From NCBI GenBank assembly GCA_009779195.1, contig WRET01000002.1:1-64000 (forward strand): 64,000 nucleotides of DNA, in the 5' to 3' direction. The stretch comes from Micrococcales bacterium (lineage in GTDB: Bacteria; Actinomycetota; Actinomycetes; Actinomycetales; Cellulomonadaceae). Of the stretch, positions 1-64,000 are shown piece by piece. The translations under genes and the position numbers were made by a program. The number at the start of each line of letters is the position of its first letter. Positions within the stretch are counted from its first letter, which is position 1. The notes under the pieces were generated by a model. That model saw only the letters and a program-made list of their open reading frames with translations, had not been told where the DNA came from and searched no databases.

Positions 1-5
1 GGGGG

Positions 6-75
6 CGAGACGGTGGGGGCGAGACGGTGGGGGCGAGACGGTGGGGGCGAGACGGTGGGGGCGAGACGGTGGGGA
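6..75. repeat. 14-bp tandem repeat array at the window edge
   Basis: Five head-to-tail copies of the 14-bp unit CGAGACGGTGGGGG, the last ending in A. The unit equals the outer edge of the palindrome that follows, so it looks like slippage or unequal exchange at the tip of that element. The array runs to the window boundary, so its full length is unknown. Confidence 0.9.
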
Positions 76-149
76 CGGTTCCTGCTGTCTTGCCAGCTGC
101 GCCGTAACGGCGCAGCGAGCAAGACTGAGGAACCGTCCCCACCGTCTCG
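63..149. repeat. REPIN-like palindrome (GGGGACGGTTCC family), copy 1
   Basis: Two inverted halves, GAGACGGTGGGGACGGTTCC and its complement, enclose an inner 9-bp hairpin (GCTGCGCCG-TAA-CGGCGCAGC, 97-117). The whole can fold as one long hairpin. The same halves recur at 18494, 18693, 19625, 31804-31970, 34048 and 36153. Such paired inverted REPs are the form known as REPINs, usually mobilised by a RAYT (TnpA-REP) transposase; no such gene is present in the window. Confidence 0.8.
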
Positions 150-195
150 CTGGTGAGCCGAGAGCCCTGGTGCACCACTGCGGGGTGGATCCGCG

Positions 196-1317
196 TCAGT
201 GGATGATCTCTGAGTCGCAGGTGTCTTTGACGCGGGCGATACGTCTAGCCAGGTCAGATGTGATCTCCAGGCCGTCGAGGGCACCGGGTTTGAGGCGGGC
301 GACGACTTCGGCGGAACCGTCGACGAGGATCGTCGTCCTCTCGAACAGACCTGGGAGCTCTTGGTAGCAGGTGCCGCAGTCGTTGCACAGGGGTTGGTCG
401 TCGGGATCCAACCAGATCGGCCGGGGGGTCTCGTCGGCTGGTGCTGGGGCCGGTGGTGCTGCGGTGGGTGCCGGGCTGGTGGGCGCGGCTGGAGCACGGC
501 TGGACGGTGCGCGGCTGGGAGCGAGCGGGGCCGTCGCTGCCAGGGTGGCGGGGGTGAGCGGTCCGGTGGATGTGGCGAGCTCAGCCATGGCTGCGGCGAT
601 CTGGTCCATGGCGTCCTCGCGCGCGGCCAGGGCTTCGGCGAGCTGGGTCTGCAGCTCGTCGAGCTGTGCTGCGTGCGTCGTGCGGGCCTCGGTGAGCTGG
701 GCTTGCAGGTCCGCCAGCCGCGCGGCCTGTGGCGCTGGGGAGACGCCACCGGGACCAGCGGTGTCAGGTGTGCTGGGAGGTGTGCGGGGCTGGCGGGCGG
801 CAGGCCGGGCCTGGGAGTCTTGTGGGACGCGCGCAGGGCGGGCGGATGGCGGGGCCTTGCCGGGTTTGTACACCGACAGCCAGATCGACACGAGCAAGGC
901 AGCGACCTGCGCTGCCATGAGTGCCAGGAAAGCCCCACCGTCGGTGAGACCGCCGACGAAAGTACCGGCACGGGCTTTGTCCGCGGCAGCCGACAGCACG
1001 ACGAGACCAGCCCCGATAAGCACGACGAGCACGGCGACGCAGACCCATTTCCACAGCACCCACCGGTGCTTGAAGAACCCCCACTGCGTCCACAGGCCGT
1101 AGACGACCGCCTGGCCGAGAGTGAACACAGCCATCGAGGCCAGCGCCACCCACGACAGCATCGTCATGGTCGCGGCGATGGCGACGAAATCGTCGTGCGA
1201 GGCGAAGAACCCCTGGACGCCCAAGGCGAGCACAGCCACCGTCGCCCCGAACCAGATGCCGGTGGAGATGATGTGGAGGATGCGCATCCACCTCATCCCA
1301 CGGCGTTTGAATCTCAT
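196..1317 (-). CDS. Membrane protein with C-terminal ferredoxin-like domain
   Basis: 373 residues. The first 150 residues carry about four hydrophobic helices, resembling small integral membrane proteins of the DUF2269 kind (tentative). A proline/alanine-rich linker and a short coiled coil (about 195-245) follow. The last 65 residues hold Cys311-x2-Cys314-x2-Cys317 and a lone Cys367 near the ending CDSEIIH, the pattern of the single-cluster ferredoxin domain found attached to some 2-oxoacid oxidoreductases, so a [4Fe-4S] or [3Fe-4S] cluster is likely. The ATG at 1317 has an AGGAG nine bases upstream. A role as a membrane-anchored electron carrier is inference; the partner is unknown. A c-di-GMP riboswitch lies about 470 bp upstream on the same strand. 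Confidence 0.75.
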   Translation of the reverse strand: MRFKRRGMRWMRILHIISTGIWFGATVAVLALGVQGFFASHDDFVAIAATMTMLSWVALASMAVFTLGQAVVYGLWTQWGFFKHRWVLWKWVCVAVLVVLIGAGLVVLSAAADKARAGTFVGGLTDGGAFLALMAAQVAALLVSIWLSVYKPGKAPPSARPARVPQDSQARPAARQPRTPPSTPDTAGPGGVSPAPQAARLADLQAQLTEARTTHAAQLDELQTQLAEALAAREDAMDQIAAAMAELATSTGPLTPATLAATAPLAPSRAPSSRAPAAPTSPAPTAAPPAPAPADETPRPIWLDPDDQPLCNDCGTCYQELPGLFERTTILVDGSAEVVARLKPGALDGLEITSDLARRIARVKDTCDSEIIH

Positions 1318-1661
1318 CTGTGTCTACTCCTGGCCGCGAGGGCCGCTGTTCGGGCGGGGCGGGGCGTCAAGACATACATCGGCTGGGCGCCGCGCTGGTC
1401 AGCTGGTTGCGGTCCGGGTGCTGCCGCACCACAGGCGCCGCCTGGGGTCTGCCTCGTGAGGCGGGGGCCAGGCCGGGCGCGGCGAGCTTTCCTCCTGTTA
1501 CCGGTCGTCGGCGGGTCGACCCCGCAGCTGTTGGAACCTGAGGATATCGCCCGCAGGACAGGCTCGAAGACACCGTGTCCTGACCGCCTCGGCGCAACAG
1601 TGCGGCCGCGGCCTGGTCGTGTGCACGTCGCCGCTGGTCGTCGGCGTCGTGTACGCGCTGG

Positions 1662-1778
1662 CTATGCGGCCAGGCGCTGGGCGGGGACCTGTTTGCCAGC
1701 GTCCAGGCGGGAGGCGATCGACAGCCACGACTGCACGCGCGCGGCAGGGAGGGATTCGGTGGTGGGAGGCGGTTCCAT
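1662..1778 (-). CDS. Possible 38-residue leader peptide gene after the riboswitch
   Basis: A short reading frame (MEPPPTTESL... to ...AAQRLAA-like end) starts at an ATG with AAGGA five to six bases upstream, about a dozen bases after the riboswitch aptamer. It may be the gene whose translation the riboswitch controls, a leader ORF for the downstream membrane ferredoxin gene, or chance. No family is recognised. The rest of the 660-bp gap between the two flanking genes (1318-1977) shows no convincing coding frame; longer frames there are arginine/proline-rich and look spurious. Confidence 0.35.
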   Translation of the reverse strand: MEPPPTTESLPAARVQSWLSIASRLDAGKQVPAQRLAA

Positions 1779-1787
1779 CGGAATCCT

Positions 1788-1880
1788 TGTCTGTTCGGCA
1801 GCCCGGCTGACCGCGTGGGTCCCGTGGCTTTGCGTCTCCTCCTCGCGGAGGGTTTGCCCTTGTCGTCTGACACTGTGAGG
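1788..1880 (-). promoter_or_regulatory. Cyclic di-GMP-I (GEMM-I) riboswitch
   Basis: Read on the minus strand, the conserved GEMM-I blocks occur in order: AGGGCAAACC, then GACGCAAAGCCACGGG after a CTCC/GGAG stem, then GGTCAGCCGGGCTGCC. These are the ligand-binding joints and the tetraloop-receptor side of the class I c-di-GMP aptamer. An AAGGA-ATG start follows within about 15 bases and no clear intrinsic terminator sits between, which suggests translational control. Downstream genes on this strand are the 38-residue frame and the membrane ferredoxin protein. Confidence 0.85.
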
Positions 1881-1977
1881 GTAGCGAGCGTCGATGCCCC
1901 GGCGGCAGGACCCTGCGGTTTGTTCACCTGGTCTGACCACGCAGGAAACCGGCAGACGAGGACGAACCCGACACGCC

Positions 1978-3906
1978 CTAACGGACCGACCGCAAGAAGT
2001 CGACCATGATCGGGCCGGCCGTCTCGGCGCCGTGGCCGCCGACTTCGACGAACACCGCGACTGCCAGGTCACCTTGCGACGCGACGATCCACGCGCGGGT
2101 GTCCGTTGTCCCGCCGTTGTCGAACTCGGCGGTGCCGGTCTTGGCGAACAGGTCGTCGGTCAGCACCGGTGCCAGCACGGTGGCCGCGGTCCCGTCGGTG
2201 ACCACCGCGTGCAAGAGCACCTGCAAGGCTTCGGCCTCAGAGGCGGTCAGGGGTTTGAGGACCGGGCCGGTGGTCGTCGGGTTCGACGTCGGCACTGCGG
2301 CGACATCCGCGACGATCCGCGGGGTGACGGTCTTGCCGCCGGCTGCTGAGGCCATGACGGTCGCCATACCCAGCGGGGAGGCCAGGACCTTGCCCTGGCC
2401 GATCATCGCCGCCGCATGGCTGGCCGCGTCGTTACCGTCGGGCACCGACCCCAAGAAGGCACCGAAACCCGCCCCGGACGCCGGGTCCAGGCCCAGAGAC
2501 CGGGCGGCCACACCCAGGTCTGTGTCGGTGACCTTGCCAGCCCCGCCGACGAACGCCGTGTTGCAGGAGTGGGCGAAAGCCGTGGTGAACGACACCGAAC
2601 CAGTGGCGCCCGCCGGGTAGCCGGGGACGTTGTGGAACGGTTTGCCGCCGACAGTGGCCGACTCTGGGCAGGTGACGGTCTGGTCGGGGGTGTACCCGGC
2701 GCGCAGCAGCGCCAAGGCGCTGACGATCTTGAACGTCGAACCGGGCGCATACTGCCCGACGGTCGCGGTGGACAGCCCACCCCCGCCAGGGCCTGAGGCG
2801 ACCACGACGATCTCGCCAGTCGAAGGACGGACCGCGACGATCGCCGCCGCCGGTTCGACGTCTTGCAGCAAGGACTCGGCGGTCTGCTGCATGGTCAGGT
2901 CGATCGTCGTGCGCAGGTCCTCGCCGGGGACCGGGTCGGCGTGGAACAGCACACGCCGGATCCCGTCGGGACGCACCCCCCGGACCTCCCAGCCTGGAGT
3001 ACCGCGCAGCATCTCGTCGTACTGGCGCTGCAACCCGCTCATACCGGTGGTGTCACCAGCGGCGATAGCGCCGTCGGAAGCCTCGACCAGCTCGGCGGTC
3101 GCCGTCGCGGCCCGTCCGAGCACCGGCCGGGCGAAGGCCGCGTAGGGGGCCAGCGGCACCCTGTCCTCCACCAGACGCACCCCGTTCAGCCTGGCGAGCC
3201 CATCGACGTCGTAGTCCGGGTCGGTGGGACGTACGACGATGGCTTCGACGAAGCCTTTGGGCCCGGCGGCTGCGACACGGTCGGCGTAGACCTGCGGGTC
3301 GATACCGACGGCCTCGGCGAGGGCACGTGCCGCCGCGTCCAGCCCGGGTTCGTCGACGTAGGTCTTGTCGATACCGATCCGCACGACCTCACGGGGTTCG
3401 ACGAGCACCTGGTCCCCGGCGCCGAGAATGTTCCCGCGGTTGGCCTGGGTGCGGTCGACGACGAGCTTCTCCCCAGCGACCAGGCTCGGGGCCAACATGT
3501 TCGGGCTCCACCGGGCCAGCCACTTGCTGTCGGTCAAGGTGAGTGTCGCCGACGTGGTGTACGACCAGGTGACCGGCGGGGTCCCCAGCGCCCAGGCCCA
3601 GTCCAAGGTCACCGCTGCGGTGTTCTCGGTCCGCACCGTCTTGGTGACCTTCACCGTCGGTTTCTTCTCGCCCATCTGGTCGAACGTCTGGCTCCACAGC
3701 TGGTCCGCCGGTGCCGAGTCGGCCCACGCAGCGTCGGACAAAGTGCCCGACGCCAGCGCTTCAGCGAGTTTCTGGGCGGCTGGGCCCGGGTCTGGGGTGC
3801 TGGAGCAACCGCTGACGAGCGCGGTGGCCGCGAGCGCGACAAGGGTGAGGGCCACCTGCACCGCACGGCGGGTCGCACCGTGGGTTGTGCCAGCCAGTTG
3901 TCGCAC
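1978..3906 (-). CDS. Lipoprotein class B penicillin-binding protein (transpeptidase)
   Basis: 642 residues. A lipobox LVSGC follows an N-terminal hydrophobic segment, so the protein is probably a membrane-anchored lipoprotein. An NTF2-like MecA_N-type domain (about 40-150) precedes a PBP dimerisation region and the transpeptidase domain. All three catalytic motifs are present: STFK (Ser near 390), SCN (near 446) and KTGT (near 590). It cross-links peptidoglycan outside the membrane. The architecture is that of PBP2a/MecA-like proteins; many actinobacteria have one as a normal wall enzyme, so beta-lactam resistance cannot be read from sequence. Start is GTG with GAGGGG upstream; a nearby ATG is out of frame. 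Confidence 0.9.
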   Translation of the reverse strand: MRQLAGTTHGATRRAVQVALTLVALAATALVSGCSSTPDPGPAAQKLAEALASGTLSDAAWADSAPADQLWSQTFDQMGEKKPTVKVTKTVRTENTAAVTLDWAWALGTPPVTWSYTTSATLTLTDSKWLARWSPNMLAPSLVAGEKLVVDRTQANRGNILGAGDQVLVEPREVVRIGIDKTYVDEPGLDAAARALAEAVGIDPQVYADRVAAAGPKGFVEAIVVRPTDPDYDVDGLARLNGVRLVEDRVPLAPYAAFARPVLGRAATATAELVEASDGAIAAGDTTGMSGLQRQYDEMLRGTPGWEVRGVRPDGIRRVLFHADPVPGEDLRTTIDLTMQQTAESLLQDVEPAAAIVAVRPSTGEIVVVASGPGGGGLSTATVGQYAPGSTFKIVSALALLRAGYTPDQTVTCPESATVGGKPFHNVPGYPAGATGSVSFTTAFAHSCNTAFVGGAGKVTDTDLGVAARSLGLDPASGAGFGAFLGSVPDGNDAASHAAAMIGQGKVLASPLGMATVMASAAGGKTVTPRIVADVAAVPTSNPTTTGPVLKPLTASEAEALQVLLHAVVTDGTAATVLAPVLTDDLFAKTGTAEFDNGGTTDTRAWIVASQGDLAVAVFVEVGGHGAETAGPIMVDFLRSVR

Positions 3907-4119
3907 TTGTCATGCCCCTCGTGGAGAATCCACCAGAGACCATACCCCTCCCGCCGACGTCAATGAGCCGGTTTTGCGTAACATTCGCACGACAACCAGG
4001 GGTCGGACACACGGCGCCGGGGTGTGGATGTCAGGTGTCCTGGTCACCGAACCACCTGTGGGTGGCGGAGTCAGCGCGCGGTACGGGTCGCCCACCACCG
4101 TGCCCCAGGCGTCCGGGTG

Positions 4120-5256
4120 TCAGGTGCTGGCGGGCTGCCAGACGCAGGCAGGGTCGTCGGCGAGAGGGTCGCCGGTGGCGGCGAACGCACGGGCCCGCGA
4201 ACCGCCGCACAGGTCGGCGAACTCGCAGCGCCCGCACTTGCCGGAGAAATCGGCGGCGCGGATCCGGCGCAGGGTCTCGTCGTCGCGGTACAGCTCGGCC
4301 AGGGGCCGGTCACGCACCGACCCCAGGTCCAGCGGGAGGAACCCGGCGGGGTTGACCTGGCCGTCGTAGGAGACGAAGACGATACCTTTGCCGTCACGTG
4401 TGGCCGAGGTGTGCGCGCTGGGCTGCGCGGTGGGTTCGCCCATGAGGCCGACCAGGCGGTCGTGGAGCCTGCGGTAGTTCGCAGTCTCGGGGGCTGGACC
4501 GCCTGCGCGGCGCTGGTGGACGACCCGGCGGAAGAACGGCGCCTCGACAGTGCGCACGATCATCCCGTACTGGGAAGCGTCCCACAGCAGGTGGCACACG
4601 TCTTCGGCCTCCTGCGGGGAGACGGCGCCCATGATGGAACCCCGTCCGACGTGCACGAGGAAGAACACTTCCCAGATATCGGCGCCCGCGTCAGTGATGA
4701 CTTTGACCACATCAGCCAGCTCGTCGAGGTTCTGCTGCATGACAGTCGTGTTGACCTGCACATCCACCCCGACATCGTGGAACTTGGCGATCGTGTCGAT
4801 CGTGTCGGCGAAATGCCCGGGCAGCTGGCGCACGTCCTCGTGGACCGCCGGGCTCGCCCCGTCCAGGGAGATCGACACCGCACGCACCCCGCTGGCGGCG
4901 ATCTTGGCGATCACCTCGTCGGTCAGCAGCGGTGTCACCGCCGGCGACAAGGCTGTGGGCATCCCCAGGGACGTGGAGTGCTCGACGAGCTCGAACAGGT
5001 CGTGACGCATCATGCAGTCCCCGCCGGTGAGCACCAAGATCGGGTACGGCCGCCCGAAGCCCGCGACCTGCTCGATGAGGTCGTGCCCCTCGGCGCTGGT
5101 CAGCTCACCGGGCAGCGGTTCGGTCAACGCCGAGGCGCGGCAGTGCCGGCACGCGACCGGGCAGGCCCGTGTCGTCTCCCAGAACACCAGCATGGGCCGC
5201 TGCCCGAAGTCGATCTTGGCCTGGCTGCCCCCGTGCTGTGCTGGACGGTGCTGCAT
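4120..5256 (-). CDS. Radical SAM/SPASM protein (TIGR04053-like)
   Basis: 378 residues. Cys32-x3-Cys36-x2-Cys39 binds the SAM-cleaving [4Fe-4S] cluster, and the C terminus has a SPASM-type cysteine cluster (CGRC, a later C, then CVW) for a second cluster. The opening TTRACPVACRHC and overall length fit the TIGR04053 family, related to AhbD/heme-pathway and peptide-maturing radical SAM enzymes. The substrate is not known. It stands alone between a PBP and a methyltransferase, with no precursor-peptide gene next to it; heme genes are 10 kb away. I chose the ATG at 5256 because AAGGAG lies just upstream; a frame extending to 5277 lacks that support. Confidence 0.8.
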   Translation of the reverse strand: MQHRPAQHGGSQAKIDFGQRPMLVFWETTRACPVACRHCRASALTEPLPGELTSAEGHDLIEQVAGFGRPYPILVLTGGDCMMRHDLFELVEHSTSLGMPTALSPAVTPLLTDEVIAKIAASGVRAVSISLDGASPAVHEDVRQLPGHFADTIDTIAKFHDVGVDVQVNTTVMQQNLDELADVVKVITDAGADIWEVFFLVHVGRGSIMGAVSPQEAEDVCHLLWDASQYGMIVRTVEAPFFRRVVHQRRAGGPAPETANYRRLHDRLVGLMGEPTAQPSAHTSATRDGKGIVFVSYDGQVNPAGFLPLDLGSVRDRPLAELYRDDETLRRIRAADFSGKCGRCEFADLCGGSRARAFAATGDPLADDPACVWQPAST

Positions 5257-5319
5257 ATGTCTCCTTGGTCGTACCAACCGCCGAATCCTACCGGCCCGGA
5301 CCCGTGCGGCCGGGCGTCA

Positions 5320-6144
5320 TCACACGTTCGCCGCCCCGCCACCCCCGACGACCGCCGCCCCCATGACTACGGTGGCTTCGCACGTCGGGTCGTCGATGGT
5401 CCGGGGGTCCAGGCCGTGAGCGGCGAAGACCTGGGCGAGCACAGGGGCCTGGGCGGTGCTGGCCTCCATGGCGAGGGTGCCGCCGGGGCGTAACCAGCGC
5501 CGAGCCGCCCCAACCACACGGCGAGCCACGTCCAGGCCGTCACGACCGCCGTCGAGAGCAGCACGAGGCTCGTACAGACGCGCTTCGCGGGGTATCGTGG
5601 CCAGCCGGTCGGTGGGCACGTGGGGAACGTTGGCCACGAGTGCGGCAACACGCCCGCGCAGGGCCGACGGCAGCGGTGCGTCCAGGTCCCCGAGGTGCAC
5701 GACACCGCACGGGCCCAGGTTGGTGCGGGCGCACGCCACCGCGGCTGGGTCGATATCGGTGGCGTGGACGACGATCCCCGGGACTGCTGCGGCCAGCGCC
5801 GCCCCGACAGCCCCTGTCCCGCAGCACAGGTCCACCACGAGATCACCTGGGCGCAGGGTTGGTGCCGCAGCGCCGACGACCGCACCGGTGCGCGTACGGG
5901 GCACGAACACACCTGGTGCCACCACCAGGCGCAGGCCGCAGAACGCCGCCCAGCCCAGGACCTGCTCCAGCGGTTCGCCAGCCACACGTCGTGCGGTCCA
6001 CTGGTCGAGCTGGTCGCCAGCGTGCGCACGTAACAACGCGGCCTCGTCCTCGGCGAACACGCAACCGGCGGCACGAAGGGTCGCTACCAGCCCATCCACC
6101 CCACCATCGTGGCACGTCGCGGCGTGCGGGGGGTTAGGAGACAC
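5320..6144 (-). CDS. PrmC-related protein N5-glutamine methyltransferase (TIGR03704-like)
   Basis: About 274 residues. A SAM-binding Rossmann fold is visible: VVDLCCGTGAVG (motif I) and the acidic loop TDIDPAAV. Where PrmC/HemK has NPPY, this protein has NVPH followed by VPT, a change typical of the TIGR03704 branch. True PrmC methylates the glutamine of release-factor GGQ; the target of this branch is uncertain. The first 15 residues may not be translated; an internal GTG about 15 codons in is possible. It lies head-to-tail with the upstream regulator (4-bp gap). Confidence 0.8.
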   Translation of the reverse strand: MSPNPPHAATCHDGGVDGLVATLRAAGCVFAEDEAALLRAHAGDQLDQWTARRVAGEPLEQVLGWAAFCGLRLVVAPGVFVPRTRTGAVVGAAAPTLRPGDLVVDLCCGTGAVGAALAAAVPGIVVHATDIDPAAVACARTNLGPCGVVHLGDLDAPLPSALRGRVAALVANVPHVPTDRLATIPREARLYEPRAALDGGRDGLDVARRVVGAARRWLRPGGTLAMEASTAQAPVLAQVFAAHGLDPRTIDDPTCEATVVMGAAVVGGGGAANV

Positions 6145-6147
6145 GCC

Positions 6148-6927
6148 TTAGGACGGACCGAACGGGGACGGACCTGGAGGGCTGGGCTGGGCGTCGGCGA
6201 ACGGACCACCAGGTTCGTGGCCGTGGTCGCCGTAGGCAGTCACCGACAAGAAGCGGCACGGCAGGCGGACCACCTCTTCGGGGCCGTGGGGCACCTCGCC
6301 GTCGAACTGCAGGGCGTCGCCGGGACGCAGGGTGTAGCTCGACTCGCTGTGCGTGTAGACCATCGTGCCTTCCAGCATGTAGAGCAGCTCGGTGCCCGGG
6401 TGCTGGAACTGTGGGTATGTCTCTGGTGCGTTGCTCAAGGTGACCAGTATCGGGTCCATCCGCCGGTGCTTGCCGCGCAGAGTGCCGAGAAGCTCGTAGT
6501 TCGCGTCGCGCATGATAGTGCGAGCCCCGTGCCCTGCCGGCACGTATACCGCTTCACGCTCGAGGTCGACACCCCGCAGCAACGCGGTGACCGGCACGTC
6601 TAATCCAGTGGCGAGGCGGGCCAACGTGGTCAGCGAACACGACGTCTGCGCATTCTCGATCTTCGACAGCATTGCCTTGGACACACCGACACGGGAGGCA
6701 GCCTCGGCCACCGACAGCCCAGCCGCCACGCGGTGGGCCCGGGCCTGACGTGCGATGGATCGCTCCAGTTCACCGCGCGCGTTGGCGTCATTGCCAGATC
6801 TCACGGGGACATCATGCCCTGTCCGTCGAGAAGGCGAAACCATCTCCGGGCCCCTCACAAGAGCCTTGTCTGGCCGCTGCGCCACCAGTGATAGGCGATG
6901 GACACCCTTGGGGTACCAACACGTCAC
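6148..6927 (-). CDS. XRE-family transcriptional regulator with cupin sensor domain
   Basis: Up to 259 residues. An XRE-type helix-turn-helix (from about 60, LSVAEAASRVGVSKAMLSKIE) is followed by a beta-rich cupin domain with HPGTELLYMLEG and LRPGDALQFDGEVPHG, the small-ligand sensor of the PuuR/HipB-like group. It probably represses or activates amine or amino-acid metabolism genes, but no target is visible next to it. The first 30-50 residues look non-native; a start near MVSPS or the GTG at VPVRSG is likely. Stop lies 4 bp from the methyltransferase start, so they may be co-transcribed. Confidence 0.85.
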   Translation of the reverse strand: MTCWYPKGVHRLSLVAQRPDKALVRGPEMVSPSRRTGHDVPVRSGNDANARGELERSIARQARAHRVAAGLSVAEAASRVGVSKAMLSKIENAQTSCSLTTLARLATGLDVPVTALLRGVDLEREAVYVPAGHGARTIMRDANYELLGTLRGKHRRMDPILVTLSNAPETYPQFQHPGTELLYMLEGTMVYTHSESSYTLRPGDALQFDGEVPHGPEEVVRLPCRFLSVTAYGDHGHEPGGPFADAQPSPPGPSPFGPS

Positions 6928-7054
6928 ATGACTGCGGAGCTGGCCACCGTCAATAGGTCACGACCACCCTGCGGAAATCCACAAAAATTTTGGGAGCCGG
7001 GTGTCTCGGTGGGTTGTTGTGGCTGGGGTGGGTCGCGGGTGGGGGTGGGGGTTG

Positions 7055-7238
7055 GTTGGGTTGGGTCGCGGGTCGGGGTGGCTGTCCGGCACGCAGTCCC
7101 CCGACCGGCTGTCGCCGGTCTTCCCGCCAAACCCGATGCCAGCGTGCCGGACAGCCACCCCGACCCGCTGGTGCAGGCCTCGCCACCCGGTGGGGGGAGG
7201 TCTTGGGACGGCTCGTCCGGCTGCGCCGGACATCGGCC
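7055..7238. repeat. Covarying structured element, copy 1
   Basis: G-rich run (GGTTGGGTTGGGTCGCGGG) leading into a perfect 25-bp inverted repeat (7068-7092 with 7144-7168). Its 51-nt loop contains a 7-bp hairpin GACCGGC-TGTC-GCCGGTC and an invariant tract TTCCCGCCAAACCCGATGCC. Two further hairpins follow (7183-7193 and 7215-7231). Copy 2 lies at 18271-18491. Between copies the stems change in compensating pairs while loops stay identical. The rest of 6928-7376 is G-rich and has no convincing gene. Confidence 0.85.
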
Positions 7239-7376
7239 TGACGGTGGTGCTGGTGTGTGGGGTGGTGGTGGGAAGGGGTCTTGGGTACGGCGGGGTACGT
7301 TTGGCCTGACGTGTGAGGTGTGGGTCGTCTACAGTGGTCGGGGGTTGTCCATGCTGGTGTGGGAGGGGGTGGTGCT

Positions 7377-7694
7377 GTGGCTGAGCGGATCGCTGTCGAT
7401 GCTCAGGCGCTCGGGCGTCACGCGTACCGGCTGGGACAGGTCGCCACTGATGTGCGGGGTGTTGCCGCTGCTGCCAACCAGGCTCCTTTGGCTCCTGATG
7501 CTATGGGGCCGGTGTGCTCGTTCCTGATCGGTCCCGTGTTGGCTGCTGCGGCGGCTGGCCAGGCCGCAGCCGCATCGGCTGCGACGATGGTCGAGTGGAC
7601 TGGGCAGCGAGCGCAGACGTGGGCGGCCCAGGCGACTGTCACCGAACGCGACGCGCTGAAGACCTTGCGGGGTCTGGACGAAAGCGTGGTCTAG
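7377..7694 (+). CDS. Small EspC/WXG100-like alpha-helical protein
   Basis: 105 residues from a GTG preceded by GGGAGGGGG. It is alanine-rich and predicted helical throughout: a first helix (VDAQALGRHAYRLGQVA), an interruption with APDAMG, then a second long helix to ...TERDALKTLRGLDES. This two-helix outline and size resemble the EspC-type type VII secretion substrates of actinobacteria, though the WxG turn is not clear. No ESX secretion genes are near. It sits directly beside the structured repeat and could be a remnant of a longer cassette. Function is inferred from shape only. Confidence 0.5.
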   Translation: MAERIAVDAQALGRHAYRLGQVATDVRGVAAAANQAPLAPDAMGPVCSFLIGPVLAAAAAGQAAAASAATMVEWTGQRAQTWAAQATVTERDALKTLRGLDESVV

Positions 7695-7825
7695 GCCGTG
7701 TTGCGAAAGTCCCTGCGCGCTGCGGCGCGCCCGGCACGCACGCTCGCGGCGTTGTCGATCCTCGCCCCGCAGCGCTGCTGCGACTGTCGTCCGCACGCCC
7801 CGTACGCGCCTCGCTGGCGCACGTC

Positions 7826-9724
7826 CTAGACCAGAGCGTGGTCTAAGACCTGGCCGAAGCCTTGTACCTGGCAGGTGGCGAGGACCTCGGCGTCCGCGGG
7901 AGTCCAGGTGTGGGCGGTGGTGTCGTCGGTGCGGACGTGGACGAAACCGAACCGGTCGGACGAGTAGACCGTGCCGCCGCCGGACAGCACCGCTGACAAG
8001 AAACCGGTGTCCTCACCGCGGGGCAGCGGGGGGAAGCCGACGTCCGCGGCGGTGTCACGACGCGCGACGATCGTCGGACCAGCCACGAAATGGCTGAACC
8101 GGTGCTCGTGCTCGGCGAACCGCAGCGCCAAGACGTCAGCACCCGTCAGGTACACGAAGTGGGCGTGCTTGCCGACCACGTCTGCCCCGGAGTACTCCAG
8201 TGCCGCAAGCTGGTCGAACAGGTAGTGCTCGCCGTACACGTCGTCGTCGTCGATCCTGGCCACGACAGGCGCGTCAGCAGCACCGACCGCCCGGTTCAGG
8301 CACTCGCCGAGGGACACGTCCTCGTCAGCGTGCAGCACCACAGCCTCGGCCAGCCCGCCGTCCTTGGCGGCCCGGCGCAGCGCGTCGGTGTCGGCGTCCC
8401 AGCCGTGGGCGACGAACACCAGCTGGACAGCGACGTTGCGCTGGGCACAGGCCGTGGCCAGCACCGCGTCGAGCCGGTGCGGCCGGTTGGACGAGACCAG
8501 CACGCTCACGGCACGGGGACCAGCGGTCAGGCGGTGCCCGGCGATCCCGGCAGCGTCGAGCACCTGGTCGGCGCGGTGCGAGTAGGTGTGCGCCGCCCAG
8601 ATCTGCCGTTGCGCCCGGTGGGTCATCCGATCGCGCAGCTCACGGTTGGCCACCAGGGCACGTAGCGTCGACTCTGCCTGGGCGGGTTCGGCAACCTGGA
8701 CGACCTCGTAGGGGCTGAACATCGAGGTGATCGCCGGGCTGGGGGTGGAGACCACCGTCGCGCCGCTCGCGGCGATCTCGAACACCCGGCGTGCGCACAT
8801 CGTCGCCGAGCCGACCACGGTGTTGACGTTGAGGAAGACCTTGTACGCCCGGTAGGCCGACAGCATCGACCGGTAGTCCAACGACCCGACGACATGGGCG
8901 TCCAACGGTGCCGGGAACTCGTAACGGTGGTCGGAGCCGAACCTGCGCGAGAAGATCTCCAGCCCGTGCTCCATGGTCGCCCCTGCCTTGGCGGCGGCAC
9001 CGACCAGCATCTGCACCTGTTCGGCGCGTTCGGCGTACCGGTGGCCGTAGTAGGTCCCAGCGAACGCCAGGTCCCGGCTGGCGTGGTCTGTGCCGGTGCG
9101 CACCGGGTGGTGGATCGCCGGTTGCGCGGCGAACGGCAACGTACCGACCCGGTTGTGGCCGAGCGCGGTCCTGTAGGTGTCGACCAAGTCCCCGTCGGTG
9201 GTCAGGACATGGTTGAACAGCATGGCCGTGGCGAGGAACCCTTCGTGGTGCACGGGGTCTTCTTTGTTCCAGAAGACCGTCGGGACCATATGTGCCTTGC
9301 ACCAGGCGACAAGCTCGAGCAGCGCAGGGCTGGGTGCGTTGGGCCCGATCAGGTGGCCGCGCCACTGCCCGCCGTTACCCCTCCACGCGGACTCTACGAA
9401 CAGCAGGTCCACCCCGTCGGCGACCTGCTGTGCCCACCGTTGCGGGGTCAGCTCCACCTGGGTCCACTCGTACCCGAACGCCAGACGGGAGAAGTCGTCG
9501 AGGATCACCGCGACCCGCAGACCCTCGCGCCGTGCTGGCGACGGTGGCAGCGGCCATGGCGCGAAGCTCAGGTCGCGTCGTGTGAGCACCGTGCGTGCTT
9601 CGCCCACCGCACGAACCTGGCCAGCCCGACGTACCCGCTGCCGGTGCTGGCGCAGGCCGTCGATCCCGCTGTGCCGCAGGTGCCACACACTTCGACGTGC
9701 TGTTGCCAGGTCCACGTCGTCCAC
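7826..9724 (-). CDS. Two-domain glycosyltransferase (CgeB-like plus GT2)
   Basis: 632 residues. The N-terminal two thirds (about 70-380) match the CgeB-like/GT4-type fold: VFWNKEDPVHHEGF, LAFAGTYYGHRYAER and the C-terminal nucleotide-sugar site region FEIAASGATVVSTPSPA. The last 230 residues form a GT-A domain of the GT2 family with VSVLVSSNRPHRLD and the metal-binding acidic run ARIDDDDVYG. Such fusions glycosylate surface polymers or flagellin-like proteins in the cytoplasm; the acceptor is unknown. It stands alone. A short segment (7695-7825) between it and the previous gene holds a repeated GCGTGGTCTA. Confidence 0.8.
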   Translation of the reverse strand: MDDVDLATARRSVWHLRHSGIDGLRQHRQRVRRAGQVRAVGEARTVLTRRDLSFAPWPLPPSPARREGLRVAVILDDFSRLAFGYEWTQVELTPQRWAQQVADGVDLLFVESAWRGNGGQWRGHLIGPNAPSPALLELVAWCKAHMVPTVFWNKEDPVHHEGFLATAMLFNHVLTTDGDLVDTYRTALGHNRVGTLPFAAQPAIHHPVRTGTDHASRDLAFAGTYYGHRYAERAEQVQMLVGAAAKAGATMEHGLEIFSRRFGSDHRYEFPAPLDAHVVGSLDYRSMLSAYRAYKVFLNVNTVVGSATMCARRVFEIAASGATVVSTPSPAITSMFSPYEVVQVAEPAQAESTLRALVANRELRDRMTHRAQRQIWAAHTYSHRADQVLDAAGIAGHRLTAGPRAVSVLVSSNRPHRLDAVLATACAQRNVAVQLVFVAHGWDADTDALRRAAKDGGLAEAVVLHADEDVSLGECLNRAVGAADAPVVARIDDDDVYGEHYLFDQLAALEYSGADVVGKHAHFVYLTGADVLALRFAEHEHRFSHFVAGPTIVARRDTAADVGFPPLPRGEDTGFLSAVLSGGGTVYSSDRFGFVHVRTDDTTAHTWTPADAEVLATCQVQGFGQVLDHALV

Positions 9725-9857
9725 CCTGCCTGATCGTGCCGATCACGCAACGCGGAAAGTCCGACGCGCGCACAGCACCGAAAAAGGGCGCGTCTGGACT
9801 GCTTGTGACGGTGCGCGCGACCTGCGGCCACGCGTGGCGGTAGGTACCGACCGGCGA

Positions 9858-10613
9858 CTACGCGCTGCGGCGTGTAGATGCCGACACGCCCCACCAGGCG
9901 TCCCAGCGGGCACAGACCGTGGCGAACTCGTCGTCGTCAAGACCGTAGGTCGACAGCACGACATCGAGCTGGTCGTTGGCCTCGTGCGCCACCGACGGAC
10001 GCTCCAGCACGACGAGCAGCGCGTCGGACTGCCCGTGCAGGCGCAGGCCGAACTGCAGGTCGGTGCGGTACTCGAGCCGACCGCCGACGTGCACGCCGTC
10101 GGGACGCACCGTCTCGGTGTGTCCGTGCACCGGCAGCCCGTGCACACCGTGCAGACCCACGCGGTCCAGCAGCCGGTCGTTACGCGGACCAGCGTCCAGA
10201 CCGACAGCCGACCAGGTGCGGCGGTCCGTCTCTGGGTGCACAGCCAGCGCGAACTCCAGCTGGTGGACGTCAGCGATCCACCGTTCGTCCGCCGGGTCGC
10301 GCACTCCGTCGAAGTGCGACATCCCGTCGTGGCTGGGTCGTTCGACCGTGACGGTCGTGCGGTGCGAGTCACCGGTCGGCGACAGCACCACGGCTGTCCC
10401 GTCCGGCCACTCCAGCTCACGGCGCAACCCGTCAGCCAGGGTGCGCACCGTCGTGCCGAAGACCTCGTCGATCTCGGCAGACAGACCATCATGGTCGTAG
10501 GAGTACCAGCGCCGTATCAGCTCTGGACGGCGCAAGTACGCCCAGGCCGTATCTGAGTCAGCCGCCAGGTCCAGCGTTTGGATGCGGCGTCTATCCAGCG
10601 TCATCCCATTCAC
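9858..10613 (-). CDS. SRPBCC-family protein
   Basis: About 251 residues (start possibly the second ATG, 10604). The N-terminal part (DTAWAYLRRPELIRRWYSYDH) has the character of the AHSA1/START-like SRPBCC fold, a hydrophobic pocket domain used for lipid or aromatic ligand binding and sometimes as a co-chaperone. The C-terminal 120 residues are not recognised. No catalytic residues can be assigned. It precedes thiQ on the same strand direction but after the end of that operon, so it is probably a separate unit. Confidence 0.6.
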   Translation of the reverse strand: MNGMTLDRRRIQTLDLAADSDTAWAYLRRPELIRRWYSYDHDGLSAEIDEVFGTTVRTLADGLRRELEWPDGTAVVLSPTGDSHRTTVTVERPSHDGMSHFDGVRDPADERWIADVHQLEFALAVHPETDRRTWSAVGLDAGPRNDRLLDRVGLHGVHGLPVHGHTETVRPDGVHVGGRLEYRTDLQFGLRLHGQSDALLVVLERPSVAHEANDQLDVVLSTYGLDDDEFATVCARWDAWWGVSASTRRSA

Positions 10614-10655
10614 CTCGCCCTCACCAGTGACCCTACGCCCAGTGCCGGGCCAGGG

Positions 10656-11669
10656 CTAGAGGGTAAACGTCCGATGAGGCGTCATGTGAGTGACTGCTTC
10701 AGGGTTCACCCGCAAGGCGGTGTCTCCCACCGGGGTCGAGCGTGCCCACGCGGTGACCGCACCGATTCCTTCCACAACAACTGTCACCTCGGTGCGGCCA
10801 CGCCGGTGGGCGGTGCGCACGACCTGTCCGTGCAAGGGACCGTCGGGGTCGAGCACCAGGGCACCAGGGGCCAAGGCGAGGTCACCGGTGCCCGGGACGT
10901 CGAAGAACCTGGCCGCTGGGGCGTCGGCGGCCACGAACGCCTCATAGCCCAAGAACGTGGCGACCTGGCGTGAGGCGGGGGACCTCCACAGCTGGTCAGG
11001 GGCGTTGACCTGCAAGACGCGTCCGTCAGCCATGACTGCGACCTGGTCAGCCACGGCGAACGCCTCGTCCTGGTCGTGGGTGACGAACACCGCGGTGGCA
11101 CCGGTGGTGGTCAGCACGTCACGCAGGTCGTCGGCGAGACGTTCGCGCAGCTCCCTGTCGAGGGCAGACAACGGTTCGTCGAGCAGCAGCAACCTCGGGC
11201 GCGGGGCCAACGAACGGGCCAGGGCGACACGTTGGCGCTGCCCACCCGACAGCGACGCCACGTCGCGGTGCCCGGTGCCGGGAAGCCCGACGAGGTCGAG
11301 CAGCTCGGCGACCCGGTCGGCACGGTCGCGCCGACGCTGGCGCAGCCGTCCCCACCCCCGCTCCACCCCGTACCCGACGTTGCCTGCCACGTCACGGTGG
11401 GCGAACAGCTGGCCGTCCTGGAAGAGCAGGCCAAAGCCGCGCTGGTGGACGGCCACACCTGCCAGGTCCTCGTCGTCCCAGGTCACAGCGCCTGCGGCCA
11501 GCGGTTCGAGCCCGGCCACGGCACGCAGCAACGACGACTTGCCGCACCCTGAGGGCCCCAGCAGCGCCAGCACCTGCCCCTGCGGGACCGACAGCGACAC
11601 GTCATCGACCGCAGTGACCGCGCCGTAGCGCACGGTCGCGCCATGGACACCCAACCCTGACCTGCTCAT
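10656..11669 (-). CDS. thiQ: Thiamine ABC transporter ATP-binding protein
   Basis: 337 residues. It has Walker A (GPSGCGKSSLL, near residue 40), the signature LSGGQRQR, Walker B LLLLDEP and the H-loop VTHDQDEA, so it is a functional-looking ABC ATPase of the CUT/spermidine type. A C-terminal TOBE-like regulatory domain of about 100 residues follows. It overlaps the permease gene by 4 bp and energises thiamine (or thiamine precursor) import. Assignment to thiamine rests on the TPP riboswitch ahead of the operon and on the binding protein, not on this sequence alone. Confidence 0.9.
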   Translation of the reverse strand: MSRSGLGVHGATVRYGAVTAVDDVSLSVPQGQVLALLGPSGCGKSSLLRAVAGLEPLAAGAVTWDDEDLAGVAVHQRGFGLLFQDGQLFAHRDVAGNVGYGVERGWGRLRQRRRDRADRVAELLDLVGLPGTGHRDVASLSGGQRQRVALARSLAPRPRLLLLDEPLSALDRELRERLADDLRDVLTTTGATAVFVTHDQDEAFAVADQVAVMADGRVLQVNAPDQLWRSPASRQVATFLGYEAFVAADAPAARFFDVPGTGDLALAPGALVLDPDGPLHGQVVRTAHRRGRTEVTVVVEGIGAVTAWARSTPVGDTALRVNPEAVTHMTPHRTFTL

Positions 11670-13483
11670 AGCTCACCTCGCGTCGGTCCCGTCCGCAGAC
11701 GTTCGAAACCTGCCACCACTGTCGCCGACACCACCGCCAGGAGCACCGCTGCCGCCAGTGCCTGCCCCGACGACTGCGCACCAGGACGGCCCAGGAGCCG
11801 GAACACCATCACAGGCAACGTCAGCTGGTCGGGCCGGACCAAGAACGACGTCGCCCCGAACGCGCCCAGCGACACCGCGAAAGCGAACCCGGCGGCAAGA
11901 CCGGCAGCACGCAGCCCAGCCGGGGCGTCCACCGTGGCCAGGACCCGTCGCGGCGACGCCCCCAAGGTCGCGGCGACCTCACGCTGGCGCGGGTCGACAG
12001 CACGCAGCACCGGAAGGACCATCCGCACCACCAACGGCACCGCGACCGCCGCCTGTGCGGCAGGGACGAGCATCGGGTGGACGCGCAGGTCCACGTCCAG
12101 ACCGAACGGGTGGTGCATGGACACCAGCAGCCCGAACCCGACAGTCACCGCCGAGACCCCCAGGGGCAACATGACCAGGGCGTCGAACCCCGACAGCAGA
12201 CGCCGGGCGGTGCGGCGGCGCGGGCGCCGCGACAGCACCAGGGCGAGCAGGGCGCCGACGAGCAGCGAGATCCACGTGGCGTCCACGGCGACCCTCACCG
12301 ACGTCACCGCCGCGTCGAGCGGGCTCGCCCCCAGCCCAGGGACCTCGTGGCCCAGAGCCGCGTAGTGGTCCAGCCCCCACCGGTCGCCCACCCGCAACGA
12401 CCGCACCACCAGTGCCACCAGGGGTGTCGCCAGCAGTCCCATCACGACCCCCGTCGTCACCGCCGCCGCACGCGCACCAGCCAGCCAACCCCCACCGGCG
12501 GATCCAGGCGCCTCCGGTGCCGGGTGGGCCAAGGGCAACGCCCTCTCCTGGGCGGCACGGGCACGTGCAGCCACTGCCAGGACCACCGCGACGACCACCA
12601 GCTGTGTCACCGACAGCACCGCCGCGGCACGCAGGTTGAGGAACTGGGTGGTCTGCAGGTAGATCTCGGTCTCCACCGTCCCGTAGTGGGGACCACCGAG
12701 CACCAGCACCGTCCCGAACGACGTCGCCGAGAACAAGAACACCAACGCCGCCGCCGACGCTATGGCAGGGGTCAGCGCGGGCAGCGTCACTGTCGCGAAC
12801 ACCCGCCCCCCCGACGCTCCCAACGCCCGGGCGGCCTGTTCGGCCCGCGGGTCCAGCCGTTCCCACAACCCCCCGACGCCGCGCACCACCACCGAGTAGT
12901 TGAAGAACGACAACGCCGCGACCACCGCCGCCAACGTGTGGTCGAGACCGGCGAACCCCAACGGTCCTGACGGTTGCACCAACGCCCGGAACGCCACCCC
13001 CACGACGACGGTGGGCAGCACGAACGGCACTGTCACGAACGTCCGCAGAGCAGCCCTGCCCCGAAAAGGGCGCGCCCGGTACAGCGTGTACGCCCCCGGG
13101 ACGCCCAGCGCCACGCACACCACCGTCGCCAGGCACGCCTGCACCAACGTCGTGGTGACGACCCTCCACGTGCGCCCCCGCGAGAACACCTCCGCGAACC
13201 CTCCCAGGTCCACCGACCCGTCCACCACGAACCCCCGCCCGGCCATCACCATCACCGGCCACACGACGAACACCACCACGAACACCAGCGGCACCGCCAC
13301 CGCCACACCCCAGGCGACCTTCCCCCCAAGAGCGCCACGACGGTGACGGCGTGCCCGCGGCTGGCGGGCAGGGTGCGCCTCGGCCTCGGCCTGGGACGGG
13401 TGGTGGGCGGGTGTGCCCGGCCGGGTCGTCAGCGCAACCCAGCCACGGCGCACCCGCCGCACCCCCCTCACCAGCCAAGACAT
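11666..13483 (-). CDS. thiP: Thiamine ABC transporter permease (fused two-domain)
   Basis: 605 residues with about twelve membrane segments forming two BPD_transp_1 domains in one chain, as is usual for ThiP and FbpB-type permeases. Each half contains an EAA-like loop for ATPase contact (for example EQAARALGASGGRVF and QREVAATLGASPRRVL). A basic histidine/arginine-rich cytoplasmic N terminus of about 60 residues is longer than usual. It starts 15 bp after thiB stops. No strong ribosome site is seen, consistent with translation coupled to thiB. Confidence 0.9.
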   Translation of the reverse strand: MSWLVRGVRRVRRGWVALTTRPGTPAHHPSQAEAEAHPARQPRARRHRRGALGGKVAWGVAVAVPLVFVVVFVVWPVMVMAGRGFVVDGSVDLGGFAEVFSRGRTWRVVTTTLVQACLATVVCVALGVPGAYTLYRARPFRGRAALRTFVTVPFVLPTVVVGVAFRALVQPSGPLGFAGLDHTLAAVVAALSFFNYSVVVRGVGGLWERLDPRAEQAARALGASGGRVFATVTLPALTPAIASAAALVFLFSATSFGTVLVLGGPHYGTVETEIYLQTTQFLNLRAAAVLSVTQLVVVAVVLAVAARARAAQERALPLAHPAPEAPGSAGGGWLAGARAAAVTTGVVMGLLATPLVALVVRSLRVGDRWGLDHYAALGHEVPGLGASPLDAAVTSVRVAVDATWISLLVGALLALVLSRRPRRRTARRLLSGFDALVMLPLGVSAVTVGFGLLVSMHHPFGLDVDLRVHPMLVPAAQAAVAVPLVVRMVLPVLRAVDPRQREVAATLGASPRRVLATVDAPAGLRAAGLAAGFAFAVSLGAFGATSFLVRPDQLTLPVMVFRLLGRPGAQSSGQALAAAVLLAVVSATVVAGFERLRTGPTRGEL

Positions 13484-13498
13484 AGGGACCGTCGCCGC

Positions 13499-14548
13499 TC
13501 AGCCCACACCCAGGTCGGCCCACTCGTCCAACCACTGCTGACGGTTGGCGGCGATCTGCGCCGGGTCGACGCTGAACGGCTCGGACGCCAACGGTGCCCA
13601 CGCGACCCACTCGTCGGGCAGCGTCACCGACGTGCTCACCGGGTACATGTACATGGCCTCAGGGATGGCTTTCTGGACCGTGTCCGACAGCAAGAACTCC
13701 ACCAGCGCCGCTGCGCCCTGCGGGTTCTTCGCCCCAGCCAGGACCCCGGCGTACTCGGTCTGGCGCACACATGTGCCCAGCAGCGCCGCAGTCGTCGGCT
13801 CCTTGCCTGCCTCAGGGACGGTGAACGGCGGGGACGTGTCGTACGACAGCACCACAGGCCGGTCACCGCCACCGCCGCCGGCCGTGAACGACGAGACGTA
13901 AGCGTCCGACCAGCCCGCAGCGACCTGCACACCGTTGGCGCCCAGGTCCTTCCAGTACTGGTGCCACCCGTCACCTTTCGCCGCGATCGTGGCCAGCAAG
14001 AACGCGAACCCCGGCGAGGACGTCACCGGGCTGGGGGTGACGAACAACCCCCGGTACGCCGGGTCGACCAGGTCGTCGAGAGTCGCCGGGGGCTCGGTGC
14101 GGTGCTCGGCGAACCACGTGGTGTCGACGTTGACGCACACGTCGGCGTAGTCGACCGCCACGAGCCGTCCGTCGTCACCAGGCAGCGCGTGGGCCTTGGC
14201 GTCGGCGGGGACGCTGACGTCCCCGAGCGGGGCGATCACACCCTTGTCCAGCGCACGTGTCGCGAACGTGTTGTCGACGCCGAACACCACATCGCCCAAG
14301 GGCGCGCCTTTGGTCAGCACCAGCTGGTTGACCATCGCCCCGGCGTCCCCGGCCGTCAGGACCTGCACCCCGATCCCGGTCTCGGCTGTGAACTGTGTCA
14401 GCACCTCGTCGGGCAGGTAGAACGAGTCGTGGGTGATGAGCTTGACGACCTGCGGCGAGGCCGTCGCCTCAGGCGTCCCGGTCGTCGAGCACCCAGCCAG
14501 TCCCACTGCGGCGACCAGCGCGAACGCCCATCTGGATCTGCGGTTCAT
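13499..14548 (-). CDS. thiB: Thiamine-binding lipoprotein of ABC transporter
   Basis: 349 residues from an ATG with a strong AAGGAGGAG. A lipoprotein signal ends at LAGCSTTG, so the protein is tethered outside the membrane. The mature part is a type II periplasmic-binding fold; KLITHDSFYLPDEVL, GAPLGDVVFGVDNTF and VAVDYADVCVN are characteristic of ThiB/TbpA proteins. It captures thiamine or its phosphates and delivers them to the permease. It is the first gene of thiB-thiP-thiQ and follows a TPP riboswitch. A longer in-frame extension upstream overlaps the riboswitch and is not coding. Confidence 0.92.
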   Translation of the reverse strand: MNRRSRWAFALVAAVGLAGCSTTGTPEATASPQVVKLITHDSFYLPDEVLTQFTAETGIGVQVLTAGDAGAMVNQLVLTKGAPLGDVVFGVDNTFATRALDKGVIAPLGDVSVPADAKAHALPGDDGRLVAVDYADVCVNVDTTWFAEHRTEPPATLDDLVDPAYRGLFVTPSPVTSSPGFAFLLATIAAKGDGWHQYWKDLGANGVQVAAGWSDAYVSSFTAGGGGGDRPVVLSYDTSPPFTVPEAGKEPTTAALLGTCVRQTEYAGVLAGAKNPQGAAALVEFLLSDTVQKAIPEAMYMYPVSTSVTLPDEWVAWAPLASEPFSVDPAQIAANRQQWLDEWADLGVG

Positions 14549-14625
14549 ATCTCCTCCTTGTTCCCAGGAGGGGTCCCGCGGCGCTCCACCGCACAGCCGG
14601 AGCGTCACGGGGGAGAGAAATCCCG

Positions 14626-14726
14626 ACTCCCTACGCCGGTACAAACCGGATCAGGTTCGAGGGTCTGCGGTTGTCCGCACTCTCAGCGCCCTGGCCGCAC
14701 CCGAGGGTCCGTCCCGACGCTCCCCT
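14626..14726 (-). promoter_or_regulatory. TPP (THI-box) riboswitch
   Basis: On the minus strand the conserved blocks are present in order: GGGGAGC at the 5' end, GCTGAGAGTGCGG, then ACCCTCGAACCTGATC, a GG-TTTGTACC hairpin and the closing GCGTAGGGAG. These form the pyrimidine and pyrophosphate sensor helices. It ends about 75 bases before the thiB start. Thiamine pyrophosphate should switch thiBPQ off. Bases 14727-14908 upstream hold the promoter region with nothing else recognised. Confidence 0.93.
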
Positions 14727-14908
14727 GTCGTTCGTGCCAGATCATACCCCCTCGCCTCCGGCACCAGAGCAGGCCCGAGCACCCACGCCGACTGTTGGAT
14801 CCTGGTCGCGCGCAGCCGCAAGACCCACGGCCCAGGCACAGGTCGCAGCAGAGCAGGTTGTGCGGTGGGACCGATGGCGTCCGTCGCCGACCAGGACGCT
14901 CGACAGTG

Positions 14909-15316
14909 TCACTCAGGTGCGTGCGTGACCTGCCACATGATCCCGAACTGGTCGCGGACCATGGCGAACAGCTCGGCGAAGAACGTGCGCCCCAAAGGCA
15001 TGAGCACCTGCCCGCCGTCGGACAACCGCTCGAAGACCCGTTCGACCTCGGTCCGGTCAGCGCTGCCGAACGTCAACGCGATGTTGTTGCCCGGCACGTA
15101 CCCGCTGGACGATGGGCAGTCGGAGAACATCAGCACATGCCCGCCCACAGGCAGCCCTGCGTACAAGATCCGGTCGCGGTCCGCTGGTGCGACATCAGCC
15201 TGCGGGTTGTCCGCGTAGGTCATCATGGTGGTCGGTGCCGAGTCGAACACTGTCGCGTAGAAGGCGACAGCGTCGCGGCACTGTCCGTCGAAGCTGATGA
15301 ACGCGTCGAGAGTCAC
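14909..15316 (-). CDS. PhnB-like VOC-family protein (glyoxalase fold)
   Basis: 135 residues if started at the GTG at 15316, which gives the usual N terminus TLDAFISFDGQCRDAVAFY for the PhnB/YdcF-like branch of the vicinal-oxygen-chelate fold. An adjoining GGAGGT is almost too close to this start, so an upstream start cannot be excluded. Members of this branch are small dimeric proteins of mostly unknown function; some have been called 3-demethylubiquinone methyltransferase-like in error. It is divergent from hemC. Confidence 0.8.
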   Translation of the reverse strand: MTLDAFISFDGQCRDAVAFYATVFDSAPTTMMTYADNPQADVAPADRDRILYAGLPVGGHVLMFSDCPSSSGYVPGNNIALTFGSADRTEVERVFERLSDGGQVLMPLGRTFFAELFAMVRDQFGIMWQVTHAPE

Positions 15317-15486
15317 ACCTCCATGGTGCCCCTGGCCACGGACCACTGCCACCGGCGACCGGCCGAGATGGGATGTTCGCCCGCCCCGGCCCTGTGCAGG
15401 TCCGTCACCTCGCAAGACATGACGAACCGTCGTCACAGTCATGTCAGTTTCGACATTCGGGCGACAAAAGCGCGAGACTATCCCTC

Positions 15487-16365
15487 GTGACGGTTTACCG
15501 CCTGGGTACCCGAGGGTCTGTGCTGGCCACCACTCAGTCTGGGCATGTCGCCCAGGCGTTGGGTGGTCTGGGGGTGACCTGCGAGCTTGTCGTGGTCCGC
15601 ACCACCGGCGACGTGAACCGTGCGTCGTTGGCGCAGATGGGCGGCACCGGCGTGTTCGCCGCCGAGCTGCGCGAAGCCCTGCTCGACAACCGTTGCGACC
15701 TGGCGGTCCACTCTCTCAAAGACCTGCCCACCGCCCAGCCCGACGGTCTGGTCATCGCGGCCATCCCACCGAGGGTCGACCCGGCGGACGCGTTGTGCGC
15801 TGCCGGTGGCGCGACCTTGGCCACCCTGCGCCCGGGAGCCCGGGTGGGCACCGGTTCGCCGCGGCGCGCCGCCCAGCTGGTCGACCGTCGTCCTGACCTG
15901 GAGATCTGTGATCTGCGTGGGAACGTCGACACCCGCTTGTCACGTGCGCTGGGCCCTGACGCCGACCTGGACGCGGTGGTCCTGGCCCGTGCCGGCCTCG
16001 AACGCCTCGGCCGTCTGGACGCGGTGACCGACGTGCTCGACCTGCTGCCCGCCCCCGGCCAAGGTGCCCTGGCGGTGGAGGTCCGCGCCGACGACGACAC
16101 CGACCTGACCCGTGCCGTCCGCGCCCTCGACGACCTGCCCAGCCGCCAGGCGGTCGTCGCCGAACGTGCGGTGCTCGAACGTCTCGGCGCAGGCTGCTCA
16201 GCCCCCGTCGGCGCCCTGGCCCGCTGCGACGAGACCGGCCTGGACCTCACAGCGGTGCTCGGCACCGACGACGGTCTGGTCACCTGCTCGGCGTCTGGCG
16301 ACCCGGGCGACGCCGCCAGCCTGGGCGCACGTGTCGCCGACGACTTGTTGGCGGCCACCCGATGA
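15487..16365 (+). CDS. hemC: Hydroxymethylbilane synthase (porphobilinogen deaminase)
   Basis: 292 residues from a GTG giving the family start YRLGTRGSVLA. The Cys237 in LGAGCSAPVG carries the dipyrromethane cofactor; HSLKDLP and GSPRRAAQL substrate-binding loops are intact. It polymerises four porphobilinogens into hydroxymethylbilane. A reading frame extends 38 codons upstream but without homology. No ribosome site precedes the GTG, so the message may be leaderless. It overlaps hemD by 4 bp and heads hemC-hemD-hemB. Confidence 0.95.
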   Translation: MTVYRLGTRGSVLATTQSGHVAQALGGLGVTCELVVVRTTGDVNRASLAQMGGTGVFAAELREALLDNRCDLAVHSLKDLPTAQPDGLVIAAIPPRVDPADALCAAGGATLATLRPGARVGTGSPRRAAQLVDRRPDLEICDLRGNVDTRLSRALGPDADLDAVVLARAGLERLGRLDAVTDVLDLLPAPGQGALAVEVRADDDTDLTRAVRALDDLPSRQAVVAERAVLERLGAGCSAPVGALARCDETGLDLTAVLGTDDGLVTCSASGDPGDAASLGARVADDLLAATR

Positions 16366-17279
16366 CCAACCCCAGCCAGCCCGCCGGGCGCAGGCCGCGC
16401 CCCGGCAGCCCCGACGACGCGCTGGCCGGGCACACCGTCCTGGTCGCAGGGACAGCCCACACCACCGCACGTGCGGCTGTGCTGCTGTCTGCGGCCGGTG
16501 CCAACCCTGTGCCCGCTGCTGTCATCACCACTGTCCCGGTGACCAACGACGAGGTGGACGCCGCCTGCGCCGCACTGCGCGCGGGGGACTACTCCTGGCT
16601 GGTCATCACCAGCGCGGCCGCCTGGAGGGTGCTGCGCCGACGTCCGGGTTTCCTGGACCGTGTGACCTCCCGCGCCGGGGTCCGTGTCGCCGTCGTCGGG
16701 CCAGCCACCGCCGACGCTGTCAAGGCTGACGGTGTGCGACCTCTGGTCCCCGAAGAGGCTGGGGGCGCTGCGTCTCTCGTCGCGCCGCTCGTCGCGGCCA
16801 CACGCGGCCACGACGGCGACGCTGCACCAGCCCGGGTGCTGTTCGCCTGCGGTGACCTGGCCAGGTCAGTGCTGACCGACGGGTTGCGCGACGCTGGGGT
16901 GGACGTGGACGTCGTCGTGGTCTACCAGACATCCCATGTTCCCCAGCCCCCCGCTGAGGCGCTCGCCGTCTGGCGTTCCGGTGCGGTCGACGACGTCGTC
17001 TTGACCTCCCCGAGCGCAGTCGACGGTCTGCTGACCGTGCTCGGCCCGCCGCCAGCGCGTGCCGCGTCCCTGACCGGCCAAGACCGCCCCGGGCTGCGGG
17101 TCGTGGCGATCGGTGACACCACCGCTGCTGCCGCCATCGCCAAGGGTCTGAGGGTTGACCTCGTCGGTGACGCCAGCCTGCCTGGTGTGGTCCGCCTGCT
17201 GGCCAACCCGCCGACCACCTCGCGTACCGTCCCCGCGCCGGTACGCCTACCGACGACCGAGGTACCCCCCGGCCCCTGA
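16362..17279 (+). CDS. hemD: Uroporphyrinogen-III synthase
   Basis: 305 residues. Two Rossmann-like lobes with the family landmarks [12 protein letters not shown] and [13 protein letters not shown]; sequence conservation is low in this family, and the call leans on position between hemC and hemB as well. It closes hydroxymethylbilane with inversion of ring D. A proline-rich start (20 residues) and a proline-rich end (about 20 residues) extend beyond the fold. ATG overlaps the hemC stop. Confidence 0.88.
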
Positions 17280-17302
17280 ATGTCACGTACGAGGAGACAG
17301 CC

Positions 17303-18265
17303 GTGAACATCATCCGCCCCCGCCGCCTGCGCGCCACCCCCGCGCTGCGCCGCCTGACCGCCGAGACCCACCTGCGCCCGTCCATGCTCACGCTGCCCAT
17401 GTTCGTGCGCGAGGGCCTGACCGAACCGGCGCCGATCGGCTCTATGCCCGGTGTCGTCCAGCACACGTCCGCGACGTTGCGCAAAGCCGCAGTCGAAGCC
17501 GCCGAAGCCGGTGTGGGCGGGATCATGCTCTTCGGCGTGCCCGAACGACGCGACTCGTGCGGCACCGGCGGCGTCGACCCGGACGGGGTCCTGACCCGCG
17601 CCGTGGCCGACGTGGTCTGCGAGGTCGGCGACGCGGTGGTGGTGCAGGCCGACCTGTGCCTCGACGAGTTCACCGACCACGGCCACTGCGGCGTCCTCGA
17701 CGACAGCGGCCAGGTCGACAACGACGCCACCCTCGCGGTCTACGCCCAGATGGCCCGTGTGCTCGCCGACGCCGGGGCACACGTCCTGGGCCTGTCAGGG
17801 ATGATGGACGGCCAGGTCGGCGCCGTACGCGAAGCCCTCGAACGCAACCACTCCGACGTGGTCGTCCTGGCCTACGCCGCCAAGTACGCCAGCGCCTACT
17901 ACGGCCCGTTCCGCGAAGCCGTCGACTCATGCCTGACCGGCGACCGCCGCACCTACCAGATGGACCCAGCGAACCGTCGTGAAGCCATCCGAGAAGTCGG
18001 CCTCGACATCGCCGAAGGCGCCGACATCGTCATGGTCAAACCCGCACTGGGCTACCTAGACATCCTCGCCGACGTCGCCGCCACCTCGACCGTCCCCGTC
18101 TGGGCCTACCAAGTCTCCGGCGAGTACGCCATGGTCGAAGCCGCCGCCGCCAACGGCTGGATCGACCGCCGCCGCGCCATCGAAGAGTCCCTCGTCTCCA
18201 TCGTCCGCGCCGGAGCCGACCACGTCCTGACCTACTGGGCCGCGGAGGTAGCAACCTGGTTGTGA
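17303..18265 (+). CDS. hemB: Porphobilinogen synthase (ALA dehydratase)
   Basis: 320 residues from a GTG with GAGGAGA upstream. Active-site lysines are Lys194 ([13 protein letters not shown]) and Lys246 ([10 protein letters not shown]). The metal-site stretch is Cys119-Leu-Asp121 ... Cys129, with Asp replacing the middle cysteine of the fully zinc-type enzyme, as in several actinobacterial proteins. It condenses two 5-aminolevulinates to porphobilinogen. It ends only six bases before the second structured repeat, which is probably transcribed with it. Confidence 0.95.
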
Positions 18266-18270
18266 GGGGT

Positions 18271-18491
18271 GCTGTTGGTTGGGCTGGGTCGCGGGTCGGT
18301 GCTGTTGGTTGGGCTGGGTCGCGGGTCGGGGTGTCTGGCCGCCACGCAGTCCCCCGACCGACTGCGTCGGTCTTCCCGCCAAACCCGATGCCAGCGCGGC
18401 GGCCAGACACCCCGACCCGCTAGTAGGTCCCACACCCCGGTTGGGGGGAAGGTCTTGTGGACGGCTCGTCCGGCTGCGCCGGACGTCGGCC
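18271..18491. repeat. Covarying structured element, copy 2
   Basis: Starts with a 30-bp direct repeat (18271-18300 and 18301-18330; GCTGTTGGTTGGGCTGGGTC...), then a 25-bp inverted repeat (18321-18345 with 18396-18420, one A-C mismatch). The 50-nt loop has hairpin GACCGAC-TGC-GTCGGTC and the same TTCCCGCCAAACCCGATGCC tract as copy 1. Hairpins at 18435-18446 and 18468-18484 follow. It occupies the space just after hemB. Confidence 0.85.
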
Positions 18492-18493
18492 GA

Positions 18494-18531
18494 GACAATG
18501 GGGACGGTTCCTATGTCTTGCCTGGTCAGCC
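18494..18531 (+). repeat. REP half-element left of toxin-antitoxin locus (duplicate 1)
   Basis: GACAATGGGGACGGTTCC followed by TATGTCTTGCCTGGTCAGCC. It starts three bases after the structured element. Its inverted partner is at 19625-19660. It is the leading end of a 172-bp segment repeated 199 bp further on. Confidence 0.8.
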
Positions 18532-18571
18532 TTGTATTTTGGGGCCGTCGGCTGAGCGCCGAACTGGCTCG

Positions 18572-18665
18572 TCAGGGGGCCGACGCCGCCTGGGCGAGGG
18601 TGATCTCGACGCGTCGGCCGGCGACCGTGGCGGTGATGGCCACGTCCTGGGCGCCAGCGGCTTCG
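18572..18665 (-). pseudogene. Duplicated 3' fragment of the antitoxin gene
   Basis: The segment 18494-18665 is a near-identical copy of 18693-18864, with the same length and a 199-bp offset. It includes the last about 94 bp of the antitoxin gene with its stop codon plus the REP half beyond it. No start or helix-turn-helix region is included, so it is a dead fragment left by tandem duplication. Confidence 0.85.
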
Positions 18666-18692
18666 GATGCCGCCGGACAATGCGTGCCGCCG

Positions 18693-18730
18693 GACAATGG
18701 GGACGGTTCCTATGTCTTGCCTGGTCAGCC
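18693..18730 (+). repeat. REP half-element left of toxin-antitoxin locus (duplicate 2)
   Basis: Second copy of GACAATGGGGACGGTTCC plus flank, 40 bp beyond the antitoxin stop codon. Between the two duplicates, CCGCCGGACAATG occurs twice in close succession, a likely slippage point. Confidence 0.8.
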
Positions 18731-18770
18731 ATGTATTTTGGGGCCGCTGGCTGAGCGTCGAACTGGCTCG

Positions 18771-19133
18771 TCAGGGGGCCGATGCCGCTTGGGCGAGGGT
18801 GATCTCGACGCGTCGGCCGGCGACCGTGGCGGTGATGGCCACGTCCTGGGCGCCAGCGGCTTCGAGGTAGGCCCGCAGGGTCGAGTAGAGCATGTCTGGT
18901 GCTCGTTCGGTCCGCGAGACGTTGCCTTGGGGCTTTCCCAGGCGCTGGGCGATCTCGGCCTGGGTGAGGTGCCCGGCCTCGCGCACCGCTGCCAGATGCA
19001 TCCGGTACGCGCGGTTGTCCGCGTCGGCGCGCTCACGCATCTCGGCGATGAACGCGCGGTCTTCGTCGCTCAGCGCATCCCACCGGGCCTGGATCTGTGC
19101 AGAGCGGTCGGTGAACCGCAGGTTCTTGGTCAT
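18771..19133 (-). CDS. HigA-like XRE antitoxin
   Basis: 120 residues. A helix-turn-helix lies at about 50-80 (LTQAEIAQRLGKPQGNVSRTE), after a helical N terminus (MTKNLRFTDRSAQIQARW). The last 30 residues (AITATVAGRRVEITLAQA) form a short beta segment as in HigA2-type antitoxins. It overlaps the toxin gene by 4 bp and is encoded after it, the HigBA order. It should neutralise the toxin and repress the shared promoter. Its 3' end has been duplicated downstream together with a REP half. Confidence 0.85.
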   Translation of the reverse strand: MTKNLRFTDRSAQIQARWDALSDEDRAFIAEMRERADADNRAYRMHLAAVREAGHLTQAEIAQRLGKPQGNVSRTERAPDMLYSTLRAYLEAAGAQDVAITATVAGRRVEITLAQAASAP

Positions 19134-19525
19134 CGCTCCTCAGCCTCCCTCTGGTGCAGGTACTTGTCGATGAGTTGGTCGGCCCTGGTGCCGACCGACG
19201 AATAAAACACGTCGCCCATCTGGGCTTTGTCGTTGGCGAACAGGGCGACCACGACGTGGTCACGATCCGCGAACCACACGATCGTGCGTACTGCCTTGCC
19301 TTCGACGTACGGGTGCGACAGCCGCCAGACGAGGTGGTCGCGCGACTGTTGGACCGGCTTCAACTCTGCCGACTCCTCGACCGGCTCGCTGTCGAGACCT
19401 TGAAGGACGCGCAACTGGAGCATGACCATCCGGCGGGTGAACGCTGCGTCCGCATCTCCCGCCTCGACCTGCTCGTCGAGACGGTTGAGCATCTGTTCAA
19501 ACTCGTCGGTCCAGTCGATCAGCAC
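19130..19525 (-). CDS. HigB/RelE-like toxin
   Basis: 131 residues. The C-terminal half has the RelE/ParE-fold pattern of the gp49/HigB branch: VWRLSHPYVEGKAVRTIVWFADRD and VVALFANDKAQMGDVFY; the DKAQ-like lysine and arginines fit a ribosome-dependent mRNA interferase. It is longer than typical HigB by an acidic N-terminal helix. Start is GTG with no ribosome site; a TATGCT hexamer about ten bases upstream suggests a leaderless message. The gene pair lies between hemB and hemL and is bounded by inverted REP halves. Confidence 0.8.
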   Translation of the reverse strand: MLIDWTDEFEQMLNRLDEQVEAGDADAAFTRRMVMLQLRVLQGLDSEPVEESAELKPVQQSRDHLVWRLSHPYVEGKAVRTIVWFADRDHVVVALFANDKAQMGDVFYSSVGTRADQLIDKYLHQREAEER

Positions 19526-19535
19526 AGCACTAGCA

Positions 19536-19549
19536 TATCATTGATGATA
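19536..19549 (-). promoter_or_regulatory. Probable toxin-antitoxin operator
   Basis: TATCAT-TG-ATGATA, a perfect 6-2-6 inverted repeat 11 bp upstream of the toxin start and overlapping the expected promoter. HigA-type antitoxins bind palindromes of this kind. The assignment is by position and symmetry. Confidence 0.55.
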
Positions 19550-19624
19550 CGTCTCGGCGCCAGCCCACAAGGTTCGGCGACGTGACCTCCCGGACCGTCC
19601 TTCCCGACGGCGATGCGGCGCGCT

Positions 19625-19660
19625 GGCCAGGCAGGACAGAGGAACCGTCCCCGTTGTCTC
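19625..19660 (-). repeat. REP half-element right of toxin-antitoxin locus
   Basis: GGCCAGGCAGGACAGAGGAACC followed by GTCCCCGTTGTCTC-like end; in reverse orientation it matches the REP halves at 18494 and 18693. With them it brackets the toxin-antitoxin pair as a pair of inverted ends. Confidence 0.75.
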
Positions 19661-19721
19661 CCATCGTCTTGGTCGGCCACTATGCTGCCAGGAGCAGCGG
19701 CGCACAGAGACGGAGAACTCC

Positions 19722-21053
19722 ATGGCTGAGACGACCAACGCCCGCGCGTTTGACGACGCCCTGGACGTCATCCCTGGTGGGGTGGACTCTCCAGTCCGGG
19801 CGTTCGGGGCTGTTGGGGGGACACCCAGGTTCCTGGTCAGTGGGCACGGTCCGTACGTGTTTGACGTCGAAGGACGCGAGTACGTGGACCTCGTCGGGTC
19901 TTGGGGTCCGGCGCTGCTCGGTCACGCCCACCCTGACGTCATTGCCGCTGTCGTCGCCCAGGCTGGACGTGGTTTGTCGTTCGGTGCGCCGAGCCCGAAC
20001 GAGGCTGAGCTGGCTGCTGAGATCCGCCGACGCGTGCCTGCCGCCCAGAAGGTGCGTCTGGTTTCTACCGGCACTGAAGCGACGATGACTGCCCTGCGCT
20101 TGGCCCGTGGTGCCACAGGTCGTGATGTGGTCATCAAGTTCGCTGGTTGTTACCACGGGCATGTCGACGCTCTGCTGGCGTCCGCTGGGTCGGGGCTGGC
20201 CACGTTCGCCCTGCCTGGTTCGGCGGGGGTCAGTGCCGCTGTCGCTTCCGAGACGATCGTGTTGCCATACAACGACCTGGACGCTGTGCGCGCCGCCTTC
20301 GCAGCCCACCCTGGCAAGATCGCCGCGGTCATCACCGAAGCCGCCCCGGCGAACATGGCGGTCGTCCCCCCGCACGACGGTTTCAACGCGGGCCTGCGCG
20401 AGATCACCGCCGCCGACGGCGCCCTGCTCATCCTCGACGAGGTCCTCACAGGTTTCCGTGTCTCGCCAGCAGGTTGGTGGGGCCGGGACGCCGGGGCGCA
20501 GAACCCCACCTGGACCCCTGACCTGTTCACCTTCGGCAAGGTCATCGGCGGCGGACTGCCCGTGGCAGCCCTGGGCGGGCGCGCCGACCTCATGGACCTG
20601 CTCACCCCCACCGGCCCGGTCTACCAGGCTGGCACCCTGTCAGGGAACCCCGTGGCCACCGCCGCGGGTCTGGCCACTCTCCGCGCTGCTGACGCCGACG
20701 CCTACGCCCGCGTCGACGGCGCCTCGGCCGCGCTCCAGGCCCTGGTCACCGAAGCCCTCACAGCGGCGGGTGTCGAACATGTCATCCAGAGCGCAGGCAA
20801 CCTGTTCTCCGTCGTCTTCGCCGCCGAACCCGCCCGCGACTGGACGATGATGCAGGCCACCGGCACCTGGCGCTACGCCCCCCTGTTCCACGCCCTCCTC
20901 GACGCTGGTGTCTCCGTCCCCCCCTCGGCCTACGAAGCATGGTTCGTCTCCGCCGCCCACGACGAGACAGCCCTCTCCCGCATCGCCGAAGCCCTCCCCG
21001 CCGCCGCCCAGGCTGCTGCGGAGGCCCAGCCCTCGTCACCGCTGGACGGCTGA
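19722..21053 (+). CDS. hemL: Glutamate-1-semialdehyde 2,1-aminomutase
   Basis: 443 residues from an ATG with GGAGA upstream. Family landmarks are [11 protein letters not shown] near the start, the PLP lysine Lys273 in [14 protein letters not shown] and GTLSGNPVA. It makes 5-aminolevulinate from glutamate-1-semialdehyde, feeding hemB. hemA (glutamyl-tRNA reductase) is not in the window. The toxin-antitoxin cassette separates it from hemB; it has its own upstream region (19661-19721). Its stop codon lies inside the long inverted repeat that follows. Confidence 0.95.
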
Positions 21054-21128
21054 CGAGATCGTTCAGAAATCACGAGATCGTTCACTATTCTGAACGATCT
21101 CGTGATTTCTGAACGATCTCGTCAGCCG
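21047..21128. terminator. 38-bp perfect inverted repeat between hemL and sirtuin
   Basis: Arms 21047-21084 and 21091-21128 are perfect complements with loop CTATTC. Each arm holds the 13-mer ACGAGATCGTTCA twice, so the motif is present four times. It begins at the hemL stop codon and ends 13 bp from the stop of the convergent sirtuin gene. A bidirectional terminator is the simplest reading, but it lacks a T-tract, is AT-rich for this genome, and is unusually long and internally repetitive. Confidence 0.7.
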
Positions 21129-21140
21129 GACACGGAAACC

Positions 21141-21899
21141 TCACGCGGACGATTGCGCGAACAGTTCCGGGACGACGTCTTGGATATCGCCGCGAAGGAC
21201 TGCGTCGGCCTGGTCGTCGTACGGTGTTGGTTCGGCGTTGACGATGATGACCTTGGCGCCGTGCTGCAGGGCGACCGAGACCAGTGACGCGACGGGCTGG
21301 ACGACCAAGGTTGTGCCGATGGCCACCAATAGGTCGCACTCACCAGCGATATCGAAGGCCCGGTCCAGCAGCTGACCGTCCAGGCTCTCGCCGAACAAGA
21401 TCACGGTGGCACGGGTGATACCGCCGCACCCGGGGCAGTCGGGGTCGTCTTCCCCGGCCTCTAGCCGGGCCAGCTGGTCAGCCATCGGGCCCGATGCCGC
21501 ACAGCTCTCGCAGCGCCAGCGACGTGCGTTGCCGTGCATCTCCAGCACCGTCTCGGGGCTGTTCCCGGCGACCAGGTGCAGCCCGTCGGTGTTCTGGGTG
21601 ACGATTCCCAGGAGCCGGCCCGTGGCCTCCAGGTCCACCAGTGCCCGGTGCGCGGGGGTCGGGTCGGGGGACAGCTGGTGCGTCCCGTCACGCCGTTGCC
21701 AGGCCAGCTTGCGCACCTGAGGATCGTGCAGGTAGTCGAGCAGGTTCGAGACCCGTTCAGCCGCCGGGTCCTTCGTCCACACCCCTTGCGGGCCGCGGAA
21801 GTCCGGGATCCCTGCCGCTGTCGACATCCCCGCGCCGCTCAGCACGACGATCCGCTCGGCACCAGCAACCAGCGTCTTCGCTACGGCGACATCACCCAT
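21141..21899 (-). CDS. NAD-dependent protein deacylase (sirtuin)
   Basis: 252 residues, bacterial Sir2 size. NAD site GAGMSTAAGIPDFRG (from 22), TQNTDGLH, catalytic His122 in EMHGN, and four zinc cysteines Cys130, Cys133, Cys155 and Cys158. It removes acyl groups from lysines (for example on acetyl-CoA synthetase in other bacteria). Arg/Tyr positions that mark desuccinylases (class III) are not obvious, so deacetylase is more likely. The gene is convergent with hemL and divergent from the membrane protein. Confidence 0.92.
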   Translation of the reverse strand: MGDVAVAKTLVAGAERIVVLSGAGMSTAAGIPDFRGPQGVWTKDPAAERVSNLLDYLHDPQVRKLAWQRRDGTHQLSPDPTPAHRALVDLEATGRLLGIVTQNTDGLHLVAGNSPETVLEMHGNARRWRCESCAASGPMADQLARLEAGEDDPDCPGCGGITRATVILFGESLDGQLLDRAFDIAGECDLLVAIGTTLVVQPVASLVSVALQHGAKVIIVNAEPTPYDDQADAVLRGDIQDVVPELFAQSSA

Positions 21900-22103
21900 C
21901 GCACTATTGTCCGCTCTCAGCCACCCTCGTCACAGCTGCCCACGCCAGCTCACCGGCCATCGCCAGGCCCAGCGGCCACAGGTTCCTGGGCGAATCGTGA
22001 CAACACGTGTCAAGAGTTGATGGTCGCGATCGTTCGGTGTTGGTGTTGGGGTGTTGTTGGGTGGGGCCTGGCCAGTAGGGCAAGGGGTTCGTAGGCTGGG
22101 CGG

Positions 22104-24257
22104 GTGCGTCGCAGTGCTGTGCTCGTCGGCCTGGTCGTCGGGCTCGGCTGTGTGCTGGCCCCGGCGGGTGCCGCACGGGCAGAACCAGAGGCCGACCGGC
22201 CCGTGGTGGTGGTCGGCACCGCTGGCGTGCGCTGGTCGGACGTGTCGGCTGAGGTGACGCCCACGTTGCGGCTGCTGGGGGACACCTGGAGCGCGGGGAA
22301 CGCGGCCGTGCGTTCGGTGCGTCAGGTGACCTGCCCGGCGGACGGGTGGTTGGCGGTGTCGGCGGGGGCCAGGGCCGCAGATTTCGTCCACGACGACGGG
22401 TGCCGCGAACTGGAAGCACCGGTGGACCAGCTGGTCCCCGGGTGGGACGACTATGTCGAGGCTTCGCACAGGTCCAGGTACCACGCGGTACCTGGCAGCC
22501 TGGGTGAGGCTCTGACGGCCGCGCAGATCACGGCGCTGGGGATAGGGCCAGGAGCGGCCGTGGCCCTGGCTGGCGCAGACGGGACCCTGGCAGGGCCGTG
22601 GACGGACCGGCCCGACGACCCCGAACAGCTGACGACGCTGGTCGCCGACGCGTTGGAGGCTGGTACCACGCTGGTCGTCGTCGACCTGGGTGCGGTACGC
22701 GAGGGGCACCGGTCGCTGCCCGACGTGGACCAGGGGCTGGCTGCGGTCCTCGCGGGCGCCGGGACAGCTGATGTCGTGGTGGTGTCGCTGGCTGACCGGG
22801 GCGACCAGTCGCAGATGCAGCTGGTGGTCGCCGGGAGTCCCGGGGTGGACGAACCTGGGCTGCTCACGTCGGCCTCGACCCGGCAGGCCGGGTTGGTGCT
22901 GGGGATCGACGTCACCGCGACCGTGCTGGACCGGCTCGGTGTCGACCAGCCGAGCGCGATGCTCGGCACACCGTTCAGGACCGTGCCGTCGGGCAGCGCG
23001 TCCGACAGCCTGGTCGACGACGCCCACCAGGCAGCCGTGGCCCGTCCTTTGGTCCCGCAGTTCTACCTGGGTCTCGTGGTGGTCAACCTCGTGTTCTTCG
23101 CGGTGGTGTGGTTCGGCCTGGCCCGGTCACCGACCTACCGGGTCGACCAGCGCCGACGACGGCTGGTGCTGCGCTGGCTGACCGTGACGGGCCTGATGAC
23201 CGCAGCACTGCCGGTGGCCCTCCTGGTGGCGAACGTGGTGCCGTGGTGGCGCACCGGCGTCCCCCCGCTGACTTTGGTGGGCTGCGCCTTGGTGGTCGCA
23301 GCGGCGGTCGTCGCGGTGGCTCTGGTCGGTCCGTGGCGTCGGTGCGCGCTCGGCCCCGCTGCGCTGGTCGCTGGTCTGAGCGCCGCGGTGATCGTCGTCG
23401 ACGTGCTCACCGGGTCCCGGGTGCAGCTGTCCGCGGTGTTCGGTTCCTCGGCCCTGGTCGCCGGACGGTTCTACGGGTTCAACAACAGGATGTTCGCCCT
23501 GGCCACAGCGGGAACACTGCTGCTGGTCAGCGCGCTGGTCGTCCCCTTGGTGCGCACTGGGCGGCGCCGGTCGGCCGCGGCGGTGGCCGCGGTGGCAGGG
23601 GTGGGGCTGACCATCGTCGACGGGACCCCGGGCCTGGGCACAGACTTCGGCGGGCCGCCAGCCCTCGTCCCGGCGTTCACGGTGTTCGTCTTGCTGCTGG
23701 CAGGGGCGAGGATCACCTGGCGGCGCACCGGTGCGGTGCTGGCCGGTGCGGTGGGTGTCACCGTGGCTTTCGCCGTGCTGGACTGGTTGCGCCCCGCCGA
23801 CCGGCGCACCCACCTCGGGTCGTTCGTGCAGGCGGTCGTCGACGGCGAGTGGCCACAGGTGGTCGCCCGCAACGCGTCAGCGAACCTGCACGCCCTCAAC
23901 AACAGCCTCTGGTTGACCCTGCTCGCCATCGCCGGTTTCGCGCTCGGTGCGGCCCTGCTGGTCAAACCGGTCAAACGCCTGCTGGCCTCTCCCGACGGCG
24001 GCCGGTACGCCTGGTTGTCCGACGGCGCACCACTAGCCAGCCTGGCCGACGAGGTCCCTACCCTCGTGCCGTTCCTGGTCGCCGGCTCCACAGCGATGCT
24101 CATCGGTTTCGCCATGAACGACTCAGGTATCGCCATCCCCGCGTCAGGCCTGGGCCTGGTCGTCCCCCTGCTCGTCGCGACCTACGCCCACTGGATGGCC
24201 ACCGCACAACACCCCGAACCGGCCATGACCAGGAGCGACACCGCCGAGCGCGGATGA
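22104..24257 (+). CDS. Large membrane protein with alkaline-phosphatase-like extracellular domain
   Basis: 717 residues from a GTG. A signal sequence (ending near ARA) leads to an extracellular domain of about 290 residues; PVVVVGTAGVRWSDV, VVVVSLADRGDQSQM and the shape suggest the alkaline-phosphatase-like fold without its metal ligands being clear. About eleven membrane helices follow (from 310), including FYGFNNRMFALA and GTPGLGTDFGG, short conserved-looking loops. Proteins of this layout occur in actinobacteria without a known role. A GC-rich hairpin at 24275-24301 follows. Confidence 0.65.
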   Translation: MRRSAVLVGLVVGLGCVLAPAGAARAEPEADRPVVVVGTAGVRWSDVSAEVTPTLRLLGDTWSAGNAAVRSVRQVTCPADGWLAVSAGARAADFVHDDGCRELEAPVDQLVPGWDDYVEASHRSRYHAVPGSLGEALTAAQITALGIGPGAAVALAGADGTLAGPWTDRPDDPEQLTTLVADALEAGTTLVVVDLGAVREGHRSLPDVDQGLAAVLAGAGTADVVVVSLADRGDQSQMQLVVAGSPGVDEPGLLTSASTRQAGLVLGIDVTATVLDRLGVDQPSAMLGTPFRTVPSGSASDSLVDDAHQAAVARPLVPQFYLGLVVVNLVFFAVVWFGLARSPTYRVDQRRRRLVLRWLTVTGLMTAALPVALLVANVVPWWRTGVPPLTLVGCALVVAAAVVAVALVGPWRRCALGPAALVAGLSAAVIVVDVLTGSRVQLSAVFGSSALVAGRFYGFNNRMFALATAGTLLLVSALVVPLVRTGRRRSAAAVAAVAGVGLTIVDGTPGLGTDFGGPPALVPAFTVFVLLLAGARITWRRTGAVLAGAVGVTVAFAVLDWLRPADRRTHLGSFVQAVVDGEWPQVVARNASANLHALNNSLWLTLLAIAGFALGAALLVKPVKRLLASPDGGRYAWLSDGAPLASLADEVPTLVPFLVAGSTAMLIGFAMNDSGIAIPASGLGLVVPLLVATYAHWMATAQHPEPAMTRSDTAERG

Positions 24258-24274
24258 CGAACCCGCTGGGCCAC

Positions 24275-24301
24275 GGGCGAGCGGCGGGCGGCCGCTCGCC
24301 C
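24275..24301 (+). terminator. GC-rich hairpin after the membrane protein
   Basis: GGGCGAGCGGC-GGGCG-GCCGCTCGCCC, an 11-bp perfect stem 17 bp after the stop codon. It lies between converging genes and has no T-tract. Confidence 0.6.
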
Positions 24302-24341
24302 CGACGGGTCAGCAGTCAGCCCGTAGGCTGCACTGGCGCGA

Positions 24342-24983
24342 CTACTCCATCTCCCACACGTACACGCCGTTGTGGTCGTATTTCACGCCGGAGACGGTTG
24401 ACTCCGGAGTGACGAGAAAGATCGTGCAGCCCGTGAACGTCTCACCGTTCTCGAAATCGTCAAAACCGCCGGTAGGCTTGGGGCACTTGTCGAATTTTGC
24501 CAGGCCAGTAAAAATCTCCATCTGCTTCACGTTGCCGGATGACTGCAATGAGAAATTTTTGGTGAAAGACGACGCTATCCCAACGTAGGCATTAGTATGC
24601 CCTTCCCCACTGACCTTGGTGATTGTAAAATGGACGAAGTAGGGGGTCATTGTTGCATTCTCCCCAGTGAGGTCGAAGTCATCGAGATCAGACGCCTCAC
24701 CCTGCTCGATCGCGGTGACAGTCATCGCGGCGGAACGCATGAAGTACTGTTCTTTTTCGCCGTCCTTGTCGCCGAGGAGCGGGATGGTCGCAGTTTCTCC
24801 GACCTTGAGCACGGTGCCTGAGGGGGTCATGTCTGCCTCATTGACCGAGTCGTCGTAGGGGTGCTTCCCGGAACCGTTGATGCCAGCGTCGTCGATGATG
24901 GAGTCGAGCGCGTCGCAACCGCTGAACACGAGCGCTGATGCGACAGCGAGGAGCGCGAACGGGCGCATTTTTCTGCTCATCAT
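24342..24983 (-). CDS. Secreted lipoprotein of unknown function (DUF4352-like outline)
   Basis: 213 residues from the ATG pair at 24983 (MMSRKMRPF) with a GGA-rich ribosome site. Lipobox VFSGC. The mature part is predicted all-beta, with GETATIPLLGDKDGE near its start, two cysteines (KCPK, GCTIF) that could form a disulfide, and an acidic middle. This resembles DUF4352/immunoglobulin-like telomere-repeat-like lipoproteins, but the match is weak. Its codons are noticeably richer in A/T than the neighbours, and 24984-25265 upstream is also AT-rich, suggesting later acquisition. A longer frame to 25268 is not supported. Confidence 0.6.
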   Translation of the reverse strand: MMSRKMRPFALLAVASALVFSGCDALDSIIDDAGINGSGKHPYDDSVNEADMTPSGTVLKVGETATIPLLGDKDGEKEQYFMRSAAMTVTAIEQGEASDLDDFDLTGENATMTPYFVHFTITKVSGEGHTNAYVGIASSFTKNFSLQSSGNVKQMEIFTGLAKFDKCPKPTGGFDDFENGETFTGCTIFLVTPESTVSGVKYDHNGVYVWEME

Positions 24984-25265
24984 GCTTTCTTCCGTCCTTT
25001 CCCGAGGCGGCCGCCTATTCGCGGGGGCGGCAGTGCCGGCACTGTAGCACATAGGTGACATACCGGACATGGAAACGGTTGAACCAATCCGCACAGACTG
25101 TCCACGCCCCCACGTGCTGCACCACCCACGTTGGCGAGCTGTCGTTAACGGAGATTCCCAGCCTGACGACAACCGGTGGTCCCAGGAATTTCGCGGCGTC
25201 AGCCGGGCGGAGGCTGCGGGAACGGGTCCGGGCCGCGATCGTCGCCGTCGTCGCAGGTAGGACGG

Positions 25266-25310
25266 CACACGTAGGGGCGAGGAGCCTGTGGCTCCTCGCC
25301 CCTACGTGTG
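25266..25310. terminator. 21-bp hairpin after ino1
   Basis: CACACGTAGGGGCGAGGAGCC, loop TGT, and its perfect complement. It lies 11 bp after the ino1 stop on the minus strand and should end the padR-ino1 transcript. Confidence 0.8.
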
Positions 25311-25320
25311 GCTCAGGAGA

Positions 25321-26400
25321 TCAGCGTTCTTCTTCGCCGAGGATGAAGCGTTCGAGCATGGCCCGCCCGGCAGTGTCTTCCATCTGGACCGGGGGGGACT
25401 TCATGAGGTAGGTGGAGGCCGACAGGATCGGGCCGCCGACGCCGCGGTCTTTGGCGATCTTCGCGGCGCGGACCGCGTCGATGATGATTCCGGCGGAGTT
25501 GGGCGAGTCCCAGACCTCGAGCTTGTACTCCAGGTTGAGGGGGACCTCGCCGAAGGCGCGGCCTTCCATACGCACGTAGGCCCACTTGCGGTCGTCGAGC
25601 CAGGCGACGTAGTCCGACGGGCCGATGTGCACGTTGCGCGAACCGAGGTCGTGGGCGAGGTTCGAGGTGACGGCCTGGGTCTTGGAGATCTTCTTGGACT
25701 CCAGGCGCTCACGTTCGAGCATGTTCTTGAAGTCCATGTTGCCGCCGACGTTCAGCTGGTACGTGCGGTCGAGGACAACACCGCGGTCCTCGAACAGACG
25801 GGCCAGGACGCGGTGGGTGATCGTCGCGCCGACCTGGGACTTGATGTCGTCGCCGACGATCGGCACACCAGCGTCTTCGAACTTCTTGGCCCACACCGGG
25901 TCAGAGGCGATGAACACCGGAAGGGCGTTGACCATGGCCACACCTGCGTCGATGCAGCACTGGGCGTAGAACTTGTCGGCGGCCTCTGAGCCGACCGGCA
26001 GGTAGGAGACCAGGACGTCGACCTTGGCCTCTGTGAGGGCACGCACCACGTCGACCGGTTTGGCGTCGGACTCTTCGATGGTCTGGGTGTAGTACTTGCC
26101 CAGGCCGTCGAAGGTGTGCCCGCGCTGCACGACGACACCGGTAGGCGGCACGTCGGCAATCTTGATGGTGTTGTTCTCCGAAGACGCGATGGCCTCGGAA
26201 AGGTCGAACCCGACCTTCTTGGCGTCGACGTCGAACGCGGCGACGAACTCCACGTCACGCACGTGGTACGGGCCGAAGCGGACGTGCATGAGACCGGGCA
26301 CCTGGCTGTCGTCGGGGGCGTCGCGGTAGTACTGCACCCCCTGGACCAGCGACGACGCGCAGTTGCCCACGCCGACGATCGCTACGCGGATGGAAGACAT
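25321..26400 (-). CDS. ino1: Inositol-1-phosphate synthase
   Basis: 359 residues, the short actinobacterial form. N-terminal NAD site [16 protein letters not shown], then [11 protein letters not shown] and the catalytic region [12 protein letters not shown], all typical of MIPS. It converts glucose-6-phosphate to inositol-1-phosphate for phosphatidylinositol and mycothiol. It follows padR on the same strand with a 5-bp gap, the gene order also found in mycobacteria. Confidence 0.95.
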
Positions 26401-26405
26401 CCTTC

Positions 26406-27029
26406 TTACTCCTTCTCCAAGTGGCGCGTCGCAGGCGCGACGGCAGGGGTTGCGGCCCTGGGGCCAGAGGCGTCGACGGGCCGGGCGGCCCGTTCGTTGT
26501 CGATCAACCGGTCGAGCCAGGCGACCTCGTGTTCCACGGTGTCCAGACCGTGGCGCTGGAGCTCGGCGGTGTACTCGTCCATCCGTTCCACGGCGCGGGC
26601 CACGGACTGGGTGACGAGCTCGAGGCGTTCGGTCAGGCGCATCCGGCGGCCTTCGAGGATGCGCAGCCGGGTCTCGGCGTCGGTCTGGCCGAACAGCGAG
26701 AACCGGACGTCGAACTCTTCGTCGTCCCAGGCCGAGGGACCGACCGACCCGAGCACCTCGATCAGGTGCTCTTTGCCGGCCGCAGTGAGCTGGTAGACGA
26801 TCCGGGCGCGCCGTGACCCGCTGCGCCCGGCCATGCGGTCCTCGTCCACCCCGTGGATCAGGCCACGTTCTGCCAACGAGCGCAACGCTGGGTACAGCGA
26901 CCCGTAGGACAGTGCGCGGAAGGACCCGAGGACGAGGTTGAGCTGTTTGCGCAGCTCATACCCGTGCATCGGCGTACGGTGCAGCAGGCCGAGGATGGCG
27001 TGGTCGAGCACGTCAGACTTGGCACGCAT
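26406..27029 (-). CDS. PadR-family transcriptional regulator
   Basis: 207 residues from the ATG at 27029 with GAGG upstream. The winged helix-turn-helix begins at once ([42 protein letters not shown]). A C-terminal helical domain (about 110-190) provides the dimer coiled coil. Its position ahead of ino1 suggests it controls inositol synthesis and itself. A PadR-like palindrome is at 27102-27124, in its own promoter region. Confidence 0.88.
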
Positions 27030-27101
27030 CTTGACCTCCCCACCTCTACCGTGGTCGCTGCTGGCTCGCCGCTGACCCACTGCTGAAGCGATACACCTCC
27101 G

Positions 27102-27124
27102 CGATGTATCGAGTTGATACATCG
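27102..27124. promoter_or_regulatory. PadR-type operator
   Basis: CGATGTATC-GAGTT-GATACATCG, a perfect 9-bp inverted repeat containing ATGTATC/GATACAT as in known PadR operators. It lies 73 bp upstream of the padR start, in the region shared with the divergent PBP gene. A further half-site (CGATACA) is at 27089-27095. Confidence 0.75.
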
Positions 27125-27296
27125 GACAGTATGCCCTATCTGCGTGCCAGGCAAGTGCGTTCGGCTGAAACTCGTGGAGATCTCGTGAGGGACTCCTCTA
27201 ACGGCGGCAAGTCCCCCATACTGGGAGGCAGCCCCCTCCGCGGTGGGGCGTGCCTTGTGCATGCCGTGCCGCTGGCGTAGACGAGAAGGAGAGCCT

Positions 27297-29837
27297 GTGG
27301 AGCGCAAGGCAGCGCGCCCCTCGCGGGCAGATGTGAGGCGTACGCCGGTCACCACCCGACGCCGCTTCTGGAACTACCCACGGCCCGGGTACCGCGGGCT
27401 GCACCGGTGGCTGCCCTCGTGGCGCTTCGTCGTGATGTCCATGGTCACCACCGTCGCCCTGGTGGCCGGGCTCGGCTTCGCCGCGTACTCGTCGGTCGAG
27501 ATCCCCGCGTTCGACGCCGAGATCAACGACCAGACCACCACGGTCTACTACGCGGACCCCAACGACCCAGCCGGCCGCGGCCCGAAGATGGGCGACTACC
27601 CCGGGGTCAGGCGCGAGATCATCGAAGGCTGTGCCGAGATCCCCCAATACGTCAAAGACGCGGTCGTGGCCTCCGAGGACCGCAGCTTCTACTCCAACTC
27701 GGGGGTGGACCCCCGCGGTATCGCCCGTGCGCTGTACAACAACCTCGCCAAGAAGGGCGGCCGGCAGGGCGCCTCGACGCTGACCCAGCAGTATGTGGAC
27801 AACTACTACGGCGGTACCCGCCACGGTTACCTGGGCAAGGCCCAGGAGGCGCTGCTGGCGGTAAAGATCAGCAAGGAGCAGTCCAAAGACACGATCTTGT
27901 GCAACTACCTGAACACGATCTTCTGGGGCCGTGGCAAGACCCACGGTATCCAGGCCGCCGCCCAGGCGTACTTCGCCAAGGACGCCAAAGACCTGACGGT
28001 GACCCAGGCGGCGCTGCTGGCAGGGATCATCCCCTCACCGATCAACTGGGACCCGGCCAACAACCCCGAGAAGGCCGAGCAGCGCTGGAAGCGCACCCTG
28101 GGATACATGGTCGACGGCAAGGACCTCAAGTTCCACCTGACGGCGGCAGAGAAGAACGAGCTCGTGTTCCCGCCGATGTGCCCAACCGAGGACGAGGCTG
28201 GTGTCGCGGTCGTGGTCGACCGTGACGATCCTGCGGACGACAACGGTGGGGGCAGCGAGGTGGCCGCGGCCGAACAGGACGGTGACTGCGTCATCTGGCA
28301 CCGGCCAGAGCCTGCGTACGAAGGACCTAACGGCTACCTCATGGAGATGGCCAGGCAGGAAGCTGCCAAGCTTGTCGGTGTGTCCGAGGCCGAGCTCATG
28401 CGTGGCGGCTACACCGTCATCACGACGGTCGACCAAAGGATGCAGGACATGGCTATCGAGTCGGGCAACGGCCTGCTCGACGGCACGCTCAACAACAACC
28501 CCGACTCCGCGCCCAGCCAGTGCAACCCCAACATCGAGCCAGCCGAAGACGAGCCTGCCTGCGCAGGGATGCTGCGCGTGGCCATGGTCACGCTCGACCC
28601 GTCCGACGGGTCTATCCGCGCCATGTACTCGGGACCGGACTACGTCAAAGACCAGTACAACCGCGTGACCCGCGGCTTGGCCCAGGCTGGGTCGACGTTC
28701 AAGCCTTTCACCCTGGTCGCCGCGCTGCAGCAAGGCCATTCGCTGGATTCGGTGTACTCGGGAGTCAGCCCGCGGACCTTCCCTGTCCCCGGGAGCAAAG
28801 ACTGGAAGGTCGTCAACTTCGGCGGCAGCAGCTACGGGGACATCAACCTCATGACCGCCACTGCCAACTCGGTCAACACCGTGTATGCCGAGCTCAACAT
28901 CGAGATCGGCCCCGAGGCGACGAACCAGGTGGCCAGAGACGCCGGTATTTCCACGCAGCTGTCGCCGTTGCCGGCCAACGTGCTCGGCTCTGACGCGGTG
29001 CACCCGCTGGAGATGGCCCAGGCGTACGGAGTGTTCGCCACACAGGGCAAGAAGGCCACCCCGCATATCGTCGCGCGGGTGGTCAGCCCGACCGGCAGGG
29101 TCTGGGCCGCCGACACCGAGACCAAGAGGGTGTTCGACTCTGGTGTCATGGCCGACACGGTCGCTGCCCTCCAGGGCCCGGTCCAGGGAGGTTCGGCCTC
29201 GGAGTACGTCAAGCCCATCGGGCGGACCATCGCCGGCAAGACCGGCACCTCCAGCTACAACAAGTCGGCCTGGTTCGTCGGTTTCACCACGGACCTGGTC
29301 ACCGCGGTGGCGCTCTCCCAGGAAGGTCCTGGGGGTTCTGAGGTGACGATCACACCGTGGGGTGGGCTCAAGCAGATCACCGGTGGGTCGTGGCCTGCTG
29401 CGCTGTGGGCTGACTACATGGCCGGGTGCGGAGGGAAGAAGACCAAGAAGGCGTGCAGCGGCGGTGTGCTGGGGCTGCCCGAGTACTCCCAGGACACCAA
29501 GTTCCCGCCCCCCCCGCACGGTGGCACAGCCTCGACCCCCGAGCCGTCCGACGACGAAAACTCGGGTGAGATGACGTACGTGCCGTCGGTGGCCAACAAG
29601 TACGAGTGGGACGCGAGCGCGGCCCTCGCTGAGGCCGGGTTCCAGCCGAACGTCGTCTACGAGCGGTCGAACGTCCCAGCAGACCGGGTGACCCGTGTCG
29701 AGCCCCGCGAGGGGAGCGAGCTTCCTTACGGCTCCATCGTCACCATCTACGTGTCCAGCGGCCCCGGCAGAGGTGCCGCGCCCGGGGATGCGCCCGAGGA
29801 CCCCGCAGGCGCAGGTTTCGTTCCCCCTCCGCAGTAG
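27297..29837 (+). CDS. Class A penicillin-binding protein with PASTA domain
   Basis: 846 residues from a GTG with GAAGGAGA upstream. A basic cytoplasmic tail and one membrane helix (about 45-70) precede a GT51 glycosyltransferase domain (VVASEDRSFYSNSGVDPRG, STLTQQY) and a transpeptidase domain with STFK, SVN and KTGT. An insert (EDEAGVAVVVDRDDPADDNGG) interrupts the region between the domains. One PASTA domain (about 760-830) may bind muropeptides or lipid II. It corresponds in position to mycobacterial ponA1 and makes septal or polar peptidoglycan. Confidence 0.93.
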   Translation: MERKAARPSRADVRRTPVTTRRRFWNYPRPGYRGLHRWLPSWRFVVMSMVTTVALVAGLGFAAYSSVEIPAFDAEINDQTTTVYYADPNDPAGRGPKMGDYPGVRREIIEGCAEIPQYVKDAVVASEDRSFYSNSGVDPRGIARALYNNLAKKGGRQGASTLTQQYVDNYYGGTRHGYLGKAQEALLAVKISKEQSKDTILCNYLNTIFWGRGKTHGIQAAAQAYFAKDAKDLTVTQAALLAGIIPSPINWDPANNPEKAEQRWKRTLGYMVDGKDLKFHLTAAEKNELVFPPMCPTEDEAGVAVVVDRDDPADDNGGGSEVAAAEQDGDCVIWHRPEPAYEGPNGYLMEMARQEAAKLVGVSEAELMRGGYTVITTVDQRMQDMAIESGNGLLDGTLNNNPDSAPSQCNPNIEPAEDEPACAGMLRVAMVTLDPSDGSIRAMYSGPDYVKDQYNRVTRGLAQAGSTFKPFTLVAALQQGHSLDSVYSGVSPRTFPVPGSKDWKVVNFGGSSYGDINLMTATANSVNTVYAELNIEIGPEATNQVARDAGISTQLSPLPANVLGSDAVHPLEMAQAYGVFATQGKKATPHIVARVVSPTGRVWAADTETKRVFDSGVMADTVAALQGPVQGGSASEYVKPIGRTIAGKTGTSSYNKSAWFVGFTTDLVTAVALSQEGPGGSEVTITPWGGLKQITGGSWPAALWADYMAGCGGKKTKKACSGGVLGLPEYSQDTKFPPPPHGGTASTPEPSDDENSGEMTYVPSVANKYEWDASAALAEAGFQPNVVYERSNVPADRVTRVEPREGSELPYGSIVTIYVSSGPGRGAAPGDAPEDPAGAGFVPPPQ

Positions 29838-29984
29838 GGGCGAGCGCACCGTTCCGATTTCGCCGACCGGTACCGGTCCCGGTACGATGACGCGTCGCCG
29901 CGCGCCCAGTCGTGCTGGCGACGCTGCAAGGCAACCCTCCTGTCACGGAACGACCGTGACCGCCAAGACCAGAGGAGGTGGGTG

Positions 29985-30362
29985 ATGAGCCTGCGCCCGT
30001 ACGAGATCATGATCATCCTCGACCCCGATATCGAGGAACGCACTGTCGGCCCGGCACTCGACAAGTACCTGTCGGTGGTGCCAGCCCAGGGCGGGACGAT
30101 CGACAGCACCGACATCTGGGGCCGGCGCCGCCTGGCCACCGACATCCGGGTCACCCCCGGCGTGTACAAGTCCGAGGGTATCTACGCCGTCGTGAACTTC
30201 AGCGCCACCCCGGCCACCACCGCCGAGCTCGACCGCCAGCTCGGCCTCAACGAAGCAGTGCTGCGCACCAAGGTGATGCGCGCCGACCCCGAAGCCGCAG
30301 CGAAGGCTGCCGCCAAGGCCGCCGCTGCCAAGACCGACGCCGCAGCCCCGGCCGACGCCTGA
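29985..30362 (+). CDS. rpsF: Ribosomal protein bS6
   Basis: 125 residues from the ATG after AGAGGAGG (the adjoining GTG is three bases earlier). [18 protein letters not shown] and GRRRLATDI are typical. An alanine/lysine-rich tail follows the fold. It is first in rpsF-ssb-rpsR-rplI. The 145-bp leader (29838-29984) contains GC-rich hairpin potential and may carry autoregulation by S6-S18, not demonstrated here. Confidence 0.95.
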
Positions 30363-30437
30363 TGTCAGTGGTCGCCGCTACCGTCGTGGTGGGGCAGATC
30401 TCTGCACCCGCTGCCGAGCATATTCAGGAGCATCATC

Positions 30438-30941
30438 ATGGCTGGTGAGACCGTCATCACGGTTGTCGGGAACCTCACGGGAGACCCAGAGCTGCGGTTC
30501 ACGCCGTCGGGGGCCGCGGTGGCCAACTTCACCATCGCGTCGACCCCGCGCACGTTCGACCGCCAGAACAACGAGTGGAAGGACGGCGAGACGCTGTTCA
30601 TGCGCTGCTCGATCTGGCGCGAGGCTGCTGAGTCGGTCGCCGAGTCGCTGACCAAAGGCACCCGGGTCATCGCCCAGGGCCGTCTGGTCCAGCGTTCGTA
30701 CGAGACCCGCGAAGGCGAGAAGCGCACAGTCGTCGAGCTGCAGGTCGACGAGGTCGGCCCGTCGTTGCGTTACGCGACCGCCAAGGTCACACGCACCCAG
30801 CGCGGTGGCGGTGGCGGTGGTTTCGGCGGCTCTGGTGGTGGCGGGGGCGCCTCTGCTGCTTCTGCCCCGTCGGCCTCCGACGACCCGTGGGCTGGCGCAC
30901 CGGCGTCCAGCTCTGGTTTCTCTGACGAACCCCCCTTCTGA
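30438..30941 (+). CDS. ssb: Single-stranded DNA-binding protein
   Basis: 167 residues. OB-fold residues 5-110 ([33 protein letters not shown]), then a glycine-rich linker and the acidic tip DEPPF for partner binding. It coats ssDNA in replication and repair. It sits between rpsF and rpsR as is usual in bacteria. Confidence 0.96.
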
Positions 30942-30994
30942 CCTAGCCCCCTCCCCGGCCGCCGCGGCCGGGCCCTGTACCGAAGGAGCCTGCG

Positions 30995-31231
30995 ATGGCC
31001 AAGCCTGTCATCCGGAAGCCCAAGAAGAAGGCCAACCCTCTGAAGTCGGCCAAGATCGATTCCATCGACTACAAAGACACCACCTTGCTGCGCAAGTTCA
31101 TCTCCGACCGCGGCAAGATCCGGGCCCGCCGGGTCACCGGTGTCACCGTCCAGGAGCAGCGCGCTATCGCCCGGGCCGTGAAGAACGCCCGTGAGATGGC
31201 TCTGCTGCCGTACTCGTCGTCGTCCCGCTGA
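30995..31231 (+). CDS. rpsR: Ribosomal protein bS18 (cysteine-free form)
   Basis: 78 residues, ending in serines and arginine. [17 protein letters not shown] has no zinc-binding cysteines, so it is the zinc-independent form although it is in the ordinary ribosomal operon. [17 protein letters not shown] is the conserved rRNA-binding core. AAGGAG precedes the ATG. Confidence 0.95.
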
Positions 31232-31242
31232 GGAGGGAAACT

Positions 31243-31698
31243 GTGTCCAAGCTCATCCTCACCCAGGAGGTCACCGGTCTCGGCGAGCCCGGTGACATCG
31301 TCGACGTCAAAGACGGTTACGCGCGCAACTTCCTGTTGCCGCGCAAGCTGGCCCAGCCGTGGACCAAGGGCGCGGAGAAGAACATCACCGCGATCCGCCG
31401 GGCCCGCAAGGCCCGGGAGATGGCGTCGCTGGACGACGCCCGTGCCGCCCGCGACCTGCTGCAGGCCGCCGTGGTCTCGGTCCCGGCCAAGGCTGGCACC
31501 GGCGGCCGCCTGTTCGGCGCCGTGACGACCACGGAGATCGCCGACGCCGTGAAGTCCACCGGCGCCCCCGCCGTCGACAAACGCAAGATCGAGCTGTCCT
31601 CTCCCATCAAGTCCCTGGGCGAGCACCGCGTGACGATCCGTCTGCACCCCGAGGTCGTGGCCACCGTCACCCTCAACGTCGTCGCCAACGTCTCCTGA
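31243..31698 (+). CDS. rplI: Ribosomal protein bL9
   Basis: 151 residues from a GTG after GAGGAGGG. N-terminal domain with [15 protein letters not shown], long connecting helix, then C-terminal domain. It starts 12 bp after rpsR and is last in the operon. Confidence 0.96.
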
Positions 31699-31711
31699 CA
31701 ACGCCGCTCTC

Positions 31712-31751
31712 ACGACGAAGCCCCGGTGCGCACGCACCGGGGCTTCGTCGT
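31712..31751 (+). terminator. Strong terminator of rpsF-ssb-rpsR-rplI
   Basis: ACGACGAAGCCCCGGTGCG paired with its complement around a two-base loop, 14 bp after rplI. Perfect 19-bp stem, followed by TGTGCCTGTT. Confidence 0.9.
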
Positions 31752-31803
31752 GTGCCTGTTGCGTCTATGCCGGGAGCTGGCTGAGACGGTCCTTGAAGCT
31801 GGT

Positions 31804-31970
31804 CGAGACGGTGGGGACGGTTCCGGCTGTTTCGCAGGGGTGAGCCGAGGTGGTGGGGGACGGTTCCTGAGCTGGCCGAGACGGTGGGGACGGTTCCGAC
31901 TGTCTCGCGGGACCGCCCGCCAACGGCGGGGTCCCGCGACGACTGCGGAACCGTCCCCACCGTCTCGGCC
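31804..31970. repeat. REP/REPIN cluster upstream of sigma cassette 1
   Basis: Two partial halves (31804-31836, 31845-31870) followed by a full REPIN (31874-31970): GGCCGAGACGGTGGGGACGG ... complement, with inner hairpin TCGCGGGACCGCCCGCC... The whole space between rplI and the sigma gene is repeat; no gene is seen in it. Confidence 0.85.
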
Positions 31971-32060
31971 CCACCCCCTGAGGAGACAACAGTCTCCCCA
32001 AGTGTGGAACCCACCCCAACGTCTCGTCGTCGCAGGTGGCAGACGACTTTTGCCAAACGT

Positions 32061-32095
32061 GGAACCTTGAGGGCTCCTCGGTGGTGTCATGGGGC
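32061..32095 (+). promoter_or_regulatory. Probable ECF-type promoter, sigma cassette 1
   Basis: GGAACCTT and GGTGTCATG separated by about 15-16 bases, ending six bases before the ATG. The same two blocks at the same distance precede sigma cassette 2, while the bases between differ. The pattern fits a GGAAC-type -35 of an ECF sigma factor and suggests autoregulation. Confidence 0.6.
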
Positions 32096-32644
32096 ATGAG
32101 CGCAAACAGTGCCGTGGCTGACGGGACTATCTTGATCGGCGCCGACACCGTTGGTGCGCAGAGCCGCACAGAGGAGTTCACGCAGTTCGCCAGGCAAGCC
32201 TTGGGGCCGCTGACCCGTACCGCGTGGCACCTGACCGGGGACGAGCACCAGGCCTCTGAGCTGGTCCAGCAGACCCTGGTGCGGACCTACAACGCGTGGG
32301 GGCGGGCACGCAAAGCCCCTCTGCCGTATGCGCGCAAGGTCATGGCCAACCAGCGGATCAACACCTGGCGGTCGCGGCGCCGAGAGGTGCTCGCCGCGCC
32401 GGAGCGTCTCCCGGAGAAGGCTAGTCCCGACGAGGTCGCGGCCATAGCCGAACGGGACCGTCTGGTGCGTGCTCTGGCGTGCCTGGGCACGCAACAGCGC
32501 CAGGTCGTCGTGCTGCGCCATGTCGAAGGGTTCAGCGAGAAAGACGTCGCCGAGATGCTGGGCATCCCGGTGGGCACGGTGAAGTCAGCAGGATGGCGTG
32601 GGCTGGAACGGCTGCGTGAGGAACTGAGGAGGCAAGAGGCATGA
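32096..32644 (+). CDS. SigE-family ECF sigma factor 1
   Basis: 182 residues. Region 2 (LTGDEHQASELVQQTLVRTYNAW) and region 4 (HVEGFSEKDVAEMLGIPVGTVKS) are complete. It resembles the SigE family of ECF factors common in Streptomyces and relatives. I start at the ATG placed just after the conserved promoter blocks; a longer frame from 32036 would overlap them. Little room remains for a ribosome site (GGGGC only), so translation may be nearly leaderless. It overlaps the next gene by 4 bp. Confidence 0.85.
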   Translation: MSANSAVADGTILIGADTVGAQSRTEEFTQFARQALGPLTRTAWHLTGDEHQASELVQQTLVRTYNAWGRARKAPLPYARKVMANQRINTWRSRRREVLAAPERLPEKASPDEVAAIAERDRLVRALACLGTQQRQVVVLRHVEGFSEKDVAEMLGIPVGTVKSAGWRGLERLREELRRQEA

Positions 32645-33885
32645 GTCACGAACAGGTCGCCCGGCGTCTGCGAGACGGACTGGACAACCCCAAGCCGAAG
32701 ATCGACGTCGACCTGGGTGTGGTCGTACGCAGAGCCCGCCGCCGCCGGACCGCAGGGGTGACAGCGGTCACCGCTACCGCCATGGCTGTGGTCGGTGGGA
32801 TGACGGTGGCTGCCGTCGCGCTCGGTCCGTCGTCAGTGTCTGACACGTCCGGCCCGCCGACATCGTCCGCGGAACCGGTGTGCCCAGAGTCTGGCGTGTT
32901 GGCCACAGGCCCCGCCACAGTCACAGGGACGGTCACCCTCTACGGAGAAGCCGCATCTGGAGGCGAGCTGACGTTCATCGGTGACGAGGGGCTCTTGCCC
33001 GTCGTACCTGTGTCAGACGCAGGTCAGTATGAGGTTGAGCTCCCCTCTGGCGAGTACAGCATCGAGTATTACCCGTTGGGAAAGGAGGCGTTCTTCGACT
33101 CTACGGAGGACTCTGGTGGCCCGGACACCTTTTCTTTTGAAGCGGATATCGTAATGGTCGTCAAGGGTCAGAACAGCATTGACTTCGAGGTTGACGAAGA
33201 CCATCTCATGAAAGGTTACGCCGGTGCGCGGACGGGTACCCTCTGCGGTACTGTGACGAACCCCGTGGGCGAGATCGTCAGCGGCGGGGAACTGTCCTTC
33301 CAGATGTGGAAGACGCATATCCCCGTGCTCTACGGCCCTGTGACGACGGTGCCTCTGTCGGACACCGGTCAGTACGCTGTGGAGTTACCCGCCGGACATT
33401 ATTTGGTGGAATTCCACCCGGCAGGGCAGGGCGAGCCCGAATCCATCCTCTCGGGCCCCGCTGGATTCGTGGTGACATCCGTCGGGGGTCAGGACAAACT
33501 CGTCAACCTCTACAGGCCACGGAAGGCCCCCCCAGAGCCAGAGCCGGGATCCGCGTCGACTGTCTCGGGGACGGTCGCGGACCCCGGGGCTGTCTCGACC
33601 GGCAACGAGAGGCTGATGTTGTCGTATCTCGATCCCGGCGGCTGGGGGTCGGGGGACCTCGAGGTTCCTGTGTCGAGCGACGGCACTTTCACAGTCGACC
33701 TGGCCCCTGGAAACTACCACGTGTGGTTGGCAGTAGAGCATGAGGAATTCCCGGAGCTCGAACTCAAAGCTACCTGTGACCGCCCCCTCACGGTGGTCAA
33801 CCAACCGATGGTTCTAGCCATCGAGGTCGTCCCGCCGACCACGAATTCCGCGAGGCTTCTCACCATCACTGTGCTACCCGGCTGA
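32641..33885 (+). CDS. Membrane anti-sigma-like protein with extracellular beta domains 1
   Basis: 414 residues. A cytoplasmic N terminus (about 36 residues, EQVARRLRDGLDNPKPKIDVD), one membrane helix (about 37-62), then three carboxypeptidase-regulatory/Ig-like repeats, each opening near VTGTVT or LCGTVTNP and with YEVELPSGEYSIEYYP-type turns. The short cytoplasmic part and coupling to the sigma gene suggest an anti-sigma factor sensing the wall; the classical zinc anti-sigma motif is absent. A near-duplicate is at 34694-35920. Its ectodomain is distinctly less GC-rich than the neighbours. Confidence 0.7.
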   Translation: MSHEQVARRLRDGLDNPKPKIDVDLGVVVRRARRRRTAGVTAVTATAMAVVGGMTVAAVALGPSSVSDTSGPPTSSAEPVCPESGVLATGPATVTGTVTLYGEAASGGELTFIGDEGLLPVVPVSDAGQYEVELPSGEYSIEYYPLGKEAFFDSTEDSGGPDTFSFEADIVMVVKGQNSIDFEVDEDHLMKGYAGARTGTLCGTVTNPVGEIVSGGELSFQMWKTHIPVLYGPVTTVPLSDTGQYAVELPAGHYLVEFHPAGQGEPESILSGPAGFVVTSVGGQDKLVNLYRPRKAPPEPEPGSASTVSGTVADPGAVSTGNERLMLSYLDPGGWGSGDLEVPVSSDGTFTVDLAPGNYHVWLAVEHEEFPELELKATCDRPLTVVNQPMVLAIEVVPPTTNSARLLTITVLPG

Positions 33886-33889
33886 CACA

Positions 33890-33939
33890 CCACGTCGAAG
33901 AGCCCCGGTACCTGGTGGTACCGGGGCTCTTCGACGTGG
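33890..33939. terminator. Terminator after sigma cassette 1
   Basis: 23-bp stem with loop TGGT (CCACGTCGAAGAGCCCCGGT and complement). The inner part AGAGCCCCGGTACC-TGGT-GGTACCGGGGCTCT is identical to the hairpin at 46898-46929 ahead of the intact CoA-transferase end. Confidence 0.9.
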
Positions 33940-33941
33940 TG

Positions 33942-34012
33942 GTTACGACGGGAGCATGGAGCCGGTGGCGAGCATACGCACGTGCCAGCTCAGGGCTTCG
34001 GCGAGGTCGTGG
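33942..34012 (-). pseudogene. Fragment of CoA-transferase 3' end (copy A)
   Basis: About 70 bp nearly identical to the last codons of the CoA-transferase gene (46941-47011), including its stop, in the same orientation and following the same hairpin. It stops abruptly and is followed by GGTGCGTGGACCGGGGGCTC, a decayed copy of the cassette 2 terminator. Confidence 0.85.
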
Positions 34013-34047
34013 TGCGTGGACCGGGGGCTCTGGCTGTGGGCGGGGGC

Positions 34048-34094
34048 GAGACGGTGGGGACGACGACTGCGGAACCGTCCCCACAGTCTTGGCC
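34048..34094. repeat. Deleted REP element upstream of sigma cassette 2
   Basis: GAGACGGTGGGGACG joined directly to ACGACTGCGGAACCGTCCCC: the inner loop and one arm part of the full REPIN at 31874 are missing. The interval 33886-34166 holds only terminator, gene fragment, REP and promoter. Confidence 0.75.
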
Positions 34095-34131
34095 GACTCC
34101 GTCTCAAGCGAGCAAGAGATTGGCGGGAGAG

Positions 34132-34166
34132 GGAACCTTCTGGGGGTCTCGGTGGTGTGATGGGGC
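34132..34166 (+). promoter_or_regulatory. Probable ECF-type promoter, sigma cassette 2
   Basis: GGAACCTT and GGTGTGATG placed exactly as in cassette 1: the -35-like block starts 35 bp before the ATG in both. Confidence 0.6.
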
Positions 34167-34697
34167 ATGAACGTGGCCCGAACTGTCGCCGACGAGACGT
34201 CCGTCGCGATTGCTGCGCCTGAAGACGAGTTCACGGCGTTCGCCAAGCAAGCCTTGCCGACGCTGACCCGTATCGCCTGGTACCTGACTGCTGACGGGGA
34301 CAAGGCTGGCGAGCTGGTGCAGCAGACCTTGGTCCGCACCTACCACGCCTGGAAGCGGGCACGTCACTCCCCGCTGCCGTACGCCCGCAGGGTCATGATG
34401 AACCAGCGGATCAGCACGTGGAGGGCACGGCGCCGGGAGGTGCTGGCACCCCCGCACCATTTTCCCGAACGCCCGAACCCTGACCAGATCGAGATCTTGG
34501 CAGAACGTGACCGTCTCATGCGGGCTTTGTCGCGCCTGGGGGCGCGCCAGCGTCGGGTCGTCGTGCTGCGCCATGTCGAAGGGTTCAGCGAGAAAGAAGT
34601 GGCCGAGATGCTGGGCATCCCCGTGGGCACGGTGAAATCAGCAGGGTCGCGTGGCCTGCAACGGCTGCGTGAGGTACTCAGGGAGGAAGAGTCATGA
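34167..34697 (+). CDS. SigE-family ECF sigma factor 2
   Basis: 176 residues, clearly paralogous to sigma factor 1. Regions 2 (LTADGDKAGELVQQTLVRTYHAW) and 4 (HVEGFSEKEVAEMLGIPVGTVKSAG) are intact; region 4 is nearly identical between copies, so promoter recognition may overlap. It overlaps its membrane partner by 4 bp. Both members look functional rather than decayed. Confidence 0.87.
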   Translation: MNVARTVADETSVAIAAPEDEFTAFAKQALPTLTRIAWYLTADGDKAGELVQQTLVRTYHAWKRARHSPLPYARRVMMNQRISTWRARRREVLAPPHHFPERPNPDQIEILAERDRLMRALSRLGARQRRVVVLRHVEGFSEKEVAEMLGIPVGTVKSAGSRGLQRLREVLREEES

Positions 34698-35920
34698 GTG
34701 ACGAACAGACCGCCCGCCGTCTGCGAGACGGGCTGGAAAACCTAGAGCCGAAGATCGACGTCGACCTGGGTGTGGTCGTACGCAGAGTCCGACGCCGCCG
34801 GACCGCCGGGGTTGCCGCGGTCAGTGCCGCCGCCGTGGCCATGGTCGCCGGGGTGACCGTGGCTGCTGTCGCGCTCGGCCCGTCGTCAGTGTCTGAGACG
34901 CCCGGCCCGTCGACATCGTCCGCGGAGCCGGTGTGCCCAGGGTCTGGCGTGTTGGCCACAGGCCCAGCCACAGTCACCGGGACGGTCACCTACCCCGGAG
35001 GCGCCGCGTCCGGAGGCGAGCTGACGTTCCACCAATACTATGAGGAACCCATCGATTTTGACGAGGTCTCCGCCGAGTCCTGGGATGGTTACGGTCCAGT
35101 ACATGTGTCAGACACAGGTCGGTATGAGATTGAGCTCCCCGCTGGGGTGTACACCGTCAAATATCACCCAATGGGATATGACGAAGAGAGGTCCATGACG
35201 GCTGCTGCTGACTATCAGAGTTTTGTGGCGCTAGAGGTGTTGGTCATCAAGGGCCAGAACAGCATTGACTTCGAAATCGAGTCGACCGATATGATGGTCG
35301 GTTACGCTGGTGCGCGGACGGGCACCCTGTGCGGGAGTGTCACGAACCCGGGGAAGGAGATCGTCGGTGGCGGGGAGCTGTCCTTCGAGGTTATCTGGCC
35401 GGTGCCGGACGGACCCGAATCCCTTGTGACAACGGCGCCCCTGTCAGACACCGGCCAGTACGCCGTGGAGTTGCCTGCTGGAGTGTATGTGATTACATTC
35501 CTTCCGGCTGGGCATGGCGAACCTGATTTCCTCCGGCGCCCTGGCCGCGACGAGGGTATTGCGACAGTTGTCGGGGGTCGGAACCAGGTTGCCAACTTCT
35601 ACACGCGCGAGTGGTCCGCCCCAGAGTCAGAGCCGGGATCCACGGCTACCGTCTCGGGGACGGTCACGTATCATGGAGCTGTCGCCACCGACTGCGACAA
35701 CCTGGACTTCTGGTATGTCGATCCCCGCAACGGCTATTACCGCGGGCCAGTCCAAGTTCCTGTGTCGAGCGATGGTGCCTTCACAGTCGACCTGGTCGCT
35801 GGCGAGTACCACGTGTGGAGGGCGGAGGAGATCATCGACACCATCACGGTGGTGGCCAGCCAACCGATGGTTCTGGCCATCGAGCTCGACCCATTGACAC
35901 TGACCGTGCTGTCGGGCTGA
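34694..35920 (+). CDS. Membrane anti-sigma-like protein with extracellular beta domains 2
   Basis: 408 residues, the paralogue of the product of 32641-33885. The cytoplasmic part and membrane helix are closely similar (EQTARRLRDGLENLEPKIDVD; VAGVTVAAVALGPSSVS). The three extracellular repeats have diverged much more, with aromatic-rich loops (YYEEPIDFD, DPRNGYYRG). Faster change outside than inside fits a receptor-type anti-sigma factor whose ligand differs from copy to copy. This is inference from comparing the two. Confidence 0.7.
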   Translation: MSDEQTARRLRDGLENLEPKIDVDLGVVVRRVRRRRTAGVAAVSAAAVAMVAGVTVAAVALGPSSVSETPGPSTSSAEPVCPGSGVLATGPATVTGTVTYPGGAASGGELTFHQYYEEPIDFDEVSAESWDGYGPVHVSDTGRYEIELPAGVYTVKYHPMGYDEERSMTAAADYQSFVALEVLVIKGQNSIDFEIESTDMMVGYAGARTGTLCGSVTNPGKEIVGGGELSFEVIWPVPDGPESLVTTAPLSDTGQYAVELPAGVYVITFLPAGHGEPDFLRRPGRDEGIATVVGGRNQVANFYTREWSAPESEPGSTATVSGTVTYHGAVATDCDNLDFWYVDPRNGYYRGPVQVPVSSDGAFTVDLVAGEYHVWRAEEIIDTITVVASQPMVLAIELDPLTLTVLSG

Positions 35921-35931
35921 CAGCCCATCAC

Positions 35932-35961
35932 AGAGCCCCCGGTGCGTGCACCGGGGGCTCT
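35932..35961. terminator. Terminator after sigma cassette 2
   Basis: AGAGCCCCCGGTGC-GT-GCACCGGGGGCTCT, a 14-bp perfect stem 12 bp after the stop codon. Confidence 0.88.
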
Positions 35962-35972
35962 GGTCTGTGACG

Positions 35973-36142
35973 GTTACGACGGGGGCATGGCGCCGGTGGC
36001 GAGCATACGCACGTGCCAACTCAGGGCCGCGGCGAGGTCGTGGGGGGCGTTGGCGTTCTTGGCGGCACGTTCCACGTACTCTTCGAGCACGGGGCGGTAG
36101 GTGGGGTGGGCGACCTTGAGGACGGCTTGGGCGCGTTTGCGG
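35973..36142 (-). pseudogene. Fragment of CoA-transferase 3' end (copy B)
   Basis: About 170 bp similar to 46941-47119, the last 55-60 codons of the intact CoA-transferase, with several substitutions and one 9-bp in-frame loss. It ends at GCGCGTTTGCGG, where a REPIN follows within a few bases. Same orientation as the intact gene. Confidence 0.88.
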
Positions 36143-36152
36143 ACCAAGAGTT

Positions 36153-36248
36153 GGCCGGGACGGTGGGGACGGTTCCGACTGTCTCGCGGGATCGCCCGCC
36201 AACGGCGGGTCCCGCGACGACTGCGGAACCGTCCCCATCGTCCCGGCC
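36153..36248. repeat. REPIN at the end of CoA-transferase fragment B
   Basis: GGCCGGGACGGTGGGGACGG ... complement. Compared with the copy at 31874, the outer stem has A changed to G and T to C at paired positions, so pairing is kept. It abuts the broken end of the gene fragment and lies 34 bp from the nuclease stop codon. Confidence 0.85.
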
Positions 36249-36281
36249 CCACCCTGGAGTCCTCGTGCTTGCTGAACTGCG

Positions 36282-37163
36282 TTACTGCCTGTCCAGCGCC
36301 CGGATCTCCTCGGCGGTCAGCCCGGTGATCTGGGCCACCTGCTCGGCTGGCAACCCTGCGCGCAGCGCGTTACGGGCGGTCTGGGCCACCGCTTGCGCGT
36401 GGCCCTCCGCGTGGCCTTCGGTGCGGGCGGTGTCTTCGCGCCAGGTTTGGTCCCACAGCCACTTGTCGTGGGCGTCTTTGTCGTCCTCGGCGGCCTGGGA
36501 GGCGTAGAGCTTGGCCAAGGCGGCGACCTTGGCGATATCCGGGTCGGTCTTGGCGATCACGTCCATCTCCTCCCAGCTGGTCGCGGCGAACGCCTTCAGC
36601 CACCGCCACAACGGCGTGCCGTCGTCGTCGCCGAGGGCCGGCAGCTGCAGGAAGTGGATCACCTGGGCGCCGGTGAGCCTGCCCTCGCAAGCCTCGCCGA
36701 CCAGGTGCCACTCGGCCTTCTTATGGTACCCCCCAGCGTGGCTGAGCAGGAGAAACCCGGTGATCACCACGGTGATGGCCCGTCCGACCTGGTCGTAGCC
36801 GGCTCCGGTGACCAGCTGGCGGGTCAAAGACTTGGCGCCGTAGAACACGAACCGGTCCACCGGGGCGGGGCGGACCTGGACCTCCACGGCGATGGTCGCC
36901 GCCGAGGCGGTCAGGACGCGCACGTCCATGACTGTCTCCTTGCCGCCGCGGTGCTGCGGCGGGGTGTGCGGGTCGGTCAAGGACAGGTGGTCCCAGTCGT
37001 GCTCGGGCAGGTCGTCGATGACGGTCTTGAGGAACGCGGCGAGCTGGTCGGTGTGGCGCGGGTTGGCGAACACCGAGCGGAACTGGCGGTCCTCGGTCAG
37101 CGGCTCGAACGGCACCGCGTCGGCGCTGCCTGGGCTGGTCGGTGTGATGGTGCTGTCGTGCAT
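36282..37163 (-). CDS. Rpn-family recombination-promoting nuclease (PD-(D/E)XK)
   Basis: 293 residues from the ATG at 37163. Asp80 ... Glu94-x-Gln96 (TVMDVRVL, AVEVQV) match the PD-(D/E)XK core of Rpn/transposase_31 proteins (TIGR01784), followed by RFVFYGAKSLTRQL. The C-terminal part has AEGHAEGHAQA repeats and a short three-helix end (LPAEQVAQITGLTAEEI) usual for the family. Rpn proteins promote RecA-independent DNA exchange in E. coli. It stands between rearranged segments. The segment 37164-37525 upstream is AT-rich and probably holds two divergent promoters. Confidence 0.85.
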   Translation of the reverse strand: MHDSTITPTSPGSADAVPFEPLTEDRQFRSVFANPRHTDQLAAFLKTVIDDLPEHDWDHLSLTDPHTPPQHRGGKETVMDVRVLTASAATIAVEVQVRPAPVDRFVFYGAKSLTRQLVTGAGYDQVGRAITVVITGFLLLSHAGGYHKKAEWHLVGEACEGRLTGAQVIHFLQLPALGDDDGTPLWRWLKAFAATSWEEMDVIAKTDPDIAKVAALAKLYASQAAEDDKDAHDKWLWDQTWREDTARTEGHAEGHAQAVAQTARNALRAGLPAEQVAQITGLTAEEIRALDRQ

Positions 37164-37525
37164 GGCCACTACAGTGGCGGACCTGCACCAGCCTTTGTGG
37201 CACACGAACGGCAAGGGCGTCACCAGCGTCGGCTGGGGACGGTTCGCCGAAGACCAACCACACCCGCCGTCGTCTCCCTCGGATCGTCCGACATGGCAGA
37301 CCTCGCCGACGGCAACCCGTCGGCATTCGTGCGACATCCGTGACCCGTGCGCAACAAAGAATATGTGTATTTTAGGCAATAATCACCGACAAAGCACCCG
37401 CACGTCATCCCTCGCTGTTCCCGTTCGGGCGGGGCGGGTTAGTATGGGACGACCGAGGACGGTTGTTTTGTACCAGTTGTCACCGTACGTTTCCTTGATG
37501 GCGAAGCGTTTGAGAGGCTGCTCCC

Positions 37526-40500
37526 GTGCGTCGCGCAATAAGACTCGCATTCTTCCTTCTGCTCCCCCTGCTGGCTGTCGCCGTCGCGTCGTCGGCTTCG
37601 TCTGCCAAGCCCGGCAGCACGAGCCAGCCTCAGCCGGTCGTCGAGGTGGCACCCCCCACGGCGCAGGTACCGTGGGGGGCGGGCGGGCTACTTTTCGCGC
37701 TTGATGCAGACGCTGCGGTGCTGTCGTGGTACTCCGCGACGGACCGGTACTTCTATTCTGAGATGCAGGACACGGTTGGGTTCGAGTACCGCGTTTCGCA
37801 GGCAGCGAACATCACCTCGACGGTGGTGGACTCGCAGGGGCACACGGTGCGGGTCCTGGAACAGGTCTCGCGGACGGCGGGGACCAGGTATTGGGTGAGC
37901 TGGGACGGGCGCGACGATCAGGGTGCCATGGTTCCGGACGGGGAATACACGGTGCACGTGGTGGGGGAGAACCAGGCCGGGCCGACCAACGAGATCACGG
38001 TGCGTGTCGTTGTGGACACCCGGGCCCCGGGGGCGCTGACCGTACCCGAGCCGGGGGATGTGGTGTCGGGTTCGTCGGTGCGGTGGGTGTTCACCCCCAC
38101 CGAGGGGTTCGACCTGACGTATGTGTCAGTGTGGTGTGATGGTGGTGGCGGGGGCTCGTGGGCGGAAACGCCAGGTGCGGACGGAACGTTCTCCTCGACG
38201 ATGGACGTGACCTGGTGTACCAACGGCGACAACCAGGTGTCCGGGTGGGTGGAGTGGAAGGACCCGTTCGGGAGGTCGCAGTCGTCGTACCTCGCGCCAG
38301 TGCCGGCCACTGTGATGAACGCGCCGGTGTTGGCGTTGGACCCGCAAGATGCGTACTTCTATCCCGGCGCAGACGGCCAAGGCGAGTTCTCGGCCTGGTA
38401 CCGGCTGTCGCAGTCGGCGAACATCACTTCGACGGTGGTGGACTCGCAGGGGCACACGGTAAGGGTGCTGGAGCAGGGGCTGACGCGAGCGGCGGGGGGT
38501 CACTCGGTGGACTGGGACGGGCGTGACGATCAGGGCGCCACGGTCCCCGACGGGGTGTACACGGTCCATGTCGTAGGGAAGAACCAGGTCGGGTCGAGCA
38601 ACGAGATCACAGTGCGTGCTGGTGTGGACACCCGCGTCCCGGGGGCCCTGACCAGCCCGGAGCCTGGGGTTGTGGTGTCGGGGACGTCGGTGCGGTGGGT
38701 GTTCACCCCGACCGAGGGGTTCGACGTGACGTCGGTGGATGTGTACTGCTCTTACAACCGTCGGTCGTCAGTGTCGGTGCCGGATGTGGACGGGACGTTC
38801 TCCTCGACGGTGGACGTGACCGGTTGCGCCAACGGTGACAACCAGGTGTCGGGGTGGGTGTCGTGGCGGGACCCGTTCGAGGTGCGGCACTCGTGGTCGT
38901 TCCAGCCGGTGCCGGTCACGGTGGTGAACGTGCCGGTGCTGTCGTGGTACGAGACGTCTGAGCGGTATTTCTCCCCTGATGGTGACGGGCAGAACGACTT
39001 GTTCGAGTTCAAGTACAACCTGTCGCAGCCGGCGAACATCACCTCGACGGTGGTGGACCCGCAGGGGCAGACGGTGCGGGTCCTGGAGCAAGGCATCTCG
39101 CTCAACGATGGTGTGTACTCGGTGTCCTGGGACGGCAGGGACGACCAGGGCCGGGTCGTGCCTGATGGTGTGTACACAGTGCGGGTGGTGGGGGAGAACC
39201 AGGCTGGGCCGGGTAACGAGATCACGGTGCGCGCTGGTGTGGACACCCGCATCCCGGGGGCGCTGACCACCCCGGAGCCTGGGGCTGTGGTGTCGGGGTC
39301 GTCGGTGAGGTGGGTGTTCACGCCGACGGACGGGTTCACGGTGTCGTCGGTGACCGCGGGCTGCTCCGCCAACCGGACCACGGCGTCAGCGCGGGGCCCA
39401 GACGGGACGTTCTCCTCGACGGTGGACGTGACCGGTTGCGCCAACGGTGACAACCAGTTCTCGGGGTCGGTGTCGTGGCGAGACCCGTTCGGAGCGTCGC
39501 AGTCGTGGTCGTTCCAGCCGGTGCCGGTCACGGTGGTCAACGTGCCGGTGCTGTCGTGGTACTGGACGTCTGAGCAGTATTTCTCCCCTGATGGTGACGG
39601 GCAGAACGACTCGTTCGAATTCCGGTACAACCTGTCGCAGCCAGCGAACATCACCTCGACGGTGGTGGACCCTCAGGGGCAGACGGTGCGGGTGCTGGAG
39701 CAGGGGGTCGCGCGCGAGGCATCCAACTACGACATCGTCGTGTCATGGGACGGCAGGGACGACCAGGGCCAGGTCGTGCCTGATGGTGTGTACACGGTGC
39801 ACGTGGTGGGGGAGAACCAGGTCGGGCTGAGCAACGAGATCACGGTGCGTGCTGGTGTGGACACCCGCGTCCCGGGGGCGCTGACCACGCCGGAGCCAGG
39901 GGTTGTGGTGTCGGGTTCGTCGGTGAGGTGGGTGTTCACCCCGACCGAGGGGTTCGACCTGACGTCGGTGAGTGTGGGGTGCTACGACGGTGGTGGGTAC
40001 TCCTCGGCGTATGCGCCGGGTGCGGACGGGACGTTCTCCCAGACGATGGACGTGACCAGCTGCGCCAACGGCGACAACCCGGTGTCTGGGTCGGTGTTGT
40101 GGCGGGACCCGTTCGGGGCGTGGCAGTCGTGGTCGTTCCCGCTGGTGCCGGTCACGGTGGTCAATGCGGCGGTGCTGTCGTGGCACTACTACTACGGCGC
40201 GGAGGATCGTTACTTCTCTCCTGGCGATGACTGGCAGAACGAGTCGTTCTCGTTCGAGTACTGGTTGTCGCACTCTGCGGACATCACCTCGACGGTGGTG
40301 GACCCGCAGGGGCAGACGGTGCGGGTGCTGGAGCAGGGGGTCTCGCGCGATGCGACCAGTCGTTACGGTTACGGGCACTCGGTGTCCTGGGACGGTAGGG
40401 ACGACCAAGGCCAGGTCGTGCCTGATGGTGTGTACACGGTGCACGTCGTAGGGGAGAACCAGGCCGGGCCGACCAACGAGATCACGGTGCGTGCTGTTGT

Positions 40501-43500
40501 GGACACCCGCATCCCGGGGACGCTGACCACTCCGGCGCCTGGGGACGTGGTGTCGGGGGCGTCGGTGCGGTGGGTGTTCACCCCGACCGAGGGGTTTGAC
40601 GTGGCCTATGTGGAAGTGTGGTGCCTCTGGAGTAGTGGATACTCGCCGGGGTCGGCGTATGCGCCGGGTGCCGACGGGACGTTCACCTCGACGATGGACA
40701 CGACGCGGTGTGCCAACGGCGACAACCAGGTGTCGGGGTGGGTGCAGTGGAAAGACCCGTTCGGGGGGTGGCATTCGTCGCACCTCGCACCGGTGCCGGT
40801 CACGGTGGTCAACGCACCGGTGCTTTCCTGGCAATACACTGAGGATCGGTACTTTTCGCCTGGCGGGGACGGGCCGAACGCCCGGTTCCAGTTCGCGTAC
40901 GATCTGTCGCAGCCGGCGATCATCACCTTGACGGTCGTGGACTCGCAGGGGCAGACGGTGCGGGTTCTCGAGCAGGGGGTCTCGTACGGTGCCGGGACAA
41001 GTTGGGTGTACTGGGACGGTAGGGACGACCAAGGCCAGGTCGTTCCTGATGGTGTGTACACAGTGCACGTGGTGGGGGAAAACGAGGTTGGGTCGTCCAA
41101 CGAGATCACGGTGCGTGCTGGTGTGGACACCCGTGCGCCGGGTGCGATGACCGTTCCCGCACCGGGAGACACCCTGGCCGGACTGGTGTCGTTCGTTTTC
41201 GTGCCGACGTCCGGGTTCGCCGTCCAGAGCGTGCGTTTCCGGGTGTCCACAGGTGACAGTGTTATCAGCTGGGCTCCGATGGCCGACGGGACATGGCGGA
41301 CAAGCGTTTTGGCAGAAGGGCTGGGGAACGGGCCAGCGGAAGTCACTGCCACCGTCTACTGGACGGACCCGTTCGGTGCGCAGCAGGAATGGACCACACC
41401 GCCGCACGCGGTCGTCATCGACAACACCTCGATACCGCTGGCGGTGTCGGCAACGCCGGGCAGCGGCCAGGCGCCGCTCACGGTCGAGCTCACGATCGAC
41501 ACTTCTGACCCGCAGGGACGTCCGGTCACCTACACGGTGGACTACGGTGACGGGACCTCGACGGTGACCGATACCTCGGCCACCCCGTATCCCACCGTGA
41601 CGCTGAGCCACACCTACACCAAGCCGGGTGCCTACCAGGTGGTCGTCATGGCGACGAACGGCGAGGGCGCTTCGGCTGTCCAGCGGGTTTCTGTCGTGGC
41701 GGAGGGCAAGTCGAACAGCCCGCCGGTCGTGGAGGTGGCAGCGAATCCCTCGTCTGGCACGGCGCCGTTGTTGGTGGCTTTCGCTATCGACGCCACTGAC
41801 GACGACGGCGACGCACTGACGTACACGATCGACTTCGGGGACAAGAGCGCCGTTGCCAAGGGCACCGTCGTTGCTGATCCTGTTGAGCACACCTACACCG
41901 CTCCTGGCACCTACATGGCCCGGACCGAAGTGTCCGACGGACAGATCGGGATTGTGCGTTTCACCAGGATCACGGTGGTGCTGAGCGAGCCGTTGGTGGC
42001 TGTCGCGGGTGAGCCGTTGCGAGCAGTAGCCGGTGAGACCGTCTGGTTCGACGCTTCGGCCTCGCGTCCGTCGGTCGCCATCAGCCAGGTGACCTGGGAA
42101 TTCGGCGACGGTACCACCGGTACTGGTTGGCAGCCCAGCCACGTCTACACCAAGGCCGGTAACTACATGGCCACTGTCACCGTCTACGTGGGTGAGGCCA
42201 CAGCCACAGCCTCCACGACGGTGACGGTGACCGCGCCCGTCCCGTTCGCCGGTGTGGAGGTGACGGTGCGCGGCGAGTCCAACCTGTTGCAGGGCGCCAC
42301 CGCCACGCATATCGCGGCGGACGGGGCTCGCATCCAGGCGGTCAGTGGCCCCGATGGGGTGGCCCGGCTCGTCGGCGTGGCCGACGGCACCTGGGCGGTC
42401 TATGTCACTGCCCCCGGGTATCTGCCGGTCGCTGGCGAGGTCGTGGTGACCGACGGCCACGGTTCGTTGGATACGACGCTGGTCTCGGGTGATATCTCTG
42501 CGACCACTCTGGAGCACCGTCAGCTTTCCTTGGAGGAGGTGGTCGATCTTGGGATCGACACCGACGACCCGGCGAACCAGAACGTGTTCTACGCCCAGGT
42601 GCATCTTGGGGTCATGCCGGGAGGTGGAGGCACTCCGGCTCCTAATGTGACGTTGGCGTACAACGGCTCGGGGGAGGTCGTGTATGTCAGTGGATCGGGT
42701 CTGGTCCAAGGATCCGCGTCCTATTGGGCCACGCCGACGATCATCACGGTAGGTAGTAGTGCCCGTGCTGTGCAGTGGATGATCGTCCCGGTCAAGGGTG
42801 GTTGGCTCAAAGAGTTCTTCGAGGTGCGTCTGGTGGTCCAGAACCTGACGTCGAGCCCGTTCTCCTTCGACGACGGCGAGGCCCGGCTAGACCTTCCCGA
42901 GGGTCTGTCGTTGGCGCCGACCGGCGAGGAGCAGAGCCTGGCCGTCAGTGTGCCGGACATTCCCGGCGGTGGCTCCGAGACGGTGTCGTGGGTCCTGCGC
43001 GGTGACGTCGAGGGTGACTACGACCTGACAGCGACCTATTCGGCGGTCCTTGGTCCTGTTGGTGAGCCGGTCTACTCGGAAGCCAAGACGGACCGGCCGC
43101 TCAAGGTGTGGGGCGGGTCGGCCGTCGAGTGGTCCGTCAGGGCGGACCCGGACGCCAGCGCTCTGAAGCCGTTCAGGATCACGCTCACCATGACGAACGT
43201 GACGCCAGAAGAAACCGGCGTCACGGTGTACAACTCTGCCTTCGAGGTCTTTGAGGGACGGGGGTACCTGATGGCGCCGGAGACTGAGTACGCCAAGACG
43301 GTGCCGGTGCTGTACCCGGGGCAGAAGGCCGAAGCAGAATTCATCTTCTACTCCCGGCTGGACGGTGACGTGAACGTCAGCGATCCGGGCTGGGAGCAGA
43401 GCTTCGTGTTACCCACCGCTGGGAATGTCGACCCGGCAACAAGCGGGATCACGCTCCACCCCGAGAGCACCGAGCGTCTCGACGTGGCTTCGGCCTGGAT

Positions 43501-46500
43501 CGACATGCCGGACCAGGTCGCTGAAGGGACGATGGGTCTGGCGATCCGGTGGGAAGAGGTCGATGGTGTCACCGACTACGCTCTGTGGGGCCGCGAATCG
43601 CTCGACGAGGGTGAGTGGGCGCTGGTGACCGAAGGTGTGTATGACGGTCTGCCGTCCAACACACGGGTCATCAAGGAGGACAGCGACCAGGTCTTCCGGT
43701 ACTACACGGTGATCAGCCACCTGCCCGACGAGACGACCAAGCCGACGCACGTCATCGAGCGGCGCAGTGACATGCCTGTCCACTACCCCGTGCCGGTCGA
43801 AGAGCCTGTCGATCAGTGCTACGACGTGCTCATGCTCTCCGTGGCAGGATCGGGACAGGCCGGAATGCGCGCAGAGCCACTCGATGCACTTTCTGCGCAG
43901 CTCGAGAAGAAGTTGACGGGGCCCGATGGGCCGTACAGGTCGTTCCGCTCCGTCTATCTGGATTATCCAGCCGTGGGAGTGGAGAGGCTCTTCTCGTCGC
44001 AGGACGACGAGAGCGAGTTTTTCGCGGGCGTCGACGAAGGGACCGAGAGTCTCGAGGAGTTCTTGGACAGCCGGTTCGTTCAGTGCCCGCACGAGAAGCT
44101 GGTCCTTGGTGGGTATTCGCAGGGCGCCCTTGTGGTCACCAACACTCTCGACGACGACGAGTGGAGCGCTCGGACGGGCAGTGTTCCCTACGAGCGCTTC
44201 GGAGCGATCTTCCTGGTCGCGAACCCGGCGAACAACCCTGACTTCGGCGGGAAAAAGTTTGGGACGGCGGGACCCGCTTTTGGTCTGAAAGGCCTCGGGA
44301 ACAAACAGGTCCCGTCGGAGCTGTCGTCCCTGGCCTACACGCTGTGCAACGAGGGCGATATCGTCTGCGCGCCGCAGTGGCCCCTCGATGTGACCGCTGA
44401 TGACGTGTGGGGCGTGCTAGGTGGCGGCACTCCCACGGTGCTGCACGGTATTGACGTCCATACCACCTATCAGTCCACGACCCTGCGGGATATCCGGAAG
44501 ATGGCGAACGGTGCAGCGCACCACCTGCTGGGCATGCCCGTGCCGAAAGACGACGGATACGCCGTCAGCACCCGGGACGACTCTCCGTTCTCGACCCTGG
44601 TCGAGGTGAAGTACCTGCGTGACGAAGAGAAGTACCCAGGTGACAGCGTCGCGGCGGTATGGGAGCTCGAGGACGAGTGCGCACCGTACGTGAGCGATGC
44701 GCCGAAGACCTCACCGCTGCCCGAGCTGTCCGTCTCCCCGGTGCCGGACTCGAACGTCTCCGCTGAGGTCAGCGGCACCGCACCACCGGGATACTTCGTG
44801 TGCCCGATCGTCGTGACTGGGGAATTCCCTGTCCATCAAAGGACGATCGACATCTCGATCAAGTCTGGGTGGGCTGCGGTGGCAGCCGAGGTCCGTCCAT
44901 ACGGAACTATCGACCCTGACAACGTGATGCAGTCCGTGACCGTGCAGGTGGTGGACGCTGACGGTAACCCGGTGCCAGGCGCCGAGGTCTACTTCCGGCT
45001 CACCGGGTCGGCAACCTTCCCGGACGGGTCGCAGGTCCAGCTCGTCATCACCGATGAGCAGGGCTTGGCGGTGTCGACCACCCCGCTCCCGGTTGTTGGT
45101 CAGTCTGGTCCGGCGACGTTGAGTGCGGAGGTGCCTGGTCTGGAACCTGTGCTCCTGGCGAGCCAGGACGAGGTCATCGACCCTGGCGAGGGGGAGGCGT
45201 TCGCCACGGTGCCTGTGCCGACGGTCAGCGGTACGGTCCAGGTGGGCCAGACGCTGACGGTCGATCCGGGTGTGTGGGAACCCGAACCGGACCGGTGGGA
45301 GTTCCAGTGGCTGCGTGACGGCGAGCCGATCGACGGTGCTACGGGCCCGTCGTACACCCTGACGGCTGCTGATCTGGGCCGGCCGGTCGCGGTGACGGCG
45401 ACCGGCGTGAAGGCCGGGTATGTCACGCAGGCGCAGACCTCGCAGGCCACGGGACCGGTGACCCCGGCTGTGCTGACAGCCACGCCGACACCGACGGTCT
45501 CGGGCACGGCGCAGGTCGGCCAGGTGCTCACTGCTGATGCGGGCACGTGGGAGCCGGTGCCGGTGACGTTGGCCTACCAGTGGTTGCGTGACGGGACGCC
45601 GATCGAGGGTGCGAGCGACGCGACGTACATCCTGGTGGCCGATGACGCCGACCATCAGGTCTCGGTCCAGGTGACCGGGTCGGCTCCCGGGTACGCCGAC
45701 GCCACGGTCACCAGCGAGCCGGTGCTGGTCGCACCAGGTGACCCTGGGGAGCCTGGTGACGAGGTGTTCACGTCGGTACCGGTGCCGGTGGTCAGCGGTT
45801 CGGCCCAGGTGGGTCAGGTGCTGACGGCTGAGCCAGGGGCGTGGGAGCCCGAACCGGACCGGTGGGAGTTCCAGTGGTTGCGTGACGGGACACCGATCGA
45901 AGGTGCGACAGCCCCGTCGTACACCTTGACGGCGGCTGATCTGGGCCATCTCGTCGCGGTGACGGTGACCGGCGTGAAGGCCGGATACGTCACGCAGGCC
46001 AAGACGTCACAGGCCACGCAGGCGGTGGCTCCTGCTGTGTTGACGCCGACACCGACACCGACCCTGGCTGGTGCAGCGCGTGTCGGTCAGTTGCTGACGG
46101 CCGACGCTGGTCGGTGGGAGCCGGTCTCGGTGACGTTGACCTACCAGTGGTTGCGTGACGGGACGCCGATCGACGGTGCCACTGATGCGACCTATCTGCT
46201 CGTGGCAGCGGACGCCGACACGCGCGTCTCGGTGCGGGTGACCGGGTCCGCTCCCGGGTACGCCGACGGCGTCGTCGAGAGCGAGTCGGTGCTGGTCGCA
46301 CCGTCCGGCAACGGCAACGGGTCGAACAACGGCAACGGGACGAACAACGGCAACGGACCGACGACCAACAACGGCAACGGGTCGAGCAACGGCAACGGGC
46401 CCGGGACGAACAGCGGCAACGGCAACGGGTCGAGCAACGGCAACGGGCCCGGGACGAACAACGGCAACGGTAACGGGTCGAGCAACGGCAACGGACCGAC

Positions 46501-46843
46501 GACCAACAGCGGCAACGGCAACGGGGCGAGTAACGGCAACGGACCGACGACCAACAACGGCAACGGTAACGGGCCGGGATCGAACAGCGGCAACAGTCAG
46601 GTTCCGTCGACAGGCGTACTCGACTTCGCGGACGACCGCGGTGTCGACGCCAGTGCCGAAGGGTCCGCCGACCCCCTGGGCGGCGACGCGGGCGTGATCG
46701 CTGACAGCTCAGGCGCCGGTGCGACGCGGTGGGCGACCGTCGCAGCGCTGTGGCTGATGTCGGCGGCCGGAGCTGGGGCGTATGTGGTGGGCCGTCGCCT
46801 GCTCGGCTCCCAGGTGATCCGTCATGCCAGATCGCCCAGGTGA
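37526..46843 (+). CDS. Giant multi-domain surface protein with embedded cutinase-like domain
   Basis: 3,105 residues from a GTG after GAGAGG. Order: signal peptide (1-27); six FlgD/CHU-like Ig modules of about 205 residues (65-1300); three PKD domains (about 1305-1570); a carboxypeptidase-regulatory repeat; an unassigned 500-residue beta-rich part; an alpha/beta hydrolase (about 2095-2345) with nucleophile GGYSQGA, CNEGDIVCAP and LHGIDVHTTY, the Ser-Asp-His layout of cutinases; a Big_1-like domain; four Ig repeats with YQWLRDGTPI; an NGN-rich linker (about 2928-3030); and a C-terminal membrane helix before a basic tail. It is probably wall-spanning. VPSTG is present but about 40 residues from the helix, so sortase anchoring is doubtful. 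Confidence 0.85.
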   Translation: MRRAIRLAFFLLLPLLAVAVASSASSAKPGSTSQPQPVVEVAPPTAQVPWGAGGLLFALDADAAVLSWYSATDRYFYSEMQDTVGFEYRVSQAANITSTVVDSQGHTVRVLEQVSRTAGTRYWVSWDGRDDQGAMVPDGEYTVHVVGENQAGPTNEITVRVVVDTRAPGALTVPEPGDVVSGSSVRWVFTPTEGFDLTYVSVWCDGGGGGSWAETPGADGTFSSTMDVTWCTNGDNQVSGWVEWKDPFGRSQSSYLAPVPATVMNAPVLALDPQDAYFYPGADGQGEFSAWYRLSQSANITSTVVDSQGHTVRVLEQGLTRAAGGHSVDWDGRDDQGATVPDGVYTVHVVGKNQVGSSNEITVRAGVDTRVPGALTSPEPGVVVSGTSVRWVFTPTEGFDVTSVDVYCSYNRRSSVSVPDVDGTFSSTVDVTGCANGDNQVSGWVSWRDPFEVRHSWSFQPVPVTVVNVPVLSWYETSERYFSPDGDGQNDLFEFKYNLSQPANITSTVVDPQGQTVRVLEQGISLNDGVYSVSWDGRDDQGRVVPDGVYTVRVVGENQAGPGNEITVRAGVDTRIPGALTTPEPGAVVSGSSVRWVFTPTDGFTVSSVTAGCSANRTTASARGPDGTFSSTVDVTGCANGDNQFSGSVSWRDPFGASQSWSFQPVPVTVVNVPVLSWYWTSEQYFSPDGDGQNDSFEFRYNLSQPANITSTVVDPQGQTVRVLEQGVAREASNYDIVVSWDGRDDQGQVVPDGVYTVHVVGENQVGLSNEITVRAGVDTRVPGALTTPEPGVVVSGSSVRWVFTPTEGFDLTSVSVGCYDGGGYSSAYAPGADGTFSQTMDVTSCANGDNPVSGSVLWRDPFGAWQSWSFPLVPVTVVNAAVLSWHYYYGAEDRYFSPGDDWQNESFSFEYWLSHSADITSTVVDPQGQTVRVLEQGVSRDATSRYGYGHSVSWDGRDDQGQVVPDGVYTVHVVGENQAGPTNEITVRAVVDTRIPGTLTTPAPGDVVSGASVRWVFTPTEGFDVAYVEVWCLWSSGYSPGSAYAPGADGTFTSTMDTTRCANGDNQVSGWVQWKDPFGGWHSSHLAPVPVTVVNAPVLSWQYTEDRYFSPGGDGPNARFQFAYDLSQPAIITLTVVDSQGQTVRVLEQGVSYGAGTSWVYWDGRDDQGQVVPDGVYTVHVVGENEVGSSNEITVRAGVDTRAPGAMTVPAPGDTLAGLVSFVFVPTSGFAVQSVRFRVSTGDSVISWAPMADGTWRTSVLAEGLGNGPAEVTATVYWTDPFGAQQEWTTPPHAVVIDNTSIPLAVSATPGSGQAPLTVELTIDTSDPQGRPVTYTVDYGDGTSTVTDTSATPYPTVTLSHTYTKPGAYQVVVMATNGEGASAVQRVSVVAEGKSNSPPVVEVAANPSSGTAPLLVAFAIDATDDDGDALTYTIDFGDKSAVAKGTVVADPVEHTYTAPGTYMARTEVSDGQIGIVRFTRITVVLSEPLVAVAGEPLRAVAGETVWFDASASRPSVAISQVTWEFGDGTTGTGWQPSHVYTKAGNYMATVTVYVGEATATASTTVTVTAPVPFAGVEVTVRGESNLLQGATATHIAADGARIQAVSGPDGVARLVGVADGTWAVYVTAPGYLPVAGEVVVTDGHGSLDTTLVSGDISATTLEHRQLSLEEVVDLGIDTDDPANQNVFYAQVHLGVMPGGGGTPAPNVTLAYNGSGEVVYVSGSGLVQGSASYWATPTIITVGSSARAVQWMIVPVKGGWLKEFFEVRLVVQNLTSSPFSFDDGEARLDLPEGLSLAPTGEEQSLAVSVPDIPGGGSETVSWVLRGDVEGDYDLTATYSAVLGPVGEPVYSEAKTDRPLKVWGGSAVEWSVRADPDASALKPFRITLTMTNVTPEETGVTVYNSAFEVFEGRGYLMAPETEYAKTVPVLYPGQKAEAEFIFYSRLDGDVNVSDPGWEQSFVLPTAGNVDPATSGITLHPESTERLDVASAWIDMPDQVAEGTMGLAIRWEEVDGVTDYALWGRESLDEGEWALVTEGVYDGLPSNTRVIKEDSDQVFRYYTVISHLPDETTKPTHVIERRSDMPVHYPVPVEEPVDQCYDVLMLSVAGSGQAGMRAEPLDALSAQLEKKLTGPDGPYRSFRSVYLDYPAVGVERLFSSQDDESEFFAGVDEGTESLEEFLDSRFVQCPHEKLVLGGYSQGALVVTNTLDDDEWSARTGSVPYERFGAIFLVANPANNPDFGGKKFGTAGPAFGLKGLGNKQVPSELSSLAYTLCNEGDIVCAPQWPLDVTADDVWGVLGGGTPTVLHGIDVHTTYQSTTLRDIRKMANGAAHHLLGMPVPKDDGYAVSTRDDSPFSTLVEVKYLRDEEKYPGDSVAAVWELEDECAPYVSDAPKTSPLPELSVSPVPDSNVSAEVSGTAPPGYFVCPIVVTGEFPVHQRTIDISIKSGWAAVAAEVRPYGTIDPDNVMQSVTVQVVDADGNPVPGAEVYFRLTGSATFPDGSQVQLVITDEQGLAVSTTPLPVVGQSGPATLSAEVPGLEPVLLASQDEVIDPGEGEAFATVPVPTVSGTVQVGQTLTVDPGVWEPEPDRWEFQWLRDGEPIDGATGPSYTLTAADLGRPVAVTATGVKAGYVTQAQTSQATGPVTPAVLTATPTPTVSGTAQVGQVLTADAGTWEPVPVTLAYQWLRDGTPIEGASDATYILVADDADHQVSVQVTGSAPGYADATVTSEPVLVAPGDPGEPGDEVFTSVPVPVVSGSAQVGQVLTAEPGAWEPEPDRWEFQWLRDGTPIEGATAPSYTLTAADLGHLVAVTVTGVKAGYVTQAKTSQATQAVAPAVLTPTPTPTLAGAARVGQLLTADAGRWEPVSVTLTYQWLRDGTPIDGATDATYLLVAADADTRVSVRVTGSAPGYADGVVESESVLVAPSGNGNGSNNGNGTNNGNGPTTNNGNGSSNGNGPGTNSGNGNGSSNGNGPGTNNGNGNGSSNGNGPTTNSGNGNGASNGNGPTTNNGNGNGPGSNSGNSQVPSTGVLDFADDRGVDASAEGSADPLGGDAGVIADSSGAGATRWATVAALWLMSAAGAGAYVVGRRLLGSQVIRHARSPR
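37716..41425 (+). repeat. Six tandem repeats encoding FlgD-like Ig modules
   Basis: Units start near 37716, 38322, 38933, 39546, 40171 and 40819, each about 610-650 bp. Most encode VLSW...RYFSPDGDGQND, ITSTVVDPQGQTVRVLEQ, WDGRDDQGQVVPDGVYTVHVVGEN and a closing CANGDNQVSGW. Units 3 and 4 are the most alike; unit 6 ends differently and lacks the cysteine pair. Confidence 0.9.
45200..46305 (+). repeat. Four Ig-like repeats before the linker
   Basis: Two alternating types: one with WEPEPDRWEFQWLRDG and VKAGYVTQAQTSQAT, the other with WEPVPVTLAYQWLRDG and GSAPGYADATV. The AB-AB order shows that a two-domain unit was duplicated. Confidence 0.88.
46306..46600 (+). repeat. Asn-Gly minisatellite linker
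   Basis: Short in-frame tandem units around GGCAACGGG and GGACCGACGACCAACAACGG encode a flexible Asn/Gly/Ser/Thr spacer between the last Ig repeat and the membrane anchor. Prone to length change. Confidence 0.9.
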
Positions 46844-46897
46844 GCTGCGGTTCCTGGTGGTTCCCGGCACACGATGATGGGAATCGCCCGGACCACA

Positions 46898-46929
46898 GAG
46901 CCCCGGTACCTGGTGGTACCGGGGCTCTT
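46898..46929. terminator. Terminator between giant protein and CoA-transferase
   Basis: AGAGCCCCGGTACC-TGGT-GGTACCGGGGCTCT, 14-bp perfect stem serving two convergent genes; identical core to 33890-33939. Confidence 0.9.
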
Positions 46930-46940
46930 GGACGTGCTGG

Positions 46941-48452
46941 TTACGACGGGAGCATGGAGCCGGTGGCGAGCATACGCACGTGCCAGCTCAGGGCTTCGGC
47001 CAGGTCGTGGGGGGTGTGCAGGCCGTTGGCGTTCTTGGCTGCGCGTTCCACGTACTCTTCGAGCATCGGGCGGTAGGTGGGGTGGGCGACCTTGAGGATG
47101 GCTTGGGCGCGTTTGCGGGGGGCCAGGCCGCGCAGGTCGGCGACGCCTTGTTCGGTGATGACCACCATGACGTCGTGCTCGGTGTGGTCGTGGTGGGAGA
47201 CCATCGGCACGATGCACGAGATCGCCCCGCCCTTGGCGGTGGACGGGCTGACGAACGCCGAGATGTAGGCGTTACGGGTGAAGTCGGCTGAGCCGCCGAT
47301 CCCGTTCTGCATCCGCGAACCCATGATGTGGGTGGAGTTGATGTTGCCGTACAGGTCGGCTTCGACCATGCCGTTGCACGACAGCACACCCAGCCGCCGG
47401 ATGATCTCGGGGTTGTTGGAGATCTCCTGGGGGCGCAGCACGATGTACTTGCGGTAGAACGCGGCCCGGTCGTTCATCTTCTCCGCGGCTTCCGGCGACA
47501 AGGAGAACGCGGTGGCTGAGGCCACGTCGAGCTTGCCGGCGTCGATGAGGTCGACCATGCCGTCCTGGATGACCTCGGTGTAGCTGGTCAGGTGCCCGAC
47601 CTGTGGGTGCGCCAGCAGCCCGGCGAGCACCGCGTTGGCGATGTTGCCCACCCCTGACTGCAGCGGCAGCAGCTCTTTGGGCAGCCGTCCCTGCTTGGCC
47701 TCGTTGAGCAGGAAGTCGACGTAGAAATCGCCGATGGTCTTCGAGTCGTCGTCGAGGGCCTTGAACGGGGTGTTGCGGTCGGCTGCGTTCGTGGGCACCA
47801 CAGCGATGACCTTGTCGGGGTCGACGTGCAGCGTCGTCGCGCCGATGCGGTCACCAGGCTCGACCAGCGGGATCGGGACGTTGTGCGGCGGGGCGTGCAC
47901 CTCGGTGTACAGGTCGTGCATCCCTTCCAGGTCCAGCGACTGCCACTCGTTGACCTCGAGGATGACCTTCTTGGCGCTGTCGAGCCACACGTTGTTGTTG
48001 CCGATGGACGAGCTGGGGATCAGCGCACCGCTTTCGGTGATCGCTGTGACCTCGACGACGGCGACGTCCATCGAGCCGAGGAACCCGTGGCGGACCACAG
48101 GGCCAGAGTGCGACAGGTGGATGTCGCAGTAGTCGATATCCCCGGCGTTGATGGCGTTACGCATCACTGGGTCGGACTGGTAGGGCATGCGGAACGACAC
48201 GGCGCCCGCCCCAGCAAGCTCGCCGTCGCACTCAGGTGCTGTCGAGGCACCGGTGCACAGGCCGATCCGCAGGTCGTCTCCGGCGGCACGGGCCGCTTCG
48301 ACCCGCCGGCTCAGGGCGCCAGGCACTGCTTTGGGGTAGCCGGAGCCGGTGAACCCGGACAAACCGAGCTGGTCTCCGTCGTTGATGAGCGCGGCAGCGT
48401 CGTCGGCGCTCATGATTTTGTTCTGGAACTGGGGGGAACGGATGCGTGACAT
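46941..48452 (-). CDS. Acetyl-CoA hydrolase/succinyl-CoA:acetate CoA-transferase
   Basis: 503 residues from the ATG at 48452 with AAAGGA upstream. The two-domain class I CoA-transferase fold is complete: SGFTGSGYPKAVP, GLCTGASTAPECDG, the catalytic glutamate in VILEVNEWQ, GIGGSADFTRNAYIS and QGVADLRGLAPRKRA. It exchanges CoA between acetate and succinate (or propionate), linking acetate handling with the TCA cycle. Two fragments of its 3' end lie upstream at 33.9 and 36.0 kb. The frame extends to 48524 without homology. Confidence 0.9.
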   Translation of the reverse strand: MSRIRSPQFQNKIMSADDAAALINDGDQLGLSGFTGSGYPKAVPGALSRRVEAARAAGDDLRIGLCTGASTAPECDGELAGAGAVSFRMPYQSDPVMRNAINAGDIDYCDIHLSHSGPVVRHGFLGSMDVAVVEVTAITESGALIPSSSIGNNNVWLDSAKKVILEVNEWQSLDLEGMHDLYTEVHAPPHNVPIPLVEPGDRIGATTLHVDPDKVIAVVPTNAADRNTPFKALDDDSKTIGDFYVDFLLNEAKQGRLPKELLPLQSGVGNIANAVLAGLLAHPQVGHLTSYTEVIQDGMVDLIDAGKLDVASATAFSLSPEAAEKMNDRAAFYRKYIVLRPQEISNNPEIIRRLGVLSCNGMVEADLYGNINSTHIMGSRMQNGIGGSADFTRNAYISAFVSPSTAKGGAISCIVPMVSHHDHTEHDVMVVITEQGVADLRGLAPRKRAQAILKVAHPTYRPMLEEYVERAAKNANGLHTPHDLAEALSWHVRMLATGSMLPS

Positions 48453-48742
48453 CCGGAGTCCTTTCTCGAGCTGGGGGGCACGTGCCTCGGTACTGGACTG
48501 CTGGAGCGGGTCTGTGGTGGTCACCAGGGCCTACGTCCCACACACGATCCTAACGGAGCGGCCAACGCTGTGTATCCCCCGCACCGCTGACCTGTGAGGG
48601 ATCACACTCGGTCTGTCACATAACGAACGATGACAATCATCATGTGCACATCACGGGATCGACGCAGCGTAGCGAGAACGCTTCGCAGCGCCACCGCCGG
48701 CTACGCTTCACTCGGTTTGCCCAGCTCGGGTAGGGTCAATCC

Positions 48743-49183
48743 ATGCTGGTGCTCAGCAGGCGGGTCGGCGAGCGGCTCCTCATCGGTGACGACATCGTCA
48801 TCACCGTGATCGAGGTGCGCAGCGACGGTGTGCGCCTGGGCATCGAGGCTCCCCGGGAGGTCCGTGTCCACCGGGCAGAGGTCATCGAAGCCGTGCGACT
48901 GACCAACGTCGAGGCTGGGGAGGCGTCCGACGCCACCGAAGCAGCCTTGCGCAGGCTCGTCGGTTCCGGCGAACCCGCCGGCCCAGGGCCCGCCAGCACC
49001 CCGGTTCCAGAACCCACCAGCACCCCCGAACCTGCCAGCACCTCCGAACCCGAGAGCACGCCGGTCCCCAAACCCGGCCCACAGGCGCCCAGACCCGCAC
49101 CGCCCGCGCCCACAGGCCAGGACACCGCGGCGAAGAAGGTTCCCAAACCCGGCCCCCCAGGGCGGACCAGGACACGTCATTAG
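48743..49183 (+). CDS. csrA: CsrA-type RNA-binding regulator with proline-rich tail
   Basis: 146 residues, more than twice the usual 60-70. Residues 1-58 are a normal CsrA (MLVLSRRVGERLLIGDDIVI, VRLGIEAPREVRVHR). The rest is a Pro/Glu/Ser-rich tail with repeats such as STPEPAST and VPKPGP, probably disordered. CsrA represses flagellin translation in other flagellated Gram-positives. It lies directly ahead of the chemotaxis operon, in the same direction. Confidence 0.88.
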   Translation: MLVLSRRVGERLLIGDDIVITVIEVRSDGVRLGIEAPREVRVHRAEVIEAVRLTNVEAGEASDATEAALRRLVGSGEPAGPGPASTPVPEPTSTPEPASTSEPESTPVPKPGPQAPRPAPPAPTGQDTAAKKVPKPGPPGRTRTRH

Positions 49184-49354
49184 GACGTGTCTCCCCACCC
49201 CCGTGCGGGCGCGCGTATGAGGTAGCGGGAGCGTGCAGGGCTTTTCGTAGGATGTTCTAGGGGTCACGAAACACTGCCTGTCGTCTCAGCTGTGGGCCGT
49301 TCTTGCCGATCAGACTGTCGAAGGACCGTCTGTGAGACGAAGGAGCCTGTGCTG

Positions 49355-52012
49355 ATGGACGAGAGCCAGGAGATCGTCCGGGAGTTCCTCGTAGAGAGCT
49401 ACGAGAACCTGGACCAGCTCGACCGCGACCTGGTCGCGCTGGAGAGCGAGCCGGGGTCGCGGGCGCTGTTGTCCAGCATCTTCCGCACCGTCCACACCAT
49501 CAAGGGCACCAGTGGGTTCTTGGGGATGAACCGGCTGGAACGGGTCACGCACGTGGGCGAGAGCCTGCTGGTCGAGCTGCGTGACGGGCACCGCCTCATG
49601 GACCAGGCCACGACGGACGTGCTGCTGTCGCTGACCGACACCGTCCGCGCGATCTTGGCGTCGGTGGAGAGCACCGGCGAAGAAGGTGACGCCGATATCG
49701 AGACCGTCATCGCCGCGGTCGAGGCGATCCAGGCCGGCCAGCCAAAACCTGACACCGAGCCTGCCGGTGAACCTGAGCCCGACCCCGACCCTGCCGGTGA
49801 GGCAGCGCCAGAGGTCGGCCCCGAGGAGCCGAAGGCTGGGTGCTCGCACTCCGAAGTCGTGTTCCCCGACGAGACGACGCAGGCCAGCGTCGCGGCGATG
49901 GTCGACGTGGCGGTCGAGAGCGTCGCGAAGGTTGCCGGCAACGCCGCTCCGCGGCAGCGGACATCGTGCCGTGTCATCACCCCCGGGACGGCCAAGGTGC
50001 CTGAACCGCGCCCGGCGTCCGATGTCATCGCCGACCCCGGTGCTCCGGTCGCAGAGGCCGAGCCCGTCGACCAGGAGGCACAGGCCGAACCCGTCCCGAC
50101 GGAGCTGGCCGAACCCACCGAGCCGGTCGCCGAACCGGTTGTCGAGCCAGCCGCCGAGCCTGCCCACAGCGAACCGGCAGCGCAGGAGGCTCCCGCCGAA
50201 CCTGACTCCAAGCCCGTGCCTGAGGCGCAGGCCGAGCCTGCCCCGGCGCCGACCCAGCAACCGGTCGCCACACCCGCAGCCAAGCCTGCCCAACCCGCAG
50301 CCAGGCCCGCTGGGGACGCCGACACCAGTGTGCGCCAGGTCGCCGACACCACGATCCGGGTGGACGTGGACGTGCTCGACGCGCTCATGCGCCAGGTCGG
50401 TGAGCTGGTGCTGGCCCGCAACCAGATCTCGCGTATCGCCCAGGGGTCGGCCGAACAAGAGCTGGTACGTGCCGCCGGACAGCTCAACCTCATCGCCGGG
50501 GAGCTGCAAGAAGGGGTGATGAAAACCCGGATGCAGCCTATCGAGCACGTGTGGTCGAAGATGCCGCGCGTCGTGCGGGACCTGGCTGCGACCTGCGGAC
50601 GCGAAGTCCAGCTGCAGATGATCGGCAAGGACACCGAGCTGGACCGCTCGTTGCTGGAAGCCGTCAAAGACCCGTTGACGCACCTGGTCCGCAACGCCGT
50701 CGACCACGGTATCGAGACCCCAGCCGACCGCGTCGCCGCAGGCAAACCCGCCAAAGGCACGTTGACCCTGCGCGCCTACCACGCGGGTGGCCAGGTCATG
50801 GTCGAGGTCCGCGACGACGGTCGCGGTGTCGATCCGCAGAAAGTTGCCGAGTCGGCGGTCCGCAAAGGTCTGCGCACCGCTGAGCAGGTCGAGGCCTCCA
50901 GCCCGCAAGACATGCTGCAGATGCTGTTCCTGCCAGGCTTCTCCACCGCCGAGCAGGTCACCAAAGTCTCGGGCCGCGGTGTGGGTATGGACGTGGTCAA
51001 GACCAAGATCGAAGAGATCGGCGGGAACGTCGAGATCGAGTCCGTCCCGGGCAAAGGCACGACCTGCCGTCTGCGGATCCCGCTGACCTTGGCGATCATG
51101 CCGACGCTGACTGTCGCCTGCGGTGGTGACGTGTACGCGGTGCCACAGGTCAACCTCGTCGAGCTCGTCGCGCTGGACGCCGCCAAAGAGGGCTGCGGGA
51201 TCGAGCATGTGCACTCAGCACCGGTGTACCGGCTGCGCGGAGAGCTGTTGCCGCTGGTGTCGCTGGCCGAGGTGCTCGGCGTGGACGCGCAGGACCCGAC
51301 GGTGATCGCCGTCCTGCAGGCAGAGGGGCGGCGTTTCGGGCTGCTGCTCGACCGTGTGGTCAACACCGAGGAGATCGTCGTCAAACCCATCTCGGCCCGC
51401 CTGAAGTCCATCGGGCTGTACGCCGGGGCGACCGTCCTCGGCGACGGGAGGGTGGCGCTGATCCTCGACGTGCAGGCCATCGCCCGCACCTCGTTGCTGA
51501 CCGACGTCACCTCCGCCGACGACGAGCGCGCCGCCATGGCCGAAGGGGCCTCGCGGTCGACCGAGCAGGTCCTCGTCGTGGGGGTCGGCGGGCACCGGGT
51601 GGCGATGCCGCTGGCGTCGGTGGCCCGTCTGGAGCATATCGACACGAACCTGGTCGAAGCGGTGGGCGGACGCCAGGTCGTCCAGTACCGCGGGACGATC
51701 TTGCCGTTGGTGCACCTGGGCTCGGTGCTGGGCGCCGCCCCCGAACCGACCGGTGACGAGCTGCTCATCGTCGTGTACTCCAACGACCACCGGTCGGTGG
51801 GCATGGTCGTCGACGACATCCTCGACATCCTCGACGACGACCAGCGCGAGCACTCCGACGTCGACGACGCGGGGCTGGTCGGCTCGACCGTCCTGTCCGG
51901 CGTCATCACCGAGCTGCTCGACGTGCGGGCCGCGATCTTGGCCGTCGACCCGTCGTTCTACGACGAGACCAACGACGGCGACCCGTTCTGCGACCTGGTA
52001 GGAGCGGTCTGA
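49355..52012 (+). CDS. cheA: Chemotaxis histidine kinase CheA
   Basis: 885 residues from the ATG at 49355 (AAGGAG upstream). Hpt domain with phospho-accepting His47 (RTVHTIKGTSGFLG); a 200-residue Glu/Pro/Ala-rich linker replaces the P2 domain; then the P3 dimer helices (MRQVGELVLARNQI), P4 kinase (NAVDHGIE, DDGRGVD, GRGVGMDVV) and two tandem CheW-like P5 domains. The second P5-like domain and loss of P2 are notable: CheY and CheB may dock elsewhere. First gene of the chemotaxis run; cheW overlaps its stop. Confidence 0.95.
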   Translation: MDESQEIVREFLVESYENLDQLDRDLVALESEPGSRALLSSIFRTVHTIKGTSGFLGMNRLERVTHVGESLLVELRDGHRLMDQATTDVLLSLTDTVRAILASVESTGEEGDADIETVIAAVEAIQAGQPKPDTEPAGEPEPDPDPAGEAAPEVGPEEPKAGCSHSEVVFPDETTQASVAAMVDVAVESVAKVAGNAAPRQRTSCRVITPGTAKVPEPRPASDVIADPGAPVAEAEPVDQEAQAEPVPTELAEPTEPVAEPVVEPAAEPAHSEPAAQEAPAEPDSKPVPEAQAEPAPAPTQQPVATPAAKPAQPAARPAGDADTSVRQVADTTIRVDVDVLDALMRQVGELVLARNQISRIAQGSAEQELVRAAGQLNLIAGELQEGVMKTRMQPIEHVWSKMPRVVRDLAATCGREVQLQMIGKDTELDRSLLEAVKDPLTHLVRNAVDHGIETPADRVAAGKPAKGTLTLRAYHAGGQVMVEVRDDGRGVDPQKVAESAVRKGLRTAEQVEASSPQDMLQMLFLPGFSTAEQVTKVSGRGVGMDVVKTKIEEIGGNVEIESVPGKGTTCRLRIPLTLAIMPTLTVACGGDVYAVPQVNLVELVALDAAKEGCGIEHVHSAPVYRLRGELLPLVSLAEVLGVDAQDPTVIAVLQAEGRRFGLLLDRVVNTEEIVVKPISARLKSIGLYAGATVLGDGRVALILDVQAIARTSLLTDVTSADDERAAMAEGASRSTEQVLVVGVGGHRVAMPLASVARLEHIDTNLVEAVGGRQVVQYRGTILPLVHLGSVLGAAPEPTGDELLIVVYSNDHRSVGMVVDDILDILDDDQREHSDVDDAGLVGSTVLSGVITELLDVRAAILAVDPSFYDETNDGDPFCDLVGAV

Positions 52013-52425
52013 TGAGCCAGTATGTGACGTTCGACCTCGACGGCACCCTGTACGGGGTCGAGGTCAGCTGGGTCCAAGAGGTGCTGCGCCCCCACGAGCG
52101 CACCCGTATCCCCCGCGCCCCCGACACGGTGGCCGGGTTGGTGAACCTGCGCGGCCAGGTGGTGCTCACCGTGGACCTGCGCACCCGCCTGGAGATGACG
52201 CCCCGGCCGGCCGACGTCGAGCCGATGATGGTCGTCGTGCAGGTCGGCGGCGAACCAGTCAGCTTGCTGGTGGACCGTATCGGCGACGTGGTCGGCACCG
52301 ACGACGACACGTACGCACCCCCACCGGACACCCTCGACGCGACGACCCGCTCCCTGGTGACCGGCGCCCACAAGCTCGACGAGCAGCTGTTGCTGCTGCT
52401 CGACGTCGAACGCGCCGTCGCCTGA
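52012..52425 (+). CDS. cheW: Chemotaxis adaptor CheW
   Basis: 137 residues forming a single CheW domain (YVTFDLDGTLYGVEVSWVQEVL, LVNLRGQVVLTVDLR). It joins receptors to CheA. ATG overlaps the cheA stop by one base, so the two are translationally coupled. Confidence 0.95.
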   Translation: MSQYVTFDLDGTLYGVEVSWVQEVLRPHERTRIPRAPDTVAGLVNLRGQVVLTVDLRTRLEMTPRPADVEPMMVVVQVGGEPVSLLVDRIGDVVGTDDDTYAPPPDTLDATTRSLVTGAHKLDEQLLLLLDVERAVA

Positions 52426-52472
52426 GCAGGTCAGCGAAGACCCGAGCAGGTATGTGAAGAGAGGGATACGCC

Positions 52473-54038
52473 GTGCGCTGGTTCATGGACCGGTCAGTCG
52501 TGGCCAAGATGATGACCGTCGTGGTTCTGCTGCTGGTGCTCGCCATCGGGGGGACCGGCGTCGCCTCGTGGACGCTGCACACGTTCTCCGCGGACCGTGT
52601 GGCCATGTACGAGCAGTCGACGGTGGCCTTGACCAGGCTCAACGACGTGACCGTCGGGTTTGCCGCGGACACCTCCGCGGCGCAAGCCGCTGTGTTCGCG
52701 CCGGACGCTGCCGCAGCAGCCTCGGCGATGGCTGGCCAGCGCGAGGCCCGCGACGTCCAGCTGGCCGCGTACCGTCCCTACGCCAGCTCGTCAGCAGCCT
52801 TTGGCGATCTCGACGCGGCGTACACACGCTTTTGGGACCAGGTCGACAACCTGTTCGCCCTGCTGGAGTCCGGTGACCAGGCCGGCGCCGCCGCGCTGGC
52901 CGCAGGGGTGAGCGACGCCGCCGACGTGGTCGCCACCCATCTCGTCTCCGAACAGGCCCACGGCCAGAGTGTGGCCAAAGACTTCGTCGACCGTGGTGAC
53001 CACCAGAGGCTGTGGTTCGACCTCGCCGCGTGGATCGGCGTGCTGGGAGCGGCCGCCGGGGCGCTGGTCGTGGCGTCGTGGGTCCTGCTCACCCTCAAAC
53101 GTTCGGTGACCGAGGTCGAGGACGCCACCAAAGCGTTGGCGCACGGTGACCTGACTGCCCGTCCGCGGTCGTGGTCGCACGACGAGGTCGGGGTGATGGC
53201 CAGCTCGCTGAGCACAGGGCTGGACTCGGTGGCTGGGGCGATCCGGTCAGCCGTCAGTGCCGCGGCGGACTCTCAGCGGGAGTCGGCCGGGCTCGTCGTG
53301 GTCGCCGAACAGCTGGCCACAGGTGCGCGTGAGGCCTCAGCGCAGGCCGGGACTGCCGCGGCTGCGGCCGAACAGGTCTCGCGCAGCGTGGCGACAGTGG
53401 CCGCCGGTGCTGAGGAGATGGGCTCGTCCATCGTCGAGATCGCCGCGAACGCCTCGTCGGCGGCGGCGATCGCCGGGGAAGCCACCGTCGCTGCTGCTGC
53501 GACGAACGAGCAGGTCGCCCGGCTGGGTGTCTCCAGCCAGGAGATCGGGACGGTTGTCGCCGCGATCACCTCGATCGCTGAGCAGACGAACCTGCTGGCC
53601 CTGAACGCCACGATCGAGGCTGCCCGTGCTGGGGACGCCGGCAAAGGTTTCGCGGTCGTCGCCGGGGAGGTCAAGGACCTGGCCCAGGAGACTGCCAAGG
53701 CCACCGAGGACATCGCCCACCGTATCGAGGCGATCCAGTCCGACACAGCGGGCGCCGTGGAGGCCATCGGCCAGATCTCGACCATCATCGACAAGATCAA
53801 CAACCACTCGGCGACGATCGCCGCCGCGGTCGAAGAGCAGACCGTGACGACGACGGAGATGTCGCGCAACGTGGCCGAGGCTGCCGCAGGCGCGTCCCAG
53901 ATCGCCGGCAGCCTGTCCACGGTCGCCTCGGTGACCGACGCTTCGACCGAGTCGGCCAAGAACGTGGCTGCACGTGTCCACGCCATGGCCTCGGCGGCGG
54001 CGTCGACCGCGGACAACCTCGGCAAGTTCACTTTGTGA
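52473..54038 (+). CDS. Methyl-accepting chemotaxis protein
   Basis: 521 residues from a GTG. Two membrane helices (about 13-33 and 187-210) flank a 150-residue four-helix-type sensor domain; HAMP follows, then the signalling domain with tip [19 protein letters not shown] and [21 protein letters not shown]. Glutamine/glutamate methylation sites are present on either side. The sensor domain gives no clue to ligand. Confidence 0.93.
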
Positions 54039-54143
54039 CACAGGCGCAACCGTCCGGACCGGTCACATCATGGCCGCAAGAGTCGATAGGGACACCAGGA
54101 CCCGCAGCCTGAAGTCCGCAGGCTGAGTCCTGAGAGGAACGTT

Positions 54144-55229
54144 GTGACCGCCATCCGTGTCCTTGTCGTGGACGACTCGGTCGTCGTACGCCGTCTGGTC
54201 ACCGATGCTCTGTCCGCAGACCCCGCGATCGAGGTCGTCGGCACCGCCCCTAACGGCAAGGTCGCCTTGTCGAGGGTCGAAGAGCACGGACCAGACCTGG
54301 TCACCATGGATATCGAGATGCCTGTCATGGACGGGATCGAGACTGTGCGGGCCCTGCGCAAAGCCGGGCACCGGATGCCGATCATCATGTTCTCCACGCT
54401 GACCGAACGCGGGGCCGCCACGACGTTGGACGCCCTGGCCGCCGGGGCCAGCGACTACGTGACCAAACCCTCGAACACCGGCAGCCTCGCCGCGTCGATG
54501 GACGAGGTGTCGCGTCAGCTGATCCCACGGATCAAGGCGCTGGTCGCACCCCGGGCGAGGGTCGCGCCGATCCCGACCCAGGTGTCGCGGACCGCGGGCC
54601 GTGTGACGTTGCGCGCCGAATCCCCGGCCGCCAGCGTGCGGGCTTTGCTCATCGGCTCGTCCACCGGTGGCCCCGAAGCGTTGTCGCAGGTGTTCAGCGG
54701 GTTCTCCCGGCCGTTGCCGGTGCCGATCCTCATGGTCCAGCACATGCCGCCAGTGTTCACCGCCCAGCTGGCCGCCCGGCTGGACCGGCTCGGCCCGACG
54801 AAGGTCGTCGAGGCCAAAGGCGGTGAGCGCCCGCAACCAGGGCACGCCTATATCGCTCCGGGCAACTTCCACATGGTGCTGCAGCGCACGGTCGGGTTCG
54901 CCATCGAGCTCAACCAGGACCCGCCGGTCAGCTACACCCGTCCGTCGGTCGACGTGCTGTTCCGCTCGGCGGTCGCCGCGTACGGAGGGGCGCTGCTCGC
55001 CTTGGTGCTCACCGGGATGGGCGCTGACGGGCGCACCGGCTGCCAGGACCTGGTGGCCGCCGGGGGGACCGTGTACGTGCAGGACGAGGCCACCTCGGTG
55101 GTGTGGGGGATGCCTGGCGCCGTCGCGCAGGCGGGCCTGGCCCACCGGGTGCTGCCTATCGCCGAGGTCGCAGGGGCGGTCTCGCGCCGCCTGGTGGCGA
55201 GCGTGGCTGGAGGTGGCGCGTGGCGCTGA
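54144..55229 (+). CDS. cheB: Protein-glutamate methylesterase CheB
   Basis: 361 residues. Receiver domain (VLVVDDSVVVRRL, phospho-Asp in LVTMDIEMPVMDG, TKPSN) and methylesterase domain with catalytic Ser in GSSTGGPEAL, His in VQHMPP and Asp in GMGADGRTG. It removes methyl groups from receptors. GAGAGGAACGTT precedes the GTG. It overlaps cheR by 10 bp. Confidence 0.95.
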   Translation: MTAIRVLVVDDSVVVRRLVTDALSADPAIEVVGTAPNGKVALSRVEEHGPDLVTMDIEMPVMDGIETVRALRKAGHRMPIIMFSTLTERGAATTLDALAAGASDYVTKPSNTGSLAASMDEVSRQLIPRIKALVAPRARVAPIPTQVSRTAGRVTLRAESPAASVRALLIGSSTGGPEALSQVFSGFSRPLPVPILMVQHMPPVFTAQLAARLDRLGPTKVVEAKGGERPQPGHAYIAPGNFHMVLQRTVGFAIELNQDPPVSYTRPSVDVLFRSAVAAYGGALLALVLTGMGADGRTGCQDLVAAGGTVYVQDEATSVVWGMPGAVAQAGLAHRVLPIAEVAGAVSRRLVASVAGGGAWR

Positions 55230-56143
55230 CTCCCGACGCTTTCGCTTGGGTGGCTGACCTGGTGCGCAAACGCAGCGCGATCCAGCTACCCGTCGGCAAG
55301 GAGTACTTGGTCGAGTCACGTCTGCTGTCCTTGGCCAAGGAGCACCAGCTGGCCGAGGTGCAAGACTTCATCGCCAAAGCGCGCGCTGGCTCCGACGAGC
55401 GCCTGCTGCGCGCGATCGTCGAGGCGTTGACGACCAACGAGACCTCGTGGTTCCGCGACAACATCCCGTTCGCCTCCCTGCGCCAGAAGATCGTGCCTGA
55501 CTTGTTGGCGGCCCGGTCGCGCCCGGTGCACCTGAGGTTCTGGTCGGCGGCCTGCTCCACCGGCCAAGAACCGTACTCCTTGGCCATGGCCCTGACCGAG
55601 GCGCTGCCGCCACAGGTCACCTTCGAGATCTTGGCCACCGACCTGTCCCAGCAGGTGCTCGACCGCGCTGCCAGCGGCCGGTACTCCCAGCTGGAGGTCA
55701 ACCGGGGACTGCCCGCCCCGCTCATGGTCCGGTACTTCACACGCTCTGGCGCCGAGTGGGAGATCAACCAGACGTTGCGCTCGCGGGTGACGTTCCGCCA
55801 GCACAACCTCATGGACCCGCCGCCGGTGGTCGGGCGGATGGACGTGATCTTGCTGCGCAACGTGCTCATCTACTTCGACTTGCCGACCAAGCAAGCGATC
55901 TTGCGCCGGATGGCTGGGGTGCTCGCCGACGACGGCACCTTGTTGCTCGGTGCCGCCGAGACCACGATCGGCCTCGACACGTCGTGGGAACGGGTCCAGA
56001 TCGGCTCTGGGTCCGGCTACCGCAAAAAGCTGGCGACCCCGGCCAAGGCGCTGTCGACACCCACCACCAGCACCGCGGGACGTGTCCCGACCCAACCTGG
56101 CCGGCTGAAGCTCAGCCCGGCACCCCCACGAGGAGGATCATGA
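55220..56143 (+). CDS. cheR: Chemotaxis methyltransferase CheR
   Basis: 307 residues from a GTG inside the end of cheB (GGAGG six bases upstream). N-terminal helices, TTNETSWFRDN, SAM-binding FWSAACSTGQEPYSLAM and LRNVLIYFD are typical. A proline-rich tail of 35 residues is extra. It methylates receptor glutamates with SAM. Confidence 0.94.
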   Translation: MALTPDAFAWVADLVRKRSAIQLPVGKEYLVESRLLSLAKEHQLAEVQDFIAKARAGSDERLLRAIVEALTTNETSWFRDNIPFASLRQKIVPDLLAARSRPVHLRFWSAACSTGQEPYSLAMALTEALPPQVTFEILATDLSQQVLDRAASGRYSQLEVNRGLPAPLMVRYFTRSGAEWEINQTLRSRVTFRQHNLMDPPPVVGRMDVILLRNVLIYFDLPTKQAILRRMAGVLADDGTLLLGAAETTIGLDTSWERVQIGSGSGYRKKLATPAKALSTPTTSTAGRVPTQPGRLKLSPAPPRGGS

Positions 56144-56520
56144 GAGCCCTGGTCATCGACGATTCGCGGGTGATGCGCCGCATCGTCGCCGGGAACCTGC
56201 ACAGCCTCGGTTTCGAGACTCTGGAGGCCCAGGACGGGCAGCAAGCCCTCGACTTCCTGGCTGCGGGGGAGCACGCAGACCTGGCCTGTATCGACTGGAA
56301 CATGCCTGTGATGGACGGACTGACCTTCGTCACCAAGGTCCGGGCCAACCCGGACCTGCGCGGGATCACGCTGATGATGGTGACCACCGAGTCCGAAGAG
56401 TCGCAGATCGTGCGCGCGCTGGCCGCCGGTGCGCACGAGTACCTCATCAAACCGTTCACGCCCGATGCCATCCGCGAAAAGCTGGAGTGGCTCGGCCTCG
56501 TCTCGGGAGGTGACCTATGA
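56140..56520 (+). CDS. cheY: Response regulator CheY (first copy)
   Basis: 126 residues, a lone receiver domain. Asp7/Asp8, phospho-Asp52 (IDWNMPVMDG), Thr in MVTTES and Lys in LIKPF are present. ATG overlaps the cheR stop; AGGAGG upstream. It probably acts on the flagellar switch or as a phosphate sink beside the second copy. Confidence 0.92.
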   Translation: MRALVIDDSRVMRRIVAGNLHSLGFETLEAQDGQQALDFLAAGEHADLACIDWNMPVMDGLTFVTKVRANPDLRGITLMMVTTESEESQIVRALAAGAHEYLIKPFTPDAIREKLEWLGLVSGGDL

Positions 56521-56987
56521 CGACCACGACAGTGGACTTCGCCTCCGTCTTCGAGATCGCCCAGGCGGTGTTCGCCGCGATGGTCGACGGCGACGAGGGC
56601 CTGCTCGTACCCCGCGACGACGTCGGTGCGGCCATCGCCGACCCCATGGTCGCCTGGGTGAACGTCCATGGTCCCTACCCGGGCCGCACAGCGTTGACGA
56701 CCAGCTCGGCGACCGCCTACACCCTGGTGCGCGCCCTGCTGGACGTACCGGCGGACACCCCGATGGCGCAGGCCGACATCGTCGACGCGTTCGGGGAGAT
56801 CGCCAACGTCGTGGGGGGCAACGTCAAGTCCTTGCTGCCAGGCAAGGGCACCCTCGGGCTGCCCCACGTCGGGTCGTCTCTGCCGCCCACGCTCGACGCG
56901 CTCGTGGTCGTCGCGCCCCTGGCGTGGCGGGGTGAGCCTCTGGACATCGCTGTGTGGTTCACGCAAGAAAGAGGTGAAGAAGAATGA
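56517..56987 (+). CDS. cheX: CheX-type CheY-P phosphatase
   Basis: 156 residues. The active-site pair is Glu94 and Asn97 in AFGEIANVVGGNVKSLL, as in CheX/CheC/FliY phosphatases. It removes phosphate from CheY. It overlaps genes on both sides by 4 bp, indicating tight coupling with the two CheY genes. Confidence 0.88.
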   Translation: MTTTTVDFASVFEIAQAVFAAMVDGDEGLLVPRDDVGAAIADPMVAWVNVHGPYPGRTALTTSSATAYTLVRALLDVPADTPMAQADIVDAFGEIANVVGGNVKSLLPGKGTLGLPHVGSSLPPTLDALVVVAPLAWRGEPLDIAVWFTQERGEEE

Positions 56988-57346
56988 TCAGAGTTTTGGT
57001 CGTCGACGATTCTCGTGTCATGCGCCAGATCGTCATACGGACGCTGCGCCAGGCCGGATATGACTGGGAGGTCCGCGAGGCGGGCAACGGCGTGGAGGCG
57101 ATGGCTGCCATCAACGACGAAGAGCCGGACGTCGTGCTGTCGGACTGGAACATGCCCGAGATGAGCGGTATGGAGCTGCTCACGACCATGCGAGCCAACG
57201 GTTTCGAGACCCCGTTCGGGTTCGTCACCTCCGAAGGTTCGCCCCAGATGCGCGAACAGGCAGAGGCTGCCGGTGCGCTGTTCTTGATCGCCAAACCGTT
57301 CACCCCGGAGGGGTTCCGGGAAGTCATCGAACCAGTGCTGGCCTGA
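56984..57346 (+). CDS. Response regulator CheY (second copy)
   Basis: 120 residues, a lone receiver. Phospho-Asp54 (LSDWNMPEMSG), Thr in FVTSEG and Lys in IAKPF are in place. It differs clearly from the first copy (MIRVLVVDDSRVMRQI...), so the two probably have different partners. AAGAAGAA precedes the ATG. Confidence 0.92.
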   Translation: MIRVLVVDDSRVMRQIVIRTLRQAGYDWEVREAGNGVEAMAAINDEEPDVVLSDWNMPEMSGMELLTTMRANGFETPFGFVTSEGSPQMREQAEAAGALFLIAKPFTPEGFREVIEPVLA

Positions 57347-57369
57347 GGGCGAGCAGGAAGGACCGTCAC

Positions 57370-57858
57370 GTGAGCACGACACCGCTGCCCAACCCGCAGG
57401 ACGTCAAAGAGATGCTGGAGATGCTGCTCGGCCGGGAGGTGGAGATCGCCACCGGTGCCGACATGCCGTCGCTGACCGCTGAGGGCGGCCAGGTGGTCGG
57501 CGTGTTCGAGACCGACCCGTACCGTAAGCTCGTCGCGCTGTGGGTCTCCGACCTGGGGCTGTCGGCAGCCATCGGCGCGGCTATCGGGCTGCTCCCGGCT
57601 GCGACGGCTGCCGAGGCTGCCGAGCTGGGCCTGACCAGCGTCCTGGCTGAGAACGTCCGTGAGGCGGTCAACGTGGCTGGCTCGCTGCTCAACGCCGAGG
57701 GTTCCCCCCACGTCGTCCTCAAAGACGTCTACCTGCCTGGTGAACGCCTGCCCGCCGACGTCGCGACGTTGGTCTCGTCCTACGTGCCGCGCCACAACCT
57801 CAAGGTCGTCGTCGCCAACGGCTACGGCGAGGGTGTGCTGTCTATCGTCGTACGTTGA
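57370..57858 (+). CDS. CheX/CheC-like protein of unknown role
   Basis: 162 residues, not a recognised named family. It has the two-layer alternation of the CheX/CheC fold and a stretch ENVREAVNVAGSLLN whose Glu98-x2-Asn101 matches the E-x2-N of the neighbouring CheX (GEIANVVGGNVKSLL). It ends the chemotaxis run, 23 bp after the second cheY, with AGGAAGG upstream of its GTG. It may be a second, specific phosphatase or an inactive binding homologue. Confidence 0.7.
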   Translation: MSTTPLPNPQDVKEMLEMLLGREVEIATGADMPSLTAEGGQVVGVFETDPYRKLVALWVSDLGLSAAIGAAIGLLPAATAAEAAELGLTSVLAENVREAVNVAGSLLNAEGSPHVVLKDVYLPGERLPADVATLVSSYVPRHNLKVVVANGYGEGVLSIVVR

Positions 57859-57889
57859 CGCTCGACCTGGGTCCACCCGTGGGTCGAGG

Positions 57890-58804
57890 CTAGGTGGCGC
57901 GCCGTCGTGCCAGGAATGCCATGACCCCGGCGACGACGAGCAGCACCCCGGCCGCTGCCGGGACGTGCGTGCCCAGCGCTGCGATGGCGATGTTCGCGGG
58001 AACCTCGGCGAGCTGGAAGTCGAGCGTCGGCAGCTGCCTGACCAGGTCGGCCCACGCGTTGGGGGCAAGGACGCCGAACAGGCCAGGTATCGCTGCGACC
58101 AGACCCGTGGCGATGGGCACAGCAGCGGTCCAGCGGCCCAGCGCCACGCCTCCAGCGAGCACGAGCAGCCCGACGAGGAACAACACCGGCCTCATCGTGT
58201 CATTGGGCGACGCCTGCCCGAGCAGCACCATGACGAACCCCACGAGGCCCACGAGCAGCCCCACCAGGATGCCGAGGACCCGGGCGAGGGTCCCAGGGCC
58301 GCCTTGGGCGGGCGGGGTCGCCGGTGCGCCGTACGTGGCACCTGGCTGCGGGAGCGGGGACGTAGCGGCGGCGTGCGCCTGCCCTGGGGTGCCAGGGGAG
58401 TTCTGCGACAGCTCGTCCAGTGGTATCCGGACCGTCGGGTGCACCTCGGAGGCAGAAGCCTGGCCTGGCATGGTCGACTGCCGCGGTGGGGCGCCGTACG
58501 GTGCCTCACCTGGCCACGGACCACCAGGTGCGCTGCCGTACGACGAGGACGGCCGCTGTGCCGGTTGGCTCGGCGGGACAACCGGTGGGGCCGGCTGAGG
58601 TTGGAGACCTGGTTGTGCTGGCCCGCCTGGGCGGGCCTGGTCGCGCTGGCCGTTCGTGGGGCTGTAGGTGTACGTCGGGCTCGACGGAGGCCGGTACTGC
58701 GACGACGGCTTGGCCGGTGGCCCTGAGGCGTACGGGCTCACTGGCGGGCCCGGGAACGGTTGGCCTGGCCCGCCCACGCCGTCGCGGCCGTCGTTCTCGC
58801 TCAC
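57890..58804 (-). CDS. Proline-rich membrane protein
   Basis: 304 residues from the GTG at 58804 (AAGGGAGAC upstream). The first 180 residues are Pro/Gln/Gly/Ser-rich and disordered; about four membrane helices follow (from 185), with a conserved-looking LVGLLVGLVGFVMVLLGQASP. No family recognised. It converges on the chemotaxis run and is not obviously part of it. Confidence 0.6.
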   Translation of the reverse strand: MSENDGRDGVGGPGQPFPGPPVSPYASGPPAKPSSQYRPPSSPTYTYSPTNGQRDQARPGGPAQPGLQPQPAPPVVPPSQPAQRPSSSYGSAPGGPWPGEAPYGAPPRQSTMPGQASASEVHPTVRIPLDELSQNSPGTPGQAHAAATSPLPQPGATYGAPATPPAQGGPGTLARVLGILVGLLVGLVGFVMVLLGQASPNDTMRPVLFLVGLLVLAGGVALGRWTAAVPIATGLVAAIPGLFGVLAPNAWADLVRQLPTLDFQLAEVPANIAIAALGTHVPAAAGVLLVVAGVMAFLARRRAT

Positions 58805-59082
58805 AGTGTCTCCCTTGCCCTGTTCGTCCCCCGTGTCGAGGTAGCCACGTCGTGCGTCCAGCCGGGCTGCTCGCCGCTGAGCCCCCGTCAACCGTGGCTC
58901 CATCGTGCCGTGGGCCCATTATGCCGTGACGAAGGCGCCTTTCGGGCCCGGTTCGCCACACGGCCTGGTCTCCTTGGAGGATCGCGACACAGCAGAGAGC
59001 GGGATTCGGCGGCTGCGCCAAGAGCAGAGCCCCCTCCGTGGCCGTACTCTTGTACCAAGCCACCTGGCGAAAGGAGGACCTG

Positions 59083-59490
59083 ATGATAAGGACTGTGCTC
59101 GGAGGCAAGATCCACCGTGCCACTGTCACGCAGGCGAACCTCCACTATGTGGGCTCGATCACGATCGACGCCGAGCTGGTGAGTGCTGCGGGGATGGTCG
59201 AAGGCGAGAAGGTGCAGGTGGTGGATGTCACCAACGGCGCCCGCCTGGAGACCTACGTCATCGTCGGGGCACCTGGTTCGCGCGGGGTGTGTATCAACGG
59301 GGCTGCGGCGCACCTGGTCAAGCCGGGCGACCTGGTCATCATCATGTCGTACGTGGGTCTTGACGAGGCCGAGCTGGCCGTCCACGAACCCCGTGTGGTC
59401 CACGTCGACGCCGCCAACCGTGTCATCGACATCGGCAACGACCCGTCCGAACCTGTTCCCGGCGCACCTGACCAGGTCTCGTCGCGGTAG
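59083..59490 (+). CDS. panD: Aspartate 1-decarboxylase
   Basis: 135 residues from the ATG after AAGGAGGAC. Ser25 at the self-cleavage site (HYVGSITID) yields the pyruvoyl cofactor. It makes beta-alanine for pantothenate. panB and panC are absent from the window, so it is a stand-alone gene. Confidence 0.94.
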
Positions 59491-59595
59491 CGGGCGGCAC
59501 TGGCTTTCGCTGCTCCACCAGGCTTGCACAGTTTGCAATTCATGGGATGCTATTGAGTCAAGCCAAATACTTACTGTTGGGGTAACGTCGGGGGT

Positions 59596-60522
59596 ATGAC
59601 ACGTATTGGCGCCAGCGACCTCGACATCTTGCCGCTCGTGCTGGGCGGCAATGTCTTCGGGTGGACGGCGGACCAGGCGACGAGCTTCGCCCTGCTGGAC
59701 GCTTTCCTCGACGGTGGCGGGAACATGGTCGACACCGCGGACGGGTACTCCTGGTGGGCGACAGGCAACAACGGTGGAGAGTCGGAGACGGTCATCGGCG
59801 CCTGGATGGCTGCGCGGCGCACACGTGACCGGGTGCTGCTGGCGACGAAAGTGTCCACGCATCCCCAGTTCAAGGGTCTGCGGCCCCAGACGATCAACCA
59901 GGCCGCCGACGCGTCGTTGGCGCGGTTGGGCACTGACCACATTGACTTGTACTATGCGCACTTCGACGACCCGACTGTTCCGATGGCTGAGATAGTGGGA
60001 ACTCTCAGCGCCCTGGTGGACGCAGGCAAGGTGCGTTATATCGCCCCGTCGAACTTCTCGCCCGTTCGGCTAGAAGAGTGGTTCGCCGTCACCGAATCTG
60101 AGCACCTGCACGCGGCGGTCGCCCTCCAGCCTCACTACAACGTGATGGAGCGTTCCTACGAGATCGACGGGCTGCGTGACGCGGCCCGACGCTACGGTTT
60201 GGGCGTGCTGCCGTACTACGCACTGGCATCGGGGTTCCTCACCGGCAAGTACCGCCGTGGCGCCACGGTGGCCTCCGAACGTGCCGCGAAGGCGTCGGCC
60301 TACCTGAACCCGCGTGGCGACCGCGTCCTGGACGCGCTGGACGAGGTCGCCGCCGCCCGTGGTGTCGAGGTCGCCACCGTCGCCCTGGCCTGGTTGCGCG
60401 TCCAGGAGACGGTCGTGGCCCCTGTCGCCTCGGCCAGCCGCCCCGAACAGCTGCCCGCCCTGCTCGCCAGCACCGCCCTCGACCTCACCGAGGACGAGCT
60501 CATGGTTATCGAGCTGCCCTGA
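59596..60522 (+). CDS. Aldo/keto reductase
   Basis: 308 residues. TIM-barrel with DTADGYSWWATGNNGGESE (Asp and Tyr of the catalytic set), the KVSTHPQ lysine strand and HIDLYYAHFDDP; it resembles the YajO/Gfo-like AKR group using NADPH. Substrate unknown. Single gene with an AT-rich promoter region (59520-59590). Confidence 0.9.
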   Translation: MTRIGASDLDILPLVLGGNVFGWTADQATSFALLDAFLDGGGNMVDTADGYSWWATGNNGGESETVIGAWMAARRTRDRVLLATKVSTHPQFKGLRPQTINQAADASLARLGTDHIDLYYAHFDDPTVPMAEIVGTLSALVDAGKVRYIAPSNFSPVRLEEWFAVTESEHLHAAVALQPHYNVMERSYEIDGLRDAARRYGLGVLPYYALASGFLTGKYRRGATVASERAAKASAYLNPRGDRVLDALDEVAAARGVEVATVALAWLRVQETVVAPVASASRPEQLPALLASTALDLTEDELMVIELP

Positions 60523-60746
60523 CCAGGTGGTACGGGTGGTCGCCACGGTGATAACGGCCAGGCTGGCAAGCGCGTCCCTCGCGGGTGATAACGGGTCGGT
60601 GGCCACGGGCGCGGCAAACGGTAGGATGGGTGCCCGGTCGTGACATCGCGGACACGACGGTCTTTTCGTACAACCCCAGGGCGGATGGGCCGTGTCTCGT
60701 CGTGCGTGCGGCCGCACGAGGTGCTGTCTACCGGCAAGATGGTGGA

Positions 60747-61298
60747 GTGAGCTCGATGCAGGTGCTGAGCGTGTGCACGGGGAACCTGGCGAGGTCCCCG
60801 GCGATAGAGCGGTTGTTCGACGTTGCGCTGTCGCACGCCGGGATCGTCGCTGCCTCGGCCGGGACTGCCGCGTCGGTCAGCGAACCGATCGCTGCGCCGA
60901 TGGCTGCGTTGCTGCGCAGCGTGGGGGCAGGTACCGACGGTTTCGCTGCCCGGCAGCTGACCGAGGAGATGGTCCTCGAATCAGACCTGGTCATCACCGC
61001 CACCCGCGCCCACCGCACCGCCACGGTCCAGCTGGCCCCCGCCGCGGTCCGCTACACCTTCACCCTCATCGAGCTGGCGCGCCTGGCGCTGCTCGTCCCC
61101 CCCGAGCAGATCACCGGCTACACCCACGCCGAACGCCTGCGCTCCCTCGTCGAGGTCGCCCCGACGTACCGTGCGAGCGCCGGACATGGCCCCTCGTCCC
61201 TCGCCGACCCCTACGGCCGCAACGAGGTCATCTACCGCCGTTGCTTCGACGTCATCTTCGCCAGCACCCTCGATATCGTCAAAGCCATCACCCGCTGA
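60747..61298 (+). CDS. Low-molecular-weight protein-tyrosine phosphatase family
   Basis: 183 residues from a GTG (or ATG three codons on). The P-loop Cys10-x5-Arg16 (VCTGNLARSP) and the acid loop DPYG near the end are complete, so it should be active. Compared with short family members it has an insertion around the middle, as in actinobacterial relatives acting on sugar-polymer kinases. A frame reaching back to 60585 is not coding. Confidence 0.85.
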   Translation: MSSMQVLSVCTGNLARSPAIERLFDVALSHAGIVAASAGTAASVSEPIAAPMAALLRSVGAGTDGFAARQLTEEMVLESDLVITATRAHRTATVQLAPAAVRYTFTLIELARLALLVPPEQITGYTHAERLRSLVEVAPTYRASAGHGPSSLADPYGRNEVIYRRCFDVIFASTLDIVKAITR

Positions 61299-61310
61299 GG
61301 TCTGCGGCAA

Positions 61311-61646
61311 GTGGACGAGCAGTACAGGGATATGGTCCTGGCTGTGGTCGCCCAGGTGCCTGCAGGCCGCGTGATGACCTATGGGCTCGTCGCCGAGGTG
61401 GTGGCCGACCAGCTGGACGCCGCTGGGCTGGGCGCACGCGGAGGCCCGCGCCAGGTCGGCCAGGTCATGTCCCGGTGGGGTGGTGACCTCGCGTGGTGGC
61501 GTGTGGTCAACGCCTCCGGGCGTCCGCCGGTCGTCCACGCCGAACAGGCCCTGTCGCACCTGCGGGCCGAGGGCACGCCCTTGGACACCCCGGGCACCCG
61601 TGTGCTGGTCCGCCGTGCCGTGTGGTGGCCGGGTGTGCCTGGCTGA
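61311..61646 (+). CDS. Alkyltransferase-like protein (ATL)
   Basis: 111 residues. It has the DNA-binding domain of O6-alkylguanine transferases (VPAGRVMTYGLVAEVV, RQVGQVMSR) but the active-site PCHR is replaced by WWRVVNASGR, so it cannot accept alkyl groups. ATL proteins bind O6-alkylguanine and hand it to nucleotide excision repair. GTG start. Confidence 0.88.
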   Translation: MDEQYRDMVLAVVAQVPAGRVMTYGLVAEVVADQLDAAGLGARGGPRQVGQVMSRWGGDLAWWRVVNASGRPPVVHAEQALSHLRAEGTPLDTPGTRVLVRRAVWWPGVPG

Positions 61647-61658
61647 GCCCCCAGGACG

Positions 61659-63929
<2,271 letters not shown>

Positions 63930-64000
63930 CTACCACACAGGTATGCGCACAGGCGTGGTGCAACGCCGTAAATGTTGCCGAGAAGGCTCAAGCGGGTCAG

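Follow-up and report, generated by a model that had tools for sequence, protein, structure and literature searches.

Integron attC sites are imperfect palindromes that act as folded single strands and have conserved ends and a variable loop, and hairpin RNAs of the 4.5S/SRP type carry a conserved apical domain on a long variable stem. The described repeats taken for comparison were the REP, BIME and REPIN palindromes with RAYT, which are GTAG- and CGTC-tagged (PMC8266576), and MITEs together with the enterobacterial RU-type small mobile repeats (PMC2759123). The terms rothia, microbacterium, actinomyces, micrococc and actinobact were absent from the main text of one REP/RAYT paper. Among the papers listed by the literature searches, none describes the hairpin family reported here, which is not proof of absence.

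The window is the whole stretch of DNA that was analysed, 64,000 nucleotides from contig WRET01000002.1 of a Micrococcales bacterium (Cellulomonadaceae; GCA_009779195.1). Two copies of a structured element had been predicted in it, and both are real: the covariance model R3 returned exactly these two. All of their features are given for the plus strand. Copy 1 begins with a G/T-rich leader (7020..7067), which ends in GGTTGGGTTGGGTC and forms the left foot of the element in the own genus. It is followed by a left stem arm (7068..7094) that is 100% complementary to the right arm (7142..7168), and by a 47-nt head or apical domain (7095..7141) of the form AGTCCCCC-inner hairpin-TTCCCGCCAAACCCGATGCCA, which is conserved with subtypes in order-wide relatives (R3 match of 83.7 bits at 7082-7154). 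Copy 2 comprises a G/T-rich leader with a partial tandem duplication (18271..18320), a left arm (18321..18347) that is 96% complementary to the right arm (18394..18420), and a 46-nt head (18348..18393; R3 match of 83.5 bits at 18335-18406) with its inner hairpin at about 18356-18372 in alignment A2. A leader-like sequence was seen by eye 5' of the stem in most copies of the own genome (G000) and of G082 and G083. The head pattern derived from copy 1 had an expectation of 0.00 per window by shuffling, and RNA folding z-scores were -3.7 for the plus and -4.6 for the minus strand.

The originally predicted structure is confirmed, and the family proves larger than had been proposed. The inner 7-bp hairpin is present at 7103..7120 (7103-7109/7114-7120), and two of its seven pairs covary in the own genome; the shared stem is there as well, at a length of 27 bp instead of 25 bp. 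The loops are the same in the two copies except for one base deleted from the inner loop of copy 2. The second copy had been placed at 18271-18491; the repeat proper covers 18309-18491, and 18271-18308 is a partial tandem copy of the leader. Of the two downstream hairpins proposed, the stronger repeat is the 7-bp one at 7215..7231 (GTCCGGC TGC GCCGGAC), which recurs at 18468..18484 with one change just outside the stem; it is a small repeat, more copies of which adjoin related elements. All four compensated pairs are correct (G-C to T-A, T-A to G-C and G-C to C-G in the stem, G-C to A-T inside), and a fifth, uncompensated pair had been missed: at column 36/90, copy 1 has A-T where copy 2 has A.C.

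The genome that holds the window (3.33 Mb in 125 contigs) contains 10 copies, nine of them close and a tenth (C87) found with a covariance model. The model R1 was built from the nine close copies (alignment A2), R2 from 19 diverse members, and R3 is a wider model. Such a search had been proposed as a check, and it found more copies both in the own genome and in other actinobacteria. The carriers by R1 were 4 of 81 genomes of the own genus and 6 of 396 genomes of the order, and by R2 they were 9 of 396 order genomes and 2 of 396 genomes across the phylum (one of them the own genome, the second from the same order), all carrier counts taking in the own or centre genome. R3 found 19 carriers among 35 Rothia genomes, the three richest with 48, 29 and 26 matches, and 40 among 247 Microbacterium genomes with at most 10 matches each; the E-values of R1-R3 are rough, and where a Rothia genome has a lone weak match, this may be fortuitous. 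Named genomes were also scanned with the pattern, which gave at least 111 stretches, and a stem test followed. Among the matches listed, accepted members came from actinobacteria only, namely termite-gut Micrococcales MAGs, Rothia terrae, R. aerolata, Homoserinibacter, Microbacterium (M. resistens, M. suaedae, M. schleiferi, strain G2-8 and a MAG), a Micrococcaceae MAG, and Actinomyces timonensis; the listed pattern matches outside actinobacteria were judged to be chance. The weakest accepted stem scores (8.5-10) overlap the rejected ones (up to 9) and were separated by eye, and five weak hits (L143, L154, L157, L188, and L194) were left out of later counts. In viral contigs, 19 loci had a head-pattern match and none passed the stem test, and plasmids and phages gave no match for two queries.

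The original prediction recognised no named family in the hairpin, and no Rfam family matches it above threshold. The window, searched at the gathering score, gave no hairpin match, and selected loci, searched by E-value, gave none above threshold; the best match there was MIR1437 (E 0.0005; 33 bits, where the gathering score is 168), and the others were miRNA-hairpin models and unrelated weak ones. Elsewhere in the window, a c-di-GMP-I-GGC riboswitch (1793-1867, minus strand) and a TPP riboswitch (14611-14736, minus strand) scored above the Rfam gathering score.

Among the copies found, both head and pairing are conserved. In the nine own-genome copies, 10 of 34 pairs change on both sides, with no one-sided switch to another standard pair, and 98.7% of 306 cells pair, compared with 90.3% for shuffled partners and at most 47.2% for slid structures; all four unpaired cells fall in column 36/90, which is thus unpaired in four of the nine copies. 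Among the 19 diverse members, pairing holds in 91.3% of cells and covariation in 16 of 19 pairs, and 80 double changes were counted, compared with 20.1 for shuffled partners and at most 17 for slid structures. The alignment of 61 members, which leans towards the structure because it was fitted to that of R2 and holds one partial row, has 93.2% of 1048 cells paired, 19 of 19 pairs covarying, and 362 double changes against 104.5 shuffled. Its cells include 5 G-U pairs, 4 that still pair after a one-sided change, and 71 (6.8%) that are unpaired; intermediates therefore exist, though one-sided changes to a standard pair are rare (4/1048). Since copies were sought by the head and had to pass the stem test, the conservation of head and the high pairing are partly there by construction, from which the double changes are exempt; decayed copies exist and would be under-counted. 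Between orthologous copies (G083 C128 and G082 C49), two stem pairs differ and both are compensated; in the other orthologous pair, G000 C43 and G083 C7, one change is compensated, and one-sided changes restore a pair once and break a pair once. Selection on pairing and loop had been claimed from the two window copies; both are indeed conserved, but double changes alone do not imply selection on pairing because the arms of a DNA palindrome can undergo templated mutual correction.

The conserved part of the element is the head, about 27-60 nt long, which consists of a 5' strand (RGTCCCYCG), a variable inner hairpin, and a 3' strand (CTCCCGCCARNCCCGRTGCCA) and sits on a long, nearly perfect stem. 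Among its lineage subtypes, GACCCTC..CCCGAGCC occurs in some Rothia and GTCCATCCG..CCCAGCCA characterises genus g64, and a short head form without the inner hairpin is also present in Rothia aerolata. Within genomes, identity is 0.89-0.96 in the 3' core of the head, 0.75-0.83 in the inner hairpin where present, and 0.56-0.83 in bp 1-6 of the arms. Beyond about 6 bp, five of six genomes have stems that are for the most part particular to each copy, with arm identity of 0.29-0.40 at bp 7-12 and 0.27-0.48 at bp 13-18, values near or somewhat above the flank background (0.25-0.31), while the same outer-arm positions pair at 0.64-0.98 (background 0.25-0.34). The own genome is the only one of the six measured with related arms (0.62-0.70). 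Of 168 distinct headed copies, 166 have stems of at least 18 bp, and among these 166 there are 146 different 12-mers at bp 7-18. In Rothia aerolata, a 27-nt head is identical at 13 of 20 loci, five of which share stem parts while the remainder differ. In Microbacterium G923, the feet (GCTGCGCG..CGCTCCGC) are largely common and the stem from foot to head varies by copy; in 216 kb, a set biased in that it was fetched around heads, 16 such feet have a head and none lack one. The stem is copied along with the head in the own genus, Microbacterium resistens, and G887, and private stems are therefore not universal. The eight near-identical copies of G887, six of which have a mismatch at one outer pair, suggest a recent amplification in which the stem travelled with the head. 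Slow compensated drift explains one head on many stems poorly, because the inner hairpin, free to vary between genera, is similar within a genome; one head on many unrelated near-perfect stems needs arms remade at insertion or frequent exchange.

Comparison of close species shows that whole hairpins have been both acquired and lost in the spaces between adjacent genes. In G859, about 150 bp with an imperfect stem (by eye) is inserted between two genes, where only 0-1 bases are unaligned in G869 and G850 and the flanks are 92-95% identical. G863 and G861 have gained about 296 bp, an inverted element pair, against 7-9 unaligned bases in G850 and G869 and a remnant in G862. At the nine own-genome sites, 21 of 23 alleles in three related genomes have no copy (by eye, 260 nt displayed); G083 also has the C43 copy, and at the hemB site of G082 an opposite copy lies 344 bp away. 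Eight copies were first found in Rothia terrae, of which seven were in the query and five were aligned; at these five sites, 17 of 18 aligned relatives' alleles, three of the 18 aligning only partly, have neither head nor stem, and the remaining allele (G848) carries a different element, inverted. Within 400 kb each of G869 and G850, the comparison of polymorphic sites left one element that passed the filter, at a site replaced in both species, and a looser filter left 4 and 1 elements, respectively. At one locus, a stem common to G850 and G869 bears the head in opposite orientations in the two genomes (by eye).

The comparison of orthologous sites, proposed with the original prediction, thus yielded clean empty sites in close Rothia species and no target duplication: none was seen by eye at two clean Rothia sites, and flank repeats at the ends of 54 Rothia copies were no longer than in 427 control pairings. 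The orientation of copies relative to GC skew was unbiased (54 of 107 positive). An inverted duplication of the target flank was considered for one locus of G850 and G869, where the headless allele has the left arm and the right arm looks newly inverted. It is not claimed, because a deletion in G869 fits equally, the second site of G850 keeping the left arm and about 8 nt of the head; a further case (D) likewise looks like a left arm left behind.

The genes adjoining copies are ordinary and differ from copy to copy. Pfam matches were obtained for 36 of 40 adjacent or near proteins, none of them named transposase or recombinase, and the largest protein family common to the neighbourhoods occurs at 7 loci, 36-2011 bp away. 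A hemB gene lies beside copies in G000, G082, and G272, and this association was taken as chance, positions and orientations differing. Among 104 copies tested, 3 lie inside an ORF call and 22 at contig or locus edges, and 79 were classed by their neighbours as 33 convergent, 23 with both neighbours plus, 16 with both minus, and 7 divergent. The neighbouring gene pairs of the same loci (n=230, from heuristic ORF calls and with the element-bearing pairs included) were 52 convergent, 78 and 61 co-oriented, and 39 divergent. Promoter regions thus tend to be avoided by the element, which is what insertions harmless to genes, or 3'-end elements, would be expected to do. A scan found no T run downstream of copy 1, and two Rothia terrae copies have separate native terminators alongside (by eye).

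Other repeats occur in the window and around the copies. A second repeat family with the core GGGGACGGTTCC, often in inverted pairs, is found at 61-150, 18500-18511, 18699-18710, 19641-19652, 31813-31958, 34071-34082, and 36165-36236, with 12 exact matches and one with a mismatch (1.2 expected at up to one mismatch); these are perhaps REPs of the single Y1/RAYT gene of the own genome (G000:C48:3559-3891). At the end of a hemL-like gene, positions 21047-21128 form a perfect inverted repeat of 38 bp (CGGCTGACGAGATCGTTCAGAAATCACGAGATCGTTCA) around a 6-nt loop, and a motif related to it adjoins the C16 copy. In Microbacterium resistens (L121, 4374-5065), several REP-like palindromes (GGTCGTTGAGCGAGGAGCGCAGCGACGAGACGAAACG) lie beside two tandem element copies 190 bp apart. 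At L250 (G272:C4, about 6916), an approximately 36-bp direct duplication of a gene 3' end flanks another insert just upstream of the element. The loci L503-L542 of G869 and G850 contain many long perfect or near-perfect headless palindromes with stems of up to 28-29 bp and mostly unrelated sequences.

The two strands of a palindrome fold almost alike, and the folding strand can therefore be judged from mismatches only. G.T and purine-purine mismatches are the better tolerated kinds. On the plus strand, A.C mismatches outnumber G.T (102 to 38 with identical contexts collapsed; p = 6e-8, which overstates independence because the copies have common ancestry), and pyrimidine-pyrimidine mismatches outnumber purine-purine ones (172 to 27). 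The minus strand is favoured, since these become G.T and purine-purine there, and pairing probably matters on that strand, as RNA or as single-stranded DNA. The 5' arm is G+T-rich (0.61, compared with 0.44 in 36 headless Rothia palindromes).

The family resembles REP, BIME and REPIN sequences in being short intergenic palindromes with many copies, in single, inverted or tandem paired form and of patchy occurrence; up to 48 copies are dispersed per genome. It is unlike REPs in that its constant part is the loop domain and not a tag at the foot, the stem being mostly private. With MITEs and RU-type repeats it shares a non-autonomous unit of about 100-170 bp that is intergenic and inserted as a whole, but in five of six genomes its copies do not have conserved terminal inverted repeats in common, target duplication is not detectable, and the conserved core is internal. 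Relative to attC sites, the conservation is reversed, and the copies are single or paired and dispersed, not arranged in cassette arrays; no attC-type core site is conserved at the stem base (feet, by eye). The attC-like site, one of three options originally offered, is accordingly not supported, and the hairpin mobile element without its own transposase, with its empty sites, fits best. The 4.5S/SRP RNAs are like the family only as a comparison of how it may work, with a conserved apical domain on a long variable stem; the family is multi-copy and patchy and has no Rfam match above threshold.

The same likenesses would suit classical REPs, that is, hairpins moved by a Y1 HUH transposase (TnpA_REP), and other REP-like repeats adjoin the copies. 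However, the Y1 transposase profile PF01797 matched only the own genome among 15 carriers, two of which are only 65-67% complete, and none of 22 non-carriers, while a control matched 5 of 14 known genomes. No tetranucleotide tag is common to the feet, neither GTAG nor CGTC being shared across genera (by eye), and a GT(A) 3' of the stem occurs in most copies of the termite-gut genus only. For the 14 carriers with no Y1/RAYT detected, this explanation is disfavoured, barring a highly diverged Y1 or one located in a missing genome part, and for the family it is extremely unlikely. It is also highly unlikely that the head, as a mobile cap some 30-60 bp long, enters the loops of native long palindromes such as bidirectional terminators, whose arms would then be the private stems. 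Headless palindromes are common in Rothia (49 in G869 and 42 in G850 per 400 kb with stems of at least 14 bp), headed and headless ones have similar ranges of stem length, and heads are common within a genome where stems are not. Yet no headless counterpart of the 166 headed copies was found in the sequence examined, two pattern hits representing one place in another genus. The empty alleles, both the nearly seamless ones in G869 and G850 and those at the Rothia terrae sites, have no palindrome, and the Microbacterium feet, in their head-centred set, always carry a head. Head insertion into pre-existing palindromes is disfavoured on these grounds.

A host-functional structured RNA, either a small RNA or a 3'-end element, would have a head that binds a protein or ligand and a stem that need merely be paired, under selection for gene regulation or RNA stability. 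The conserved head and pairing with variable stem sequence agree with this, as do the position of most copies at 3' ends (convergent copies enriched and divergent ones depleted relative to the gene pairs above) and the in-place double changes between G083 C128 and G082 C49. Against it stand the patchy presence with clean gains between close species, the decayed copies, and the lack of any adjacent gene in common. Copies show no orientation preference among co-oriented neighbours (23 and 16), and relative to the minus strand, the left gene runs antisense at 56 of 79 copies and the right gene in the sense direction at 49 of 79. On the plus strand, G-U pairs make up the 5 of 1048 cells already noted, and a sigma-70 consensus scan found no promoter-like site around copy 1. 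An RNA of this kind is rather unlikely.

The explanation favoured here, as a whole somewhat more probable than its contrary, is a dispersed non-autonomous mobile hairpin of the Actinomycetales (in the GTDB sense) that is mobilised in trans. It explains the patchiness, the empty sites, and the absence of a partner gene; either repeated movement of intact copies or a function would account for the conserved head and pairing. That this is a dispersed mobile family is very likely, and whether it moves as a folded strand in trans is about evenly balanced. The unit would be moved in trans while folded as a single strand, which the tolerated mismatches suggest to be the minus strand, and the head would be recognised by some host or mobile enzyme. 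The stem sequence would be free to vary since only its double-strandedness is needed, and one arm may serve as the template on which the other is remade or corrected. Counting against mobility, no mobilising enzyme was found in a profile search that covered one family (PF01797), target duplication was not seen, two queries had no plasmid or phage match, and the absent GC-skew bias counts against a replication-linked single-strand mechanism, which might have shown one. In a further, unlikely version, the 30-60-nt head would itself be the true mobile unit, and insertion or repair would add fresh, perfectly complementary arms by fold-back copying; heads could then also be flipped or exchanged on standing stems. 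If true, this would be a new mode of DNA mobility, with the same head on each copy's private palindrome.

The DNA between bacterial genes is shaped in part by small mobile hairpins, of which the familiar examples need a recognisable transposase and a conserved end. The family described here keeps its loop and frees its stem, mostly without the expected enzyme, and reaches dozens of copies in ordinary actinobacteria (Rothia, Microbacterium, and Actinomyces). It also serves as a caution that compensatory changes between repeats need not mean RNA. The recogniser of the head and the origin of unrelated near-perfect palindromes around one core have now become testable.
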